DNA of 55,100 nt from a virus. Within the stretch, counting starts at the first letter, position 1; every line of letters starts with the position of its first letter. A program made the position numbers and the translations under genes. The DNA is taken from the IMG/VR virus record IMGVR_UViG_3300030328_000649, positions 1 through 55,100 of that record; one strand, 5' to 3'. Below are positions 1-55,100 of the stretch, one piece after another. The notes beneath the pieces were generated by a model, which saw only the letters and a list, made by a program, of their open reading frames with translations, was not told the origin of the DNA and ran no database searches.

Positions 1-216
1 TAGCTGAAAGAGCATTGTGTCCAATAGCTGTATTTCCATCAGCAGTTGTTGTTGCATCTCCTGCAAGCGCACCTAAAAATACATTCCTATTACCTGTAGT
101 AATAGCTAATCCAGCATCAGTACCTATAGCTATATTATAGGTATTTGCAGTATCTCCATTTTGTGCAGTTAAAGCACGATAACCTATTGCAATAGAGTCG
201 CTTCTAGTATCTTCTG
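1..216. repeat. Long direct repeat shared with 54449-54664
   Basis: The first 216 bases match 54449-54664 in the same orientation with 7 mismatches by my count. Both copies encode the same stretch of fibre repeats in the same frame. The copies are not identical, so this is not a simple terminal redundancy; it is a duplicated fibre module. Confidence 0.9.
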
Positions 217-346
217 CAGTTAAAGCGTTAGTACCAATAGCTATATTTTTTGTACCGTCAGTAAGACTGTCACCTGCAGTACTTCCTATTTTTATATTGT
301 TATTACTAGATTCTAGTAGCTCTGCAGGTACTGTTGTATTCGCCAT
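1..346 (-). CDS. Tail fibre, N-terminal part (runs off the left edge)
   Basis: The reading frame starts with ATG at 346 and is open to the window edge (115 codons), so the C-terminus is missing. After a short N-terminus (MANTTVPAELLESS) it consists of repeats of the NTAIG-x-x-AL type, the collagen-like or YadA-head-like repeats that form beta-helical trimers in phage fibres. It starts 4 nt after the stop of the fibre gene upstream, so it belongs to the same transcript. Residues from EDTRSDSIAIGYRAL onward are almost identical to the fibre that enters the window on the right (53355-55100). The two may be the two ends of one gene or close paralogues. A direct join of the window ends is out of frame by one base. 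Confidence 0.8.
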   Translation of the reverse strand, partial: MANTTVPAELLESSNNNIKIGSTAGDSLTDGTKNIAIGTNALTAEDTRSDSIAIGYRALTAQNGDTANTYNIAIGTDAGLAITTGNRNVFLGALAGDATTTADGNTAIGHNALSA

Positions 347-349
347 TCT

Positions 350-1867
350 TTATTCCCCTTTCTTTAGTTTTTCTATTTCTGCTGAGAGTTCTTGTACTGC
401 TTTTACTAACATTGGAATAAACGCTGATTCACCTACTGCTTGAACACCTGATGGGTTTTCTTCCCAACCATCAAAGCCTTCATAGATGTCAGAATGTTTA
501 TCTATTGCTTCTTTAACTTCTTGAGCTATAAATCCGTGTTGTAGTCCGCTTCTTCCTTTTACTCTTTCTTCTGAGCCTTCTTCGTAATCTTCTGTTAAAC
601 TTGGATCAACATCTTTTTTCTTTTTAAATTCAAATATTTTAGGTTGTAAGTCATTTATAAATGAAAGACCAGCAGTAGCATCTTGTATATTTTCTTTTAT
701 TCGTCTATCAGAACTTGCTGCTACTGTAGTTGATCCAGCAGTTAAAGTTGTCCAAGCACCTGACTTACCATATGTAAGTTTTCCATCACCTTGTCCTACT
801 TGGTTATAACCAATAGCAGTTTCATATTCAACACCTGTAGCACTTGCTCTAACATCTCTTCCTAGATAAATATTATAATTACCTGTTGTAACAGTTGCTC
901 CCGCACCTTTTCCTAAAGCACTATTATCTGCTCCTGTGGTAATAGCATCTAAAGCTGCGTGTCCCATTGCTGTATTAGCAGAGCCTGTGGTGTTTGCTGC
1001 TAAAGAGTTTTTACCGAATGCTGAATTTGAAGCACCTGTGGTGTTAGCTTCTAATGCGCTGTGTCCAAATCCTGAGTTAAACGAAGCTGTGGTGTTTGCT
1101 TGTAAGGCATTTTGTCCAACTGCGGTATTAGTACCACCTGTTGTGTTTGCATCTAAAGCATTTTGACCAACTGCGGTGTTGTTTGCACCTGTGGTATTGG
1201 CTCGTAATGCGTCATATCCAACTGCAGTATTATAAGAAGCTGTAGTGTTTCCGTATAAGGCTTGTTCTCCAACCGCAACATTTTGAGTACCTGTGGTATT
1301 AGTAGCTAGTGCATTTACACCTGTCGCTGTATTATTTGCTCCAGTAGTATTTGCTCCTAAAGCAGCATATCCTAAACCTGTGTTACTACCTGCTGTAGTA
1401 TTAGCATCTCCTGCTAACCCACCGATAAAAGTATTAAATTGACCTGTGGTAACTGCTGCACCAGCTTCGTGTCCTATAGCAGTATTATATCCATCTGTGG
1501 CACTTCCAAAAGTTTGTGCGCTTAAAGCATTATGACCAACCGCTACTGATCTACTGCCGTTTACATTAGCTAATAATGCTTGATGTCCAACTGCAACATT
1601 TCTCGCACCGACTGTATTAGCACTTAAAGAATTAGCACCAATAGATATATTTCTATCTGCAGTAGTATTTGCTGCTAAAGCTTCATTACCTATAGCTACA
1701 TTATCACTACCTGAAGTTGTTGCTGTACCTGCGTTATCACCTATAAAGGTGTTATCAACACCTGAAGTAATGGCATCACCAGCTCCATCACCTACAACTA
1801 CTGTATCGTCTGCAGAGCCTCCTGTGTAGTTACCAAGTAATGCTCCTGTTACTTTTGTTATTGCCAT
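350..1867 (-). CDS. Tail fibre with C-terminal S74 chaperone domain
   Basis: 505 aa. Residues about 20-360 are some twenty repeats of about 14-18 aa of the form NTT-G-x-NTA-x-G-x-x-AL, expected to build a long trimeric beta-structured shaft. Residues 385-505 are a peptidase S74 intramolecular chaperone: it begins SSDRRIKENI, containing the Ser-Lys dyad expected for self-cleavage, then has GFIAQEV and ends in a coiled coil (PMLVKAVQELSAEIEKL). In this family the domain trimerises the fibre, then cuts itself off. It lies between a 92-aa protein gene and another fibre gene. The protein probably binds the host surface. The fold and family are clear; the receptor is unknown. Confidence 0.88.
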   Translation of the reverse strand: MAITKVTGALLGNYTGGSADDTVVVGDGAGDAITSGVDNTFIGDNAGTATTSGSDNVAIGNEALAANTTADRNISIGANSLSANTVGARNVAVGHQALLANVNGSRSVAVGHNALSAQTFGSATDGYNTAIGHEAGAAVTTGQFNTFIGGLAGDANTTAGSNTGLGYAALGANTTGANNTATGVNALATNTTGTQNVAVGEQALYGNTTASYNTAVGYDALRANTTGANNTAVGQNALDANTTGGTNTAVGQNALQANTTASFNSGFGHSALEANTTGASNSAFGKNSLAANTTGSANTAMGHAALDAITTGADNSALGKGAGATVTTGNYNIYLGRDVRASATGVEYETAIGYNQVGQGDGKLTYGKSGAWTTLTAGSTTVAASSDRRIKENIQDATAGLSFINDLQPKIFEFKKKKDVDPSLTEDYEEGSEERVKGRSGLQHGFIAQEVKEAIDKHSDIYEGFDGWEENPSGVQAVGESAFIPMLVKAVQELSAEIEKLKKGE

Positions 1868-1885
1868 TCTCTATGTCTCCCTAGT

Positions 1886-2164
1886 TTAAGGTGTACCAGA
1901 AGCAGCATCACGTTCTGTTCTGGTTTTATAATCTGATCTAGCTGTTACAAGCGTTACAAAGTCTGCTTTGTTACTTGGTATAGCATCTGTAAATGATGAG
2001 TCTTCCATAAGTTTAACTGTCCACTCTTGTTGCATACGTTTCCAACACCCATTAATTTTTCCAGACATAGCAGCTTGCGCCCACTCATTAATGTTTGTTA
2101 TATCGTTTAAAAGACACTTTTGATCTGTATCATCTACTTCTATTGTTATTGTTAATTTTGCCAT
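1886..2164 (-). CDS. Small conserved tail-region protein
   Basis: 92 aa, starting MAKLTITIEVDD with a good AAGGAGG-like Shine-Dalgarno sequence just upstream. It has a Trp- and Cys-containing core (INEWAQAAM, GCWKRMQQEW). I recall similar proteins next to fibre genes in marine phages but can assign no function. Its place between two fibre genes suggests a fibre-associated or assembly protein. No signal peptide or membrane segment is visible. Confidence 0.7.
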   Translation of the reverse strand: MAKLTITIEVDDTDQKCLLNDITNINEWAQAAMSGKINGCWKRMQQEWTVKLMEDSSFTDAIPSNKADFVTLVTARSDYKTRTERDAASGTP

Positions 2165-2204
2165 TTTATTAAACCTCCTTTAAGGTTAATTATTTCGTTA
2201 TTGT

Positions 2205-5200
2205 TTAACAGGCTAAAAAGCCACTAAAATGAGAATCTACATCCCACGAAATATCAGTTTGTGCAGTTCCACCTGATATATAGATAACCACATAAGCAGT
2301 ATCACTTGCGTCCATATCTATAAGATGCGATGCCGCGCAAGTCATATAATTTAAATCACCATTAAATTCAGTAGGGTCAAGTAAAAGACATTCATAGTTT
2401 CTATTGGTCGTTTTTAAATAAATGTGAACATAAGCGTGTGCTGAATCAACACCAGTTATGCGGAGTTGGACATTCATTTGATATTTACCATCAACAGGTG
2501 CAGTAAAAGTATTTGATGCGAAGTCTGAGTTTTGGTCAAATACTTCAGTTTCCCAAGTAACTGTAACAGCAGAATCTAATGCTATATTATATTGAAAAGC
2601 ATTTTTTTGTACTAAGAAAGCTGGTTGTAATGGTTTAGTAACTGCGCCTGTAGAGTCAATTTTTTGATGCACAACATTATTTGTGCGAAACTCCATATAG
2701 CCATTTGCTCTATTAATTACTTGAGTATTAGCACCATTTTGTGCAAATACACTTTCGCTACTTCCTGATACAGCACTAAAAGCACCTTCTGTGCCTTTAA
2801 CTTGAATAACTTTATTATACCCACCGCCATTTGTTATGCTTGTTGCACCTACTGATAAATGCCCTGCCGAAGTAAGACGCATCTTTTCGGCTGCAGCTTC
2901 AGAAGCTCCTGTCATAAACGAAAGACTTGTAGCGTTACTAGAAGAACTAAAGTCTCCTTCTGATATTGCTTGTATAGCTGCTGCAGTTAGTAGAGCATCT
3001 GTGCCTGTTCCTTCGTTAGGAGAAGAAAAACTAATCTTAGCTAGTACATCATCTGCTGCTATATCAGCTTCTGCAGTTTGTAAGTTTAAGTTAAACGTAC
3101 TATTATCTGCAGTTGCAGGGTTTTTAAGGGTAAGTGATGTAGAGTTTAAAACAGCTACTTCACTACCTTCTATATCCATTCTTATGACATCTTCGTCAGA
3201 ACTCTCCTCAACTTGAATCTTTGTATCTAGGTCAGCGTCAAGTAATTGATTAGCTGTAGTACTAGAAGTATTCGTATTTGTAATAGCTTCTACTAAGACA
3301 TCATCAGGAGGCGCAGTACTAAATGTAAGTGTAGTACCACTAATTGCGTAGTTAGACTTTGATTGGTAAACTCCATCGAAGAAAACCTGAACATTATTTT
3401 CGTGTACAGGTGCTACACTAAGAGTCAAAGTAGTATCAGAACCATCTCCTGTCATAGTGTTAATAGTATTATTAGATCCACCTACAGTTGTTGTGCTATG
3501 ATACGCTGTAATAACTCTACCGTTTGCAGGAGCTGTAGCAAACGTAAGTGTAGTTCCTGAAACTGAGTAAGTATTGTGTGCTTGGAATACACCGTCTATA
3601 AAGACCATTAAGTTATTTTCATCATCAGGAGCATTTGACAACGTGAAAGTTGTGTCTGAACCATCACCTGCGTAGATGTTAGTGTCCATATTAGTACCAG
3701 AGCCACCTCCAATACTTCCCCACGAATCCGTATACCCTTCAAATTTTCCAGTTGTACTGTTGTATCTAAAGTATCCTGCAGCACCTGTTGGTCTTTGTGC
3801 TGTTGTACCTACTGGTAAGTGCATAGCGTCTGTAAAGCTTCCAATATCCAAACTTACATCTGGTGAAGCGTTACCAATACCTACACGATTTGTCGAAGAG
3901 TCAACAACTAAAGTATTTGAATCCCAGTTAAAGTCTCCTGTACCACCAGTTAATGCTGTAAGTGTTCCAAGACTTGTCACGTTTGTCTGAGCTGCAGTAC
4001 TTAGAGTACCTGCTAATTCACCACTAGATCCATACACAACAGCTTTTGAGTTGACTACAGTATTTGCTGTTGAACCATCTAATAGATTTATTTCTGTTGC
4101 AGTTGACGTTACACCATCTAATATGTTTAATTCTGCTGCCGTGCTTGTTACACCATCAAGAATATTTAATTCGGCTGCTGTTGAAGTTACTGTTGTGCCG
4201 TTAATAGACAACGCATCTGTTTCTAATGTACCGTCTATGTCAGCATCGCCTGATATGTCAAGTGTAGCTGCATCTAACTCACCAGTTACTGTAAAGTTTC
4301 TAAGACCTGTGTAATCTTTGTTAGAGTCTAGTATAACTGCTTTAGAAGCGATTGCTGTTCCAACTGCTGTAGAACCTAAGTCTAATGCGTTAATCTCTCC
4401 AACAACTACAGTAGCTCCATCAAGTATATTAAGTTCTTCTGGTGTAGAACTAATCTGAGTAGTTGATGCAGCCGCTAATACTGGAAGAGTACCTGATACA
4501 TTCGGTAAATTAATTGTTCTATCACCTGTAGCATCTATGCTTGAAAGCGTAGTTTCGTGTGCATCTGCTGTAGCTCCTTCAAAAACTACTGCGTTACTAG
4601 CGTTCATTGTAACAGAGTTTACTGTAGTAAACGTACCCGATACAGAAACATTAGGAACAGTTAGTGTACTTGTTGATGGGTTATAGTAAAGATCTCCGTC
4701 TGATTCTAAACCTAAATTACCACCATCTAAATCTCCACCTGCTGTAAAGATAATAGCGTTGTTTTCGTTTGTGCTTTCGTTATCTGTAATTGTAACAGTT
4801 GTAGCTACTGTAGCAGTATTTACTGTAGTTCCTGCAATAACACTTGCTAAAGCTGTACCATTAACTGTAATTGCATCAGCTTCTAAAGTACCATCTATAT
4901 CTACGTCACCACTAATATCTAATGTAGCAGCATCAAGTTCTCCAGAGATTGTGATGTTTCTACCACCAGTTATGTCTTTGTTAGAATCTGTAACGATTGC
5001 TTTACTTGCAATAACTGTACCATTTGTAATACCATCTATAAGGTTAATGTCTGTAGCACTTGCAGTAACTCCGTCAAGGATATTCAATTCTGCTGCAGTA
5101 CTTGTAACTGCTGTACCATTTATAGATAATGCGTCTGTCTCAAGAGTACCATCAATATCTGCATCGCCTGAAACATCTAACGAACCTGCATCAAGTTCTC

Positions 5201-6656
5201 CTGTAAGAGTAATGTTACGGAAACTTGCAACGTCTTTGTTAGCGTCTACAGTAACTACTTTACTTGCTACTACAGTACCTACTGCAGATCCTGTGTCGCT
5301 GTAGTTTAGTTCTGCTGCTGTAGCTGTAACACCATCCATAATGTTTAGCTCTGCTGCTGTGGCAGAAATTGCAGTACCGTTAAAGTTTATAGCATCTGCA
5401 TAGACTGTACCATCAAAGTAACCATCTTTAAATTCGTATGAGCTTGAACCTAGATCAACATCGTTATCTGTTGTAGGTAGTATAGATCCATTGTTAAATG
5501 TAACTTGACTTTCACCGCCTGTAGTTACTGTAATAACATCCGATCCACTAAATGTAATTGAAGTGTTAGTATCTGTATCACCTGAGATACTATCAAGCTG
5601 AATATCACCTACGTTAGCTAATGCAGCATCTCCAAAGTCTAATGCGCCAGCTACTGTTAACGTACCTGATATGTCTACATTAGCGTTTATATCCACTAAA
5701 GTAGCATTAAGTTCTATTTCATCTGTAGCATTAATATCTAATACTGTAGCACTTGGAGCGTTAATGTACTGTGAAGCATCATTAAACTGTAGAGCCATTG
5801 TGCTATTAAGAAGTAATCCTGTATCAGCAACGTGAGTAAGTGTTACATCTTGATCATCTCCAAAGTATGCAACTGCTCCATCTGCTAAATAAAGATCACT
5901 AAACTCTAAAGAAGATGTTCCTAAAGCAGCTCCGTCAGAAGCATCGGGTACAAAAGCTGTATTAGCTGTAATGGTTGTACCTACAATAGTAGTAGCAGAA
6001 CTTGCACCTATTGTAGCTCCATCAACAGTACCTCCGTTAATATCTGCTGTATCAGCTACAAGACTATCTATATTAGCTGTTCCATCTATGTAAAGATCTT
6101 TCCACTCTGAACCTGATGCACCAATGTCATAAGTATTGTCTGCGCTTGGTAAAAGATTTGAAGCTACATCAGCACTAAAAGCTACTGTATCAGAAGCTGC
6201 ATCACCAAATGTTAAGTTACCTGCGATTGTAGCAGCACCTGTAACAGTTAAATTACCACCTACAGCTACGTTACCTGTAGTAGTTATTGCATCTATGTAA
6301 GCATTTTTAAAGTATAGTGAGCTAGTACCAAGATCAACATCGCTGTCTGTAACAGGAGAAAGAACACCATCAGATATTCTTATTTGTTCTACTGCAGCAC
6401 TAGATACTTCTACAAAGACTCCCCATCTATTATTAGTACTATCTACAACAATCTTATTAAGAAAGTCTAAATCACCAATAGTATGTATGTTACCGCCTTG
6501 TCCAGCAGTACCATCGTGTCTGTGTCCTGTAGATGATGCACTACTTGAAGAGTAACTAAAAGAGTTTAAAAGTTGATTGTATTCGTTGTTAAAAAGCGCA
6601 GCAGTTATTGTATCCCCATCTGCTATCGAACTTTGTCTGGTATATGCTTGAGCCAT
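2205..6656 (-). CDS. Giant tail fibre with C1q-like tip
   Basis: 1483 aa. The N-terminus (to about residue 60, ending in a TGHRHDG motif) resembles virion-attachment parts of marine phage fibres. The shaft has repeated modules: several copies of ELNILDGVT preceded by TSTAA, and long units of the form DSNKD-x-x-x-RNIT-x-x-GELDA-x-x-LDISGD-x-DIDGTLE, which suggest expansion by duplication. Around residues 980-1130 are two related DGSDTT-x-TLS / VFIDGVFQ units. The last 140 residues look like a C1q/TNF-type jelly roll (FTAPVDGKYQMNVQLRI, ending SHFSGFLAC), a likely receptor-binding tip. No S74 domain is present, unlike the other fibres. Probably the main long tail fibre. Confidence 0.85.
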   Translation of the reverse strand: MAQAYTRQSSIADGDTITAALFNNEYNQLLNSFSYSSSSASSTGHRHDGTAGQGGNIHTIGDLDFLNKIVVDSTNNRWGVFVEVSSAAVEQIRISDGVLSPVTDSDVDLGTSSLYFKNAYIDAITTTGNVAVGGNLTVTGAATIAGNLTFGDAASDTVAFSADVASNLLPSADNTYDIGASGSEWKDLYIDGTANIDSLVADTADINGGTVDGATIGASSATTIVGTTITANTAFVPDASDGAALGTSSLEFSDLYLADGAVAYFGDDQDVTLTHVADTGLLLNSTMALQFNDASQYINAPSATVLDINATDEIELNATLVDINANVDISGTLTVAGALDFGDAALANVGDIQLDSISGDTDTNTSITFSGSDVITVTTGGESQVTFNNGSILPTTDNDVDLGSSSYEFKDGYFDGTVYADAINFNGTAISATAAELNIMDGVTATAAELNYSDTGSAVGTVVASKVVTVDANKDVASFRNITLTGELDAGSLDVSGDADIDGTLETDALSINGTAVTSTAAELNILDGVTASATDINLIDGITNGTVIASKAIVTDSNKDITGGRNITISGELDAATLDISGDVDIDGTLEADAITVNGTALASVIAGTTVNTATVATTVTITDNESTNENNAIIFTAGGDLDGGNLGLESDGDLYYNPSTSTLTVPNVSVSGTFTTVNSVTMNASNAVVFEGATADAHETTLSSIDATGDRTINLPNVSGTLPVLAAASTTQISSTPEELNILDGATVVVGEINALDLGSTAVGTAIASKAVILDSNKDYTGLRNFTVTGELDAATLDISGDADIDGTLETDALSINGTTVTSTAAELNILDGVTSTAAELNILDGVTSTATEINLLDGSTANTVVNSKAVVYGSSGELAGTLSTAAQTNVTSLGTLTALTGGTGDFNWDSNTLVVDSSTNRVGIGNASPDVSLDIGSFTDAMHLPVGTTAQRPTGAAGYFRYNSTTGKFEGYTDSWGSIGGGSGTNMDTNIYAGDGSDTTFTLSNAPDDENNLMVFIDGVFQAHNTYSVSGTTLTFATAPANGRVITAYHSTTTVGGSNNTINTMTGDGSDTTLTLSVAPVHENNVQVFFDGVYQSKSNYAISGTTLTFSTAPPDDVLVEAITNTNTSSTTANQLLDADLDTKIQVEESSDEDVIRMDIEGSEVAVLNSTSLTLKNPATADNSTFNLNLQTAEADIAADDVLAKISFSSPNEGTGTDALLTAAAIQAISEGDFSSSSNATSLSFMTGASEAAAEKMRLTSAGHLSVGATSITNGGGYNKVIQVKGTEGAFSAVSGSSESVFAQNGANTQVINRANGYMEFRTNNVVHQKIDSTGAVTKPLQPAFLVQKNAFQYNIALDSAVTVTWETEVFDQNSDFASNTFTAPVDGKYQMNVQLRITGVDSAHAYVHIYLKTTNRNYECLLLDPTEFNGDLNYMTCAASHLIDMDASDTAYVVIYISGGTAQTDISWDVDSHFSGFLAC

Positions 6657-6676
6657 AGTTAAATTCTACCTTATTG

Positions 6677-8293
6677 TTATTGTCTTCCCGATGGTCTGTA
6701 GTTTATATATAATCCGTGTATTGTGTACGGAGCTTTGGTATCGTTACTAAATATTTTAAAGAAGTTACTGTGTCCACTTCCTGTTAGTGTAGCTCTTACT
6801 AATGGATTCTCTGGCGCACCAAAAGTACTTGTTCCAAAAACTGCACCTGTGTCTCCAAATATAGAAGGTGTTGCTGCAATAATACCTACGTCTGTTGGTT
6901 GTAGTCTATCTGTACTATCGTAATCAAATCTTACTCTAAGAGTAGGCTCTACTTCTCCTTCTGGATTTATAGATACTTTAATGTGATCTAAAGTTTTTAA
7001 AGTTCCAAAGTCTCCATAATCAAAATCAGGCGATTGGAACTCTGCATTTATATTTGTTTCAGTTCCTACAGGATTAAAACTACTTCCTGTGTCGTGATTA
7101 TAAATATATCCCCCTCTATCTCCGTGATACATCTTTTCTCTACCTGCAGCATTAAATCCAGAAGCTACTGCAGGAGCTTGTATTCCTAAAGTTTCAGACC
7201 ATTCAAAACCTCTAGCTGTAAGTGTACCTATAATTCCTTTAGAGTTAGCTGTCGATTGTGTTGACGAACTATAATACATTCTGTATTGAGACTTATCTCT
7301 AAGTACTACACTACTAAATTCGTATGTAAAAGCACTATCAAGTATTTTATTTACAATAGGTTGTATCGGTTTACTGATAGTTCCTAACTCGACATCACCA
7401 ATTCTTGCTGTACCTGCAATGGTTCTAAAGCCATCAGGAGCTAGGAAGATCAAGTCACCTGCAAATTCCTGTATAGTTTTACCATCTACACAACCTACGT
7501 TCTTAGTAACTGGTACAATAGCTATCGTACTTGAGTTATTTATGTTCTGTAACTTATATATAGAGTTTTTACAAAATATAAATAGTTCATCACGGAAAGA
7601 TTTAAGTCCTACTACTTGATCATCTAATACAATACTACCTGATCCTGAACTTGTAAAATCATCTATGTCACTTGTACCGCTATAAAAGATTGTGTTCTTT
7701 GCTGTAGCTGCACCTGCAACTACTAAATGTTTATCGTGGATTACACAAAACTTAGGATAATGTGTACCACTTACTGTAATCTCTTTTGCAAAGTAAGTCC
7801 TACTACTTAGTGCATCTCCAGTACCTGTCATTTTAAAATAGAAAGGTTTTACTCCAGAGCCTTCATCAGTAATAACTACTTCACCATAATCTGTATTACC
7901 TTCAAAAGTTGTAAAGTGTGTCTTACTTTGTGAAGTTCTAGTTAACGCACTACGACCTGTAAAGGTACTGTAGTTATCTCCACCACCTGCTACACTATCT
8001 TTATTTATCTGTAGCCAACTATCTCCGTCTTGACTAAAGTAAATATTTGTACCTGATGTTGCAATAACTCCATCAGCGTAAACGTGCATACCTAATATTT
8101 CATTAGAGCTATTAGGTCTTGTTCCATCTCCTAATTGCGTATAACCATTTATACGTCTGTATCCACCTTTAGCAGATACTTCAAAATTTACTAGCCTTGT
8201 TGCATTTCCCGGTTTTTGTAAAAGCTCTAATGAATTACTAGACTTATCTAAACCCCCTTGCAACGCAACTGAAAATGGTTGCGAAGCTGCCAT
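6677..8293 (-). CDS. Tail nozzle-like structural protein (T7 gp12 / P22 gp10 role)
   Basis: 538 aa. The sequence is rich in short beta-strands and turn motifs (GYRRINGYTQLGDG, HVYADGVIATSGTNIYFSQDG, HDKHLVVAGAA), as in beta-propeller tail proteins. Its ATG overlaps the stop of the adaptor gene by 1 nt (TGATG), so translation is coupled. The order coat, adaptor, this gene, fibres is the standard head-to-tail order of podoviruses, in which the protein after the adaptor is the nozzle. The role rests mainly on position and general composition; a P22-type stabilisation protein is an alternative name for the same slot. Confidence 0.6.
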   Translation of the reverse strand: MAASQPFSVALQGGLDKSSNSLELLQKPGNATRLVNFEVSAKGGYRRINGYTQLGDGTRPNSSNEILGMHVYADGVIATSGTNIYFSQDGDSWLQINKDSVAGGGDNYSTFTGRSALTRTSQSKTHFTTFEGNTDYGEVVITDEGSGVKPFYFKMTGTGDALSSRTYFAKEITVSGTHYPKFCVIHDKHLVVAGAATAKNTIFYSGTSDIDDFTSSGSGSIVLDDQVVGLKSFRDELFIFCKNSIYKLQNINNSSTIAIVPVTKNVGCVDGKTIQEFAGDLIFLAPDGFRTIAGTARIGDVELGTISKPIQPIVNKILDSAFTYEFSSVVLRDKSQYRMYYSSSTQSTANSKGIIGTLTARGFEWSETLGIQAPAVASGFNAAGREKMYHGDRGGYIYNHDTGSSFNPVGTETNINAEFQSPDFDYGDFGTLKTLDHIKVSINPEGEVEPTLRVRFDYDSTDRLQPTDVGIIAATPSIFGDTGAVFGTSTFGAPENPLVRATLTGSGHSNFFKIFSNDTKAPYTIHGLYINYRPSGRQ

Positions 8294-9060
8294 CAGAAAT
8301 AAATCCTATCGTCTGTCATGCTTTTTGGTTGAGGATTAATAAGATTAGATTTCATGTACTTCATACCTTTCTTATAATCATCTAATGCAAAAGCTGCTTG
8401 TTGTAAGTTTTCTTTAAACTGATGAACATAATAACGTGTTCTAGCTAATATAACAGGAGCATATTGGTCAGGAAGAATGATAGCATCACCGTGTGCTGAT
8501 AAAGCAGTTGGTTTAGCATAAGCATAAAAATGCACGTTATATACTTTATCTGGTATAGGGCTAAGTCCAAACTTACGATGATCTGGACTGCGTATAACAT
8601 AACGAGGTTCTCCATAGACTTGACCATCTGCATCATCTGAATTTTCTGCATCTCTTAAATATCTTTTCCAATCTGTTAAAGATATAAACTTTAAACCTTT
8701 AGAAACATAAGGAGCAGATTCTCCTGATACACTTATTGTTGTAATATAAAAATCATCCCAATCTATAGAAGCATAGTCTGTAGTTATACTAGAGCTTCCT
8801 GCTTTAAGCGTATACCATCTAGTTCCTGCTACACTTGCTACAGTTACGTTACCGTAAAAAGGATCTGTTTCTCCACTAGCTGCTGCTGCAAAAAAAGGTA
8901 GTTGAGGTTCTTCGTTAGCTATATCATTTAACGATCTATTAATTGATTCTTTAACAAAAGCTTGAATACCTACAGCACTTGAAAAGTTTGATGATGTAAG
9001 TTGAACTTCGTTAAGCTCTCTTAAAGTCTCATTAGCGAGTGTTAAATATGTTGTAGCCAT
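8293..9060 (-). CDS. Head-tail adaptor (tail tubular protein A-like)
   Basis: 255 aa. It starts MATTYLTLANETLRELNEV and has a helical N-terminus, a beta-rich middle, and a C-terminal helical stretch (RTRYYVHQFKENLQQAAFALDDYKKGMKYM), as in the T7 gp11 / P22 gp4 adaptor class. Its start overlaps the stop of the preceding 55-aa gene by 1 nt, and its stop overlaps the next start. It probably forms the ring between portal and nozzle. The assignment rests on family resemblance plus gene order. Confidence 0.7.
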   Translation of the reverse strand: MATTYLTLANETLRELNEVQLTSSNFSSAVGIQAFVKESINRSLNDIANEEPQLPFFAAAASGETDPFYGNVTVASVAGTRWYTLKAGSSSITTDYASIDWDDFYITTISVSGESAPYVSKGLKFISLTDWKRYLRDAENSDDADGQVYGEPRYVIRSPDHRKFGLSPIPDKVYNVHFYAYAKPTALSAHGDAIILPDQYAPVILARTRYYVHQFKENLQQAAFALDDYKKGMKYMKSNLINPQPKSMTDDRIYF

Positions 9061-9227
9061 TATTTACCCTTTTTCTTTTTACCAAAAATACGATCATAGT
9101 TATCGTTGTACTTCTGTTTTGCTTCACCAGAATATGCGCTACCTAACAATCCTAAGACTCTAGTGCTTTTAGGCTTACTAGAGCCATTTAGGATCATAGG
9201 ATTTTTATCGTTTCCTATCTGTGGCAT
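9060..9227 (-). CDS. 55-aa basic protein before the adaptor
   Basis: ATG at 9227, TAA at 9060-9062. The start follows the preceding stop by 2 nt and the stop overlaps the adaptor ATG (TAATG), the junction style used throughout this operon, so the frame is real despite its size. It begins MPQIGNDKNPMILNGSSKPK and ends in a lysine-rich tail (RIFGKKKKGK). The segment RVLGLLGSAYSGEAKQKY is the most hydrophobic part but is too short and polar for a clear membrane segment. It is probably a minor virion or assembly protein. Function unknown. Confidence 0.7.
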   Translation of the reverse strand: MPQIGNDKNPMILNGSSKPKSTRVLGLLGSAYSGEAKQKYNDNYDRIFGKKKKGK

Positions 9228-9229
9228 GT

Positions 9230-9820
9230 CTACTGATCAGGAGTAGAGCCGAGATGTAGAAACTCAACTAAATAAGTAACAGTTGTAGCTGCCGTAGCAA
9301 GGTCATTTGCTAGCGGCTTAAGACGAGCATATAGTGTACGAGCAGAAGCACTATACAACGTAGATGCTATAACAATAGCTTCTGAAGTTGCTGGTCCTCC
9401 TACAACACCTGCTGTAGTAGCTGTACTTACAAACTGGTTAGCTGCGTGTCCGTGTGAGTTTTGAATAATATACAAAGGCGCGTTTGCTGTCCAAGTTACT
9501 GCTGATCCGCCATCATCAAGAATAGCTTTCTCATCAATAATTTGACCACCACCTGCTGCAGTACCTAAATCAAAATCAACATCATCGCCTGAAGCTCCTG
9601 CTGTAACAATGTTACCTGCTGGAATAGCAATAAGGTTTCTGATAATAGTATCTGCTGGTTGTGTAAATGAAACATCGTAAGTAGCGTCAGCAGTAACTGC
9701 AATAGTTCCTGTTGTAGCTGAAGTCCACGAAGTACATATGTTGTCAGCAATTTCCTGAACATCTCCTGTTCTAGCTGAGTTGCGCCCTGTATCTCTTACT
9801 TTAAATACTGGGTTTGACAT
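9230..9820 (-). CDS. Virion structural protein, possible capsid decoration
   Basis: 196 aa, Ala/Thr/Gly-rich and strongly beta in character, starting MSNPVFKVRDTGRNSAR. It directly follows the major capsid gene, separated by an intrinsic terminator, which is a common place for decoration or head-fibre proteins. It has no signal peptide, membrane segment or catalytic motif. High expression is plausible because it has a strong Shine-Dalgarno sequence (AAAGGAGACACAAA before ATG). The decoration role is inference from position only. Confidence 0.6.
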   Translation of the reverse strand: MSNPVFKVRDTGRNSARTGDVQEIADNICTSWTSATTGTIAVTADATYDVSFTQPADTIIRNLIAIPAGNIVTAGASGDDVDFDLGTAAGGGQIIDEKAILDDGGSAVTWTANAPLYIIQNSHGHAANQFVSTATTAGVVGGPATSEAIVIASTLYSASARTLYARLKPLANDLATAATTVTYLVEFLHLGSTPDQ

Positions 9821-9872
9821 TTTGTGTCTCCTTTATCTTTAAAAGATAAGTTAGTGTTAATAAAATTTTACT

Positions 9873-9906
9873 CTAAAAAAAGAAAGGGGGGTTTTTACAC
9901 CCCCGA
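9873..9906 (-). terminator. Intrinsic terminator after the capsid gene
   Basis: On the minus strand a GGGGG / CCCCC stem with an A-rich loop (bases 9886-9904) is followed by TTTCTTTTTTT. It lies 7 nt past the capsid stop codon. It should reduce transcription of all downstream tail genes relative to the capsid gene, a usual way to get hundreds of coat copies per tail. Confidence 0.85.
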
Positions 9907-9912
9907 ATCTGT

Positions 9913-10902
9913 TTAGTCAATACCGTAGAAAGCAGAAACTAATGCTTCGCCACGAAGTACTTTTCCTCCATAAACATGGAGTCCTCGTACGATGTCGCCA
10001 AAGCTATCAGGATCTCTGATTACTTCAGTACTTGTAATTGTCTGAGCAGTAGCTGTAGATGACATGTGACCAGCAATACATTTGCCAGCAGCATTAGTTG
10101 TGCTTGCAATGTTGTTAGTCTTATACATGCTAAATCCACGCAACTTACCAGAAGTTACTAGACCATTTCTAATAGAACCTTGACCTGCGTTGTAATCAAC
10201 AGACAAAAGTTTTGAAGATGAACTTGCAAGTACTTCGTAGAAGTCAGGTGATGCTAAGAACCATCTTCCTTCTTCTGGTACGTTTTGTTCATCAAGAAGA
10301 CGAGCCATGTGTGACAATACGTCAATAGGATCGTGTTCACTTGCTGCAAAACCGATGTCAAGATTACCAGTTCCATCAAATGTTCCTGCTGCTAAATCAG
10401 TAGCACTATCCGAACCAAGAATGTGGTTAGGACTTGAGGCAGAAACACCTGAGAACATAGTAGCAATTACACCTTCATCATAAGCATCACGAAGAGCGTA
10501 TGCTGCAGATGAACTAGCTACTTCTTTAAAGTTCACATGAGACATTGAAGTTTCAATATCATCAACGATGAATTTAAATGCGTTAGCTGTATCAACTACA
10601 AGAGTCAACTCTTGGTCAGTTAATTTAGTTGCTGTAACGTCTGCACCACGTTCGTACTGGTACACAGTTATTTCAGGTTCTTTAATAATCTTTACGGAAT
10701 CTCCGAAAGCGGCAATTTCACCAGCGTAATCTGTGTTGGTGATCGCTTCTACAACCGAAGCCTTTCTAAAGAAGTTAAGAACCTTTTTAGAGTAGACTGC
10801 AGGAAGAAAAAACGAATTAGTTTGACCACTTACGGAGTTCGCAAAGTTAGCGTTAGTATCGGTACTTGGTTCAAAGTACTGATCTGATTGGTTATAAGCC
10901 AT
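9913..10902 (-). CDS. Major capsid protein
   Basis: 329 aa, starting MAYNQSDQYFEPSTDTNA. The layout fits a T7/P22-like HK97-fold coat protein: N-arm, then FFLPAVYSKKVLNFFRKASVVEAI, a beta-rich E-loop-like part (VKIIKEPEITVYQYERGADV), a long spine-like helix (ASSSAAYALRDAYDEGVIATMF), and a C-terminal A-domain (WFLASPDFYEVLASSS; DSFGDIVRGLHVYGGKVLRGEAL). It follows the scaffold gene, has a strong GGAGAAG ribosome site, and is followed by a terminator. Order and size support the call strongly. Confidence 0.88.
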   Translation of the reverse strand: MAYNQSDQYFEPSTDTNANFANSVSGQTNSFFLPAVYSKKVLNFFRKASVVEAITNTDYAGEIAAFGDSVKIIKEPEITVYQYERGADVTATKLTDQELTLVVDTANAFKFIVDDIETSMSHVNFKEVASSSAAYALRDAYDEGVIATMFSGVSASSPNHILGSDSATDLAAGTFDGTGNLDIGFAASEHDPIDVLSHMARLLDEQNVPEEGRWFLASPDFYEVLASSSSKLLSVDYNAGQGSIRNGLVTSGKLRGFSMYKTNNIASTTNAAGKCIAGHMSSTATAQTITSTEVIRDPDSFGDIVRGLHVYGGKVLRGEALVSAFYGID

Positions 10903-10931
10903 TTTACTTCTCCATTATATCAAATTAAAAG

Positions 10932-11780
10932 TTATTGTTTTACTACTCTGCCTTCGTGAATTGCTTTTCCGATTTCTTCTTCGTACTTGTCAAATTCAGC
11001 AATAGACATTGCAGCAATTTCCCGTTCAGTCCAAATTTTATCCTGCTTCGGTTCAACTGAAGTTGTTTTAGTTGAAACCATGTCAGCAGCAGATTTATTG
11101 GACTTTTTCTTTTTAGGCTTACTCGCTTCTGAAACTATACCCATATCACGTTTATATAAGTCTAATGCACGACTTGCAAGATCTCCATCATTAGCGTTAT
11201 CGTATATCCATTTTTGAATAGACTGTGGTTGCTCTTTTGCCCAATTATGAAATTCTTCACTATTGCGAATATCTTCAAAGTCAGGATGATTATCCAACAG
11301 TTTACCATGTGCTTCTTTAGCAATTAACTCTGCTTCACGTTCTTGTAGTTTAGACAATCGTTCTTCTAAAACTTTTGTTTGTTCTGAACTACGCATGTGT
11401 GCTACAGTTTCAACTACTTCATACACATCTGGATATTGTTCTTTAAACTTTTCTAAGTCTTCTTCAGATTTAGGAGCTTTATACTGAGGCATGTTTTTAG
11501 CTGCCTGTTCTAATAGTTCTTGTTCTCTAACTTTAAACTCATTAAGTTTAGAATCGTAATGTGTTTTTAAATCATCATATCTTTTTTTGTAATCAGGTTT
11601 ACTATAAGGTTTATCTTTAGTTTTCTGTTTACTTTGCTTGGGTTCTTCTTCTTGAGCCTCAACTTTAGGTTTAGGTTCTTCAAAAAATGCACCGTCAGCA
11701 GATACAAATTGTTTTTCATCTTGCTTGTGCCAGTCCTTATTAGCGTTATAAGGGTTTGCTTCTTTTGCTTGTGTTGCCAT
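10932..11780 (-). CDS. Capsid scaffolding protein
   Basis: 282 aa, highly charged, with almost no predicted beta structure. Residues 35-70 are Glu/Lys/Gln-rich, and residues about 65-160 form a long coiled coil (YDDLKTHYDSKLNEFKVREQ; VLEERLSKLQEREAELIAKE). The C-terminal part carries a basic patch (SKPKKKKSNK) and a short helical end (EIGKAIHEGRVVKQ), as in scaffolds that bind coat protein through a C-terminal basic helix. It sits immediately before the capsid gene. Typical podovirus scaffold length and composition. Confidence 0.82.
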   Translation of the reverse strand: MATQAKEANPYNANKDWHKQDEKQFVSADGAFFEEPKPKVEAQEEEPKQSKQKTKDKPYSKPDYKKRYDDLKTHYDSKLNEFKVREQELLEQAAKNMPQYKAPKSEEDLEKFKEQYPDVYEVVETVAHMRSSEQTKVLEERLSKLQEREAELIAKEAHGKLLDNHPDFEDIRNSEEFHNWAKEQPQSIQKWIYDNANDGDLASRALDLYKRDMGIVSEASKPKKKKSNKSAADMVSTKTTSVEPKQDKIWTEREIAAMSIAEFDKYEEEIGKAIHEGRVVKQ

Positions 11781-11913
11781 ATCTTACTCCTACTCAGGGC
11801 TTTCTAAACAAAGTGGCTGCTAATGTCGACTTATGCAGGGTTTGTTTTTGTAAAGGTAGCCTTTCGGTTAATGTTGTGATAAAGGGCTTAGTAAACTAAG
11901 GTAGCTTTATCGT
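11781..11913 (-). other. 133-nt non-coding gap with small hairpins
   Basis: This is the only sizeable gap in the head operon, between the 424-aa gene and the scaffold gene. On the minus strand it can form two short hairpins: CTTAG-TTTA-CTAAG near 11890, and AAAGG-CTA-CCTTT near 11855. Neither has a T-run. No consensus promoter was found. It may be an RNA-processing or spacer region separating scaffold/capsid mRNA from the upstream genes. No further function is supported. Confidence 0.35.
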
Positions 11914-13188
11914 TTATCGCAATCGTGGATTTACAGAAAGCATGCTTCTTTTTATTTCTTCTGCGGTTAAATCTTCATCAATAGGTTTACCAAAACGGTC
12001 TACCTTTTTTTCGATTTCTCCACCCATTGCAACTCTTTGTCGATTATCACTAGCTTCTTCTGCGTCTTTCATCATGCGTTCTAAATTATCTGCACCAATT
12101 TCATCCGTAGCTTTAGCTGTCATAACAAACTCACCATCCGATAACCTTGCAGGTATCGAATCGGAGACCTCAGTACCTAAACCTTCAACAGGTCCAGATC
12201 CTGAAAATTCTGTAGCTGTGTCCATAATCTTATCAAAGATCATGCTTAATCTTTCATCAGCTTGTAATTGTTCCATTAGATACATTTCTTCTTCGTTATC
12301 TAATGATTCATTAATTATAAAATCTAAATGTTGATCTTCCATTTGATTATCTGGAAGCATATCCATTTCTTCTGTTTCTTCTGTAGGCATCATCATAGCA
12401 GTCATTTGACTGTCCATTTCTCCACCTTCTTGTTTTTGTTCTCTTTTAAATAATTCTTTTAAATCTAATATGTGTCCTTCTAATAACATATTTTGTAAAT
12501 GTGCTGCAACGTGTTTTGTATGACTTAAATCAGATTTAACTGAAGTAGTAGTTCTTCCTGTTGTTATACTTTTAGCACCTTCAAAACCCTCACGTTTATC
12601 TTCATAAGGTTTAAATAAAGTATCTTCAATATTTACACGCTCAACTCTTTGTCCTATTGTTTCAGGAGAATTTTTATCTGAAAAATCAAACCTTCCTTTA
12701 TCTTCAACTACAGTATGTCCTATAGCCTTATAAGGATCTACTTCATATTTTTGTAAATTTCCATCTGTATCCCAATACATTTCAGTAGTAGGTGTATTTT
12801 CTTTTTTTACATCTCCACCTTCTTGTTTTTGTTCTCGTTGGTTTTCAGCTATAAGTTTTTTTTCTGTTTCTCTTAAAATAGCTATTTGTTTTTCTCCATC
12901 TTTTTCAGATATAATTCCGTCTTCCATTCCTTTTAAGTAGTCGTTTATTTGTTTGCTTATAAGAGCAAGACTAGCAAAAGTCATACCACTTTGATCTTCT
13001 TTTTTTAAATTTTTGTAATATTCTTTTTCTTCATCAGTTATAATATCAGATACTTCGTTACCTTCCTGATATTTTTTTCTTTTTTCTTTTTCCCTATCTT
13101 TTCCCACTATTGGATTAACACTTACCGCTACTCCAACAAGGTCAAGATCATCCATTTCTTTTTCTATTTTTTTCTTTTTCTTTGCCAT
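11914..13188 (-). CDS. Head-region structural protein with internal repeat
   Basis: 424 aa, strongly charged, starting with a Lys-rich tail (MAKKKKKIEKEMDDLDLVG). Two copies of REQKQEGG (about residues 118-125 and 247-254) mark a partial internal duplication. Near the C-terminus is SDSIPARLSDGEFVMTAKAT, a motif I recognise from many marine-phage structural proteins but cannot tie to a defined activity. Its start overlaps the stop of the overprinted gene (TAATG). It sits between portal and scaffold, where podoviruses often place a minor head or protease-like protein; no protease motif is visible. Function unknown. Confidence 0.65.
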   Translation of the reverse strand: MAKKKKKIEKEMDDLDLVGVAVSVNPIVGKDREKEKRKKYQEGNEVSDIITDEEKEYYKNLKKEDQSGMTFASLALISKQINDYLKGMEDGIISEKDGEKQIAILRETEKKLIAENQREQKQEGGDVKKENTPTTEMYWDTDGNLQKYEVDPYKAIGHTVVEDKGRFDFSDKNSPETIGQRVERVNIEDTLFKPYEDKREGFEGAKSITTGRTTTSVKSDLSHTKHVAAHLQNMLLEGHILDLKELFKREQKQEGGEMDSQMTAMMMPTEETEEMDMLPDNQMEDQHLDFIINESLDNEEEMYLMEQLQADERLSMIFDKIMDTATEFSGSGPVEGLGTEVSDSIPARLSDGEFVMTAKATDEIGADNLERMMKDAEEASDNRQRVAMGGEIEKKVDRFGKPIDEDLTAEEIKRSMLSVNPRLR

Positions 13189-13415
13189 TAGTTATTCTCT
13201 TTTAAGCTTAGTTTAACCTGTTCTGGTAGGTGGAGCAACCGTTCCAGAGAACTGATCCTCCCCTGACTGCGGTACATTTCCAATTCCGATGTTGCCACCG
13301 CCAGTACCTGTAACTCCAAGTTCTTGAGGTGCTTGAGGTACTCCTCCACCGCCTCCCATTGTTTGGGGTTGTTGACTATTGGGTTGAGCTTCTTCGCTTG
13401 TGTTTTGTCCAGCAT
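13188..13415 (-). CDS. Overprinted 75-aa protein inside the portal gene
   Basis: ATG at 13415, TAA at 13188-13190. About 203 nt overlap the 3' end of the portal gene in another frame. It looks like a true protein: MLDKTQAKKLNPIVNN, then amphipathic helices (WEAVEEYLKHLKNLELQVL; YRSQGRISSLERLLHLPEQV) with balanced composition. In the same DNA the portal C-terminus is low-complexity Gly/Pro/Gln, the usual sign that the other frame is the constrained one. The stop overlaps the next gene's ATG (TAATG), as at other junctions in this operon. I recall helical proteins of this type after portal genes in T7-like marine phages. Function unknown, perhaps assembly. Confidence 0.75.
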   Translation of the reverse strand: MLDKTQAKKLNPIVNNPKQWEAVEEYLKHLKNLELQVLAVATSELEMYRSQGRISSLERLLHLPEQVKLSLKENN

Positions 13416-15420
13416 TTTGCATACCTATTATTTGTGCCATAATAGCTGCTTCTTCTGGATCATTAAGAATCTCATCAGGATCTAAATCTAAGCTATAGGC
13501 TAGTTCACTTACTAATTTAGAAATCTTAACAAAAGGAGCAATAGCAGGACTTTGTGCAGTTTGTAAAAACATAGTCAGTCTTTGACTTCTTACTTCTTTT
13601 TGCATCAAGCTATTCGTTCCAGTAGCTTTAACTTCTAAATCACCTTTAACATCTATATCACCTTCAAAGAATTGCATATTCCATTGGAAGTATGCTTCGC
13701 CTAGAGGTTTTAATAAAAAATCATCTAGGTTTTTAACAACTGTTTTAATGTTTAAACTTGCTGCGCCTAACAACATTGACATACCTGATGCAGTTCTTGT
13801 CATACTTTGAACACCTGTTTGTCCGTGACTGTAACTAGGTAATCCAGTTTGTTCATCTGCAAGTTGTCTAAACTTGTCAAACATCATCATGTTTTCGTTT
13901 GCTGTATTAGGAAACTTTAAACCGTAGATTGATTGTCCTGCCATTCCTGCTTGTCTACGGAAAACTTTTCCCGGATATATATCCATTGATTGTCCGCCTA
14001 CTAAAGCAGACTCGTCTATGTCAAATACAATCGAACCAGAAAGAGCTAAGTTATCAATAGCCATTCTAGCGTGTCCGTTCATTATTTGCTGACTATCATC
14101 CATGTTCTCAGCAACACCAATACCAAAGAAGTTATATGGATTTCTTTCGTATGGAAAAGCATGATAAGGAATACGATAAGGAGTAAAAGGATTTATAACT
14201 GCTCTTAATAGTTTATTACCTGTTACCCAAGCATTAACTTGTACTTCATCTAAATCGTCTACACTATCTGGAAGATCTATTCCAACTTCTCTTGCGTATT
14301 CGGCATCCATAATACCCCAATACTCAAGAACTTCATAGTTAGAATTATATTCTTCTTCTGTTCTAGAATTATCTTTTAACTGTTGTTCAAAATCTTTTTC
14401 TTCGTAGTTTGCTCCCATCTTTAAACATTCTCTGATTGCATCTTCGTCAAAGTATGGCATGTTACGCAACTGTCTAAGCTGACTACGGTTTAGTTTATGT
14501 CGATGAATTACATACTCACATTCATCCATATTAGTTGCTGCAGGATCAGGATAAAAATCCCAACAACTTACAAATTCTATTCTTGGTACTCTAACCTCTA
14601 AAGGATTATATTCTCTTTCACCTTCTTCGTTATCAGTCCAACGACTTAAAGTTTTGTTAAAATTAAATGGTCCTTTAACAATTCCTGTACCTAACAACGC
14701 AGATTCAAGAAGTGCGTTTCTTATTTCAGATGATCCGTTTGATTCTTCTATTTGATCATGTACTAATTTTTCTAATCGTCTTGCAGCTTTCTGTGCAGGA
14801 CTTACTTCAAGAGCTTGAGGATTAGGACTAAATCCTTCAACTAACATATCTTCTGCTTGATTTTCTACACTATCTGTAAAGACTCCTTTACCAAACGTAG
14901 CTCCAGCTTTTAAAGTTTTACCATCTCCTTCATATCCAATATCATAAGGATTATCTTCTTGAGGAGGATCTTCAAGTCTGTTACCAATATTATCAGGAAG
15001 AGAAGTTTCAATTCCTTGCATTGGATTTTGTGTATCTAAATGTGCAGAAGCATATTCACCTTCAGGTACTTTAGTTTCTGAAATACCTATAGGAAACTTA
15101 CCAGTTCCAAATATAACATCTACTAACTGACCAAATGCAGCAAGTACTTTTGTTTTTGTAACCTTTACAAAGACTCTAGATTTTTCAGACTCTCTAAACT
15201 TAACAGACTTAGCATACAGTCCTCTATAGTTTTCGTATGCTTTTAACCATCTACGCTCATCTGTTTGTCTAGCATCTTCAGCTTGTTGAAATCTATCTTT
15301 AATAACACCAACAAGGTTTGTCTGTTGACTCATTTCTAAGTCAAGAATTTTACCAGCTTCACCTTCAACATCTTCATAAATGTTGTCTGCGTTTAAAAAA
15401 GTATTTTCTTTTTCTGCCAT
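13213..15420 (-). CDS. Portal protein
   Basis: 735 aa if translation begins at ATG 15420 (MAEKENTFLN); a TTG at 15426 would add two residues. It has the features of long podovirus portals: an N-terminal helical part (VIKDRFQQAEDARQTDERRW), a central region with SCWDFYPDPAATNMDECEYV and YWGIMD, a PYHAFPYERNPYNFFGIGVAEN motif that I recognise from large portals, and a helical crown. The last 65 residues are Gly/Pro/Gln-rich, where another gene is overprinted. It starts 2 nt after the TerL stop. Together with TerS and TerL it forms the packaging motor. Confidence 0.85.
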   Translation of the reverse strand: MAEKENTFLNADNIYEDVEGEAGKILDLEMSQQTNLVGVIKDRFQQAEDARQTDERRWLKAYENYRGLYAKSVKFRESEKSRVFVKVTKTKVLAAFGQLVDVIFGTGKFPIGISETKVPEGEYASAHLDTQNPMQGIETSLPDNIGNRLEDPPQEDNPYDIGYEGDGKTLKAGATFGKGVFTDSVENQAEDMLVEGFSPNPQALEVSPAQKAARRLEKLVHDQIEESNGSSEIRNALLESALLGTGIVKGPFNFNKTLSRWTDNEEGEREYNPLEVRVPRIEFVSCWDFYPDPAATNMDECEYVIHRHKLNRSQLRQLRNMPYFDEDAIRECLKMGANYEEKDFEQQLKDNSRTEEEYNSNYEVLEYWGIMDAEYAREVGIDLPDSVDDLDEVQVNAWVTGNKLLRAVINPFTPYRIPYHAFPYERNPYNFFGIGVAENMDDSQQIMNGHARMAIDNLALSGSIVFDIDESALVGGQSMDIYPGKVFRRQAGMAGQSIYGLKFPNTANENMMMFDKFRQLADEQTGLPSYSHGQTGVQSMTRTASGMSMLLGAASLNIKTVVKNLDDFLLKPLGEAYFQWNMQFFEGDIDVKGDLEVKATGTNSLMQKEVRSQRLTMFLQTAQSPAIAPFVKISKLVSELAYSLDLDPDEILNDPEEAAIMAQIIGMQNAGQNTSEEAQPNSQQPQTMGGGGGVPQAPQELGVTGTGGGNIGIGNVPQSGEDQFSGTVAPPTRTG

Positions 15421-15422
15421 AT

Positions 15423-17105
15423 TCAATAACCAAAGGTTGTGTCAGAAGGTGCGTACATTTCTCGTTTTAAATCTCGTATTCTTTGAAACGGATTTAACAC
15501 TCTCGGTCTACTCATAATCATATAACGTAAAGCATCATAAGCGTGATCCGAAGCATGAGTATCCACATCCTCTGGATTTGTTTTTGATAATGGTATACTT
15601 TGTAACTCTCTTATTAAGTTAGGACAAGTATTAAATATTTGTAACTTAGGTCTACCACTATCTGTAATTTTTAAAAATTCGTGTATTTGAATTTTTCCTT
15701 GTACTCTGTTCTTATCTGCTCTTCTTAACTTATGTCCTGCGCGAACAAGAGCTTCTCCTACTGTTGGTCCTGTAGTACCTGTTTTAGCCCACGCAGCAGT
15801 ATCTAAAACACCAGAAACAGAAAAAGGATCTTCAAGTTCCATATCTGTTATTATACTGCCTAATTCCTCTCCTGTCAAGCCTTTTCTGTATAATTCTCGA
15901 TAAATTATTAAAGTTCCATCGTTAATATCTAAAATTCCCCATAAACAACAGCTTTCAGAGGCATAGCCGTAGTCAATTCCTTTTACTCTTTCCCATCCTA
16001 TAGGTAGTTTAAATGGAGGAATTACATGGACTTGCGGATCAAATTCTACAAAAGCAGCACCTTCAGCTACATCCCAATTACCTTCAAGTAGTTGTCTACG
16101 TTGAATAGGTGGTAAAGACTTAAGCATTTGCTCATAGATACCATCTTCCGCAAGATAAGGATTATCCGCAAGTTTTGCAGGAATAAACTTCCTAGTTAAT
16201 CCATCGTTACCTTTGAAACCTGTATTATGTTCTGAAGGTTCTATGTATCTTCTCTTTACCCATTGCGAACCTACACCGCCCGGATTTGCTGTGCAGCGTA
16301 GGTATGTTTGTATTTCAGGATCAGTTGTACGAAGTCGGGAAGCTAAATAGTTCCAACTAAACTCTGTAGGTAGGTGGGTTATTTCATCAAAACCAATCCA
16401 ACTATATGCTTGACCTTGATAACGATATACATCTGCATCTCTTTCAAGGAAGCCGAACTCTACCTTTGCACCACTTGGAAAGTTCCAAAGCTTTTCAACT
16501 TCACGAAACTTAGCTCCTTTAAATGCAAGAGGATATAGTTCTCTGGATTTGTCAATCATCTCGCGCAGTTCTGGCATAGAACGTCTAAGAATTAATGCGC
16601 GATGAGCTTTCTTATGTGCGTACCGTAGTGGATCAATCAACATTGCGTATGATTTACCACCACCAGCAGCACCACCATAAAGCACATCCTTCTCGCCTGC
16701 AGCGAGGAAATCAGTCTGTGGACCTTCATTAGGATGGAATAATACATTTTGTTCAGGTATTATTTCTTGTACAGCTTTAGGCAGTTCTTCTAGTTCTGAA
16801 GACGTAACAACGTGATCCGTCTTATCGGAAAGCTTATTTATTGTATTGGTTGTGGCTTTGTAAGACTTTCTAGCGTTGTTAAGCTTCTGTTCTAGTTTTT
16901 TTATATTTTTTTTCTTACGAGCTATTTTACGATGTACAGCGTATTTAGCTTTTTGACTACTGGAAATATTGTAACTTCCACCTGATCCTTTAGGTCTACC
17001 TGCTTTTAAACGTGGTGTACCATCTTTCTTACGAACAAAGTTACCTTCATCATCTTGCAAGTAACGATCTGGATTCAGTTCCCAATCTTTCGCTTCTTTT
17101 TCCAT
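15423..17105 (-). CDS. terL: Terminase large subunit
   Basis: 560 aa. The N-terminal 100 residues are basic and include an AT-hook-like AGRPKGSGG and a coiled coil. The ATPase has Walker A GGAAGGGKS (144-152) and Walker B SWIGFDEI (Asp240, Glu241). The nuclease has the three acidic positions expected of the RNase H fold: GIDYG (Asp378), VLDTAAW (Asp435) and SDHAYDALRY (Asp520/524). It pumps DNA into the prohead through the portal and cuts concatemers. Its first 56 nt overlap the upstream HTH gene. All catalytic motifs are intact. Confidence 0.95.
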   Translation of the reverse strand: MEKEAKDWELNPDRYLQDDEGNFVRKKDGTPRLKAGRPKGSGGSYNISSSQKAKYAVHRKIARKKKNIKKLEQKLNNARKSYKATTNTINKLSDKTDHVVTSSELEELPKAVQEIIPEQNVLFHPNEGPQTDFLAAGEKDVLYGGAAGGGKSYAMLIDPLRYAHKKAHRALILRRSMPELREMIDKSRELYPLAFKGAKFREVEKLWNFPSGAKVEFGFLERDADVYRYQGQAYSWIGFDEITHLPTEFSWNYLASRLRTTDPEIQTYLRCTANPGGVGSQWVKRRYIEPSEHNTGFKGNDGLTRKFIPAKLADNPYLAEDGIYEQMLKSLPPIQRRQLLEGNWDVAEGAAFVEFDPQVHVIPPFKLPIGWERVKGIDYGYASESCCLWGILDINDGTLIIYRELYRKGLTGEELGSIITDMELEDPFSVSGVLDTAAWAKTGTTGPTVGEALVRAGHKLRRADKNRVQGKIQIHEFLKITDSGRPKLQIFNTCPNLIRELQSIPLSKTNPEDVDTHASDHAYDALRYMIMSRPRVLNPFQRIRDLKREMYAPSDTTFGY

Positions 17106-17337
17106 ACTTTTTATCTATGTGTTTTTTAAGTCCTGCTCTAGACATACTTCGATCAGTCTTATATTCTAACCAATCTACTGCTTCTTGAAGAGATATTTCA
17201 TCATCAATGATCATCTTCTCAACTATTTCAAGAGCATCTATTTGTTCTGGTATAGGTTTTAAGTATCTTGATTCAAGATCTATTTCATAACCAAAAGGAA
17301 TAGTTGAACTAGCACGTTTGATATATCCGTTTTCCAT
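17050..17337 (-). CDS. HTH-type protein before TerL (recombinase-linker-like)
   Basis: 95 aa. The segment STIPFGYEIDLESRYLKPIP, followed by ALEIVEKMIIDDEISLQEAVDWL and SMSRAGLKKHIDKKYG, resembles the linker and DNA-binding part found after the catalytic domain of serine recombinases, but no catalytic domain is present. Similar short proteins sit next to TerL in marine phages as far as I recall. Its end overlaps the TerL start by 56 nt. A DNA-binding role in packaging is plausible; this is inference. Confidence 0.6.
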   Translation of the reverse strand: MENGYIKRASSTIPFGYEIDLESRYLKPIPEQIDALEIVEKMIIDDEISLQEAVDWLEYKTDRSMSRAGLKKHIDKKYGKRSERLGTESRSLLAR

Positions 17338-17338
17338 G

Positions 17339-17449
17339 TTATTTTAGTTTTAGTTTTGATTTGAGTTTTTCATATAGTTCAGGTTTTTTTCTTTTAACAA
17401 AAACAACTGCAACTATAGCGATGAAACCAAGTATAATTATAGCATCCAT
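17339..17449 (-). CDS. 36-aa single-span membrane peptide
   Basis: ATG at 17449 (2 nt after the TerS stop) and TAA at 17339-17341 (1 nt before the next ATG), so it fits tightly in the operon. Sequence layout: MDAIIILGFIAIVAVVFVKR (N-out, one membrane helix of about 17 residues), then a Lys-rich tail (KKPELYEKLKSKLKLK). It could be a small pinholin-like or membrane-docking peptide, but it sits in the packaging operon, not beside the lysozyme. Function unknown. Confidence 0.65.
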   Translation of the reverse strand: MDAIIILGFIAIVAVVFVKRKKPELYEKLKSKLKLK

Positions 17450-17451
17450 AA

Positions 17452-17883
17452 TCAATCTTCCTCCTCTGTTATATTACTAAAGTCTGCATCTTCTATTACT
17501 ACTGTCTGTTTCTCAGGTAATATAAAGATTCCCCCTTGTACATTATGATCTACTTGTACGCGGTCTGTCTTAGCAACACCTACTCTATCAAGAATCGTCT
17601 GTGCTGCATTTAACTTTTGACTTGCTTGAGGGATTGGTTTGTTGCTGTCTATCATTTCTACTAATTTAAACGCTGCTTTAGGTGCTGAACGAGCAAGTAC
17701 ATCTGAAGCCAAATCGACTACTTCTTCTTTTAATGATTTTAGTACTTGATAGTGATTGCCTGAGTACCCTGCAAGTTCTGCTGACTTTTTAAAATCGCCT
17801 TCGGTAGCGACTAGATTATCTAGAAATGATTTTTGTTTCTCAGTAAGATTACGATTGTTTTTCTTTTCGGGTATTAAATTCAT
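17452..17883 (-). CDS. terS: Terminase small subunit
   Basis: 143 aa from ATG 17883. The longer frame starting at TTG 17922 is excluded because that TTG is the -35 box of a perfect promoter. The N-terminus (LTEKQKSFLDNLVATEGDFKKSAELAGYSG) is a helix-turn-helix of the terminase small-subunit type, followed by a helical oligomerisation part (PKAAFKLVEMIDSNKPIPQA) and a C-terminal beta part (GGIFILPEKQTVVI) that would contact TerL. It recognises phage DNA for packaging. The predicted transcription start lies only about 3 nt before the ATG, so its mRNA is nearly leaderless. Confidence 0.82.
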   Translation of the reverse strand: MNLIPEKKNNRNLTEKQKSFLDNLVATEGDFKKSAELAGYSGNHYQVLKSLKEEVVDLASDVLARSAPKAAFKLVEMIDSNKPIPQASQKLNAAQTILDRVGVAKTDRVQVDHNVQGGIFILPEKQTVVIEDADFSNITEEED

Positions 17884-17893
17884 AATAACTTCT

Positions 17894-17922
17894 ATTATAG
17901 GGTTACTTTTACAGTTTGTCAA
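17894..17922 (-). promoter_or_regulatory. Perfect sigma-70 promoter for the head operon
   Basis: The minus strand reads TTGACA (17922-17917), a 17-nt spacer, then TATAAT (17899-17894). All 12 consensus positions match. Transcription should start near A17886, 3 nt before the terS ATG at 17883. This is the only strong leftward promoter seen for the packaging, head and tail genes. Confidence 0.92.
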
Positions 17923-17945
17923 GTTATTTATTTTTTATTTAGGAC

Positions 17946-17974
17946 TTGACAAATGTGAAAATAAACTGTATAAT
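17946..17974 (+). promoter_or_regulatory. Perfect sigma-70 promoter, rightward
   Basis: TTGACA (17946-17951), a 17-nt spacer, TATAAT (17969-17974). It diverges from the leftward promoter with 23 bp between the two -35 boxes. The expected start A17981 is the first base of an ATG. The transcript would end at the terminator at 18058-18093. Confidence 0.92.
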
Positions 17975-17980
17975 AAAACT

Positions 17981-18093
17981 ATGCCCAGAGGGTTGCAACA
18001 CCTAACAGACCTGACAAATAAATAGGTCTTATAGCGCGGATAACGCTTGTCGAATATAGCAGTATAATAGTCAATTATTATATTGCTTTTTTT
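17981..18093 (+). ncRNA. Candidate phage small RNA, about 113 nt
   Basis: The unit is defined by a perfect promoter just upstream and a strong intrinsic terminator at its end. Inside are a hairpin AGACCT / AGGTCT (18007-18012 with 18024-18029), a short AGCG / CGCT hairpin near 18033-18047, and the 12-bp terminator stem. The first 45 nt can also be read as a leaderless 14-codon frame (MPRGLQHLTDLTNK). No known RNA family is recognised. It may be a host-directed or antisense regulator made at once on infection. The transcript is well supported; its role is unknown. Confidence 0.7.
18058..18093 (+). terminator. Intrinsic terminator of the small RNA
   Basis: AGCAGTATAATA (18058-18069) pairs with TATTATATTGCT (18076-18087), 12 bp with one G-T pair and a 6-nt loop, followed by a run of seven T. 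Confidence 0.88.
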
Positions 18094-18398
18094 ATGTTCA
18101 CGCGCAACTGGTTGACACTTGAAAAGTTTGTGAAATGTATGTATTTTATATTATAGCCCACCCTACCCCCATGCCGACCTGCCTACCCTTGTCACAATCT
18201 CTCTAATTTTTACAATAGTTACAGCCACTTTCAGACTCTACAATTTTCAAAGACTCTGCAAGGCTTGCTAATACTGGCATAGCGTGGACAAGTGATAGAG
18301 ATTGTCAAAATCAAGTTAACGATTTTCAAAATAACAATGAAATAAAACTAGTTATTGATAACTACTTTGCCAACGCTAAAAAATAAAAAAATATTTTC
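18094..18398. other. Non-coding region, possible replication origin
   Basis: No convincing gene. The region holds a C-rich, pyrimidine-skewed block on the plus strand (18157-18189, with CCTACCC repeated), a direct repeat AGACTCT(A/G)CAA (18233 and 18251), a 9-bp inverted repeat ACAATCTCT / AGAGATTGT (18194 and 18297), a hairpin AAAATC / GATTTT (18307 and 18321), and one copy of the TAGTTAT palindrome. AT-rich sequence with short repeats between divergent units is typical of phage origins, but nothing here proves one. A TTGACA at 18112 lacks a good -10 box. Confidence 0.3.
18347..18369. repeat. Palindromic element, copy 1
   Basis: ACTAGTTATTGATAACTAC with the core TAGTTATTGATAACTA, a dyad of TAGTTAT and ATAACTA around a 2-bp centre. 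Two more copies occur at 19457-19479 and 21064-21087, the last in inverted orientation. All three sit just upstream of early genes. It could be an operator or an RNA hairpin used for processing. Confidence 0.75.
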
Positions 18399-18427
18399 TT
18401 GATGTACATATCTATTTATGAGACAAT
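18399..18427 (+). promoter_or_regulatory. Possible early promoter
   Basis: TTGATG (18399-18404), a 17-nt spacer, GACAAT (18422-18427): four of six matches in each box. It is the best-placed candidate for transcription of the 208-aa gene at 18618, which would then have a structured leader of about 180 nt. Confidence 0.45.
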
Positions 18428-18575
18428 TTCAATAAGTCGGGGAAGTTGACCGCATTTTCGTTAGATAGCGAATTAAAAACCGCAAGGATTGCAACCAAAG
18501 TATCGAAGCATAGCAGGGCAGGTATGTATCAAGCATTGAGTTTAGACGGCTCAATTGATTAATTGATATAAGATT

Positions 18576-19260
18576 TGCGGAGCTTCTCAATGTCCACAGG
18601 GCAAAGGAAAAATCAAAATGAATAAAACTCAATTTGAAAAGGAAGCAAAACAAATAGCCACAAAAATATGTGAGTATGCGCGTGGCGAAGTTACTATCAA
18701 AAATGCGAAAGGAAAAATTGAAGATATGGCGCTAGCGCTTTTGAATTCAATCTATTCTTTGAAAGGCATCACAAGCATTGAATCAGCGATTGTGAAATTG
18801 TGCGATATGCAAATTCATATGGATATCAACAACCCTCTTGATAAGCAAAGATACATGGCAGGCAGGGCGAAGATATCGAGCGACGATGAAATTGTGTCAG
18901 CGCGATCCGATAAACGCACCGCAATAGCCTCAGTCTATAAAAAGGCATTCTCTTCAGCGAAGAGGGCGCGAGATTGGGATATTGATTGTAGGGAATTCGA
19001 TTCCGTTAAAAAGCTCAATGAGAGTATCGAGCTTGCGAAGGTTATTGAGGCATTTGTCGAGGAGCTTGATGAAGTAACTAAGGACTTCACTAAAAACGTG
19101 AAAACAATTCGTAACGCAGGCAATAAGGCTGATTGCGAAAAGGCAACGTCAGTAATTCGTAGAGCAATGATTGCGTTGCGAACTACTGAAGTTAAAGCGA
19201 CAAAAGTAAGCACTAAAAAATCAGCTACTACTAAAGTAGCTTAATGTAATAAGCTCCGCA
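18576..19260. repeat. 10-bp inverted repeat flanking the 208-aa gene
   Basis: TGCGGAGCTT at 18576-18585 is the exact reverse complement of AAGCTCCGCA at 19251-19260. The arms lie 33 nt before the start and 7 nt after the stop of the gene between them. They are GC-rich in AT-rich surroundings. They could pair in the mRNA or mark the borders of an inserted cassette. Confidence 0.5.
18618..19244 (+). CDS. 208-aa early protein of unknown function
   Basis: Starts MNKTQFEKEAKQIATKICEY after an AAGGAA ribosome site. It is mostly helical and charged, with a Lys/Thr-rich end (TKVSTKKSATTKVA). No domain is recognised. Its codon use (gcg, cgc, many GC-rich codons) differs from the AT-rich neighbours, and GC-rich inverted repeats flank it, both hints of separate origin. 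It is the first sizeable gene after the control region, has a candidate promoter and its own strong terminator, and so forms a single-gene unit. This layout is usual for an early protein that alters the host; that role is inference. Confidence 0.75.
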   Translation: MNKTQFEKEAKQIATKICEYARGEVTIKNAKGKIEDMALALLNSIYSLKGITSIESAIVKLCDMQIHMDINNPLDKQRYMAGRAKISSDDEIVSARSDKRTAIASVYKKAFSSAKRARDWDIDCREFDSVKKLNESIELAKVIEAFVEELDEVTKDFTKNVKTIRNAGNKADCEKATSVIRRAMIALRTTEVKATKVSTKKSATTKVA

Positions 19261-19290
19261 GGTCTTATATGAATTAATCTACAGCTTATA

Positions 19291-19334
19291 AAGCACGCGC
19301 AAAAACTCCCCCAATTTTGCGTGTGCTTTTTTTA
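19291..19334 (+). terminator. Strong intrinsic terminator
   Basis: AAGCACGCGCAAAA (19291-19304) pairs with TTTTGCGTGTGCTT (19315-19328), 14 bp with one G-T pair and a 10-nt loop, then seven T and further T-rich sequence. It closes the 208-aa gene unit. Confidence 0.92.
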
Positions 19335-19399
19335 TTTTTTATATTTTTTTATTTAGGAATGAGAAGTCGAGAAATGAGAGGAAATAAAATTTTATATCA

Positions 19400-19431
19400 T
19401 TGACTTCTTACCCTAGATATGAGACTATAAT
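19400..19431 (+). promoter_or_regulatory. Possible promoter for the small early genes
   Basis: A perfect TATAAT at 19426-19431 with TTGACT at 19400-19405, but the 20-nt spacer is long. It follows the terminator at 19291 and precedes the gene cluster starting at 19495, so a promoter is expected here. The string TATGAGAC just before the -10 box also occurs next to the possible promoter at 18399. Confidence 0.4.
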
Positions 19432-19456
19432 GGTATGTGCGCAAGCACTAAATGAA

Positions 19457-19479
19457 ACTAGTTATTAATAACTACTTTG
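19457..19479. repeat. Palindromic element, copy 2
   Basis: ACTAGTTATTAATAACTAC, differing from copy 1 only in the centre (TA for TG). It lies between the likely transcription start near 19438 and the first small gene at 19495, so it would be in the 5' leader. Confidence 0.75.
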
Positions 19480-19494
19480 AAAAGAGAGGAAAAT

Positions 19495-19605
19495 ATGACA
19501 AGACGCAGACAGAAAAATTTAGAATCAGAATTACGAGCTTACAAATACTTAAGTTTATTTGTGTTAGGTTTTTGTATTGGATTTTATGTTTCAAAATTCT
19601 TTTAA
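19495..19605 (+). CDS. 36-aa membrane peptide
   Basis: ATG at 19495 after GAGAGGAAAAT, TAA at 19603-19605. Basic N-terminus (MTRRRQKNLESELRAYKYL) followed by one membrane span (SLFVLGFCIGFYVSKFF). A typical tiny early-phage membrane protein with an N-in topology. No function can be assigned. Confidence 0.65.
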   Translation: MTRRRQKNLESELRAYKYLSLFVLGFCIGFYVSKFF

Positions 19606-19619
19606 TATGAGAGGTGCGT

Positions 19620-19847
19620 ATGAAATTTGCAGAGTATATGGAAACATTCGGTGCAGTTCGTAATACTTTTCAAGGGCTGAGTAATACACGAATGCATATT
19701 AAGAAAAGTAAGAACGGAGTGACGCGAGAAAAGCAGTCAGTAAAGCGTAAAATTAAAGTAAGAGTAAATCGTTATCCTTTAGATAGTGAGAATTTAAAAG
19801 CGTTACAAGATTGGAAACGGAGAGGAAAAAGAAATGACACCTTATGA
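19620..19847 (+). CDS. 75-aa basic early protein
   Basis: ATG 19620 is preferred over GTG 19614 because GAGAGG lies 7 nt upstream of it. Starts MKFAEYMETFGAVRNTFQGL; residues 25-50 are very basic (KKSKNGVTREKQSVKRKIKV), and the end is again basic (WKRRGKRN). It may bind nucleic acid. No family is recognised. It overlaps the next small gene by 14 nt. Confidence 0.65.
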   Translation: MKFAEYMETFGAVRNTFQGLSNTRMHIKKSKNGVTREKQSVKRKIKVRVNRYPLDSENLKALQDWKRRGKRNDTL

Positions 19848-19917
19848 TTTTATAATTTATTTAATTAGCACATGGGTTGTAGTTGTAATCGTTGCTGTAT
19901 CTCATGTGAGTATTTGA
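19834..19917 (+). CDS. 27-aa membrane peptide
   Basis: ATG at 19834 after GGAGAGGAAAAAGAA, TGA at 19915-19917. MTPYDFIIYLISTWVVVVIV followed by AVSHVSI is a single membrane helix. It overlaps the preceding gene. It is small, but the ribosome site and composition support expression. Confidence 0.5.
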   Translation: MTPYDFIIYLISTWVVVVIVAVSHVSI

Positions 19918-19923
19918 AAAGGA

Positions 19924-20140
19924 GAGGTTGTTGGATACCTAAACCAACACACAGTTTGATAGTTTAGTGATAAAGGAGTACAAACTATCAGTTTAAATAG
20001 AGGACTTCAGAGTGCAAGTGATTAATGGACAGACCGAACACCGATTTAGGTTTCACCATCAGGAAGTGGCATAGGTTTCTATTTAAACAACAGCAGTTGG
20101 TAGTTATCTGCTTAATACAAAACTACCCAGAATTTTTAAT
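19924..20140 (+). ncRNA. Structured non-coding stretch 1
   Basis: About 220 nt without a gene, which can fold into consecutive stems. Stem 1: TGATAGTTT / AAACTATCA (about 19957 and 19982, 9 bp). Stem 2, directly adjacent: GTTTAAATAGA / TCTATTTAAAC (19991 and about 20078, 11 bp, perfect), enclosing about 76 nt. Stem 3: GGTAGTT / AACTACC (near 20099 and 20121). ACCTAAA near 19937 can also pair with TTTAGGT near 20045, which would cross stem 2. It either is a free RNA or forms the leader of the gene at 20159. Words GTTGGTAGTTA and GGTTTCACCA recur in the second structured stretch (24635-24900). No known RNA family is recognised. Confidence 0.5.
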
Positions 20141-20158
20141 GAGAGAGAGGGTTATGTT

Positions 20159-20401
20159 ATGACCGAAGAAGAAGAAGATAAGAAAATTGCACGCGACTAT
20201 GGTGAAAGCCATGAAGATATAGGCGCAACAATGGACTTTGTAATTTGGTTTCAAGACAAGTATCCAGAGAAACAATTCTGGAATGGGAAGGAACATCAAG
20301 CGATACTTGATTTGTTCAGAGAACATATAGTATTATTATCCTTGTCTAAGAACAGAGCAGTATCAAGACAAGAGGCAGTTAAATTTATTATAGAGAGGTG
20401 A
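20159..20401 (+). CDS. 80-aa acidic early protein
   Basis: Starts MTEEEEDKKIARDYGESHED after GAGAGAGAGGG. An amphipathic helical middle (ILDLFREHIVLLSLSKN) ends in SRQEAVKFIIER, a possible helix-turn-helix-like tail. No family is recognised. It is the first gene after the structured stretch and could be controlled by it. Confidence 0.65.
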   Translation: MTEEEEDKKIARDYGESHEDIGATMDFVIWFQDKYPEKQFWNGKEHQAILDLFREHIVLLSLSKNRAVSRQEAVKFIIER

Positions 20402-20404
20402 TGT

Positions 20405-20620
20405 ATGAGTTGTAATAATAAAGAAGAGTATTCGATACCAACTACCTATCATTATAGGCAGGTATCTACCAAGTGTGGTAATACTAAGTATGATGGTAGT
20501 CGTGCAATCTGTGATGAATGTAGAAACAATTCTGATAAGATGAGAGAGATAAAAGAGATAGAAGAAAACCTAGATGCAGACAACGCATGGTTGCGTAGTG
20601 CAGGTTGGGGTGAGATATAA
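20405..20620 (+). CDS. 71-aa early protein with Cys pairs
   Basis: ATG 20405 after AGAGAGGTGATGT. It has single Cys residues at positions 3 and 24 (SCNN, TKCG) and a CDEC pair at 36-39, which could bind one zinc ion. The C-terminus is helical and acidic (MREIKEIEENLDADNAWLRS). The leader sequence is identical over 16 nt to that of the next gene. Function unknown. Confidence 0.65.
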   Translation: MSCNNKEEYSIPTTYHYRQVSTKCGNTKYDGSRAICDECRNNSDKMREIKEIEENLDADNAWLRSAGWGEI

Positions 20621-20638
20621 ACACAAGAGAGGTGATGT

Positions 20639-20839
20639 ATGTCTAGTGTTGAAGATGATGTTGGACTTAAAGCAAAAGAGTGTGATAACTGTGAAGGAGG
20701 AGGTATATTATATACTCCTTTTTACTATGGTAGTGACTCTGAATGTGACGAATGTAACGGAACAGGTAAGATAGTGACAGTTAATATTGAAGGTATTTTA
20801 TACAAAGTAAAACTTGAGAATTTTAATAGAGAGGAGTAA
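20639..20839 (+). CDS. 66-aa protein with DnaJ-type zinc motifs
   Basis: ATG 20639 after AGAGAGGTGATGT. It contains CDNCEGGG and CDECNGTG, two halves of the CxxCxGxG zinc finger typical of DnaJ, separated by 18 residues, and nothing else of DnaJ. One pair of such motifs makes one zinc site. Phages of the HMO-2011 group are reported to carry a DnaJ-like central domain inside their polymerase; here the motif stands alone and the polymerase lacks it. It may help to hold unfolded proteins or bind DNA. An overlapping frame at 20574-20774 was rejected. Confidence 0.75.
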   Translation: MSSVEDDVGLKAKECDNCEGGGILYTPFYYGSDSECDECNGTGKIVTVNIEGILYKVKLENFNREE

Positions 20840-20842
20840 TGT

Positions 20843-21070
20843 ATGATGTTATTAACAGGGTATGATAGTAAGAAACAGTTGAAAGAATGTATTGGGAAAC
20901 CTTTACAGTATCAGGAAACATCTTGGAATTATTTATATTATGGTGGTGAGCCAGAGTATAAATCAAATGGTGTCTTTGTAGGTGTTAGAAGACCACATCT
21001 TTTAGGTGGTGGTAGAGAGTTCTTTGCAGAGATAACTATGAAAGATGATTTAATTGTGAAGGTAAAGTAG
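20843..21070 (+). CDS. 75-aa early protein
   Basis: ATG 20843 after AGAGAGGAGTAATGT. Starts MMLLTGYDSKKQLKECIGKP; mixed alpha/beta with aromatic residues (SWNYLYYGGEPEY) and a beta end (FFAEITMKDDLIVKVK). No family is recognised. Its stop codon lies inside copy 3 of the TAGTTAT palindrome. Confidence 0.65.
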   Translation: MMLLTGYDSKKQLKECIGKPLQYQETSWNYLYYGGEPEYKSNGVFVGVRRPHLLGGGREFFAEITMKDDLIVKVK

Positions 21071-21087
21071 TTATTGATAACTAGTTT
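21064..21087. repeat. Palindromic element, copy 3 (inverted)
   Basis: AAAGTAGTTATTGATAACTAG: the same core as copies 1 and 2 but with its flanks in reverse order. It overlaps the stop codon of the 75-aa gene and ends 18 nt before the next ATG. Confidence 0.75.
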
Positions 21088-21104
21088 AAAAATAGGAGTG
21101 ATGT

Positions 21105-21737
21105 ATGTATAAGAACCATGCAGTAAAGTGCCAAGCGTATGCACAACGAAACGCTGACAACTTTGCAGACGTAGTAATGATGGTGTCACTTAGCATACAG
21201 CAGAACTGGCTAGGAGTAGGCGATCAGTTACAAGATGTAAGACTGAACAAAGAGAACAGCAAGTTTCTGTGGGGTATGAAAGCGACAGCGTACAAATATA
21301 TTATGACGCACAAGCATAAGATATACGCAATGATGAAAGCTGTGATGTGCAGTAATCATAATGACGAGGACAAAGCTAAGAGTCTGATGAAAGTATTCTT
21401 GCGTATCGAAGGGCTTGGATTAGTAAAGGCAGGGTTTGTGTGTCAACTTACCTGTGGTCTTGTAGGTTGTATGGATGTACATAACATCAAGGCATATAAG
21501 ATTGATGAGAAGATGCTGACCTATAACAAGAAGTTAAAGACAGAGAAAGGTATCAAAGCAAATGAGAAGAAGATAGAGAACTATATTAAAATGTGCCACG
21601 ACTACGGAACAGAAGAACTTTGGAACGCATGGTGTGAATCGTTAGCTCTTAAATCAGATAAGTGGGTTGACGGATTCCATGTGTCTGAGGTACACTATAC
21701 TTATCTGACAAACCATAACAGGAGGGCAGTATGTTAG
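21105..21737 (+). CDS. HhH-containing protein, DNA-glycosylase-like core
   Basis: 210 aa. Residues 98-126 read FLRIEGLGLVKAGFVCQL, then GLVGCMDVHN. This matches the helix-hairpin-helix plus GPD pattern of base-excision glycosylases (L-x-G-x-G-x-x-x-A ... D-x-H), with Asp124 at the place of the catalytic Asp. The rest is Lys-rich and helical, with several Cys (10, 82, 113, 117, 122). The length suits a minimal enzyme. It could repair or modify DNA, or be a DNA-binding protein that kept only the fold. Family membership is my inference from the motif. Confidence 0.6.
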   Translation: MYKNHAVKCQAYAQRNADNFADVVMMVSLSIQQNWLGVGDQLQDVRLNKENSKFLWGMKATAYKYIMTHKHKIYAMMKAVMCSNHNDEDKAKSLMKVFLRIEGLGLVKAGFVCQLTCGLVGCMDVHNIKAYKIDEKMLTYNKKLKTEKGIKANEKKIENYIKMCHDYGTEELWNAWCESLALKSDKWVDGFHVSEVHYTYLTNHNRRAVC

Positions 21738-22066
21738 AACCATTAGCAAAAATGATAGTACAAGAGGTAGTAGATGAAGGTGGATTTTATTCTATTGAAG
21801 TAGAAGGTGAAGAGTATCAAGAGATAACCGATGATATATCTTTGGTGTGTAATCAGAAAGACGGAGATAAATATATAGGTGTTGATAACCTAGATATGTG
21901 TTACATAAATATATACGATAGAAAGAAAGAGTTTGATGGTTGGATACTTTGGATAGGAGTAAACGACCATGTAGAAAGAATAAGCGATCATACTTTAATG
22001 AGTAGTGATTACATTAATATAGATAAACTAATGGATAAATGGGAAAAGGAGTATAACAGACTATGA
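21731..22066 (+). CDS. 111-aa acidic early protein
   Basis: Starts MLEPLAKMIVQEVVDEGGFY, overlapping the previous stop by 7 nt. Acidic, mixed alpha/beta (YSIEVEGEEYQEITDDISLV; GWILWIGVNDHVERISDH). No family is recognised. The overlap suggests it is co-translated with the HhH protein. Confidence 0.65.
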   Translation: MLEPLAKMIVQEVVDEGGFYSIEVEGEEYQEITDDISLVCNQKDGDKYIGVDNLDMCYINIYDRKKEFDGWILWIGVNDHVERISDHTLMSSDYINIDKLMDKWEKEYNRL

Positions 22067-22221
22067 AATTTATAGACGCAGTAAAGATTGTACACCCTGA
22101 CGAGTTTGAATCTTGGTGGAAGGGTATTGATGCAGATCAATCATACATAGATGAATGTGTACAGAAACAGCAACAAGAAGAGGAAGAACAACAAGGAGAA
22201 CAAGATGGAGAGAGTATATGA
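22063..22221 (+). CDS. 52-aa early protein with Gln/Glu tail
   Basis: ATG 22063 overlaps the previous stop (CTATGA junction). Starts MKFIDAVKIVHPDEFESWWK and ends in a tail almost only of Gln and Glu (QKQQQEEEEQQGEQDGES). The start is preceded by AAAAGGAG. Its end overlaps the next gene by 17 nt, and the tail codons supply that gene's AAGGAG ribosome site. Function unknown. Confidence 0.6.
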   Translation: MKFIDAVKIVHPDEFESWWKGIDADQSYIDECVQKQQQEEEEQQGEQDGESI

Positions 22222-22447
22222 AGTAACATTTGAAGTAGTTGTATCTGTAGTTGCAGAGTCAGAAGACCATGCAAAAGAGATTGCTATTGATGATGTACAG
22301 ATGGGAAAGTTTGACGAGGATGCAGAGTTTGAGAGTGCAAAGTTTATAACGATAGAAGAATACACAAGCTCTGTACCTTATCATTGGAGAGGGCTTATAG
22401 ACGAGCCACAAGCTAAAGATGATATTGCAATGTCACTAATAGACTAA
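22205..22447 (+). CDS. 80-aa early protein
   Basis: ATG 22205, preceded by AAGGAGAACAAG, is chosen over an upstream in-frame ATG at 22151 that has no ribosome site. MERVYEVTFEVVVSVVAESE followed by DHAKEIAIDD is a beta-strand then helix unit common in small phage proteins, where a regular strand is followed by an EDHAKEIA helix. Function unknown. Confidence 0.65.
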   Translation: MERVYEVTFEVVVSVVAESEDHAKEIAIDDVQMGKFDEDAEFESAKFITIEEYTSSVPYHWRGLIDEPQAKDDIAMSLID

Positions 22448-22459
22448 GGAGAAAATAAA

Positions 22460-22690
22460 ATGACAACGAGAAAACTACCTTTTAATTGTAAAGTAGGTTA
22501 TAAACCTCAAGAAGTAGCCAATAGATTTACTGGTGAAAAGGTAACGATACCTTCTGATGCTGTCGCAGTTTATAATACCATCATGGGTGCTGAACTTTTT
22601 AGAGATTACGATAAAATGCTTAAGGGTTATGATTGGTTTAGGAAACATGAGCCAGATGCGTTAACAATATTAACTAACCACTTAGACTAA
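22460..22690 (+). CDS. 76-aa conserved phage protein
   Basis: Starts MTTRKLPFNCKVGYKPQEVA after TAAGGAGAAAATAAA. The segment FRDYDKMLKGYDWFRKHEPD looks like a motif I recall from other marine phage genomes. It has no membrane segment or catalytic motif. Function unknown. Confidence 0.65.
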   Translation: MTTRKLPFNCKVGYKPQEVANRFTGEKVTIPSDAVAVYNTIMGAELFRDYDKMLKGYDWFRKHEPDALTILTNHLD

Positions 22691-22700
22691 GGAGATAGGT

Positions 22701-22826
22701 ATGATTGAAGAAGAAATATATTTGAACACCTTGATAGCAGAGGCACAGTTGCAAATGACAATAGGGTATATTGCATTTGGAATGTGTGTTATGTTGGGTA
22801 TAACTTTATGGATATATAGGAGATAG
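22701..22826 (+). CDS. 41-aa membrane peptide
   Basis: ATG 22701 after AAGGAGATAGGT, TAG at 22824-22826. Acidic N-terminus (MIEEEIYLNTLIAEAQLQ), one membrane span (TIGYIAFGMCVMLGITLWIY), and a basic end (RR). Third single-span peptide in the early region. Function unknown. Confidence 0.65.
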   Translation: MIEEEIYLNTLIAEAQLQMTIGYIAFGMCVMLGITLWIYRR

Positions 22827-22828
22827 AT

Positions 22829-23134
22829 ATGAACAAAAGTGATTTACTGAAAGTGTTCTTTACTTTCACAGATGATAACGCTGAGTTAATGTTTAACTAT
22901 GAAGATAGAAATGGAAAAGAAACAACAGATAGAAAAGTTAAACCTTTCAAGATAGAGTATGAAGAAGATGATGATTCCGTATTAATTACAGGGCTGTGTG
23001 CTGTTGCTACTATGCCTTCTGGAGTTATTGATTGGCAACAAAGAAAGTTTTATTTAGAAAGTATGTCTTGTATTAGAGTATATAAAGAGATACGTTATAC
23101 AGAGATGTTAGCTTCAAAAGCTTGGAGTAACTGA
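22829..23134 (+). CDS. 101-aa early protein
   Basis: Starts MNKSDLLKVFFTFTDDNAEL, 2 nt after the previous stop, with ribosome site AGGAGATAGAT. Beta-rich and acidic in the middle (FKIEYEEDDDSVLITGLCAV). Ends with overlapping TGATG into the next gene. No family is recognised. Confidence 0.65.
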   Translation: MNKSDLLKVFFTFTDDNAELMFNYEDRNGKETTDRKVKPFKIEYEEDDDSVLITGLCAVATMPSGVIDWQQRKFYLESMSCIRVYKEIRYTEMLASKAWSN

Positions 23135-23328
23135 TGAAGAAAGATGAAAATAAAACTTTATATGCAATACATTACATAGATGTAGCAGGTGAACTACATT
23201 TTGAAGGTGTAACAAATAACTTTGATGCTTGGTTGAAAGACTACAACGAAGGAAGGCAACAGCAAGGCATAAGCATTGATGATGCTGAAGACTTTGATGT
23301 TCAAAAAGTAGAGGTATCTTATTTTTAG
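23134..23328 (+). CDS. 64-aa early protein
   Basis: ATG overlaps the previous stop (TGATG), so it is translationally coupled. MKKDENKTLYAIHYIDVAGE is followed by FDAWLKDYNEGRQQQG and an acidic end. The pattern of a beta-hairpin then FDAWLKDYN resembles small accessory proteins of other phages; no function is known. Confidence 0.65.
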   Translation: MKKDENKTLYAIHYIDVAGELHFEGVTNNFDAWLKDYNEGRQQQGISIDDAEDFDVQKVEVSYF

Positions 23329-23347
23329 AAAGAGGAGGAGATAGAAC

Positions 23348-23530
23348 GTGAAGAAACCTAAAGGCAAGAAAGTATTAGTGCTGTTGATTGATGATGATAA
23401 GACATGGTATACTGCAGAGGTAAAGAGTTTGTTGAGCGTACAGTTTACTGCAGATGTTGATGTAGATGGAGAAAAGAAACACCTGTTCTATATGTACAGA
23501 GATTTTAATTTAACTTGGAAGGAGATATAA
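23348..23530 (+). CDS. 60-aa early protein, GTG start
   Basis: GTG 23348 preceded by AGAGGAGGAGATAGAAC, a very strong ribosome site, and no in-frame ATG near. Starts MKKPKGKKVLVLLIDDDKTW (first residue from GTG). Small beta-rich protein (VQFTADVDVDGEKKHLFYMY). Function unknown. Confidence 0.6.
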   Translation: MKKPKGKKVLVLLIDDDKTWYTAEVKSLLSVQFTADVDVDGEKKHLFYMYRDFNLTWKEI

Positions 23531-23531
23531 A

Positions 23532-23696
23532 ATGTTAGAGTTAAAAGCAGGACAAGAGGTAGACGGAAGAGTGGTAGATAAGATAACTATGGACAAAGAT
23601 ACAAGGGATATGACTGTTTGGTTTGACACAGATAAATTAATTGTTAGACAAAACGAGTCTATTGATGTAATCTTAAATCATAAATGGGAGAAATAA
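23532..23696 (+). CDS. 54-aa early protein
   Basis: ATG 23532 after AAGGAGATATAAA, TAA at 23694-23696. MLELKAGQEVDGRVVDKITM followed by DTRDMTVWFDTDKLIVRQNE: an all-beta, OB/SH3-like small protein. It begins 1 nt after the previous stop. Function unknown. Confidence 0.6.
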   Translation: MLELKAGQEVDGRVVDKITMDKDTRDMTVWFDTDKLIVRQNESIDVILNHKWEK

Positions 23697-23698
23697 CT

Positions 23699-23998
23699 AT
23701 GAGTGACAAAGAATTATTAGAAGACTATAAGAAGATGGAGCTAGATATTAGAGAATCGAGTGAAGACTTTGACAAGTTTGTTTCTGATTTATACATGGCT
23801 AACTGCCATGAAAGAAATGAGCATGGTCAACCTTTATTTAATTCAGCTAAAGAATACTATGATGAGTACAAGATATTTATAAAGACTAAGTATTATGAAA
23901 CAAGATACAAAGGTACAACTAAACCTACTGTAGAAGTATGTACTCCTGCAGGGAGTTGGAGTTATAATGCTGATGGAGTATTTATTGATGAAAATTAA
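23699..23998 (+). CDS. 99-aa early protein
   Basis: ATG 23699 is chosen over 23684, because 23684 lies inside the previous gene and GGGAGA precedes 23699. Starts MSDKELLEDYKKMELDIRES; helical and charged, with YDEYKIFIKTKYYETRYKG in the middle and a Gly/Ser/Trp turn near the end (PAGSWSYNADG). Function unknown. Confidence 0.6.
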   Translation: MSDKELLEDYKKMELDIRESSEDFDKFVSDLYMANCHERNEHGQPLFNSAKEYYDEYKIFIKTKYYETRYKGTTKPTVEVCTPAGSWSYNADGVFIDEN

Positions 23999-24179
23999 AA
24001 TTTCAAAGACAGCAAAAGATAACGGAGTTCCGAGAGCTTTTATTGTAAAGGTAAAAGGATTAAAATTTCCTAGAGGATTTAAAGACTGGTACTTTGTAAG
24101 CTCTAAAGAGAAAGCAATCGAACTTGCTTTAAGAGATTGGAGAATATATCAAATGGAGCGTAGGAATGAGCAAATATAA
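23988..24179 (+). CDS. 63-aa basic early protein
   Basis: ATG 23988 overlaps the previous gene by 11 nt; GGAG lies 9 nt upstream. MKIKISKTAKDNGVPRAFIV then GLKFPRGFKDWYFVSSKEKA: basic, alpha/beta, ending in EKAIELALRDWRIYQMERRN. Might bind nucleic acid. Function unknown. Confidence 0.55.
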   Translation: MKIKISKTAKDNGVPRAFIVKVKGLKFPRGFKDWYFVSSKEKAIELALRDWRIYQMERRNEQI

Positions 24180-24384
24180 GGAAGTTAAAAAGATTATAGA
24201 TCATGTTAAAGATATAGAGACAACCTGTGATGAAGCAACAATCAAGCAGATAGTTTGTATATTAATATCGAGATTGTTGAACCCTCTATCTGCAGAGGAA
24301 ACAGGAGGATTGATAGCAGGTCTTGCAGAAGCAGAGCAAGAAGCAATAGATATGTTAGAGAGTGATAAAGAAACATTACACTAG
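24166..24384 (+). CDS. 72-aa helical early protein
   Basis: ATG 24166 overlaps the previous gene by 14 nt, with GGAGCGTAGGA upstream. MSKYKEVKKIIDHVKDIETT, then long helices with one hydrophobic face (IKQIVCILISRLLNPLSAEE) and an acidic tail. Function unknown. Confidence 0.6.
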   Translation: MSKYKEVKKIIDHVKDIETTCDEATIKQIVCILISRLLNPLSAEETGGLIAGLAEAEQEAIDMLESDKETLH

Positions 24385-24399
24385 TTTATGAAGGCTAAT

Positions 24400-24421
24400 T
24401 GTAGTTGCCTATGAAACTACA
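24400..24421 (+). promoter_or_regulatory. Hairpin before the 63-aa gene
   Basis: TGTAGTT / AACTACA, 7 bp with an 8-nt loop, in the 58-nt gap before the gene at 24443. The GTAGTT ... AACTAC pairing recurs in the structured stretches at 19924 and 24635. There is no T-run, so it is not a terminator. Confidence 0.45.
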
Positions 24422-24442
24422 AACTATAGAAGGAGATACAAA

Positions 24443-24634
24443 ATGTTAAGATTGTTTAGAGATAGTAAGACTTATGACAAGAAGTTCTATCACGTTAATG
24501 TGATGGGATGGAAGTTCAGAGTTGCTGTTAATCCACCAAGAAAAACACTGAGCAAGTTCGGAACATACCTTACAGGTAGAGGTCGAGTGTTTAACTTTGG
24601 TAGACAGTACTTGTGCTTTATACCTAAGTCGTAA
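24443..24634 (+). CDS. 63-aa basic early protein
   Basis: ATG 24443 after AGAAGGAGATACAAA, a strong ribosome site. MLRLFRDSKTYDKKFYHVNV, then a basic aromatic-rich part (NPPRKTLSKFGTYLTGRGRV). Net positive charge suggests nucleic-acid or membrane contact. No family is recognised. Confidence 0.6.
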   Translation: MLRLFRDSKTYDKKFYHVNVMGWKFRVAVNPPRKTLSKFGTYLTGRGRVFNFGRQYLCFIPKS

Positions 24635-24900
24635 CACAAAAGTCTCCCTAACAATGTAATGCATGGGTTGTTAGACGACTATAAAAGCGCACATGCTAGT
24701 GTTGACAGGCACTATAAAAACCGATAGTTATGTTGCTGTTGGAGGAGTTGGTAGTTACTTCGGAACTAGAAAACTACATTTTGAAAAGGGTTTCACCAAA
24801 ATTATTGACGACTAGCGTGTGTAATCAAATAGTCTAAAATAGGTAGCACCTATTTATGCACATTGTTCCCTTATTTTTTAAACAACAAAGAGGAAAGTAA
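24635..24900 (+). ncRNA. Structured non-coding stretch 2
   Basis: About 265 nt without a gene. It includes a GTAGTT ... AACTAC pairing near 24752-24776, a perfect 8-bp hairpin AAATAGGT-AGC-ACCTATTT at about 24837-24855, and a TTGACA at 24702 with a poor -10 box 17 nt later. It shares the words GTTGGTAGTTA and GGTTTCACCA with structured stretch 1 at 19924, though in another order. It may be a second member of the same RNA type or a complex leader for the gene at 24902. No known family is recognised. Confidence 0.4.
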
Positions 24901-24901
24901 C

Positions 24902-25318
24902 ATGGCTACACAAATAAGAAAGTTTGAACAAGATGCAATCGTTGAAAGTATCTTTGATAAAGTAACCAAAGATAAAACAACTAGAGCATTTGACGCAGTT
25001 AAGAAATGTAAAGAGTACAAAGATTTGCTGTCAACAGCTAACGAGGTTAAGTCTTTTGACAAGCAGATAGAAATCTTAAAAGAACAAAGAGATGAATTGT
25101 CTACTAAAGTTCATAGAGGAGTGGAACATTACAACTCAGTTCGTGACTTTGAATTAAAGTACGACAGATGGAGCGGAGTATTGTCTACTCAGACAGGTAT
25201 ATGTGAATGGAGACTAAAAGAAAAGATAGCTAACAGTCTTGCTATATCTTTGTTACCTAAAGATGCAGTAGAAAACATTGATGCTATCATTAAGAAGATA
25301 GCGAAGGAGTTTAAATAA
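24902..25318 (+). CDS. 138-aa helical early protein
   Basis: ATG 24902, preceded by AGAGGAAAGTAAC, is chosen over the in-frame ATG at 24863, which falls in the structured stretch. Starts MATQIRKFEQDAIVESIFDK; a coiled coil (KSFDKQIEILKEQRDELSTK) precedes a more folded C-terminal half (WSGVLSTQTGICEWRLKEKI). No catalytic motif. The stop overlaps the next ATG (TAATG). Function unknown. Confidence 0.65.
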   Translation: MATQIRKFEQDAIVESIFDKVTKDKTTRAFDAVKKCKEYKDLLSTANEVKSFDKQIEILKEQRDELSTKVHRGVEHYNSVRDFELKYDRWSGVLSTQTGICEWRLKEKIANSLAISLLPKDAVENIDAIIKKIAKEFK

Positions 25319-25593
25319 TGCAATTAACATTTGATTACTACGAGATACAGGAAGCAATACAGCTTCTTGTTAAAGAGAAACTAGGTATGGATATAGACTT
25401 GGAAGATATAAGTCCACATGATTATCCTAGTATTGAGTACAGAAAACGAATCCTTGCTTACAAGAAACACAAGAACGGAAAAGAAGTTAAGGATAAGAAT
25501 GGTTTTCGTGAAGTAGATTGGGATAAAACTACATACGAAAAGAAGTGGATTCAGTTTGATGATAGTGCTGATATATCTTTTTGGGTAGGATAA
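25318..25593 (+). CDS. 91-aa early protein
   Basis: ATG overlaps the previous stop. Starts MQLTFDYYEIQEAIQLLVKE; the middle has acidic and basic blocks (IDLEDISPHDYPSIEYRKRI; KKHKNGKEVKDKNGFREVDW), and the end is aromatic (FDDSADISFWVG). Coupled translation suggests a partner of the 138-aa protein. Function unknown. Confidence 0.6.
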   Translation: MQLTFDYYEIQEAIQLLVKEKLGMDIDLEDISPHDYPSIEYRKRILAYKKHKNGKEVKDKNGFREVDWDKTTYEKKWIQFDDSADISFWVG

Positions 25594-25609
25594 TAGTAAA
25601 GGAAACACT

Positions 25610-25777
25610 ATGGATATTAAAAACTTAGAAGGGATACTTAAAGACTTTGATGAACGTTTAGATAGTGAAAACTTTGGACTGTTCATTGACGCTTATACAC
25701 CTAACAAAGATAAAATGACAGTTGATAATGTCGAACATCTAAAAGAAAATATAGATGAATTAGATTTTAGTAGTTGA
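25610..25777 (+). CDS. 55-aa acidic early protein
   Basis: ATG 25610 after AAAGGAAACACT, TGA at 25775-25777. MDIKNLEGILKDFDERLDSE, then FIDAYTPNKDKMTVDNVEHL and an acidic end. The stop codon lies within the -35 box of the following promoter. Function unknown. Confidence 0.55.
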   Translation: MDIKNLEGILKDFDERLDSENFGLFIDAYTPNKDKMTVDNVEHLKENIDELDFSS

Positions 25778-25802
25778 AAATAAATTCTATCTGTGGTATA
25801 AT
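25774..25802 (+). promoter_or_regulatory. Sigma-70 promoter before the replication genes
   Basis: TTGAAA (25774-25779), a 17-nt spacer, perfect TATAAT (25797-25802). Expected start near 25809, 25 nt before the gene at 25834. Confidence 0.8.
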
Positions 25803-25833
25803 CTTATAAGTATTATAAAGGAAGATAAAGATA

Positions 25834-26079
25834 ATGATTAATAATAATAAAGATAATGTTATAAACTTTACAAGCTTGAAAGGAGTTAGAGATAAAAAGA
25901 ATACTAACGAATATAAAGTTTGTTTGTTCGAGAATAAAAAATATAAGTTCACTATCGAAGCAGATAGCGGAGAAAGTGCAGAAGATATTATCAGCGATAA
26001 GTATGAGCAAGGTGTGTTAGACTTAAACAACTTTGAATCTTTTACTTACGAAACAATAGCTGAGTCGATTGAAAAATAA
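25834..26079 (+). CDS. 81-aa early protein
   Basis: ATG 25834 with AAAGGAAGATAAAGATA upstream. MINNNKDNVINFTSLKGVRD, then a beta-strand and helix unit (YKFTIEADSGESAEDIISDK) of the same type as in the 80-aa protein at 22205. It has its own promoter and precedes the SSB unit. Function unknown; perhaps a regulator of replication genes. Confidence 0.65.
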   Translation: MINNNKDNVINFTSLKGVRDKKNTNEYKVCLFENKKYKFTIEADSGESAEDIISDKYEQGVLDLNNFESFTYETIAESIEK

Positions 26080-26091
26080 TTTAAAAAGGAC

Positions 26092-26120
26092 TGGACATGA
26101 GAAAAGAAATAGTGTATAAT
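26092..26120 (+). promoter_or_regulatory. Promoter of the SSB / replication unit
   Basis: TGGACA (26092-26097), a 17-nt spacer, perfect TATAAT (26115-26120). Expected start near 26127, giving a leader of about 148 nt before the SSB gene. Confidence 0.75.
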
Positions 26121-26126
26121 ACACAG

Positions 26127-26270
26127 ATACAAATCACAAACAAGATATATTTGCCCTCATGTATCACCTTCCTTTTATCTTGTTTGTTCGCTGATAAAGC
26201 GAGTAAGTTATCTGGTTGCTTACGATAAGAAAAAACCAGACCTAATTTTTATAGTAACTAAGAGGTAAAT
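26127..26270 (+). promoter_or_regulatory. Structured SSB leader with possible pseudoknot
   Basis: A 12-bp perfect stem joins ACAAACAAGATA (26136-26147) and TATCTTGTTTGT (26176-26187). A small hairpin CGCT / AGCG follows. Then GTAAG (26203-26207) pairs with CTTAC (26219-26223), while TCTGGTT in its loop (26211-26217) pairs with AACCAGA (26234-26240): an H-type pseudoknot with a 3-nt first loop and a 10-nt A-rich last loop. An ordinary hairpin using TCTGGTT / AACCAGA with inner CTTA / TAAG is a competing fold. The ribosome site AGAGGTAAAT follows at 26261. T4 gene 32, also an SSB gene, is autoregulated through a leader pseudoknot. Confidence 0.65.
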
Positions 26271-26274
26271 AAAA

Positions 26275-26688
26275 ATGATGTACGCAACAGGTAAAGCAAT
26301 GTGGGCTAACGTGTCAGTTCCTAACACACGTTTTGAACCACACAAATACATGATTACTGTATTGACTGACCAAGACACAGCGACAGAGTTAGAAGGAGCA
26401 GGTCTTAATCAATCAAAAGACAGAGCAGGTAACACTAAGTATGATGAACCTGCTTTCATGTTCAGTAAGACTGCGGTGAATAAGAAAACAGGTGAGCCAA
26501 ACAAAGCACCTAAACTTATTGATGCAGATGGTAATCCTTTGGATTGTTTGATTGGTAATGGTTCTAATGTAACAGTTAAGATTAGACCTTACACTAGTCC
26601 TTATGGAACATTCGCTGAGTTGATTGCTGTTAAAGTTAATGAGCTTGTCGACTATGATGGTGGTGATTCTGACAACGAGGAGTTTTAA
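26275..26688 (+). CDS. Single-stranded DNA-binding protein
   Basis: 137 aa (ATG at 26275 or 26278). An OB-fold-like body, including MWANVSVPNTRFEPHKYMIT, ANKAPKL-type turns and NVTVKIRPYTSPYGTFAELI, ends in an acidic tail closing with Phe (DYDGGDSDNEEF). An acidic C-terminus with a terminal aromatic residue is the protein-contact tail of T7 gp2.5-type SSBs. It coats single strands and coordinates polymerase and helicase, whose genes follow. It has a long structured leader, so autoregulation is possible. Confidence 0.82.
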   Translation: MMYATGKAMWANVSVPNTRFEPHKYMITVLTDQDTATELEGAGLNQSKDRAGNTKYDEPAFMFSKTAVNKKTGEPNKAPKLIDADGNPLDCLIGNGSNVTVKIRPYTSPYGTFAELIAVKVNELVDYDGGDSDNEEF

Positions 26689-26690
26689 TT

Positions 26691-26957
26691 ATGACAGATG
26701 AAGAAGTACAGAAACCATACATCACTATTGATGGTGTGCAGATTTCGGTAGAAGATTTACCAGAAGAAGCGCAGGGTGTCTTTGGAAGGATTCAAAGATT
26801 AAATCAAAAGAAAGTTAATCTTACTCTGGACATTGAAGAAGTTCAGGCAAGTTTAAATTTCTTTACCAATAAGATTGTAGATATAATTAATCAAGAAGGA
26901 GAACAAAGCGAAACGGAAGTCGAAGAAGAAGAAGTTGTAACTAAATCAGAAAACTAA
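26691..26957 (+). CDS. 88-aa acidic coiled-coil protein
   Basis: Starts MTDEEVQKPYITIDGVQISV, then EDLPEEAQGVFGRIQRLNQK and a coiled coil, ending in a Glu-rich tail. The ITIDG-x-x-x-x-x-EDLPEEAQ opening followed by a coiled coil resembles small phage proteins of the DUF6447 type, as far as I recall. It lies 2 nt after SSB and before primase-helicase, so it is probably a replication accessory. Confidence 0.65.
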   Translation: MTDEEVQKPYITIDGVQISVEDLPEEAQGVFGRIQRLNQKKVNLTLDIEEVQASLNFFTNKIVDIINQEGEQSETEVEEEEVVTKSEN

Positions 26958-26969
26958 AAGGAGAAAGGT

Positions 26970-28655
26970 ATGAGGGCAGAGTTTGAAGATAAAGAATGGG
27001 AAGCTGTTCACCAACCTTGTCCTTTAGAAAACTGTAACAGTAGCGATGCTGTTGGCATAAACAAAGACAGGTCAGCTAAGTGTTTTAGCTGTGGTGAGTT
27101 CATTAAGAACTATGATGATGCGTGTAAAGGAAAGGATATGGAAGCAGTAACAGCAAAACCAGTAAGTCAACAAGTAAACGATATAGCAGGAAGTTACTCA
27201 GCGTTAGCAGATAGAAAGATAAAACTAGAGACTGCAAAAAAATATGGTGTGAAAGTATCACACGACATACAAGGCAAAGTAGTTAAGCATTTCTATCCAT
27301 ACTATAACGGACATGAGTTGTCTGCTACCAAGTGTCGTAACGTACATGATAAAGGATTCTTTTTACAAGGTTCGTACAACGACACAGGTTTATTTGGACA
27401 ACAGTTATTTAAAAGCGGTAAGTATGTAACGATCACAGAAGGAGAATGTGACGCAATGGCAGCCTACGAACTACTTGGTAGCAAGTGGGCAGTCGTTTCG
27501 ATTAAGCGAGGTGCGCAAGGTGCAGTTCGTGACATCAAAGAAAGTCTTGAGTTCTTTGACGATTTTGAAAATGTAATCATTGCATTTGATAATGACAAAG
27601 CAGGTAAGGATGCCAGTATAAAAGTAGCAAGACTTTTCAAACCTAGTAAGGCAAGGATTATGACGTTGCCTACAGGTTGTAAAGATCCTAATGATATGCT
27701 TAGACAGAACAAGCATAAGGAATTTACAGAAGCATGGTGGTCTGCTAAGACTTATACTCCGTCTGGAGTTATCAATGTGTCAGAGCAGAGAGAGAAGTTC
27801 CACAACAGAGAGAAGAAAGAAAGTGTACCCTATCCATACGAAGGGCTTAATAAGAAGCTGTATGGCATGAGACAAGGAGAACTCATAACTCTTACAGGGG
27901 GTACAGGGCTAGGTAAATCTAGCGTTACAAGAGAGATAGAGCATTGGTTGATTAAACAAACAACTGATAACGTAGGTATCATTGCTCTTGAAGAAGATTG
28001 GAGAAGAACTATTGATGGTATTCTTTCTATAGAATCTAACTCTAGATTGTATATAGATCAGGTAAGAGAAAGATATTCTAAAGAAGAATTAGATAAGCTA
28101 TTTGACATACTCTATGATGGAGAAAACAAGAATCGTGTGTGGGTTCATGCCCACTTTGGAGCTAACGAGCTAGACGAAATCTTTTCTAAGATAAGGTTTA
28201 TGATTGTAGGATGTGGTTGTAAATGGGTGGTGGTAGATCACTTGCACATGCTTGTCAGCGCGTCAACAGAAGGAGATGAAAGACGCACCATTGATTCTAT
28301 TATGACTAAGCTTAGATCTATAGTAGAAGAAACAGGTGCAGGTCTTATTCTTGTATCACACTTGCGTAGGATTGATGGTAACAAAGGACATGAGAATGGT
28401 ATCGAAGTAAACCTATCTCACCTTAGAGGTAGCCAGAGTATTGCACAGCTATCTGATTGTGTCTTAGCTTTGGAACGTAACCAACAGTCAGACGATTATC
28501 AAGAGTCACAGACAACAAAGGTTCGTGTGTTAAAGTCTCGGTACACAGGAGATGTTGGACTAGCTTCACACCTGCTTTATGATAATGAAACTGGAAGATT
28601 GTCTGAGCTTTCTAATGATGATATAGAAGTCACCGATAACAGCGAAGGATTTTAA
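26970..28655 (+). CDS. Primase-helicase (T7 gp4-like)
   Basis: 561 aa. Zinc finger with Cys17, Cys22, Cys38, Cys41 (CPLENC ... CFSC). Toprim primase with TITEGECDAMAAY (Glu158) and VIIAFDNDKAG (Asp207, Asp209). The RecA-type helicase of the DnaB family has Walker A GGTGLGKSS (310-318), the EEDW segment after strand 2, VVDHLHML, LVSHLRR and LRGSQSIAQLSD. It unwinds DNA ahead of the polymerase and makes primers. All key residues are present. It starts with a good AAAGGAGAAAGGT site. Confidence 0.95.
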   Translation: MRAEFEDKEWEAVHQPCPLENCNSSDAVGINKDRSAKCFSCGEFIKNYDDACKGKDMEAVTAKPVSQQVNDIAGSYSALADRKIKLETAKKYGVKVSHDIQGKVVKHFYPYYNGHELSATKCRNVHDKGFFLQGSYNDTGLFGQQLFKSGKYVTITEGECDAMAAYELLGSKWAVVSIKRGAQGAVRDIKESLEFFDDFENVIIAFDNDKAGKDASIKVARLFKPSKARIMTLPTGCKDPNDMLRQNKHKEFTEAWWSAKTYTPSGVINVSEQREKFHNREKKESVPYPYEGLNKKLYGMRQGELITLTGGTGLGKSSVTREIEHWLIKQTTDNVGIIALEEDWRRTIDGILSIESNSRLYIDQVRERYSKEELDKLFDILYDGENKNRVWVHAHFGANELDEIFSKIRFMIVGCGCKWVVVDHLHMLVSASTEGDERRTIDSIMTKLRSIVEETGAGLILVSHLRRIDGNKGHENGIEVNLSHLRGSQSIAQLSDCVLALERNQQSDDYQESQTTKVRVLKSRYTGDVGLASHLLYDNETGRLSELSNDDIEVTDNSEGF

Positions 28656-28656
28656 T

Positions 28657-30402
28657 ATGGATTTAGTATTTGATATAGAAACAGATGATCTAAAAGCAAC
28701 TAAGATATGGTGTATCGTTTGTCAGAATCCTGATACAGGAGAGATATTTAAATTTGATCCTGATCAGATTGACGAAGGATGTAAACTTTTGCTTAGTGCT
28801 GATAGATTGATAGGACACAACATAGTTGGTTTTGATATTCCTGTAATTAGAAAACTAACAGGAGTTGACCTATCACACATAGAAGTATTAGATACTCTTG
28901 TCTTGTCAAGACTTTTCAATCCTGTCAGAGAAGGTGGTCATAGTTTAGAAGCTTGGGGTTATAAGTTAAGATTTCCTAAGATAGACTTTGAAGATTATCT
29001 AAACTACTCACCAGATATGATGAAGTATTGTGTCAAAGATGTACAGCTAAACACTATGGTATTCAAGAACTTGAGGTTTGAAGCTAAAGGCTTTTCTAAA
29101 GATAGTATAAAGCTAGAACATGATGTTGCAAGACTAATGAAAGAGCAAGAAGAAAATGGATTTAAGTTCGATAGTTATTCTGCTGAACTTCTACTGGCAA
29201 AACTTAGAGAAAGAAAACAAGAGATAGAAGATGAAGTACATAATACTTTCAAACCTAAGTTGGTAGATGATAAGTTAGTCACACCTTATGTAAAGAAAGA
29301 TGGAACTTTATCCAAGCGTGGTCTTACTGATGAAGAGTACAAACAAGTATATCAAGATACACTACATCCTAACTCTTCTGCTGAGCCGTTCATGCGTAAG
29401 AAGTTAGTTGACTTTAATCTCGGCAGTCGTAAACAGATTGGAGAATACTTGATTGACTTTGGATGGAAGCCAGATAGATTTACACCTACTGGTCAACCTA
29501 TTGTAGATGAGAAAACTTTATCACAAGTTACACACATACACGAAGCTAGTCTGATTGCAGAGTTTCTTTTACTACAGAAACGCATAGCACAGATTGATTC
29601 GTGGGTTAAAGCTGTCGAAGATGATGATAGAATACATGGGTTTGTTATACCTAACGGAGCTATCACAGGTAGAATGACGCATCGAAGTCCAAACACAGCG
29701 CAGATTCCGAGCGTAAGACAACCTTATGGTAAGGAATGTCGTGCTTGTTGGACAGTAGATGAAGGTAATGTGTTGTTAGGTATTGACGCATCTGGTTTAG
29801 AAATAAGAATGTTAGCACACTATATGAATGACGAGGACTATACAAATGAAATTCTCAACGGAGATATACACACAGCAAATCAAAAACTTGCTAGACTTGA
29901 ATCAAGAGATAAGGCAAAGACGTTCATCTATGCCCTCATGTACGGAGCAGGAGATGAAAAACTTGGAAGCGTGGTTGGAGGAAATAAAGGAGATGGTTCT
30001 AGAGCTAGACAATTGTTCTTTGATAATAAACCATCATTTAAATCTCTTAGAGATAGAGTTACAAGAGCGTCAGCAAAAGGTCACTTGAAAGGAATAGATG
30101 GTAGAAAGTTATTCATTCGTAACGCACATGCTGCTTTGAATACTTTATTACAGGGAGCAGGAGCTATCATTATGAAGAAAGCTTTAGTTATCTTTGACAG
30201 TAAGTTAAGAGAAGCAGGACTAGAGCATAAGTTTGTAGCTAACATACATGATGAATGGCAGTTAGAAGTACCTAAAGAACACTCTAAAACTATTGGCGAT
30301 ATTGGAGTCAGTTCTATTATAGAAGCAGGGGAAGTATTTAAACTACGCTGTCCTTTGGATGGTGAATATGACACAGGAGGAAACTGGAGTGAAACACATT
30401 AG
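28657..30402 (+). CDS. DNA polymerase, family A (T7-like)
   Basis: 581 aa, shorter than T7 gp5 (704). The proofreading domain is complete: DIETD (Asp6, Glu8), GHNIVGFD (Asp60), YCVKD (Tyr124, Asp128). Polymerase motif A is GIDASGLEIR (Asp377), motif B RDKAKTFIYALMYG (Arg417, Lys421, Tyr429), motif C HDE (531-533). The thumb/thioredoxin-binding part is reduced compared with T7, so a different or no processivity factor is likely. No DnaJ-like insertion is seen. It starts 1 nt after the primase stop; its last 14 nt overlap the GIY-YIG gene. Confidence 0.95.
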   Translation: MDLVFDIETDDLKATKIWCIVCQNPDTGEIFKFDPDQIDEGCKLLLSADRLIGHNIVGFDIPVIRKLTGVDLSHIEVLDTLVLSRLFNPVREGGHSLEAWGYKLRFPKIDFEDYLNYSPDMMKYCVKDVQLNTMVFKNLRFEAKGFSKDSIKLEHDVARLMKEQEENGFKFDSYSAELLLAKLRERKQEIEDEVHNTFKPKLVDDKLVTPYVKKDGTLSKRGLTDEEYKQVYQDTLHPNSSAEPFMRKKLVDFNLGSRKQIGEYLIDFGWKPDRFTPTGQPIVDEKTLSQVTHIHEASLIAEFLLLQKRIAQIDSWVKAVEDDDRIHGFVIPNGAITGRMTHRSPNTAQIPSVRQPYGKECRACWTVDEGNVLLGIDASGLEIRMLAHYMNDEDYTNEILNGDIHTANQKLARLESRDKAKTFIYALMYGAGDEKLGSVVGGNKGDGSRARQLFFDNKPSFKSLRDRVTRASAKGHLKGIDGRKLFIRNAHAALNTLLQGAGAIIMKKALVIFDSKLREAGLEHKFVANIHDEWQLEVPKEHSKTIGDIGVSSIIEAGEVFKLRCPLDGEYDTGGNWSETH

Positions 30403-30883
30403 AGTTAAAAACGCAGTACTAGAAGATGGTGAATGGTGGTACTATGGTCAAAAAGATGGTAGAAGAAGAGTATCTTCTCATGTAAAGAAAAACGAAAAAA
30501 GAATGTTTGTTAATGGTAAATACATTAAACAATCACATCCTCTTTATAAAGCAGGAAACTATAAATCTTTTGAAGATGCAGCATTTAGTTCGCTTACAAA
30601 TTATAAAAAGACTAAGCGCGGAGAAGTCTACATTATAGAAAACAAAGCTTGGAAAGGTTGGGTTAAAGTTGGTATGGCTATCGATGCAGAGGACAGGTGT
30701 AAACAGTATCAAACCTCTAGTCCTTTTAGAGATTATACATTAAAGTTTAAGAAATATTTTGACGATAGACGAAGTGCTGAACAACAAGCACATAAGAAAA
30801 TAAAAAATATTTGCAAAGATAACAATGGAGAATGGTTTAAAGTTTCTATATCAGAAGCTAAACAAATCATACAAGCGATATGA
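30389..30883 (+). CDS. GIY-YIG / T5orf172-type nuclease-like protein
   Basis: About 164 aa from GTG 30389, which has AGGAGG 8 nt upstream; ATG 30368 is an alternative with no such site. The C-terminal half matches the T5orf172 branch of the GIY-YIG fold: GEVYIIENKAWKGWVKVGMA, then DAEDRCKQYQTSSPF, a Glu in RRSAEQQAHKKI, and NGEWFKVSISEA. The Y-x-I ... K-x-G core and the later Arg and Glu are present. It lies with the next gene between polymerase and exonuclease, like a freestanding homing endonuclease. It may instead act on host DNA. Confidence 0.75.
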   Translation: MKHIRVKNAVLEDGEWWYYGQKDGRRRVSSHVKKNEKRMFVNGKYIKQSHPLYKAGNYKSFEDAAFSSLTNYKKTKRGEVYIIENKAWKGWVKVGMAIDAEDRCKQYQTSSPFRDYTLKFKKYFDDRRSAEQQAHKKIKNICKDNNGEWFKVSISEAKQIIQAI

Positions 30884-31446
30884 AACGACAAATAAATTTT
30901 GGAAACGAACAAAAAATCTGTATTGTTTGTTCTGTTCCTCTTGAAATAAAAGAAGTTGGTTCTTCAAAAGGTAATTGTTATTCTTATAATTATAATAAAA
31001 CTATGTATCTGTGCAACACCTGTCACAATAAGAAAAAAGAAAATGTTAAAACAAAAGCAAGACGTAATAAAACAGTTGGGGATTCTCAACACCTTCAAGA
31101 TATGAGAAGCGGTGCTAGAGATAGAGCAAAACAAAATAAAATACCTTTTGATTTGACTACACAAGACCTTCGTGATATTATATCAGATAGTTGTCCAATA
31201 CTGGGAATTAAATTTGAATTAAATAAACATAATCAAAAATGGGGAAAAGGAAAAAATAAAAATAATTGGGAAAACTCTCCTTCGTTAGATAGAATTGTTC
31301 CTGATAAAGGATATACTAAAGACAATGTTATTATTGTATCTCTTATGGCAAACTCAATTAAGAACCAAGCAACACCAGATCAGATATTAAAGGTTGGAAA
31401 ATTTTATAAAAATTTATACCAAGAAAAAGGAATAGTTAATGGCTAA
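30880..31446 (+). CDS. HNH-like endonuclease
   Basis: 188 aa. The N-terminal zinc site has CIVC and CNTCH; the core has CPILGIKFEL, then SLDRIVPDKGYTKDNVIIVS and MANSIKNQATPDQILKV, which is the phage HNH / endonuclease VII-like pattern (Asp-Arg, GY-x-x-DNV, AN-x-x-K). Its ATG overlaps the previous stop (ATGA). Two nuclease genes of homing type in a row within the replication block suggest a mobile pair. No intron is visible in the flanking genes. Confidence 0.78.
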   Translation: MKRQINFGNEQKICIVCSVPLEIKEVGSSKGNCYSYNYNKTMYLCNTCHNKKKENVKTKARRNKTVGDSQHLQDMRSGARDRAKQNKIPFDLTTQDLRDIISDSCPILGIKFELNKHNQKWGKGKNKNNWENSPSLDRIVPDKGYTKDNVIIVSLMANSIKNQATPDQILKVGKFYKNLYQEKGIVNG

Positions 31447-32308
31447 GAAGAAAAAACTAGACACACTTGTTGAAGATATATACGACAAGCTATCTGCTTT
31501 ATCGGATGGTAAACCTTTAGACCTTGACGATAAAACTATAGACGAGTTTGGCGAGTCAATGAAAAAAGTTTTACATCATTGGGCTAACCCTAGACCTAGA
31601 GATACAGCAACACTTCGTATGTCTAACATAGGTAAACCTACTCGACAGCTATGGTTTGAAATGAAGTCTGAAAACAAAGAAACTGAAAAGATAAAACCAT
31701 CTGTGTTCATTAAGTTTTTATATGGACACCTACTTGAAGAAGTGTTACTGATGTTAATTAAACTTGCTAAACATAAAGTTACAGGAGAACAGAAGGAAGT
31801 ATCTCTTCAAGGTATAAAAGGACACATGGATTGTATAATTGATGGTGAAGTAGTAGACATCAAGACAGCTTCTGGTTTCGCGTTTAAGAAGTTTAAAGAT
31901 AAAACCCTAGCCGAAGATGATGTTTTCGGTTATCTCCCTCAGTTGGCTGCTTACGAGGCTTCTATGGGTACAAACAAAGGGGGTTTCTTGGCAATGAACA
32001 AAGAGTCAGGTGAAATAGCATTATATAGACCTGATTCTTTCGATAAACCAGACATAAAAAAGAAAATAAAATCAGTTAAAAAGATGGTAAAAGTGGACAC
32101 ACCGCCTGATTTATGTTATAATCCTATACCAGATGGAGCATCAGGAAATATGAAACTTCCTAGAGGTTGTGTTTATTGTAGACATAAGTTTGAATGTCAC
32201 AAAGATTCTAACGAAGGTAAAGGACTAAGAGTATTTAAGTATGCAAAAGGATTTAATTATTTAACTCAGGTTGTAAAGACACCTAAAGTTTTGGAAGTAA
32301 CTAGATGA
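31439..32308 (+). CDS. PD-(D/E)XK exonuclease, RecB/Cas4-like
   Basis: 289 aa. Core residues: Glu100/101 (YGHLLEEVLL), Asp131 (GHMDCI), Asp140 and Lys142 (VVDIKTAS), then FGYLPQLAAYEASM. A C-terminal Cys group (CYNP, GCVYC, FEC) could hold an iron-sulphur cluster as in Cas4/AddB-type nucleases. In the T7 scheme it takes the place of the gp6 exonuclease, degrading host DNA and removing primers. It overlaps the HNH gene by 8 nt. Confidence 0.82.
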   Translation: MAKKKKLDTLVEDIYDKLSALSDGKPLDLDDKTIDEFGESMKKVLHHWANPRPRDTATLRMSNIGKPTRQLWFEMKSENKETEKIKPSVFIKFLYGHLLEEVLLMLIKLAKHKVTGEQKEVSLQGIKGHMDCIIDGEVVDIKTASGFAFKKFKDKTLAEDDVFGYLPQLAAYEASMGTNKGGFLAMNKESGEIALYRPDSFDKPDIKKKIKSVKKMVKVDTPPDLCYNPIPDGASGNMKLPRGCVYCRHKFECHKDSNEGKGLRVFKYAKGFNYLTQVVKTPKVLEVTR

Positions 32309-32553
32309 ACGGAAGAAAAGCAAAAGCATTAAGAAGTCGTGGTAAAGATCTACTCATAGATTGGTTACGATCTGTTGTTCCAGAAGGAGAAGATACTTCT
32401 AAGATAAATAGAAAAACTTTACAAAACTTTCTATCAGATCAAACACACTTCTATGCTAACAGAAAGATAATGCTTAGTGCTTATTCGTTAAGATGGATAT
32501 ATAAAAAGTTAAAACGTAATCCTGATTTTACTTTGGAAGATTTGAATGGCTAG
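32305..32553 (+). CDS. 82-aa basic protein
   Basis: ATG overlaps the previous stop (ATGA). MNGRKAKALRSRGKDLLIDW then LRSVVPEGEDTSKI and helical basic part (YSLRWIYKKLKRNPDFTLED). I recall similar proteins in marine phages beside endonuclease I. Likely nucleic-acid binding. It overlaps the next gene by 8 nt. Confidence 0.65.
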   Translation: MNGRKAKALRSRGKDLLIDWLRSVVPEGEDTSKINRKTLQNFLSDQTHFYANRKIMLSAYSLRWIYKKLKRNPDFTLEDLNG

Positions 32554-32959
32554 AAGAAAACCTAGAAAGATACGACCAAAAGAAAAAGGATTACCTAAAG
32601 GTTATGATAGTAAGTGGGAGTATGATTTACATAAAGGTATATTAAGTAATTGGAATCATCATGGTAAAATGATTGATTACATTATTGAAAAGAAATATGA
32701 ACCAGACTTTACAAAAGATAAAATTATTATCGAAGCTAAAGGTAGGTTCTGGGATCATGCAGAGTATAGTAAGTATGTTTGGATTAGAAAGTCTTTACCG
32801 AAAACAATGGAACTTGTGTTCGTCTTTCAAAAACCTTACGCACCTATGCCTGCCGCAAAGAAAAGAAAAGATGGAACAAAAAGAACACACGCTGAATGGG
32901 CTGAGTCTAATGGTTTTACATGGTACTCAGAAGAAACTTTACCAGAGGAGTTAAAATAA
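32546..32959 (+). CDS. Endonuclease I, Holliday junction resolvase (T7 gp3-like)
   Basis: 137 aa. Active-site residues line up with T7 endonuclease I (Glu20, Asp55, Glu65, Lys67): here Glu25 (SKWEYDLHK), Asp54 (YEPDF), Glu63 and Lys65 (IIIEAKGRFW). The rest also fits: SKYVWIRKSLPKTMELVFVF and HAEWAESNGFTWYSEETLPE. It cuts branched DNA before packaging. The N-terminus is basic (MARRKPRKIRPKEKG). The stop overlaps the next ATG (TAATG). Confidence 0.9.
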   Translation: MARRKPRKIRPKEKGLPKGYDSKWEYDLHKGILSNWNHHGKMIDYIIEKKYEPDFTKDKIIIEAKGRFWDHAEYSKYVWIRKSLPKTMELVFVFQKPYAPMPAAKKRKDGTKRTHAEWAESNGFTWYSEETLPEELK

Positions 32960-33255
32960 TGGTTGATTATAAATTCAACGAAGATAATACAATAAAACAA
33001 ATAAAAAGATATGTAGATAAAACATACGAAAGACACTATGCTAATGAAAAGTATCAAGCAACAGACATGATCATTGATGCAGGACATGGTGATGGTTTTT
33101 GTATGGGTAATATTATGAAGTATGCTATGCGTTATGGTAAGAAACCTGATCCTGTTACTGGAGATTACAAAAATCAAGGAGACTTATTAAAGATTATACA
33201 CTACGCTATAATAGCTATACACTTATGGGTAGAGGAGAAAACAAATGCTAAGTAG
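32959..33255 (+). CDS. 98-aa DUF3310-like protein
   Basis: ATG 32959 (overlapping the previous stop) is preferred to an in-frame ATG at 32920 inside the endonuclease gene. The segment GNIMKYAMRYGKK followed by DLLKIIHYAIIAIH is the signature of DUF3310-type phage proteins, sometimes annotated nucleotide kinase without proof. Small helical protein near nucleotide metabolism genes. Confidence 0.75.
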   Translation: MVDYKFNEDNTIKQIKRYVDKTYERHYANEKYQATDMIIDAGHGDGFCMGNIMKYAMRYGKKPDPVTGDYKNQGDLLKIIHYAIIAIHLWVEEKTNAK

Positions 33256-33535
33256 ATTATTATATATGATTCCGTTTTTCGGTATGGTAATAGGTTCATA
33301 TTTTATATGGACTGCAGATATTAGAGCAGCAATTATAATGGCAGGGTTAGCTCTAACACAAAGTTTAATATGCTTTACTTATCTTATAGTACAAATCGCA
33401 AACAACGGAACAGATGGAACATTAGAAGTAGAAGTACAGTTATGGGATGCGTTGATGCCGATCATATTCTTAATGTTATCTTCTACAATATTTTTATTAT
33501 TAACAACACAATTCGCAGAGACATTTTTAATATGA
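33245..33535 (+). CDS. 96-aa membrane protein, three spans
   Basis: MLSRLLYMIPFFGMVIGSYF, AAIIMAGLALTQSLICFTYL and ALMPIIFLMLSSTIFLLLTT form three membrane helices. It overlaps both neighbours (11 nt upstream, 4 nt downstream). It could be a holin or antiholin by topology, but its place in the nucleotide block and not the lysis block argues against it. Function unknown. Confidence 0.65.
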   Translation: MLSRLLYMIPFFGMVIGSYFIWTADIRAAIIMAGLALTQSLICFTYLIVQIANNGTDGTLEVEVQLWDALMPIIFLMLSSTIFLLLTTQFAETFLI

Positions 33536-35463
33536 GTACAGAACAAAATAATGTAGGACTACCTACAAACTATCAACAGTTTATACATCTTAGTAGATAT
33601 GCTAGATGGAATGAAGAACAACAACGTAGAGAAACTTGGAACGAAACAGTCTCTCGATACTTTGATTTCTTTGAAACACATCTTAAAGAAAACCACAACT
33701 TAAGTAAGTCACAGTTTGATGAGACTAGAAAGTACTTAGAGAAAGCTGTACTGTATCTAAACATTATGCCAAGCATGAGAGCATTGATGTCAGCAGGTAC
33801 AGCATTACAAAAAGATAATGTTGCAGGATTTAACTGTAGCTATGTAGCTGTAGATAATGTCAGAGCTTTTGATGAAACATTATACATACTTATGTGTGGT
33901 ACTGGTGTTGGGTTTAGTGTTGAGCGTCAATACATAAATCAATTACCAGATCTTCCAGAAGATTTGTTTCCTACTGATACAGTTATTAAGGTAGCTGACT
34001 CTAAGATTGGGTGGGCAAAAGCATATAAAGAATTATTATCCTTGCTTTATGCAGGACAAATACCTACATGGGATGTATCTAACATCAGACCTTATGGTGC
34101 TAGACTTAAAACATTTGGTGGTCGTGCTAGTGGTCCTGCTCCGCTTGAAGAGTTATTTGATTTTACTATCAACATATTCCGTGATGCTATTACAAAAGGA
34201 CAGCGTAAGCTAGTGTCCATAGATTGCCATGATTTGATGTGTAAGGTCGCAGAAGTGGTAGTCGTAGGTGGAGTAAGGCGAAGTGCTTTAATCTCTCTCA
34301 GCAACCTCTCAGACAACCGTATGCGTAATGCTAAGTCAGGTGCATGGTGGGAAGATAATCAGCAGAGAGCTTTGTCTAATAACTCTGTATCTTACACAGA
34401 TGCTGCAGAAACTGGTGCATTTATGCGTGAATGGTTATCACTATATGAATCTAAAAGTGGTGAACGTGGTATCTTTAATCGTCAAGCAGCAGAGAAACAA
34501 GCTGCTAAGAACGGAAGAAGAGAAGAGTATAAACATTTCGGATGTAATCCATGTAGTGAAATCATCCTACGCAACAAACAGTTCTGTAATTTAACTGAGG
34601 TTGTTGTTAGACCTGACGATAATGAAGATACTTTAATAGCTAAAGTAAAAGCTGCTACAGTTCTTGGTACGTTTCAAGCTACGCTTACAAACTTTAGATA
34701 CTTGACAAGTAAGTGGAAACATAATACAGAAGAAGAATCTTTACTTGGTGTATCTCTTACAGGGATCATGGATAATAAAGATATGATAAATGGTAAAATA
34801 GATTTAGATAAATTAAAAAATGTATCTATTGATTTAAATAAAGTATGGGCTAAGAAGCTAGGTATTCCCCAATCAGCCGCCATAACTTGTGTCAAACCTA
34901 GTGGAACAGTTAGCCAACTGGTCGATAGTGCTTCTGGTATTCACACTAGACATAGCCCATACTACCTTCGTACAGTAAGAGCAGATAAAAAAGATCCTTT
35001 AGCTAAGATGATGGTTGATGCAGGAGTATACCATGAAGATGATCTTACTAAACCAGAACATACTTTGGTATTTTACTTTCCAATGAAAAGTCCTAAAGGT
35101 GCGTTGACTAGAAAAGATTTGTCAGCTACTGAACACTTAGAAGTCTGGAAAGATTATCAAGATAAGTGGTGTGAACATAAACCCTCTGTAACTATCTCAG
35201 TCAAAGAAGATGAATGGTTAGAAGTAGGTGCTTGGGTATATAAAAACTTTGATGATATATCGGGTATCTCTTTTCTTCCATACTCAGATCACTCATACAA
35301 GCAAGCTCCCTATCAGGAGATAACTTACAATGAGTATAGGAAATGGCTAAAGAAAACTACTGACACAGTTGATTGGTCAAAGATTACTGAATATGAAACA
35401 GAAGATAATACTGAAAATACTAAAGAGCTTGCGTGTAGTGCAGGTACATGTGAGATTATTTAA
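33532..35463 (+). CDS. nrdJ: Ribonucleotide reductase, class II (B12-dependent)
   Basis: 643 aa from ATG 33532, which overlaps the previous stop (ATGA); a longer frame from 33370 only runs through the membrane-protein gene. Motifs of the monomeric adenosylcobalamin type: GFNCSYV (Cys102), NPCSEI (Cys341, Glu343), CVKPSGTVSQLVDSASGIHT, and a C-terminal CSAGTC pair for redox relay. It makes dNTPs (from NTPs in the monomeric type) and needs host vitamin B12. Class II is usual in marine podophages. All catalytic residues are present. Confidence 0.93.
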   Translation: MSTEQNNVGLPTNYQQFIHLSRYARWNEEQQRRETWNETVSRYFDFFETHLKENHNLSKSQFDETRKYLEKAVLYLNIMPSMRALMSAGTALQKDNVAGFNCSYVAVDNVRAFDETLYILMCGTGVGFSVERQYINQLPDLPEDLFPTDTVIKVADSKIGWAKAYKELLSLLYAGQIPTWDVSNIRPYGARLKTFGGRASGPAPLEELFDFTINIFRDAITKGQRKLVSIDCHDLMCKVAEVVVVGGVRRSALISLSNLSDNRMRNAKSGAWWEDNQQRALSNNSVSYTDAAETGAFMREWLSLYESKSGERGIFNRQAAEKQAAKNGRREEYKHFGCNPCSEIILRNKQFCNLTEVVVRPDDNEDTLIAKVKAATVLGTFQATLTNFRYLTSKWKHNTEEESLLGVSLTGIMDNKDMINGKIDLDKLKNVSIDLNKVWAKKLGIPQSAAITCVKPSGTVSQLVDSASGIHTRHSPYYLRTVRADKKDPLAKMMVDAGVYHEDDLTKPEHTLVFYFPMKSPKGALTRKDLSATEHLEVWKDYQDKWCEHKPSVTISVKEDEWLEVGAWVYKNFDDISGISFLPYSDHSYKQAPYQEITYNEYRKWLKKTTDTVDWSKITEYETEDNTENTKELACSAGTCEII

Positions 35464-35687
35464 TGCCTAAGAAAACCGAAGCAAACTTAATAAGTTTTAA
35501 AGTCCTCCTCAACAGAGACAATCAATTAATAACTGAACTTTCAATGCTCCCTGAGAAACATATTGATAGATTGTTTCATGTTGACGAGGCTTGGATAATC
35601 CGTAATGTAATAAAGAAAAGCAAAGATAAACTTTTCAATTTGCACGATCACTTACAAGGTGAACTGCAAGCATTACAGGATAGATGA
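35463..35687 (+). CDS. 74-aa helical protein
   Basis: ATG overlaps the previous stop (TAATG). MPKKTEANLISFKVLLNRDN then helices (HIDRLFHVDEAWIIRNVIKK; SKDKLFNLHDHLQGELQALQ). Last gene of the rightward operon. It ends 3 nt from the convergent hsp20 stop with no terminator between. Function unknown. Confidence 0.65.
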   Translation: MPKKTEANLISFKVLLNRDNQLITELSMLPEKHIDRLFHVDEAWIIRNVIKKSKDKLFNLHDHLQGELQALQDR

Positions 35688-35690
35688 TAC

Positions 35691-36134
35691 CTATTTAATC
35701 TTTATAGATACAGGTTTGTCTTCTTCTGGAACAATACGTTCCATTTTAATAGTCAACATTCCATCTTTAAGTTTAGCATCTTTGATTTCAATATCATCAG
35801 CAAGATTGAAACTTCTTTTAAAGTTTCTATTTGCTATACCTCTGTGAAGAGTTTGAAAATCAGCAGGATAGTTTTCATTATTTTTATCTATTGAAGAACC
35901 TTTAATTGTTAATGTATTTTTTTCTTGAACAACATCTAAGTCTTCTTTAGATATACCTGCAACTGCCATCTTAAGTTCATAAGTATTTTCTTTCTTGGTC
36001 ATGTTGTAAGGGGGATAACCTGAACCTCTGTCAATATTTTGCAAGCGATACATGTCGTTGAACAAAGCATCGAATCCAATAAATGAGTTTGAGAATATAG
36101 GTTTAGTGAGGTCTAATAAGAATTTATTAGTCAT
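35691..36134 (-). CDS. Small heat-shock protein (Hsp20 / IbpA-like)
   Basis: 147 aa. The alpha-crystallin domain begins YPPYNMTKKENTYELKMAVA, continues GISKEDLDVVQEKNTLTIKG, and ends GMLTIKMERIVPEEDKPVSI with the IXI-like tail ISIKIK. The N-terminal arm (FIGFDALFNDMYRLQN) is IbpA-like. It holds unfolded proteins, and hsp20 genes are frequent in marine phages. It is a single-gene unit with a perfect promoter and a leader with a thermometer-like hairpin. It runs opposite to the genes on its downstream side. Confidence 0.93.
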   Translation of the reverse strand: MTNKFLLDLTKPIFSNSFIGFDALFNDMYRLQNIDRGSGYPPYNMTKKENTYELKMAVAGISKEDLDVVQEKNTLTIKGSSIDKNNENYPADFQTLHRGIANRNFKRSFNLADDIEIKDAKLKDGMLTIKMERIVPEEDKPVSIKIK

Positions 36135-36141
36135 AGTATTT

Positions 36142-36162
36142 ACTCCTTTTTATTAAGCAAGT
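36142..36162 (-). promoter_or_regulatory. ROSE-like RNA thermometer over the hsp20 ribosome site
   Basis: On the minus strand ACTTGCTT (36162-36155) pairs with AAGGAGT (36148-36142) through 7 bp with one bulged G and a 6-nt loop (AATAAA). The sequence T-T-G-C-T opposite AGGA with a bulged G is the conserved core of ROSE thermometers found before ibpA-type genes in proteobacteria. The ATG follows 7 nt later. A second hairpin ATTGGTG / CGCCAAT lies upstream in the leader. Heat would open the weak stem and free the ribosome site. Confidence 0.72.
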
Positions 36163-36206
36163 GTTATTGTTATTATTGGCGCACATTATGCCACACCAAT
36201 ACTTAT

Positions 36207-36235
36207 ATTATAAGGTCATATTTAAACTTTGTCAA
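36207..36235 (-). promoter_or_regulatory. Perfect sigma-70 promoter of hsp20
   Basis: TTGACA (36235-36230), a 17-nt spacer, TATAAT (36212-36207) on the minus strand. Expected start near 36200, leader about 66 nt. It allows expression of hsp20 apart from the late genes. Confidence 0.92.
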
Positions 36236-36243
36236 GTTTTTTT

Positions 36244-37395
36244 TTAACTTCCTTGACGTATTGTTATTGTAGAACTGCTTCCACCATTTGTAGTAATCTG
36301 ATTTACTTTACCTTCTTGTTCTATTGTTATGTTGTATGATCCTGCTTTATCTACTTTCATTTCTAACGTATCTTCTATAGCTCTTAGAAACTTTAAATGC
36401 GTATCAGTTATGAAGGTACTTATCTGTGTGTCACTATCGTATCCTACTGCTGTACCTTTTACTCCGTCAGCCGATAAAGATTTCTCAGCTTTACTAAGTT
36501 CATCAACCTCTTGTATCACATCAAGAAGATCTTCTAAAAAATTACCTGCTAGATAATCTATGTCTAGCTCTGTGTATTCTAATTCGTTATCTTTTAGTTC
36601 GTCTGTGTCAAGCTCGTTAAAGTCTAACAAGTCTACATCAAGTATGTTATCTGCTACTGTGTTACCTTCATCTGATTCTGATTCTTCTCTTTGAGGTGGA
36701 TTAACAATTAACATATTATCAATCATGTCTAAAGTTAAATCTAATATTACTGCTGGTGTTGGAGCTGTCTCAAAGTTATAAACAGTTGTAGCTTCATAAG
36801 GTCTATTTAATATAACTTGACCTAATGCAGTATTAACTGTTATTTCACCGCTTGCATCACCGAACTCGTCTGGTAAAAGTATTACCAAAGCTTCTCCAGT
36901 TTCTTTTACAGTTATTGTAAAGTCTGTACCTCTTATTCCAATAGTAGCAGCATGTGTCCTTACAGTAATGTTGTCGTTAGGTATACGTTTCTTTTTACTG
37001 GATATAAATCTACCAGTACCCTTAACAAAATTAAGAGCCATACTAGACTTACTTGGATTAGGATCAAACACAAACTCATCAATAATAACATTACTGTGTT
37101 CTGTTAAACGTATGGTAGTTTCATCCCTAAACGTAACACCCATCCTGCCTTTAGCAGTTTCAAGTTTATCCATAGCATTAAGAGAAAAGTCTATTGAACT
37201 TTCGTATGGTTTGTCTCTTACTACTCTGGTGTTTCCGTTTAGTTCTGTAATACTTCCTATATCAACATCCAACTGCTGTGCCTTGATCGTCCTGATTAAC
37301 GCATACTGTTCCGTTGTTTCCGTCAGACACAATGCGCAACCAATCATTATCCAAAGTAGACTGTTGATCCACCGCAAACGACCTTGAGTTACCAT
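36244..37395 (-). CDS. FecR-domain protein with curlin-like tail
   Basis: 383 aa if started at ATG 37395; an upstream ATG at 37467 is also in frame. The chosen start gives a plausible signal segment (RLRWINSLLWIMIGCALCL). A FecR-type domain follows: DVDIGSITELNGNTRVVRD, FRDETTIRLTEHSNVIIDEF, and RTHAATIGIRGTDFTITVKE. The middle is acidic (LDVDLLDFNELDTDELKDNE). The last 30 residues (ITIEQEGKVNQITTNG, then TITIRQGS) read like one curlin repeat pair. The start overlaps the curlin-like gene by 134 nt. It may anchor or nucleate the curlin-like protein; this is inference. Confidence 0.75.
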   Translation of the reverse strand: MVTQGRLRWINSLLWIMIGCALCLTETTEQYALIRTIKAQQLDVDIGSITELNGNTRVVRDKPYESSIDFSLNAMDKLETAKGRMGVTFRDETTIRLTEHSNVIIDEFVFDPNPSKSSMALNFVKGTGRFISSKKKRIPNDNITVRTHAATIGIRGTDFTITVKETGEALVILLPDEFGDASGEITVNTALGQVILNRPYEATTVYNFETAPTPAVILDLTLDMIDNMLIVNPPQREESESDEGNTVADNILDVDLLDFNELDTDELKDNELEYTELDIDYLAGNFLEDLLDVIQEVDELSKAEKSLSADGVKGTAVGYDSDTQISTFITDTHLKFLRAIEDTLEMKVDKAGSYNITIEQEGKVNQITTNGGSSSTITIRQGS

Positions 37396-37969
37396 CGTGT
37401 TCCAACTTGAAATAACCGCCTGCATATCCATCTCCATCATAGTTAACTGTGTTACTATCTCCATCAAGATCTATGTAGTTTGTAGCTGAGTCTACATCTA
37501 AATCAATATTAAGAGTATTTGAATCTCCTTGTACTATAGTATCTATGTCTGCTCCACTAGATAAACTGTTAGTCGCTAGATCAAGAGTAAATGTATTTGT
37601 ATTACCATCAACATCTACGTTTACATTTGCATTGTCTGCTGAGTAAGTATTAGTAGGATCAACTTGTATAGTAAAACTATTTGTATCTCCGTCAAAATCA
37701 AATATACCAGTAAAGGTATCTGAGTTTATATCACCAAGCATCTTGTTGTTGTTACCTATTTGATTTACATCTAGCGTCATTGTAGTACCATCAAGATCAA
37801 ATGGAGTCATAGATCCATGTGTTGATAATAGTCCACCTATTATGTTACCGCTTCCAAGTTGTTCTAAATCTATGTTAGCTGTCGCACCGACTTGATCTAC
37901 ATAGATCTCATTATCATCAGCTATTACGCTACATGATATAAGTAACAATAAGCTAATTAGTTTCTTCAT
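37262..37969 (-). CDS. Curlin-like secreted repeat protein
   Basis: 235 aa. Signal peptide MKKLISLLLLISCSVIA followed by DDNE. The mature part has Q-x-G-x-x-N motifs typical of curlin (VDQVGATANIDLEQLGSGN, LDVNQIGNNNKM), then about six strand-turn repeats centred on DG(D/N)-x-N (DGDTNSFTIQV, DGNTNTFTLDL, QGDSNTLNIDL, DGDSNTVNYDG, DGNSRSFAVDQ). The end has two Cys (VCVNQDDQGTAVGC). It is probably exported by the adjacent CsgG-like pore. Its ATG overlaps the CsgG stop region by 17 nt. It is more acidic than E. coli CsgA, so fibre formation is not certain. Confidence 0.78.
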   Translation of the reverse strand: MKKLISLLLLISCSVIADDNEIYVDQVGATANIDLEQLGSGNIIGGLLSTHGSMTPFDLDGTTMTLDVNQIGNNNKMLGDINSDTFTGIFDFDGDTNSFTIQVDPTNTYSADNANVNVDVDGNTNTFTLDLATNSLSSGADIDTIVQGDSNTLNIDLDVDSATNYIDLDGDSNTVNYDGDGYAGGYFKLEHDGNSRSFAVDQQSTLDNDWLRIVSDGNNGTVCVNQDDQGTAVGC

Positions 37970-38774
37970 ATTCCCAATACCCCCTGATTATTCCTGTTTT
38001 AATTATTTCTAACACACCTTCTTCTATTGCCTGTTGAAGAGCTATTGAACTTGATTCATTTTCTGATGCTCCTCCTTCTATCTCTACAAGCTCTGTTCCA
38101 TTAGAAACAAACCGAAACAAATCTTGAGAAAGTCCTACTGATATAACACTCTTACTAACTAACACTTCTACTAATACTTCTCCTGTTGAAACAGAAACTA
38201 GCCTAAGTGAAATAGTTATTAAGTCTTCTCTGTACTCTTTACTTGAACCTATTCCCAAGTATCTAGCACCGATACCACCACTTCTAATATTAGAATCTAT
38301 TGAAATCACAGCACCCTGTACCAGTAATCCTGCCAGTAAAAGAGGTTTGACGCTGTTGTCCTCTTCAAAAGATTCCCTTGTACTGCGTATAAGTTGTCTT
38401 TCTTTAGTTAAACTGTCAAGACCTACACGTTCTGCTACTTGGAAAAACTTTCCATTAGCTGCGTGCTTTAAAGCTCTAATAAGAAAAGCTTCTGGTGCTT
38501 GTGTAATAGCTGTAGAAAATAAAGCAAACTGTCCGTTGCTTCTACGTTGTCCTGTTTGATCTTTAAAACTATTAGGATAAATAGCTATAACTGGTTTTCT
38601 TTTTGCAGCAGGTATGCTCTTTAATTCTTCTGATTGTAAATCTAATACAGAAGCTTTTTCAATAATAATATAAGGAAGACCACCTTCTTCTAATAACGAA
38701 CTGTATCTAGGCGCACAACTAGAAAGTAAAACTACCGATAGGAACAGTAATGCTAGTCGTACCTCCAGTTTCAT
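37953..38774 (-). CDS. csgG: CsgG-like outer-membrane curli export pore
   Basis: 273 aa from ATG 38774; an in-frame ATG at 38819 is less likely. Lipoprotein signal with lipobox LLSSC (MKLEVRLALLFLSVVLLSSC). Alignment by eye with E. coli CsgG: DQTGQ for DETGQ, LFSTAI for NFSTAV, ERVGLDSLTKERQLIRS for ERQGLQNLLNERKIIRA, SNIRSGGIGARYLGIGS for SNVKSGGVGARYFGIGA, VSTGEVL, and RGYWEY for RGLWDL. The family forms a nonameric pore. Of the known constriction residues (Tyr51, Asn55, Phe56) only the Phe seems kept. The start overlaps CsgF by 56 nt. Confidence 0.9.
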   Translation of the reverse strand: MKLEVRLALLFLSVVLLSSCAPRYSSLLEEGGLPYIIIEKASVLDLQSEELKSIPAAKRKPVIAIYPNSFKDQTGQRRSNGQFALFSTAITQAPEAFLIRALKHAANGKFFQVAERVGLDSLTKERQLIRSTRESFEEDNSVKPLLLAGLLVQGAVISIDSNIRSGGIGARYLGIGSSKEYREDLITISLRLVSVSTGEVLVEVLVSKSVISVGLSQDLFRFVSNGTELVEIEGGASENESSSIALQQAIEEGVLEIIKTGIIRGYWEYEETN

Positions 38775-39222
38775 CTGTAATCGTAAGCGTGATAAGCTCA
38801 TTTTCAACTTTGTATTCAATAGTGTTTCCCTCTAGCTCAAGTGAACCTGATGTTTGTGGTGTCTCTCCGAACAGTTGTTCTACCATTTGTCTCGATAGCT
38901 GTGCATAGATTCTGCTTTCTAGGTTTCTTATAAACCTTGCAAGTGTAGTGTTGTCTGCTTCTCTAGCTAACTCATCTTGATATGCTTCTATCTCTTCTTT
39001 AATATCTTTAACTCTTGTAGACTCTTGGTTTTCTATAGTAAGATAGTGACTTGATGTATTTATACCAGAGAAACTAGGACTTTTAAACTTGTAAAGTATT
39101 TCGTCAGCTTTTAATGCGTCACTAAAAAAAATTAACATAAACAAAAAAATAAAATTAAATACAAACAATAAATTAATAAGTGTATGTGCTGATATATTTT
39201 TAATCTTTTCTTTGATCTTCAC
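38719..39222 (-). CDS. csgF: CsgF-like curli assembly factor
   Basis: 167 aa. The signal peptide is long (hydrophobic residues 15-34), with cleavage expected after ALKA. The mature start DEILYKFKSPSFSG matches the CsgF head (TMTFQFRNPNFGG), the part that inserts into the CsgG channel. A helical middle (FIRNLESRIYAQLSRQMVEQ) and a beta end (ITLTITDETGGTTSITVPIG) also match the CsgF plan (LQLNVTDRKTGQTSTIQV). It precedes csgG as csgF does in enterics. It overlaps the upstream membrane-protein gene by 23 nt. Confidence 0.88.
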   Translation of the reverse strand: MKIKEKIKNISAHTLINLLFVFNFIFLFMLIFFSDALKADEILYKFKSPSFSGINTSSHYLTIENQESTRVKDIKEEIEAYQDELAREADNTTLARFIRNLESRIYAQLSRQMVEQLFGETPQTSGSLELEGNTIEYKVENELITLTITDETGGTTSITVPIGSFTF

Positions 39223-39550
39223 GGTCTGCTTTACTCACTTTATCTATTTCAATTAAGTTAGGAATACCTAACAAAGTTTTAAGAAGAACATCTTGTCTGA
39301 TGGTTTGATTATCTAAAGATCTAACCCGATCAATTAAAGCTACTATTATCCCATATTGAGAATCTAGTTTAGTGCTAAGTCTTTCTTCCATAGCATTAAG
39401 ACTAGCATCTACCTTTTCATCAACAACATCTATCTTCTTCTCCATACCGTCAATGATTTTATTTATAAGCTTCCAAATAAAGAAACCCAATCCTAGCGCA
39501 CTAGCAATCGGGAATCCTACTTGATTAATAAAGTCTATTGCTTCTTTCAT
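39200..39550 (-). CDS. 116-aa membrane-anchored coiled-coil protein
   Basis: MKEAIDFINQVGFPIASALG then LGFFIWKLI make one N-terminal membrane span. A coiled coil follows (DGMEKKIDVVDEKVDASLNA; MEERLSTKLDSQYGIIVALI), with a charged end. The layout resembles holin-like or lysis accessory proteins that sit near lysozyme in marine phages. A spanin-like role, bridging to the outer membrane, cannot be excluded since no spanin is seen. It overlaps both neighbours. Confidence 0.65.
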   Translation of the reverse strand: MKEAIDFINQVGFPIASALGLGFFIWKLINKIIDGMEKKIDVVDEKVDASLNAMEERLSTKLDSQYGIIVALIDRVRSLDNQTIRQDVLLKTLLGIPNLIEIDKVSKADREDQRKD

Positions 39551-39786
39551 TTACCTACTTTTTTCATAGCCTTTTTATGTGCGGTAGTAAACGTACTGCC
39601 TTCACGCATAAGTCTACGCATCATAGCCATGTGTTTAGATGTATGATGTACCGAGTGTTTCTTTAATGTTTCTTTTTGACGATCAGTAAGAGCTTTCTTT
39701 TTACTAACTTTCTTACCTTTCTTATATGTAGTTCTTTTACTAGGTCTGCCTACTTTAGAACCGTATGTACCTTTCCCTTGTGGCAT
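39547..39786 (-). CDS. 79-aa basic protein
   Basis: Very basic: MPQGKGTYGSKVGRPSKRTT, then KKALTDRQKETLKKHSVHHT and KHMAMMRRLMREGSTFTTAH. I recall closely similar proteins in many marine phages, always unassigned. An AT-hook-like GRP core near residue 13 suggests DNA contact. The stop overlaps the next start (ATGA). Confidence 0.72.
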   Translation of the reverse strand: MPQGKGTYGSKVGRPSKRTTYKKGKKVSKKKALTDRQKETLKKHSVHHTSKHMAMMRRLMREGSTFTTAHKKAMKKVGK

Positions 39787-39788
39787 GG

Positions 39789-39923
39789 CTACATCCTTTG
39801 TTTATAATCTTTGATTTGTTTCATCTCTTCTCTTAATTTTATTTGTTGCTTTCTAAAATTAAATTTTTCTTTATTTCTAACTTCTTGTCTTCTAGCTTGA
39901 TTTCTAAATCCGCCTTTTCTCAT
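39789..39923 (-). CDS. 44-aa basic peptide
   Basis: ATG at 39923 overlaps the previous stop (TGATG type); TAG at 39789-39791, 2 nt before the next ATG. MRKGGFRNQARRQEVRNKEK followed by a Lys/Arg/Gln-rich helix to the end. Junction style and spacing support it as a gene. Probable nucleic-acid-binding or virion peptide. Function unknown. Confidence 0.6.
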   Translation of the reverse strand: MRKGGFRNQARRQEVRNKEKFNFRKQQIKLREEMKQIKDYKQRM

Positions 39924-40132
39924 AACATTAAATCCTCTAATGCTTCTAATTTATCTTTAGCTTGTGCAAGTTTATCTAGTTGTTCATCCATAACTTCTAC
40001 AATGTCTGCGTGTTCTCCGACACCTACACTATTTTTAAAGTATACCGATAAGTTTGCTTCGGCTTTAGCTATTTCACCTTTGTATACAGCTCTTAAAGCT
40101 TTGTATTGAGGTGTATGATTTATATTAGTCAT
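39920..40132 (-). CDS. 70-aa helical protein
   Basis: MTNINHTPQYKALRAVYKGE, then IAKAEANLSVYFKNSVGVGE and a coiled-coil end (VEVMDEQLDKLAQAKDKLEA). It overlaps holin (8 nt) and the next peptide. Small helical proteins of this kind are common after holin in marine phages. Function unknown. Confidence 0.68.
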   Translation of the reverse strand: MTNINHTPQYKALRAVYKGEIAKAEANLSVYFKNSVGVGEHADIVEVMDEQLDKLAQAKDKLEALEDLML

Positions 40133-40619
40133 TATCTTTATCCTTTGAATTACTTGCTCCGAAATAGAAGCTGATTACAGCACTTGCCAAACCACCAAGA
40201 TAACCAAGTACTAAGTTAATTAATGCTTCTGAGTTCTGCTCTGGAGGTTGAAGTGTTACTAAGAATATATAACCCATGAAGCCACCAACAACAGCTATAC
40301 CCATGATACGAGATGTCCAATCTTTAGAGAACTTTCCTCTTGCATCTTGTATGTCTGCAGTTTCTAGTGCATATAGATCAACATCTAGTTCCTTCATCCT
40401 AACTTCAAAATCTTTGTCAATCTTTTTAAGTTCTGCAAGTTGTTCAGGTGTCGCAGCTTGTACTGCTGCTTCTATTTTCTTAGGTGTTGGTTCACAACCA
40501 AGAGCATCAGCTACCATATTTGCAGCCATCGAACCCATTGGTCCACCTAGAGCTGTGCCTATAGTAGGAGCTACAGCACCTATAATATTTTTCACATTTT
40601 TAAGTAAGTTTAGTTTCAT
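40125..40619 (-). CDS. Holin of the 3TM type
   Basis: 164 aa. The layout matches the 3TM holin family: a Gly/Ala-rich hydrophobic N-terminus (IIGAVAPTIGTALGGPMGSM), a helical linker with the typical ATPEQLAELKKIDKDFEVRM and IQDARGKFSKDWTSR, and two further membrane spans (IMGIAVVGGFMGYIFLVTL; LVLGYLGGLASAVISFYFG) with a charged end. It permeabilises the inner membrane to release lysozyme, whose gene lies 250 nt upstream in the same operon. Confidence 0.85.
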   Translation of the reverse strand: MKLNLLKNVKNIIGAVAPTIGTALGGPMGSMAANMVADALGCEPTPKKIEAAVQAATPEQLAELKKIDKDFEVRMKELDVDLYALETADIQDARGKFSKDWTSRIMGIAVVGGFMGYIFLVTLQPPEQNSEALINLVLGYLGGLASAVISFYFGASNSKDKDND

Positions 40620-40875
40620 TTTCTTTCTCTTTTAGTTCCTCGTTGTTAAAGCGTATGCTTTCATTTCCTAGAATATCTTCTACTGATTGCATCGCAAGTT
40701 CTAGTGGCATTTCTGGCACACCTTTTAAGTGCGCATTTAACAGTTCTTCATATACTTTTCTAAACTCTTCTCGTTTAATCCAAGCAAGATCTGTTTTAGA
40801 ACGCAGTTTACAGTCTATCCGATAAGCTCTGTCGAGATCATCTTCAAGATACATTATCAAAATATCTTCATCCAT
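40600..40875 (-). CDS. 91-aa acidic protein in the lysis block
   Basis: MDEDILIMYLEDDLDRAYRI then KTDLAWIKREEFRKVYEELL and LELAMQSVEDILG. It overlaps lysozyme (8 nt) and holin (20 nt) genes, so it is expressed with them. No membrane span is seen. It may regulate lysis; no family is recognised. Confidence 0.65.
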   Translation of the reverse strand: MDEDILIMYLEDDLDRAYRIDCKLRSKTDLAWIKREEFRKVYEELLNAHLKGVPEMPLELAMQSVEDILGNESIRFNNEELKEKENETKLT

Positions 40876-41278
40876 TGATTATCATTTGTTCTAGTCTATC
40901 TGCCCTGTTACCTACTTGTTTTGCCCAACGACTATCAAGCATTTCCTTACCTGCTGTCTCATAGTCACCTTCTTCCATCGCACCTAAAAACTTTTTAAAG
41001 TTTAAAAGTTTTGTCAAACCTAAATTAAATATCATATTAATAATAGCTCGTTGTCTAACGTCTGTTAAATCTGCAAACCATTTGAATACTCTGGTTGCTT
41101 CTTCTTCACAAATTGTTATATCGTTGGCAAGAAGATAGTCAGACTCATCCATAGTGATACCACGCTCTTCTATGTTTCTACCCACACCCAGCGTTAAAAA
41201 TCCTGCCGAGCATTTGTAAGGTCGTAGTTCTACACCTTCGTCACGTTTAAGCTCTTCTATTAGTTTCTCTTTGTTCAT
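40868..41278 (-). CDS. Endolysin, GH24 lysozyme (T4-type)
   Basis: 136 aa. The catalytic pattern Glu-8aa-(Asp/Cys)-5aa-Thr is met by Glu14, Cys23 and Thr29 (RDEGVELRPYKCSAGFLTLG). Cys in the second place is a known active variant in phage endolysins. The rest fits: GVGRNIEERGIT, VRQRAIINMIFNLG, FKKFLGAMEEGDYETAGKEM, and SRWAKQVGNRADRLEQMI. No signal or anchor sequence is seen, so release depends on the holin. It overlaps the 1312-aa gene by 32 nt. Confidence 0.93.
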   Translation of the reverse strand: MNKEKLIEELKRDEGVELRPYKCSAGFLTLGVGRNIEERGITMDESDYLLANDITICEEEATRVFKWFADLTDVRQRAIINMIFNLGLTKLLNFKKFLGAMEEGDYETAGKEMLDSRWAKQVGNRADRLEQMIING

Positions 41279-44200
41279 TTATAACCTCGTTTCGTTTTTC
41301 TAATATAGATATAAGACTAGGTCTAGTTGTTTCAAAAAATGATTCTCCTAAATATTTACTACTTCTATCTTCTGGATTATCTTTAACATTAGAAACTGGA
41401 GGACCTCCTAGTTTAAGTTCTTGTCTACCTCTTCTACCTCGCATTGGTCTCTTTATTCTATCTTGTGTTCTTGCAGCTTCTTGAATAGTTAAACCTAATC
41501 TATCTCTGTCTAAAAATTCTTTACCTATAGGAATATCTCTGCGTGTAACATCTTTAGCAAAAGGAATTGTTAATTCTGCTGCACCTACTGCTGCACTTCT
41601 AGGTCCTTCTGATTTAGTAATTACTTCAAACGAATCATTTATAAATGCTAAAGCAGGATAAATATTTTCAAGAGGTGCAACATTATAACCTTTAGTAGTT
41701 TGTTCATATATTCTTACTGCTTTTTCAACATGCCACGGAAGAACTTGACCTGAAAAGATAGCAGAATCTGAGCCTTCTTTTAACGCACTTATAACATCAT
41801 TTACTTTATTAAACTTTAATAGTTGATTATCTACATTTAAATCTACATCTATTTGAGTAGCTTCTCTATACTTTTCTGAAGGATTTAAAGCAACGTGAAG
41901 TTGACGTACTGCTGCATACAAAGGCATACTAGCAATCATTGCTGCAAGCAATTTACCATCACTATTTTCAATCCTAGAAAGTAAAGCACTTGTTTGTGTT
42001 CCTTTCGCTTGCGCCCACGATAAAAAAGTTCCTGCAAATTTTAATAATGGATTAGCACTTTGAGCAAACAATCTTCTGTTTCCTATTTGAGGTATTAACG
42101 CATCTCTATCTGCTGCTCTTAAACCTGCTCTATCTAACAGTCTTTTAGCTGTAGCATTTCCATAAGCTTCATCTATCGTTTTAAATCTACTTAAAAACAA
42201 CGCTCCTTTTTCACTCATACCTCCTGCATTTGTAATAGCACTTACATCGCTTGAAGAAAGATTCTTAAAACTTCCTCTTTTACCTAACTTTTTACTTAAA
42301 GAAAAAACTTTATATACACCTGCATCAAAAGCAAACTCTCTTGCAAAACGTGTAACTCTAGAAAGACCTATTGCAGTAAAAAATTTCTGTTGATAATTCA
42401 TTAGTTTTTCTTGATAAGCAGACTCAGGTAAAGTTGTCATGTTTGTATTATAAAGTTCTTTTTCTAAATCTCCTTTGTATTTTCTTTGTTTAATAAACCC
42501 TATTGCTTCAAAATCTTTTTGATTTTTAAAAGCTTGTTGGGCTAAACTACTAGAAGGTTTAATTTGATTTTTACCTAAAACAGCTCCTCCTGCAGAAGTT
42601 GCTTTAATTTGTCTTAACGCAGAACTAGCTGCAGCTCGTACACCACTATTTTGAATAACTTGAATTAAGTCTCCTATACTTGGAACTACAACTTTAGTAA
42701 GTTTTGTAGTAGCTAACAAAGTTTGTAAACTTAAAGCAAGACTTCTTGCGCCAACTCCTGTATTAGGATTATAATCAAGTACTTTAAAATGAGAATTTAT
42801 AGTTCTTGCTATATCTTTTAAGTCTGCTTTGTACAAATCATCTAAACTTTTATTTTCTGATAAAGTTTTAGCACCTTTTGGTAAATATTTAGAATAGTAA
42901 TCTCTTAATTGTTTTCTAACAGCTATAAGACCTTGTCCTCTAGAACCAAAAACTCTAGAAAATTCAGCATAAGGAATAACATCATTGTAAAGTTTTAAAG
43001 TTGTTTCAATAGGATCTTGAACAAATAAATCTTTAGCTATTGCTCTTGCTTCTGGATCATATAGTTTTCTTTGAGTATCTAAAAACCTAGAAGATTTTAT
43101 TAAGGGAGGATTTTTTTCTACAGATTTAGAAAAAGGATTTTGAACTCCATCTTGTAACATTTTTGAATCTACAATTTCAGCTCTTTTTATTTCATCAGCT
43201 CCTTTTAAATAAGCAGATGCTTTTGTTTTAGCCCAACTATCTACAGTTTTTTTGGTTATTTTTTTACCTTTCCACATAAACTCTCCCCTAACTTTAGGTT
43301 TAAGTCTATTGTTTTCCCATTGTTTTATAAAAGCTTGTGTTAAAATTTTCTTATTAGAAGGAACATTATATCCTTTCGCTGACACATTACGATACAGTTG
43401 TGTTAACCCATAAACTTCTTCTTCTTTTAAAAGTATTCCTGCATTTTTAATATACTGTTTAAATTCTTCTTGTAATAAAAAATATTTATTACTAGCTTCT
43501 AAAGCTTTTGTATTAGTAAGATCTCCTTCTTTTAAAAAAGTATACTCACTCTTTTTTTTCATACCTTTATTTTGTATAAGTCTACCTGTAGCAGCAAGAT
43601 CTTCAGGACTTAACAAATCTAAAATGTCACTTAATTTATTTGTAAAAAGAGCAGTATTAGCATCAGTTAATTCTTCAACACTTTCTTGTCTAACAGTACC
43701 TACTTTTAATTTTGAACCAAAGCTTCTAAGCATGTCTAAACCAAACTTCTGCATAACAGGATTTGCTGCTTCAAAATATCCTGTATTAGAAGTAGCTATT
43801 AGTTTCCCTACTCGTTCTCTTAAAGTTCGTGTATATGCGTTTACTTCTTCTTCTTTAAGAATACTTGTCATGTCTTTTAAAACATTTCTACTAAGCTTAT
43901 CGCTGTTAAAGTTTTTTATTCGTTTGTGAAAAAACCCTGCTACAAAACCTGCTGTTGCATATTCTAATATGTTGTTTTCTCTTTCAACATTACGAGGAGA
44001 ATCTTCTTCTAAATATATTCCTGTTATTCCACCTGCAGTTCCATAAGCTACAGGTCTAACAAGCTCTTGAACAAAAGCGCGATATAAATTTTTTCCTTTA
44101 GATCCATTCTTACTTGTCCATTCTTCATCACTAAACAATCCTTTATTTAAAGCTTTTTTCCAAGATGCAAAACCAATAATTCCTCTATCTTCAGAAAGTT

Positions 44201-45185
44201 TAATTTTTTCTAACTCTAAAATTTCTTTTCGTTTTTCTTTAATTTGTTCTTCTACTTTTTTTACAGCCGAAGATTTACCTAAAGGTTTTTCTTTTACTTT
44301 AGTTTTAGTTTTAGTTTTTTTAGCAGTAGCAGCTTTTTTCTCTGCCCTAGCTTTTCTAGCTTTGTCAATTCTTGTAGTTGTTTGTTTTAATAAAATATTT
44401 AACTCTTCTTCTTCTCGATACAATACTCCTAATCTTTTAAGATTTGAAGTTGCACTATTTATCATATCTGGATTTTCTAGTTCTACTTCTTCTGATATTT
44501 CTTCAAGTGTTTTTGCAGTTTTAGCATCAGGTTTAACAGGATCAGGAGTTTTCTTAGATAAAAACTTTCTAGAAATAGCGTCAGAACCTGCTCCTGCAAT
44601 AGAACCTACTCCAAAAGCAAGAGCAGTATTAGTAGCATTTGTTTCTCCGTAAAGAGTCATGTCTCTTAAAGCAGTTTCTCCTGCAGCAACTGTTCCTGAA
44701 AATAAAGCAGTAGCTCCAATTCCTCCTTTAGCAACTCTAGTCCACGGCATAAATAGAGTAACTGGATCAGTAAAACCTGCGCCTACTCTTCCTAATAAAA
44801 CAGTAGCATCTTCTTCTCTATCTTTAAAAATAGCATACTCAGGATTTTCTTCATAGATTTCTTGCATCCTTTTTTCTTCTTTACGTTGAGCTATTGATTT
44901 AACATCTTCTCCTGTTTTATAACTTTCATAATAAGAACCTGCTGTAGATGCTAAACTTGAAAAAATATGAGGTTCTGCTTCATATCCATATCCTAGTTTA
45001 TCTGAAGTTGTAACCCATTCAGGAATTTCTGAGCTTGTATCGTCTTTAAAAGTAAAACTACCGAAAGGAGCATCTTCGTTATTATTAGTATTTAAATTAA
45101 AAGTTTCAATATTATTGTTGTTTAAAGAAGCATCGTCTTTAAAAGTAAAACTACCGAAAGGAGCATCTTGATTTACATTTTTCAT
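41247..45185 (-). CDS. Giant internal virion (ejection) protein
   Basis: 1312 aa. The N-terminus carries two copies of DAPFGSFTFKDD (residues 8-19 and 38-49). Ala/Gly-rich hydrophobic segments occur near 145-205 (GGIGATALFSGTVAAGETAL; FGVGSIAGAGSDAIS) and near 395 (GTAGGITGIYL), plus a Lys-rich coiled coil around 280-350 and long helical stretches. Size and composition match T7 gp16-class ejection proteins, but no transglycosylase motif is visible. It would leave the capsid during infection to form a trans-envelope channel. It is the last of four large virion genes. Confidence 0.75.
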   Translation of the reverse strand: MKNVNQDAPFGSFTFKDDASLNNNNIETFNLNTNNNEDAPFGSFTFKDDTSSEIPEWVTTSDKLGYGYEAEPHIFSSLASTAGSYYESYKTGEDVKSIAQRKEEKRMQEIYEENPEYAIFKDREEDATVLLGRVGAGFTDPVTLFMPWTRVAKGGIGATALFSGTVAAGETALRDMTLYGETNATNTALAFGVGSIAGAGSDAISRKFLSKKTPDPVKPDAKTAKTLEEISEEVELENPDMINSATSNLKRLGVLYREEEELNILLKQTTTRIDKARKARAEKKAATAKKTKTKTKVKEKPLGKSSAVKKVEEQIKEKRKEILELEKIKLSEDRGIIGFASWKKALNKGLFSDEEWTSKNGSKGKNLYRAFVQELVRPVAYGTAGGITGIYLEEDSPRNVERENNILEYATAGFVAGFFHKRIKNFNSDKLSRNVLKDMTSILKEEEVNAYTRTLRERVGKLIATSNTGYFEAANPVMQKFGLDMLRSFGSKLKVGTVRQESVEELTDANTALFTNKLSDILDLLSPEDLAATGRLIQNKGMKKKSEYTFLKEGDLTNTKALEASNKYFLLQEEFKQYIKNAGILLKEEEVYGLTQLYRNVSAKGYNVPSNKKILTQAFIKQWENNRLKPKVRGEFMWKGKKITKKTVDSWAKTKASAYLKGADEIKRAEIVDSKMLQDGVQNPFSKSVEKNPPLIKSSRFLDTQRKLYDPEARAIAKDLFVQDPIETTLKLYNDVIPYAEFSRVFGSRGQGLIAVRKQLRDYYSKYLPKGAKTLSENKSLDDLYKADLKDIARTINSHFKVLDYNPNTGVGARSLALSLQTLLATTKLTKVVVPSIGDLIQVIQNSGVRAAASSALRQIKATSAGGAVLGKNQIKPSSSLAQQAFKNQKDFEAIGFIKQRKYKGDLEKELYNTNMTTLPESAYQEKLMNYQQKFFTAIGLSRVTRFAREFAFDAGVYKVFSLSKKLGKRGSFKNLSSSDVSAITNAGGMSEKGALFLSRFKTIDEAYGNATAKRLLDRAGLRAADRDALIPQIGNRRLFAQSANPLLKFAGTFLSWAQAKGTQTSALLSRIENSDGKLLAAMIASMPLYAAVRQLHVALNPSEKYREATQIDVDLNVDNQLLKFNKVNDVISALKEGSDSAIFSGQVLPWHVEKAVRIYEQTTKGYNVAPLENIYPALAFINDSFEVITKSEGPRSAAVGAAELTIPFAKDVTRRDIPIGKEFLDRDRLGLTIQEAARTQDRIKRPMRGRRGRQELKLGGPPVSNVKDNPEDRSSKYLGESFFETTRPSLISILEKRNEVINEQRETNRRA
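45039..45169 (-). repeat. Perfect 38-bp direct repeat in the ejection-protein gene
   Basis: 45039-45076 and 45132-45169 are identical. They encode the doubled N-terminal motif EDAPFGSFTFKDD / QDAPFGSFTFKDD. Identity at every wobble position means recent duplication or conversion. Confidence 0.9.
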
Positions 45186-45186
45186 T

Positions 45187-47346
45187 TTAAGACCTAATAT
45201 TTATTAATTTTAACTCTGCGTCTTCTAATTGTTTTTCAAGCCTTAATCTCAAAGCTTGTGACAAATCTGTATTTTCTAATCGTTTTTTAAGATTAGGTAT
45301 AGTAGTACGTTCTAATCTTTCATCTTCAGGTGTAAACATGCTTTTAGCAGCAAGAATTGGATCCCAGAAAGTAGATGTTCCTGCTTCATCAATAATATTT
45401 TTTATAATTAATTCAGTTTCTTTTAATTGTTTTCTTGTATTTTTTATAGTAGAAGGTTTTTTATTAGCTTTCCAATTTTCATCATTTAACTTGTCAGAAA
45501 GATTTTTTGCTATTTTTATTTGTGTATTATAATTTTTTAATTCACTAGGCACAAACTTTTCTCTAGTTTTGTTGTCTGCAATATCAAAAATATTTACATC
45601 GACATCATCTACATCAGTACTAGATTGATTAGCAACTCTTTCTGCTTCAGTTAAATTAAACAATAAATCAGCTTGAGTGTCAGTTTGAGTATCTTCTGAA
45701 GTTGTAAACAATATTTTATTTTCTTTTTTAAAGTTTTCTACAGCAGCATTTATTATATTACTAAAACCAGTATAAGTGTTAAAAAGATCTGAATTGCTTT
45801 GTTTTATATTTTCAATTTCAACAAGTCGTTTTTTAGCATCACTAGGTTCGTTTATGTTATTACTATCATCCTTTAAAGTTTTTAATATGTATGTATACAA
45901 ATCACCTAATTCTACATTACGAGTATTTCCATTTATAGGGCTAGTAAAAGATATAATATCTTTTGGATTATAAACATCAAAATCTTTAGTTTGGCTATTA
46001 AAATCTACTACTCCTTTATTCTCTGCAATATTGTTAGCTATTATCTCAGATGCATCTGTTGGATCAGAAGCGTTATCAATATCAACTCCTAGTTGAATAT
46101 CTCTATCGTCTAAATCTAAAGGATTTGTTGCGTGTAGTTTTAATAATTTTTGAGTTGCAGCAATTATATAATCTGCATTTGCAATAGTTCGATATGGAGC
46201 ATCGTTTTCAACATCCCAATTTTCGTCAAAGTCTGTTTTTCTTAATTCAGTTGCTACGTTAATTACTTGTTGTCTCCATTTTTGTATAAACGGTTCAAAA
46301 CCATCTGGATTATTTTTGATAAGCGTAGGATTATTTTCAAACTCAGATGCCCAAAATACATTTTCTAATTGGTTATAACTATAAGAATTATTTCCTACAA
46401 CAAAATATCCACTTTTACCTTTCGGCTTCACATTTAAAGGACTGTTAGTAGCTGAAACATTTTGTGCAGTTCCTGCTGCAGTTCCCATTGCGTTTAATAT
46501 AATATTAAGAAAACTTTGATCTCCTTTAGTTTCTGTACTCATACCTTTTTTAACGTCTTTAAAACTTCCTATTACATTACTTAATGCAAATACCTGTTCG
46601 TCTATTTTTCTTGCTTTAGCTAGTTTTCTTGTTCTTGTTGCTATACCTTCTAAAAAGACTTTACGATCATTATAATCAGCATATCCTTCAGGAAGTTTTA
46701 AATAAACTTTTTTACCAGAATATTCTATTCCTGAGTCAACACTTTCTAAATTTGTACTAGGAACAATTCCTTGATTTTCTAAAAATACTGTACCTAAATT
46801 AGTTTTAGAACTAACTCTATCTTGTATTGTTTTTATTGATCTTGCTACAGGTGCGCTATACTTTGTTATAGCTTTTTCTTTAGTTAAATCTCTAGGAACA
46901 CCTCTTAAATCTGCATATAGCTCCATTTTTTGTCTTTCTAAAGGAAGACCTGCTTCTACATATTCATTTAAACGCTTATCAAATCTATCTTGATTATAAT
47001 CTGCATCTTTGTCTCTATTATAATGAGCCTTTAATGTTTTTTCTGCGTCTTTTCTATATGCTGTTTCCCAATCATCTTCCGAAACATTATAAGCTTTGTT
47101 TCTTTTATCCCAAGCATCCCAGAAATCATACTTTTCTGAAATCCATCTTGTATTTTGATCGGCTACAGGAATTAAAGAAAGATTTAACTCTTTCATTCTA
47201 TCTTTAGTTTTTTGTCTAGTTTTTAAATTATTAATTCCAATATAAGCTGCTCCCCCACCTACTAACGCAGTAGCAATAAGAGTATTTCTATTCCTCTTTT
47301 TTCCTTTTTTCATTTCAGCTTGATATAAATCATCCATTTTGCTCAT
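45187..47346 (-). CDS. Internal virion protein, 719 aa
   Basis: Starts MSKMDDLYQAEMKKGKKRNR, with a short hydrophobic segment soon after (NTLIATALVGGGAAYIGI). The rest is helical, charged and low in Cys. Large helical proteins with one N-terminal hydrophobic part between tail and lysis genes are ejection-protein candidates (T7 gp15-like slot). No enzyme motif is recognised. It overlaps the preceding gene by 4 nt. Confidence 0.65.
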   Translation of the reverse strand: MSKMDDLYQAEMKKGKKRNRNTLIATALVGGGAAYIGINNLKTRQKTKDRMKELNLSLIPVADQNTRWISEKYDFWDAWDKRNKAYNVSEDDWETAYRKDAEKTLKAHYNRDKDADYNQDRFDKRLNEYVEAGLPLERQKMELYADLRGVPRDLTKEKAITKYSAPVARSIKTIQDRVSSKTNLGTVFLENQGIVPSTNLESVDSGIEYSGKKVYLKLPEGYADYNDRKVFLEGIATRTRKLAKARKIDEQVFALSNVIGSFKDVKKGMSTETKGDQSFLNIILNAMGTAAGTAQNVSATNSPLNVKPKGKSGYFVVGNNSYSYNQLENVFWASEFENNPTLIKNNPDGFEPFIQKWRQQVINVATELRKTDFDENWDVENDAPYRTIANADYIIAATQKLLKLHATNPLDLDDRDIQLGVDIDNASDPTDASEIIANNIAENKGVVDFNSQTKDFDVYNPKDIISFTSPINGNTRNVELGDLYTYILKTLKDDSNNINEPSDAKKRLVEIENIKQSNSDLFNTYTGFSNIINAAVENFKKENKILFTTSEDTQTDTQADLLFNLTEAERVANQSSTDVDDVDVNIFDIADNKTREKFVPSELKNYNTQIKIAKNLSDKLNDENWKANKKPSTIKNTRKQLKETELIIKNIIDEAGTSTFWDPILAAKSMFTPEDERLERTTIPNLKKRLENTDLSQALRLRLEKQLEDAELKLINIRS

Positions 47347-47969
47347 GCGCTAACTCCTTTGTCTAATAAGTTTTTTTGAGAAACATTTTCTATTTCTTCT
47401 TGTTCTGGAGCTTCCAATAAACTAGGTTTTTTAGGAGGAATAAACTCTTCTATTTTTTTAGAAATATTATCAGGAATAGATTTTTTTGAAAGTTTAGGAA
47501 CAACTGTTTTTTGCATTGCTTCTATTGCTTTATTTAAACCTTTAACTTGTTCTTCTTGAGAAGAAGGTTCTTCATTTTGTTCTTTGTATATTTTTACATC
47601 TTGAATACCTGCTCTTTCTGCTAACGATAATACCATATACATAACAGGCTCTACTAATAAAAGCATTAAATCAGGATTCCACATACCTTTAGTAAATCCA
47701 TCATAAAGAATAATTTGAGTAACTTCTCCTACAGATAAATTATTTCTAAGTAAATTAATAATAGAAAAAAACATTTCGTCTTCTGTTAACTCAAGAAAAG
47801 TAGCTTCAATAGCAGGCTGTAATTCAGTAAACTCTGGAGGACTTTCCCACGGATATTGCTGATCAGGGCTATTAACTAAAGATTGTCCTGCTATAGGTTG
47901 TTCTTTAGTTGCTAAAGTTTCTAAACCTTCCAGCTCATAATCTTTATATTTATTATCTAGTTGTTCCAT
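47343..47969 (-). CDS. Virion-associated protein, 208 aa
   Basis: Central conserved-looking part: NSPDQQYPWESPPEFTEL, LTEDEMFFSIINLLRNNLSV, VTQIILYDGFTKGMWNPDLM. The C-terminal third is Glu/Lys-rich. I recall the YPWE-x-PP and GF-x-x-G-x-WN-x-DL pattern from other marine podophage virion genes, without a function. It sits among internal virion proteins. Confidence 0.65.
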   Translation of the reverse strand: MEQLDNKYKDYELEGLETLATKEQPIAGQSLVNSPDQQYPWESPPEFTELQPAIEATFLELTEDEMFFSIINLLRNNLSVGEVTQIILYDGFTKGMWNPDLMLLLVEPVMYMVLSLAERAGIQDVKIYKEQNEEPSSQEEQVKGLNKAIEAMQKTVVPKLSKKSIPDNISKKIEEFIPPKKPSLLEAPEQEEIENVSQKNLLDKGVSA

Positions 47970-47972
47970 TTT

Positions 47973-48770
47973 TTATTTCCCAGTTAATATTATACCATCT
48001 TCAAGTTCTTTAAAAAAATCATAGTATTCACTTTGACCAAAACTAGAATTTTTAACGCTGTCCATATAATCATAGTTACCATAATAAAATCCTTCATTAA
48101 CTAATTTTAAATTACTTGCTCTTTGTGCAGGAGTTCTATTAGCTATAAAATTAAAAGCTTTTCCATTTCCTAAATCTCCAGAAGTATAAGAATTTCTAGT
48201 AGACGATTTTAAATCTATTTGATCGTCTAATAATTTTCTACTTTGATCTTCGATCAAATCTTTAGTTTTACCTAAAAAACTTTTACTTTCTTTATTATCA
48301 GAATATGTATTATCAACTATTTCATCTGCAATATTTGTGTCTGTATCAACAGAAAAATCAACTATATCTTCATCTAAAGTAGAATCTTTTATAATAAAAT
48401 CTTTAGGTTGTTTTTCTTGTCCTTTTACCCAGTCTAAACCTTGATTAACTTTATCTGTTACAAAAGATTTTGCAATGTTGTATCCATTTTGAACAGAAGT
48501 TGCTCCTTTGTGAATACCTGTCATAAGATAACCTGCTGTTTTTCTAGCAATACTTTCATCTTTTCCTAAATTAATAGCTGTCTGTGCAAACCATCCTGAA
48601 GGATCAGTTAATCCATTAAAAACAGTACTGATAGTCCATGGCATTAGCATACTTAAACCTATAGTTCCTAAAACTCCTAAAGATTTTGATCCAAAAACAT
48701 CTCCTACTTTTTCTACAGTTCTGTTTATTTCTTTACCTACTCTTCGTATAGTTTTTCTAATCCATCCCAT
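47973..48770 (-). CDS. Internal virion protein, 265 aa
   Basis: ATG 48770 (MGWIRKTIRRVGKEINRTVE), preceded by a GGAGGATAATAAA site, is chosen over an upstream in-frame start inside the 1099-aa gene. Basic amphipathic N-terminus, then a hydrophobic part (GVLGTIGLSMLMPWTISTVF), then acidic repeats. The N-terminal pattern resembles T7 gp14-like internal core proteins, which insert in the outer membrane. The match is by position and character only. Confidence 0.6.
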   Translation of the reverse strand: MGWIRKTIRRVGKEINRTVEKVGDVFGSKSLGVLGTIGLSMLMPWTISTVFNGLTDPSGWFAQTAINLGKDESIARKTAGYLMTGIHKGATSVQNGYNIAKSFVTDKVNQGLDWVKGQEKQPKDFIIKDSTLDEDIVDFSVDTDTNIADEIVDNTYSDNKESKSFLGKTKDLIEDQSRKLLDDQIDLKSSTRNSYTSGDLGNGKAFNFIANRTPAQRASNLKLVNEGFYYGNYDYMDSVKNSSFGQSEYYDFFKELEDGIILTGK

Positions 48771-48774
48771 TTTA

Positions 48775-51700
48775 TTATCCTCCAGCTTTGTCTGAAGCTG
48801 TATATTGTGTTTTTGAAGTTCCTGACCACATAGTAGAAAGAACTGCTCCAACTGTTCTTATGTTTTCAGCCATAGAAGCTGCTGAAGAAGCTTGATTAGC
48901 TAAAGATTGTATATAAATCTGAGCTGTTCTATCTTCTTCATTTTGAACAGCTTGAAAATCAAAAGCAGCTTGATCTCTTAACTCTTGCCAAAGAAAAGCT
49001 AATGATTGTCCGTTTAAATTAAAAGCGTTCATTGCATTTTGCATAGCAACTTGATTAGCTGCTGCAGTATTAATTGTATTAGCTTGTCTTCTCCAAGCTA
49101 TGTTAGATTGTTCTACAGCTTGTGCGTTAGCTGCGTTCCATTGGTTTCTATTAAAAGCTAGTTGAGAATTAAATTTATTTATGTCTGTTTCCATTGCAGC
49201 TTTAGCTTTATTTAAATCTGCTTCAACTTGAAACTCTGTTGCTGCTGCTGCATTTGCTTGTTGTGCGTTAAACTGAGAAATACTATTTGCTGCTGCTGTG
49301 TTTGTTAGTTCTATTTGTTGTGAAAGTCCTGCCATAAACTGTTGTGTTTGATTTTCACTTGTAGCGTTAAACTGTCTTGCAGCATTTATAGCTGACTGAT
49401 TAGATAACATACTTTGTTGATTAATCTGCGCAGACAATATAGTTGCTTGTTGACTGTTACTAAGATTAGCCATGTCCATACCAAGAAAAGCTTGTGCATT
49501 TTGTATTTGTGCTTTTTGATAAAAATCAGCATCAGCTAAATTCATTTGAGCAGTAATGGCAGCATTTTGAATAGCTGTTTGTTGTCTATTACTTGCTTCA
49601 GTTAAACTTACAGTTTGTAAAAATTTACTATTAGATAAAGCTGTTTGTTGATCTGCGCTAAACTGTGCCATATCCATTTGAAATACATTAGAAGCATTTT
49701 GCAAAGCTGTTTGCTGTCTTGCTTGAGCATTAAATATTTCTTCTCTAGATTCTATTTCTCTTGACTGAGCTACACTTTGTTGTATTGCTTGTGCATTAGA
49801 TTGTGCAATTGGAACAGCAGATTGTATTATAGCATTAAATAGATTATCTCTGCCTACTGTAGAAGCCGATAAACCTCTTTGAGCTAACATCTGTTCTACT
49901 GCTGCAACTGCAGGACTAGCCCATGTAGGTATTTCTCCGCTTTCCATACCTTTTAAAAGACTGTCAAGTTGGTTAGATACTAAAGCTTCTTCAGGTAAAT
50001 CTCCAATAACTCCTCGTTCTTGCTCTGTAAGATCCATTAAACGATCTTCAAGAGCTTCTGGATTGTTACCTAAATCTGTAATAGCTTGTTCAGATATACC
50101 TGCGTTACGAAGCTGTTTCTTAGCTCTTGTAACTCTTGATAAAGTTGTACCTGCTGCTTGAGCTGCTATAGCTGTAGCATTAGGACTAAGCGTACCAACT
50201 ACTCTTTGTGTTAAAGCACCTTCTGGTATTTCAACAGTAGCTGCTTGTATTGGAGCAACCCTATCTACTTGTGCAGCTTTAGCAAGAGCATCATCACCTA
50301 TTGCACCTTGTTGTCCAGCTATTAAAGTTTCTGTTCCTACTTGAGCTGCTTCCATTTGTGCAGCAGGTAACATAGCTTGTTGTTGTGCTTGTGTAAGAGT
50401 AGCGTCTTGTAGATCCATTGACATAGGAGCAGCTATATCTGTAGCAGTAGCAGGAAGAGACGTATCAATAGGTACTTCTATTCTTTCTCCGTTTGGACCA
50501 TACGCATACTTCATTCCTTCACTAGGCATAACTTGTGTATAAATACCATCAGCAGGAGGTTCAAAACTATATCCTGAAGGTAAAGGACTAGATATAGTTT
50601 GAATATCTTGTTGTGGAGTTATTCCTAATGAAGTATCAATATCAGTCGGTGCAGGTATTTGCGGTCCTTGTGCTGTTCCTTCAACAATATCTATAGCTCT
50701 TTGTCTAGAAAGATTATCTCCAGAAACTCCAATACCACCTGTACCACCTGTATTATCTGTACCACCTGTACTACCTGTATCTTGTCCTCCACCTATATTT
50801 TTAAAAGCTTCAGAATTAGAAACAGGAGTAGTTGCTGCAGGTGACATTGTTCCTCCTGCTAATTCTGAACCTATTCTCGCTCTTTGTTCTGCTAACAACT
50901 GTTGAGTTTCTTCTGGTGTATATTTTTTCCAAGTTCCAGCATCCATTTTTTCTTTTTGTCGCATTGCATCAAACTCAGCATCTCTCTTTGCTTTGTCTAT
51001 ATCATACTGTCCTGATTCTGTATATGCATCTCTACTAGATTCAAAAGAAGATCCTACACCGCTATATAAATAAGCAGCAGGGCTAATACTAGCTGCAGCT
51101 AATCCTTCCCCTATAGCTACTTGACCTTTAGCTTTGCCACTAGTTGTTCCTTGAATACCATATCCTTTAGTACCAAAAGATGGTGTTCCTGAACCTGCTT
51201 CTGCTGCTGCTGCTTCTTCGGCTTTAATTGTTTCTCTAGCTTCATCTCTTGCTTGCGCTACTTGTTCAGGTGTAAAACCTGCTGCAATAGCTTGGTCTGC
51301 TAAATCTTGTTGAAAATTTGCTAAAGCTTCGTTGGTAAATAATCCTCTAAAAAGATCTCCTACTCCTGCAAGAAACGCACCAAAAAAAGAAGGTCCTTTT
51401 TCTATAGCTGTTTTAACGATTGTACTTGCAGGATTTGTAGCAAGATCAATAGCAAAATCTGGTCCGTTTTTTACTATTGTATCTTTAAGACCTTCTATAA
51501 TTCCTTTACTTTCAATGTTTTTTGAAGCTTCTTGTTGAGCTTGTTCAAAAGCAAAAGCTTGTTCTGGATCTAACATATCATATTTTTGAATAGGTTCTTG
51601 ATCAATCATATTCATCATACCGCCAGCATCAACAGTATAAGGAGTTTTTGCATCTCCTTTAAAAGGTATATTTAAATAAGTTGCAGGTCTACTAGGAGTA

Positions 51701-52074
51701 GAAGGAGCAGGAGTACCTGTACCCATATCAGAAGGAAAAGCTATACTTCCAAGTTTAGGAGCAATGTTACCTATTGTTCCTCTTAAATCTCTATCATCAG
51801 GATCAAAAGATCTGTATGGAGCTTGTCTTTGTGGTGGCTGTTGAACAGGAGCAGGTCGAGATACAGGTTGTTGAACAGGTTTAGAAGCTGCAGTTTTTAC
51901 AGGAGCTTTAGAAGTTCCTTGATGTGCAGGATCGTTTCTCCATTGTTCAAGAGCTACTTGATACTCATCACCTGAATCATAATCTCTACGACTAGGTCTT
52001 CCTCCGTGTGCGTATTTAACTCTACCGCCTTTACGATAATCTGCTCTCTTCTTCTTATATCTTTTCCTTGCCAT
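48775..52074 (-). CDS. Internal virion protein with Gln/Asn/Ala-rich repeats
   Basis: 1099 aa. Basic N-terminus (MARKRYKKKRADYRKGGRVK, with YAHGGRPSRRDY), then Pro/Gln-rich linker, a hydrophobic part near 220-250 (IEKGPSFFGAFLAGVGDLF), and a Thr/Gly run near 435-450. Residues about 780-1060 are Gln/Asn/Ala-rich heptad-like repeats (ARQQTALQNASNVFQMDMAQ; NRQQTAIQNAAITAQMNLAD; AQIQNAQAFLGMDMANLSNS), about 25-30 aa each, which should form a long helical bundle. Probably part of the ejected core. Confidence 0.65.
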   Translation of the reverse strand: MARKRYKKKRADYRKGGRVKYAHGGRPSRRDYDSGDEYQVALEQWRNDPAHQGTSKAPVKTAASKPVQQPVSRPAPVQQPPQRQAPYRSFDPDDRDLRGTIGNIAPKLGSIAFPSDMGTGTPAPSTPSRPATYLNIPFKGDAKTPYTVDAGGMMNMIDQEPIQKYDMLDPEQAFAFEQAQQEASKNIESKGIIEGLKDTIVKNGPDFAIDLATNPASTIVKTAIEKGPSFFGAFLAGVGDLFRGLFTNEALANFQQDLADQAIAAGFTPEQVAQARDEARETIKAEEAAAAEAGSGTPSFGTKGYGIQGTTSGKAKGQVAIGEGLAAASISPAAYLYSGVGSSFESSRDAYTESGQYDIDKAKRDAEFDAMRQKEKMDAGTWKKYTPEETQQLLAEQRARIGSELAGGTMSPAATTPVSNSEAFKNIGGGQDTGSTGGTDNTGGTGGIGVSGDNLSRQRAIDIVEGTAQGPQIPAPTDIDTSLGITPQQDIQTISSPLPSGYSFEPPADGIYTQVMPSEGMKYAYGPNGERIEVPIDTSLPATATDIAAPMSMDLQDATLTQAQQQAMLPAAQMEAAQVGTETLIAGQQGAIGDDALAKAAQVDRVAPIQAATVEIPEGALTQRVVGTLSPNATAIAAQAAGTTLSRVTRAKKQLRNAGISEQAITDLGNNPEALEDRLMDLTEQERGVIGDLPEEALVSNQLDSLLKGMESGEIPTWASPAVAAVEQMLAQRGLSASTVGRDNLFNAIIQSAVPIAQSNAQAIQQSVAQSREIESREEIFNAQARQQTALQNASNVFQMDMAQFSADQQTALSNSKFLQTVSLTEASNRQQTAIQNAAITAQMNLADADFYQKAQIQNAQAFLGMDMANLSNSQQATILSAQINQQSMLSNQSAINAARQFNATSENQTQQFMAGLSQQIELTNTAAANSISQFNAQQANAAAATEFQVEADLNKAKAAMETDINKFNSQLAFNRNQWNAANAQAVEQSNIAWRRQANTINTAAANQVAMQNAMNAFNLNGQSLAFLWQELRDQAAFDFQAVQNEEDRTAQIYIQSLANQASSAASMAENIRTVGAVLSTMWSGTSKTQYTASDKAGG

Positions 52075-52082
52075 ATTAATTC

Positions 52083-52322
52083 CTAATTAGTTTTAACTTC
52101 AAAAAGTTTGTCAAGTTTTGCTTCAAGCTTATTAAGCATACGAATAACACGATCCGTATTGTTTTCCATTTCGTCTTTGGTAACGTAGTTCTTAGCGACT
52201 TCTTCTCTAGTCTTATTTAGAAGTACATCGATTCTTTTAAGCTCTACAAAGTTCTGTCGTATACTGTAAACTATTGGAGCTATAACAATAGTAAGTAATA
52301 AATTCCACATTTCTAAATCCAT
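52083..52322 (-). CDS. 79-aa membrane-anchored coiled-coil protein
   Basis: MDLEMWNLLLTIVIAPIVYS is an N-terminal membrane span, followed by a coiled coil (NFVELKRIDVLLNKTREEVA; MLNKLEAKLDKLFEV). Small N-anchored coiled-coil proteins of this shape recur in marine phages, sometimes named holin-like. It lies between the oxygenase and a virion gene. Function unknown. Confidence 0.65.
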   Translation of the reverse strand: MDLEMWNLLLTIVIAPIVYSIRQNFVELKRIDVLLNKTREEVAKNYVTKDEMENNTDRVIRMLNKLEAKLDKLFEVKTN

Positions 52323-52323
52323 A

Positions 52324-53007
52324 TTATGCTACCTGCATATCCCAACAATTTAAATTAGCTGCTACTGTTCTACGTTCACCTTTACCTTGAAAAGGATAGA
52401 CCATATGTTGTAACCAACTTGGGAACATATAGAGCTTTCCTACCTGTGGTTGTATTACAAAGCTCTGTGGAGGCTTTAAAATCTCTACGTCTGTAACGTG
52501 TTGCTGTCCATAATTAAAAGCTAAGTAACCGTCACAATCTCCACTAGCGTTATATAGATTATATTCAGACGTACCTGCTGTAGGTTGATCTAATATTTGC
52601 TGTGGTACTTTAGTCCAAGTTGTGCAAGAAATACCCATTAGTGTTTTAGTTCCGTGACTATGTATTGGGTTATAGTCTCTTTCGTAACTGTGTACTGACC
52701 AAAGTTCATCCATTTCTACACGCTTGTTAGTCTTGTAAGTTGCACCAGTAGCCTGAGAAAATCTATTAATATACTCAGCTCCTAGTCCACATAACATATT
52801 AGTAAACTCTACAATCTTTTCATTGTTATGATCCATTAACAGTTGTTGTCCGTGTTGTATCTGTCCAACAAGTGTGCTTGCTAGTGACTTACGACCTTTT
52901 TCTTTTAGATAAGCATCTAAGTAGGTATTAAGATCTGTCACTATCTCTTCTGGTATGTCGTGTTCTAGTACAAAAACACTAGGCATACCGTGAATTTGAG
53001 TAGTCAT
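52324..53007 (-). CDS. 2OG-Fe(II) oxygenase-like protein
   Basis: 227 aa. The fold markers are NPIHSHGTKTLMGISCTTW (first metal His pair), LAFNYGQQHV, GKLYMFPSWLQHMVYPF (second His, typical PSWL-x-H), and GERRTVAANLN (Arg for 2-oxoglutarate). This is the pattern of phage tail-region oxygenases (2OG-FeII_Oxy_5 type). It could hydroxylate a fibre or host target. It stands between fibre-region genes, like homologues in cyanophages. Substrate unknown. Confidence 0.83.
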   Translation of the reverse strand: MTTQIHGMPSVFVLEHDIPEEIVTDLNTYLDAYLKEKGRKSLASTLVGQIQHGQQLLMDHNNEKIVEFTNMLCGLGAEYINRFSQATGATYKTNKRVEMDELWSVHSYERDYNPIHSHGTKTLMGISCTTWTKVPQQILDQPTAGTSEYNLYNASGDCDGYLAFNYGQQHVTDVEILKPPQSFVIQPQVGKLYMFPSWLQHMVYPFQGKGERRTVAANLNCWDMQVA

Positions 53008-53008
53008 A

Positions 53009-53353
53009 TTAACTAGGTACTGAGAAAGATTCGTCTGCTGTAGGATTCACTACTGGATTAGTAATAACTGAATCTACTTGACTAGCAAAAACTGCATCCC
53101 AATGTGAAACAGGACAAAGTGCTGTAAGGTCTGATAAACTAAAAGCTCCTTTAGCCTGTAGTGTATAGTTAGTTTTAGATGCTTTATCAGCGTCAGTATA
53201 TGCTTGATCTACAATATGAGTAAATACAGTTTTGTAGTATGTTGCATCGCCTTCACTATTGTTTTCGTATGTCATCTCTAAAGACCATTTAGCTACTTTG
53301 CTATTAGCATCTTCATAAGGTACAGCTTTCGTTATTTTTTTTGTTACTGCCAT
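53009..53353 (-). CDS. 114-aa tail-region protein
   Basis: MAVTKKITKAVPYEDANSKV then WSLEMTYENNSEGDATYYKT and FSLSDLTALCPVSHWDAVFA. All-beta start and helical end; no membrane or catalytic motif. It is 1 nt from both neighbours, following the S74 fibre. Similar short proteins occur between fibres and oxygenase in marine phages as I recall. Perhaps a fibre chaperone or connector. Confidence 0.65.
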   Translation of the reverse strand: MAVTKKITKAVPYEDANSKVAKWSLEMTYENNSEGDATYYKTVFTHIVDQAYTDADKASKTNYTLQAKGAFSLSDLTALCPVSHWDAVFASQVDSVITNPVVNPTADESFSVPS

Positions 53354-53354
53354 T

Positions 53355-55100
53355 TTATTTTTCCTCGTTAAGTTTTGTTTCTAATTCTTCAACTTTTGCC
53401 GAAAGTTCTTGTACTGCTTTTACTAAACTTGGAATAAATTTAGTATATTTTAAAGAGTATTGTTTACCATCATCACTTAAACGTGTAGCAAGATTTGTAT
53501 TGTCTTGCATATTATAACCATACTCAGCTTCTAGTTTTTCAACATCTTGTGCTAAAAATCCAATATCTAACCAATCTTCTTTATATGTACCATCAGGTGT
53601 TTGATCGTTTAAATTATAATCATCAGCAGTCTTATTACCATACTTAGAACGCTTATCCCAACGATAAGTAACTGGTTCTAGTTTATTAACAAAATCTAAA
53701 CCTGTTTTAATAGGCTCTACATCTGTTTTATCTCTTGCATCAGATGCTACTGTCCAATCTGTTTGTATATGACACGCACCGATATTTTCATCACCTAAAC
53801 AGATAACATTACTACCTGTTGTAACAGCTCCTCCCGGACTTCCTGTTCTTCCAGCTTCTGTTCCCAAAAATAAATTATTACTGCCTGTAGTTAGTTGATA
53901 GCCAGCCGCATAACCAAGTGCTGTATTATTTTGTCCAGTTGAACAAGCTTCTAAAGAAGCAGAACCAGCTGCTGTATTACCGTCATTTGTAGCTACCAAT
54001 AATGCTTTATAACCTAATGCTGTGTTATTTCCAGCTGTTACAGTCGCTGATAAAGCCATATAACCTATTCCTGTGTTAGCTCCAGCCGTTGTGTTTGCAT
54101 CTAAAGCAGCAGAACCCATCGCAGTATTTGAAGCACCAGTTGTATTCGCACCTAAAGCATAATAACCTACTGCTGTATTTTCATTTGATGTAGTAGCTAA
54201 TCTTAAAGATTCATAACCAACAGCAGTATTATAGTTTCCAGTAGAGAGTGTTCTTAAAGAACCTGATCCGACTGCTGTGTTCTCAGTTCCTGTGTTTGCT
54301 CCTAAAGCCTCTGCACCGATTGCTGTGTTGTTTGAAGCTGTAGTGTTTGCGTCTAATGCTCCAGAACCCACCGCCACGTTACTTGTACCAGTTGTATTAG
54401 ATAACATCGCTTGAAAACCGACTGCCGTGTTTATTTCTGCTGTCGTATTAGCTGAAAGAGCATTGTGTCCAATAGCTGTATTTCCATCAGCAGTTGTTGT
54501 TGCATCTCCAGCAAGCGAACCTAAAAATACATTTCTATTTCCTGTAGTAATAGATAATCCAGCATCAGTACCTATAGCTATATTATAGGTATTTGCAGTA
54601 TCTCCATCTTGTGCAGTTAAGGCACGATAACCTATTGCAATAGAGTCGCTTCTAGTATCTTCTGTAGCTAATGCTGCTGAACCCACCGCGACATTGTTTG
54701 CACCTGTCGTTAAAGCTCCGCCAGCACTATCTCCGATTAATGTGTTATCTGAACCTGTTGTTACTGCATCTCCAGCTTGAAAACCGACTGCTACGTTGTC
54801 AACACCAGTAGTTGCAGCAGTTAAGGCTTGATAGCCAACCGCTACGTTGCCAGCATCTGCACCAGCATTTAATGTTGCTAACGCTGCTGATCCTACTGCT
54901 ACGTTCTGTCCATTACCATCTTCAGTAGCTAATGCACCAGAGCCAACTGCAGTATTATCGCTACCAGTTGTTATTGCGCCACCAGCATTATCGCCAATTG
55001 CAGTATTATCTGAGCCAGTTGTTACTGCATCAAGTGAGGCTTCACCTACTGCTACGTTATCTGTTCCTGTCGTTAAAGCTGAACCTAATGAGCCAGATCC
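53355..55100 (-). CDS. Tail fibre with S74 domain (enters from the right edge)
   Basis: The frame is open to the window edge, so the N-terminus is missing; 581 codons are visible and a GTG at 54686 is internal, not a start. Some 25 repeats of the NTA-x-G-x-x-AL type are followed by a C-terminal S74 domain: ASDARDKTDVEPI (Ser and Lys of the dyad), DIGFLAQDVEKLEAEYGY, YTKFIPSLVKAVQELSAKVE. The fibre should trimerise and be self-cleaved. It shares a 216-bp repeat with the partial fibre gene at the left edge and may be its continuation. Confidence 0.88.
   Translation of the reverse strand, partial: GSGSLGSALTTGTDNVAVGEASLDAVTTGSDNTAIGDNAGGAITTGSDNTAVGSGALATEDGNGQNVAVGSAALATLNAGADAGNVAVGYQALTAATTGVDNVAVGFQAGDAVTTGSDNTLIGDSAGGALTTGANNVAVGSAALATEDTRSDSIAIGYRALTAQDGDTANTYNIAIGTDAGLSITTGNRNVFLGSLAGDATTTADGNTAIGHNALSANTTAEINTAVGFQAMLSNTTGTSNVAVGSGALDANTTASNNTAIGAEALGANTGTENTAVGSGSLRTLSTGNYNTAVGYESLRLATTSNENTAVGYYALGANTTGASNTAMGSAALDANTTAGANTGIGYMALSATVTAGNNTALGYKALLVATNDGNTAAGSASLEACSTGQNNTALGYAAGYQLTTGSNNLFLGTEAGRTGSPGGAVTTGSNVICLGDENIGACHIQTDWTVASDARDKTDVEPIKTGLDFVNKLEPVTYRWDKRSKYGNKTADDYNLNDQTPDGTYKEDWLDIGFLAQDVEKLEAEYGYNMQDNTNLATRLSDDGKQYSLKYTKFIPSLVKAVQELSAKVEELETKLNEEK
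54449..54664. repeat. Second copy of the long direct repeat
   Basis: Matches 1-216 with 7 mismatches, same orientation and same reading frame. Most mismatches change codons in the variable places of the fibre repeat (for example Ala to Ser). Confidence 0.9.

Follow-up and report, generated by a model that had tools for sequence, protein, structure and literature searches.

A ROSE-type two-hairpin leader before hsp20 in a phage genome recurs on phage chaperone genes

Introduction

Phage genomes are already known to carry RNA thermometers, and that of lambda cIII works by alternative folds. Alongside it stand fourU elements on SPbeta blyA (PMC10586365) and on the sigma-70 gene of a gut Caudoviricetes phage (PMC11182007). 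Among the thermometers of bacterial small heat-shock genes, the ROSE class is defined by the sequence U(U/C)GCU, located within the 3'-proximal hairpin of the leader (PMC3669281, PMC11342760). The 61–62-nt leader of Pseudomonas ibpA comprises two hairpins, of which hairpin I stays folded and hairpin II alone is enough for thermoregulation (Krajewski et al. 2013, PMC3669281). The E. coli IbpA protein binds and represses its own 5'UTR until aggregates titrate it, an activity that depends on R93, on the cationic residues R97 and K98 and on the aromatic amino acid in position 34 (PMC10474464). The thermometer of the cyanobacterial small heat-shock gene hsp17 is a single hairpin in a short leader, with the start codon within the stem (PMC4477652).

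T4-like cyanomyophages are abundant in the sea, and hsp20 has been described as a core gene of this group (PMC9004378). In agreement with the original prediction that no thermometer on a phage hsp20 gene had been described, none was found on phage hsp20, dnaK or groES in open full-text papers. A thermometer goes unmentioned in the two papers on cyanophage small heat-shock proteins, and a 2025 jumbo-phage paper on DnaK, DnaJ and HSP20 contains no match for 'thermo' in its text. If hsp20 translation is RNA-gated, direct tests become possible of the way in which a major marine virus group reacts to warming or to the folding load imposed by capsid assembly.

Here we analyse the hsp20 leader in a 55,100-nt stretch of viral DNA (IMG/VR virus record IMGVR_UViG_3300030328_000649, positions 1–55,100; hereafter the window). 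The terminase of this virus is 64–68% identical to those of pelagiphages HTVC115P, HTVC104P and HTVC103P, which makes a SAR11-type host likely. A megablast search with the window as query gave zero matches among phage records. We propose that the leader is a short two-hairpin translational switch of ROSE type whose hairpin II opens on warming or other destabilisation, a reading we consider likely. The element belongs to a known class; its novelty lies in its spread and its operon logic.

Promoter, leader and gene organisation

The hsp20 gene (35691–36134, minus strand, ATG at 36134) encodes a 147-aa small heat-shock protein with an alpha-crystallin domain (Pfam PF00011, E = 3.6e-16; PHROG 432 'Hsp20 heat shock protein', E = 1.1e-39). 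On the same strand, a sigma-70 promoter (36207–36235) comprises TTGACA (36235–36230), a 17-nt spacer and TATAAT (36212–36207); with 12/12 consensus positions it is as perfect as originally claimed, and it is the sole such match within 7 kb. Both the -35 and -10 boxes are intact or almost so in the relatives L001–L012. The promoter spacing predicts a transcript start near 36200 and hence a leader of about 66 nt, with the sequence GUAUUGGUGUGGCAUAAUGUGCGCCAAUAAUAACAAUAACACUUGCUUAAUAAAAAGGAGUAAAUACU followed by AUG on the minus strand.

This leader contains two hairpins. Hairpin I (36174–36201, minus strand; UAUUGGUGUG-loop-UGCGCCAAUA, 10 predicted pairs) begins at the predicted 5' end of the transcript and is the second, upstream hairpin of the original prediction. 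Hairpin II (36142–36162, minus strand) comprises the anti-Shine-Dalgarno strand ACUU[G]CUU (36162–36155), the loop AAUAAA and the Shine-Dalgarno (SD) sequence AAGGAGU (36148–36142), with the bulged G at 36158. The minus-strand sequence thus bears out the original claim of an SD that can pair with ACUUGCUU around a bulged G, the hallmark of ROSE elements.

Two features of the neighbourhood were also recorded. Directly upstream of the hsp20 promoter lie curli-type genes (36244–39222, minus strand) encoding CsgG (E = 1e-45), CsgF (E = 3e-19), a FecR-domain protein and a repeat protein. CsgF and CsgG have been reported in pelagimyophages and Melnitz (PMC9004378), whereas their carrier here is a relative of the HTVC115P/HMO-2011 group. 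On the other side, a B12-dependent (class II) ribonucleotide reductase is encoded at 33526–35463 (plus strand), in place of which the related HTVC115P has annotated alpha and beta ribonucleotide reductase subunits.

Comparison with described thermometers

The structural features that characterise the ROSE class were all found at this locus. The U(U/C)GCU motif lies in the 3'-proximal hairpin, within ACUUGCUU at 36162–36155, and pairs imperfectly with the SD around the bulged G; the 5'UTR carries two hairpins, within the class range of 2–4, before a small heat-shock gene, here Hsp20; and the structure is conserved with compensatory changes, which are strong in hairpin I and confined to the outer pairs of hairpin II, the core being near-invariant. 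With motif, bulged G, two-hairpin layout and target gene in place, and conserved in very divergent phages, the original ROSE-type interpretation is supported.

The closest described element is that of Pseudomonas ibpA (Rfam RF02523, ROSE_3), with which the phage leader shares two hairpins, a length of about 60 nt, the bulged-G U(U/C)GCU/SD pairing in the 3' hairpin, an unpaired AUG and a small heat-shock gene. A UGCC...GGG loop of hairpin I is common to most phage leaders and the Pseudomonas leader (L043), whereas hairpin I of the window has its own sequence. The phage leader differs further from the Pseudomonas leader in belonging to a marine phage, in standing under a plain sigma-70 rather than a sigma-32 promoter, in its shorter and far less stable hairpin II (-3.0 versus -8.0 kcal/mol at 37 C) and in scoring under the Rfam cut-off. 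The leaders of E. coli ibpA (RF01832, ROSE_2) and ibpB share the U(U/C)GCU/SD hairpin, but the ibpA element carries additional hairpins upstream, and its ROSE_2 score of 100 bits is one that no phage leader reaches.

Two other classes were considered and rejected. The anti-SD CUUGCUU offers no UUUU to pair with AGGA, as a fourU element would require, and the two hairpins and unpaired AUG of the window leader are at odds with the hsp17 type; cyanophage hsp20 leaders, too, are of the two-hairpin ROSE type, unlike cyanobacterial hsp17. Like the known phage thermometers, the window leader is a cis-acting leader in a phage genome, in its case with predicted thermosensing; those, however, involve other motifs and other genes and are single cases, whereas the ROSE-type element recurs on chaperone genes over many phage lineages. 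ROSE-type elements would thereby join the short list of known phage thermometers, and extend it to phage dnaK and groESL.

Predicted folding and melting

Between 5 and 15 C, the SD region has precisely the bulged-G hairpin as its minimum-energy fold; from 20 C upwards, a shifted register that overlaps it and spans much of the same SD is slightly better. Hairpin I is predicted to be folded at every temperature from 5 to 50 C, and the AUG to be unpaired from 10 to 50 C. Folding across temperatures, which the original prediction had proposed as a check, thus recovers the predicted structure but not a sharp transition: predicted SD exposure climbs only from 0.26 (5 C) to 0.46 (50 C), and the curves are equally shallow over the whole phage set. 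At 10 C, SD accessibility is 0.20 in hsp20 leaders versus 0.40 for other window genes and 0.31 for shuffled upstream sequence, a modest separation. The fold energy is unexceptional (z = -1.3; 21/200 shuffles fold as well).

The ensemble energy of hairpin II is -6.8 kcal/mol at 10 C, -5.3 at 20 C and -3.0 at 37 C, whereas the Pseudomonas ibpA hairpin has values of -8.0 (37 C) and -6.9 kcal/mol (42 C); these energies, like the whole temperature response, come from nearest-neighbour folding, which omits the non-canonical contacts of ROSE structures (discussed in PMC11342760). Hairpin II therefore matches the 42 C energy of its Pseudomonas counterpart already near 10 C and could be largely open at sea temperature. 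Being weaker, the phage switch may be tuned to a lower range, as would suit the sea, although a naive calibration would leave it largely open even at 10 C. The locus may still form the heat-controlled unit originally proposed; its promoter is of ordinary sigma-70 type, its predicted melting is shallow and its hairpin is much weaker than that of a mesophile at equal temperature.

The shallow melting and ordinary fold energy would also suit another explanation, in which the SD hairpin serves only to hold translation at a low rate whatever the temperature, or to shield the end of the mRNA, and its resemblance to ROSE elements arises from SD complementarity in AU-rich DNA, the SD itself constraining anti-SD sequences. 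Since the energies are barely distinctive, the case against chance is a comparative one, built on the concentration of the motif at hsp20 starts and on the match of a covariance model derived from other phages.

Covariance model searches

A covariance model, R1, was built from 54 phage leaders, with the window and its relatives left out. Its best match in the 55-kb window is the hsp20 leader (36136–36185, minus strand; 18.4 bits, E = 0.0055). Across 70 phage loci (235 kb), R1 gave 68 matches at E <= 1, each of them where an hsp20 gene or its operon begins, and its single match in 15 kb of E. coli was the ibpB leader (E = 0.069); the leader of Pseudomonas ibpA (L043) gave a weak match (E = 0.086). 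A second match in the window (31743–31794, plus strand; 15 bits, E = 0.053) was set aside as probably due to chance, lying inside a Cas4-type exonuclease ORF (31439–32308) and not at a gene start.

The ROSE models of Rfam gave a mixed answer: ROSE_3 has the best E-value of 4227 families on the window (E = 0.36), yet its 16.1 bits lie below the gathering cut-off of 43 bits. On Melnitz, the same model scores 34.1 bits (E = 0.0013). At gathering thresholds Rfam reports nothing in the window, and among 20 hsp20 loci it reports merely a Pseudomonas ibpA record and a tRNA. Curated models alone would thus have missed the element, which points to a family absent from them.

The Pseudomonas record (L043; OQ572409.1, 'Pseudomonas phage Y7', flagged UNVERIFIED, 22.6 kb) carries an hsp20 gene with a full ROSE_3 match (69 bits) that resembles bacterial Pseudomonas ibpA, and may be host DNA. 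A blastn comparison of the ibpA region of Pseudomonas with E. coli returned nothing.

Covariation within the hairpins

Hairpin I shows strong covariation. Across 42 diverse leaders, 87.6% of cells are paired and the covariation score is 0.724, versus 0.269 +/- 0.023 in shuffled and at most 0.21 in slid alignments, with double changes in 7/9 pairs. The two-hairpin alignment of 54 leaders gives 0.335 versus 0.157 +/- 0.010 shuffled. Both kinds of control leave relatedness in.

For hairpin II, the SD-hairpin alignment was drawn from leaders of equal loop length (54 leaders). Three of its eight pairs are of one type only or show nothing beyond unpaired departures, two vary on a single side (C-G/U-G), and two outer pairs have double changes, though these are formed in only about 30%. 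The first outer pair, which occurs as U-A, A-U or C-G, is present in 39% of 245 independently registered leaders, versus 27% in shuffled sequence (maximum 33% in 2000 shuffles). The SD-pairing core is invariant save for U-G/C-G exchanges, so covariation is no test of the core. The covariation proposed at the outset as a check on the stem is therefore strong in hairpin I of distant phages and limited to outer pairs in hairpin II. Among the nearest relatives, a single unambiguous double change, G-C to A-U, is seen in hairpin I (L008, L009 and L010), and hairpin II, identical in the nine leaders of the window's own group, speaks neither for nor against the stem.

Hairpin I of most phage leaders (for example L014, L032, L035 and L296) echoes the logic of hairpin II, with U/C, a bulged G and C-G pairs (YGCY...RGG), and covaries C-G/U-A at its last pair; the window and the HTVC115P group are without this loop.

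Distribution on phage chaperone genes

The ROSE-type leader is not peculiar to the window phage, being near-universal on the sampled phage hsp20 genes and present also before phage dnaK and groES. Among distinct phage hsp20 leaders, 78/86 contain the U(U/C)GCU/SD motif, from cyanophages, pelagiphages, a methylophage and jumbo phages among others; cultured phages with the motif include HTVC115P, HTVC103P, Mosig, HTVC008M, Melnitz, P-RSM1, Bellamy, S-SM2, Syn1, Atu_ph07 and Callisto. The pattern U(U/C)GC(U/G)-SD-AUG was counted over 1.11 Mb of phage sequence, both strands included: it stands 124 times at hsp20 starts, a count that includes near-duplicate loci, and 8 times elsewhere (one copy in the window, one at Pseudomonas ibpA, two before a small gene that opens an hsp20 operon and four unexplained). 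Divergent hsp20 leaders without the motif mostly retain its geometry in a different sequence, as read by eye: for example, AACU[G]UCU...GGAGGUU in L140–L147, and AUAAC[G]CUU...GGAGGUUAU in L094, L101 and L123.

A reverse, gene-blind search of IMG/VR with the exact pattern ACTTGCTTAA-N(1-8)-AAGGAG-N(3-9)-ATG returned at least 120 stretches. Among the 120 matches listed, the downstream ORF is hsp20 by HMM in 105 and an hsp20 cut by contig ends in 3; the rest precede DnaK (4), GroES (1), small phasin-like proteins of a type that occurs within hsp20 operons (2) or were left over (5). Chaperone genes or operons thus follow about 115/120 of the matches listed. Pfam confirms Hsp70 and Cpn10 for the dnaK and groES ORFs, and proteins encoded nearby are in part tail-fibre-like, virion or phage-type nucleotide-metabolism proteins. 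Phasin-like ORFs (79–90 aa; weak Phasin_2 match, E = 0.014) follow the element in L097 (1189–1484), L106 (from about 1180), L161 and L210, directly preceding hsp20 in the first two and standing alone in the others.

Viral dnaK leaders carry the motif in 47/64 distinct cases; in the remaining 17, which read AUCUU[A]CUU...AAGGAGAU, the stem is unchanged but the bulged base is A. This bulged-A sub-family occupies the last 30 nt before ATG in L299, L302, L305, L311, L314, L316, L318 and other viral dnaK leaders; in L316 it stands before dnaK and again before the following groES, and in L318 before dnaK and hsp20. Ten dnaK contigs have two model matches each, before dnaK and before the hsp20 downstream (L277, L281, L285, L296, L301, L308, L327, L336, L342 and L351; about 1430–1502 and 3390–3468). 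Among groES leaders, 12/23 have the motif. L371 and L373–L385 lack U(U/C)GCU and have a conserved hairpin (GCACUGCCACU...GGAGUGC), together with a possible UUUCC/GGAGA pairing.

This distribution bears on the proposal that the hairpin merely damps translation or protects the mRNA end. The bulged-G U(U/C)GCU is kept across phages whose proteins are 30–45% identical and is almost confined to chaperone genes, while the other SD-led genes of the window lack the motif; moreover, a perfect anti-SD would suffice for damping, yet the bulge is retained or swapped for a bulged A. We accordingly regard that explanation as unlikely, and prefer the ROSE-type switch.

Proposed mechanism and inducing signal

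In the mechanism that we propose, a constitutive host-type promoter would supply the hsp20 transcript, whose 5'-terminal hairpin I would fold first and remain folded. Hairpin II would then pair U-U-G-C-U with the SD around the bulged G, keeping ribosomes off when cool, and warming or any other destabilisation would open it, so that Hsp20 could be made fast from pre-existing RNA. Such blocking when cool and opening on warming is expected from the precedent of Pseudomonas ibpA (PMC3669281). As the same element would gate phage dnaK, groES and dnaK–hsp20 operons, it appears to belong to a broader module for chaperone control that phages and bacteria have in common.

The signal could be protein aggregation rather than, in the main, temperature. 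Hsp20 would bind its own leader, stabilise the closed form and so repress itself, until unfolded or surplus virion protein titrated it away and hsp20 (elsewhere dnaK or groES) was translated. Besides the precedent of E. coli IbpA on its own 5'UTR (PMC10474464), the phage proteins retain much of what that activity needs: R93 is kept in 104/105 and 93/96 proteins of two sets (197/201 in all), position 34 is aromatic in 105/105 and 95/96, and position 97 is R or K in 101/105 and 95/96. In alignment with E. coli IbpA, the window protein has Y at 34, R at 93 (Arg103; codon at 35826–35828, minus strand) and R at 97, whereas E. coli IbpB, which is not self-repressing, has Q at 93. Aggregation would also account for strong conservation in a thermally stable ocean. 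Against it, the cationic residue needed at 98 in E. coli is mostly Q, S or T in phages and S in the window, and the arginine could serve oligomer structure instead. With three of the four IbpA determinants kept, these alignments suggest that aggregation during virion assembly may be a serious rival or partner to temperature; as the main signal we think it possible, though short of probable.

A broader and more doubtful extension is that phages run an RNA-gated chaperone regulon of their own, in which the recurrent ROSE-type leader, sometimes present twice per operon, gates hsp20, dnaK and groESL, misfolded virion protein titrates the Hsp20 repressor, and the switch would read the folding load of assembly, with temperature as a second input.

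Bacterial relatives and origin

The best bacterial relatives of the window Hsp20 are marine, and those found are at most 49% identical to it. A nearly identical two-hairpin leader stands before hsp20 in several marine alphaproteobacteria, in SAR324 and in others (R1 scores of 20–60 bits), and phage and bacterial sequences intermingle in the Hsp20 tree, where support is too weak to give the direction of gene or leader transfer. Both observations would fit a passive relic of a recently transferred bacterial ibpA gene and its leader. However, despite the divergence of the protein, the motif has stayed intact and hairpin I has undergone compensatory changes, so selection has kept the element; covariation disfavours a relic, which we judge very improbable. 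Nor does the ROSE-type switch seem to have been simply copied from the probable host, as the SAR11 hsp20 leader is of another type (UCGCUUAAGGAGGAUU) and gives weak R1 matches or none. These SAR11 leaders (L390–L405, L438 and L451) combine UUUAAUCGCUUAAGGAGGAUUAAA with further upstream hairpins and are possibly another undescribed thermometer.
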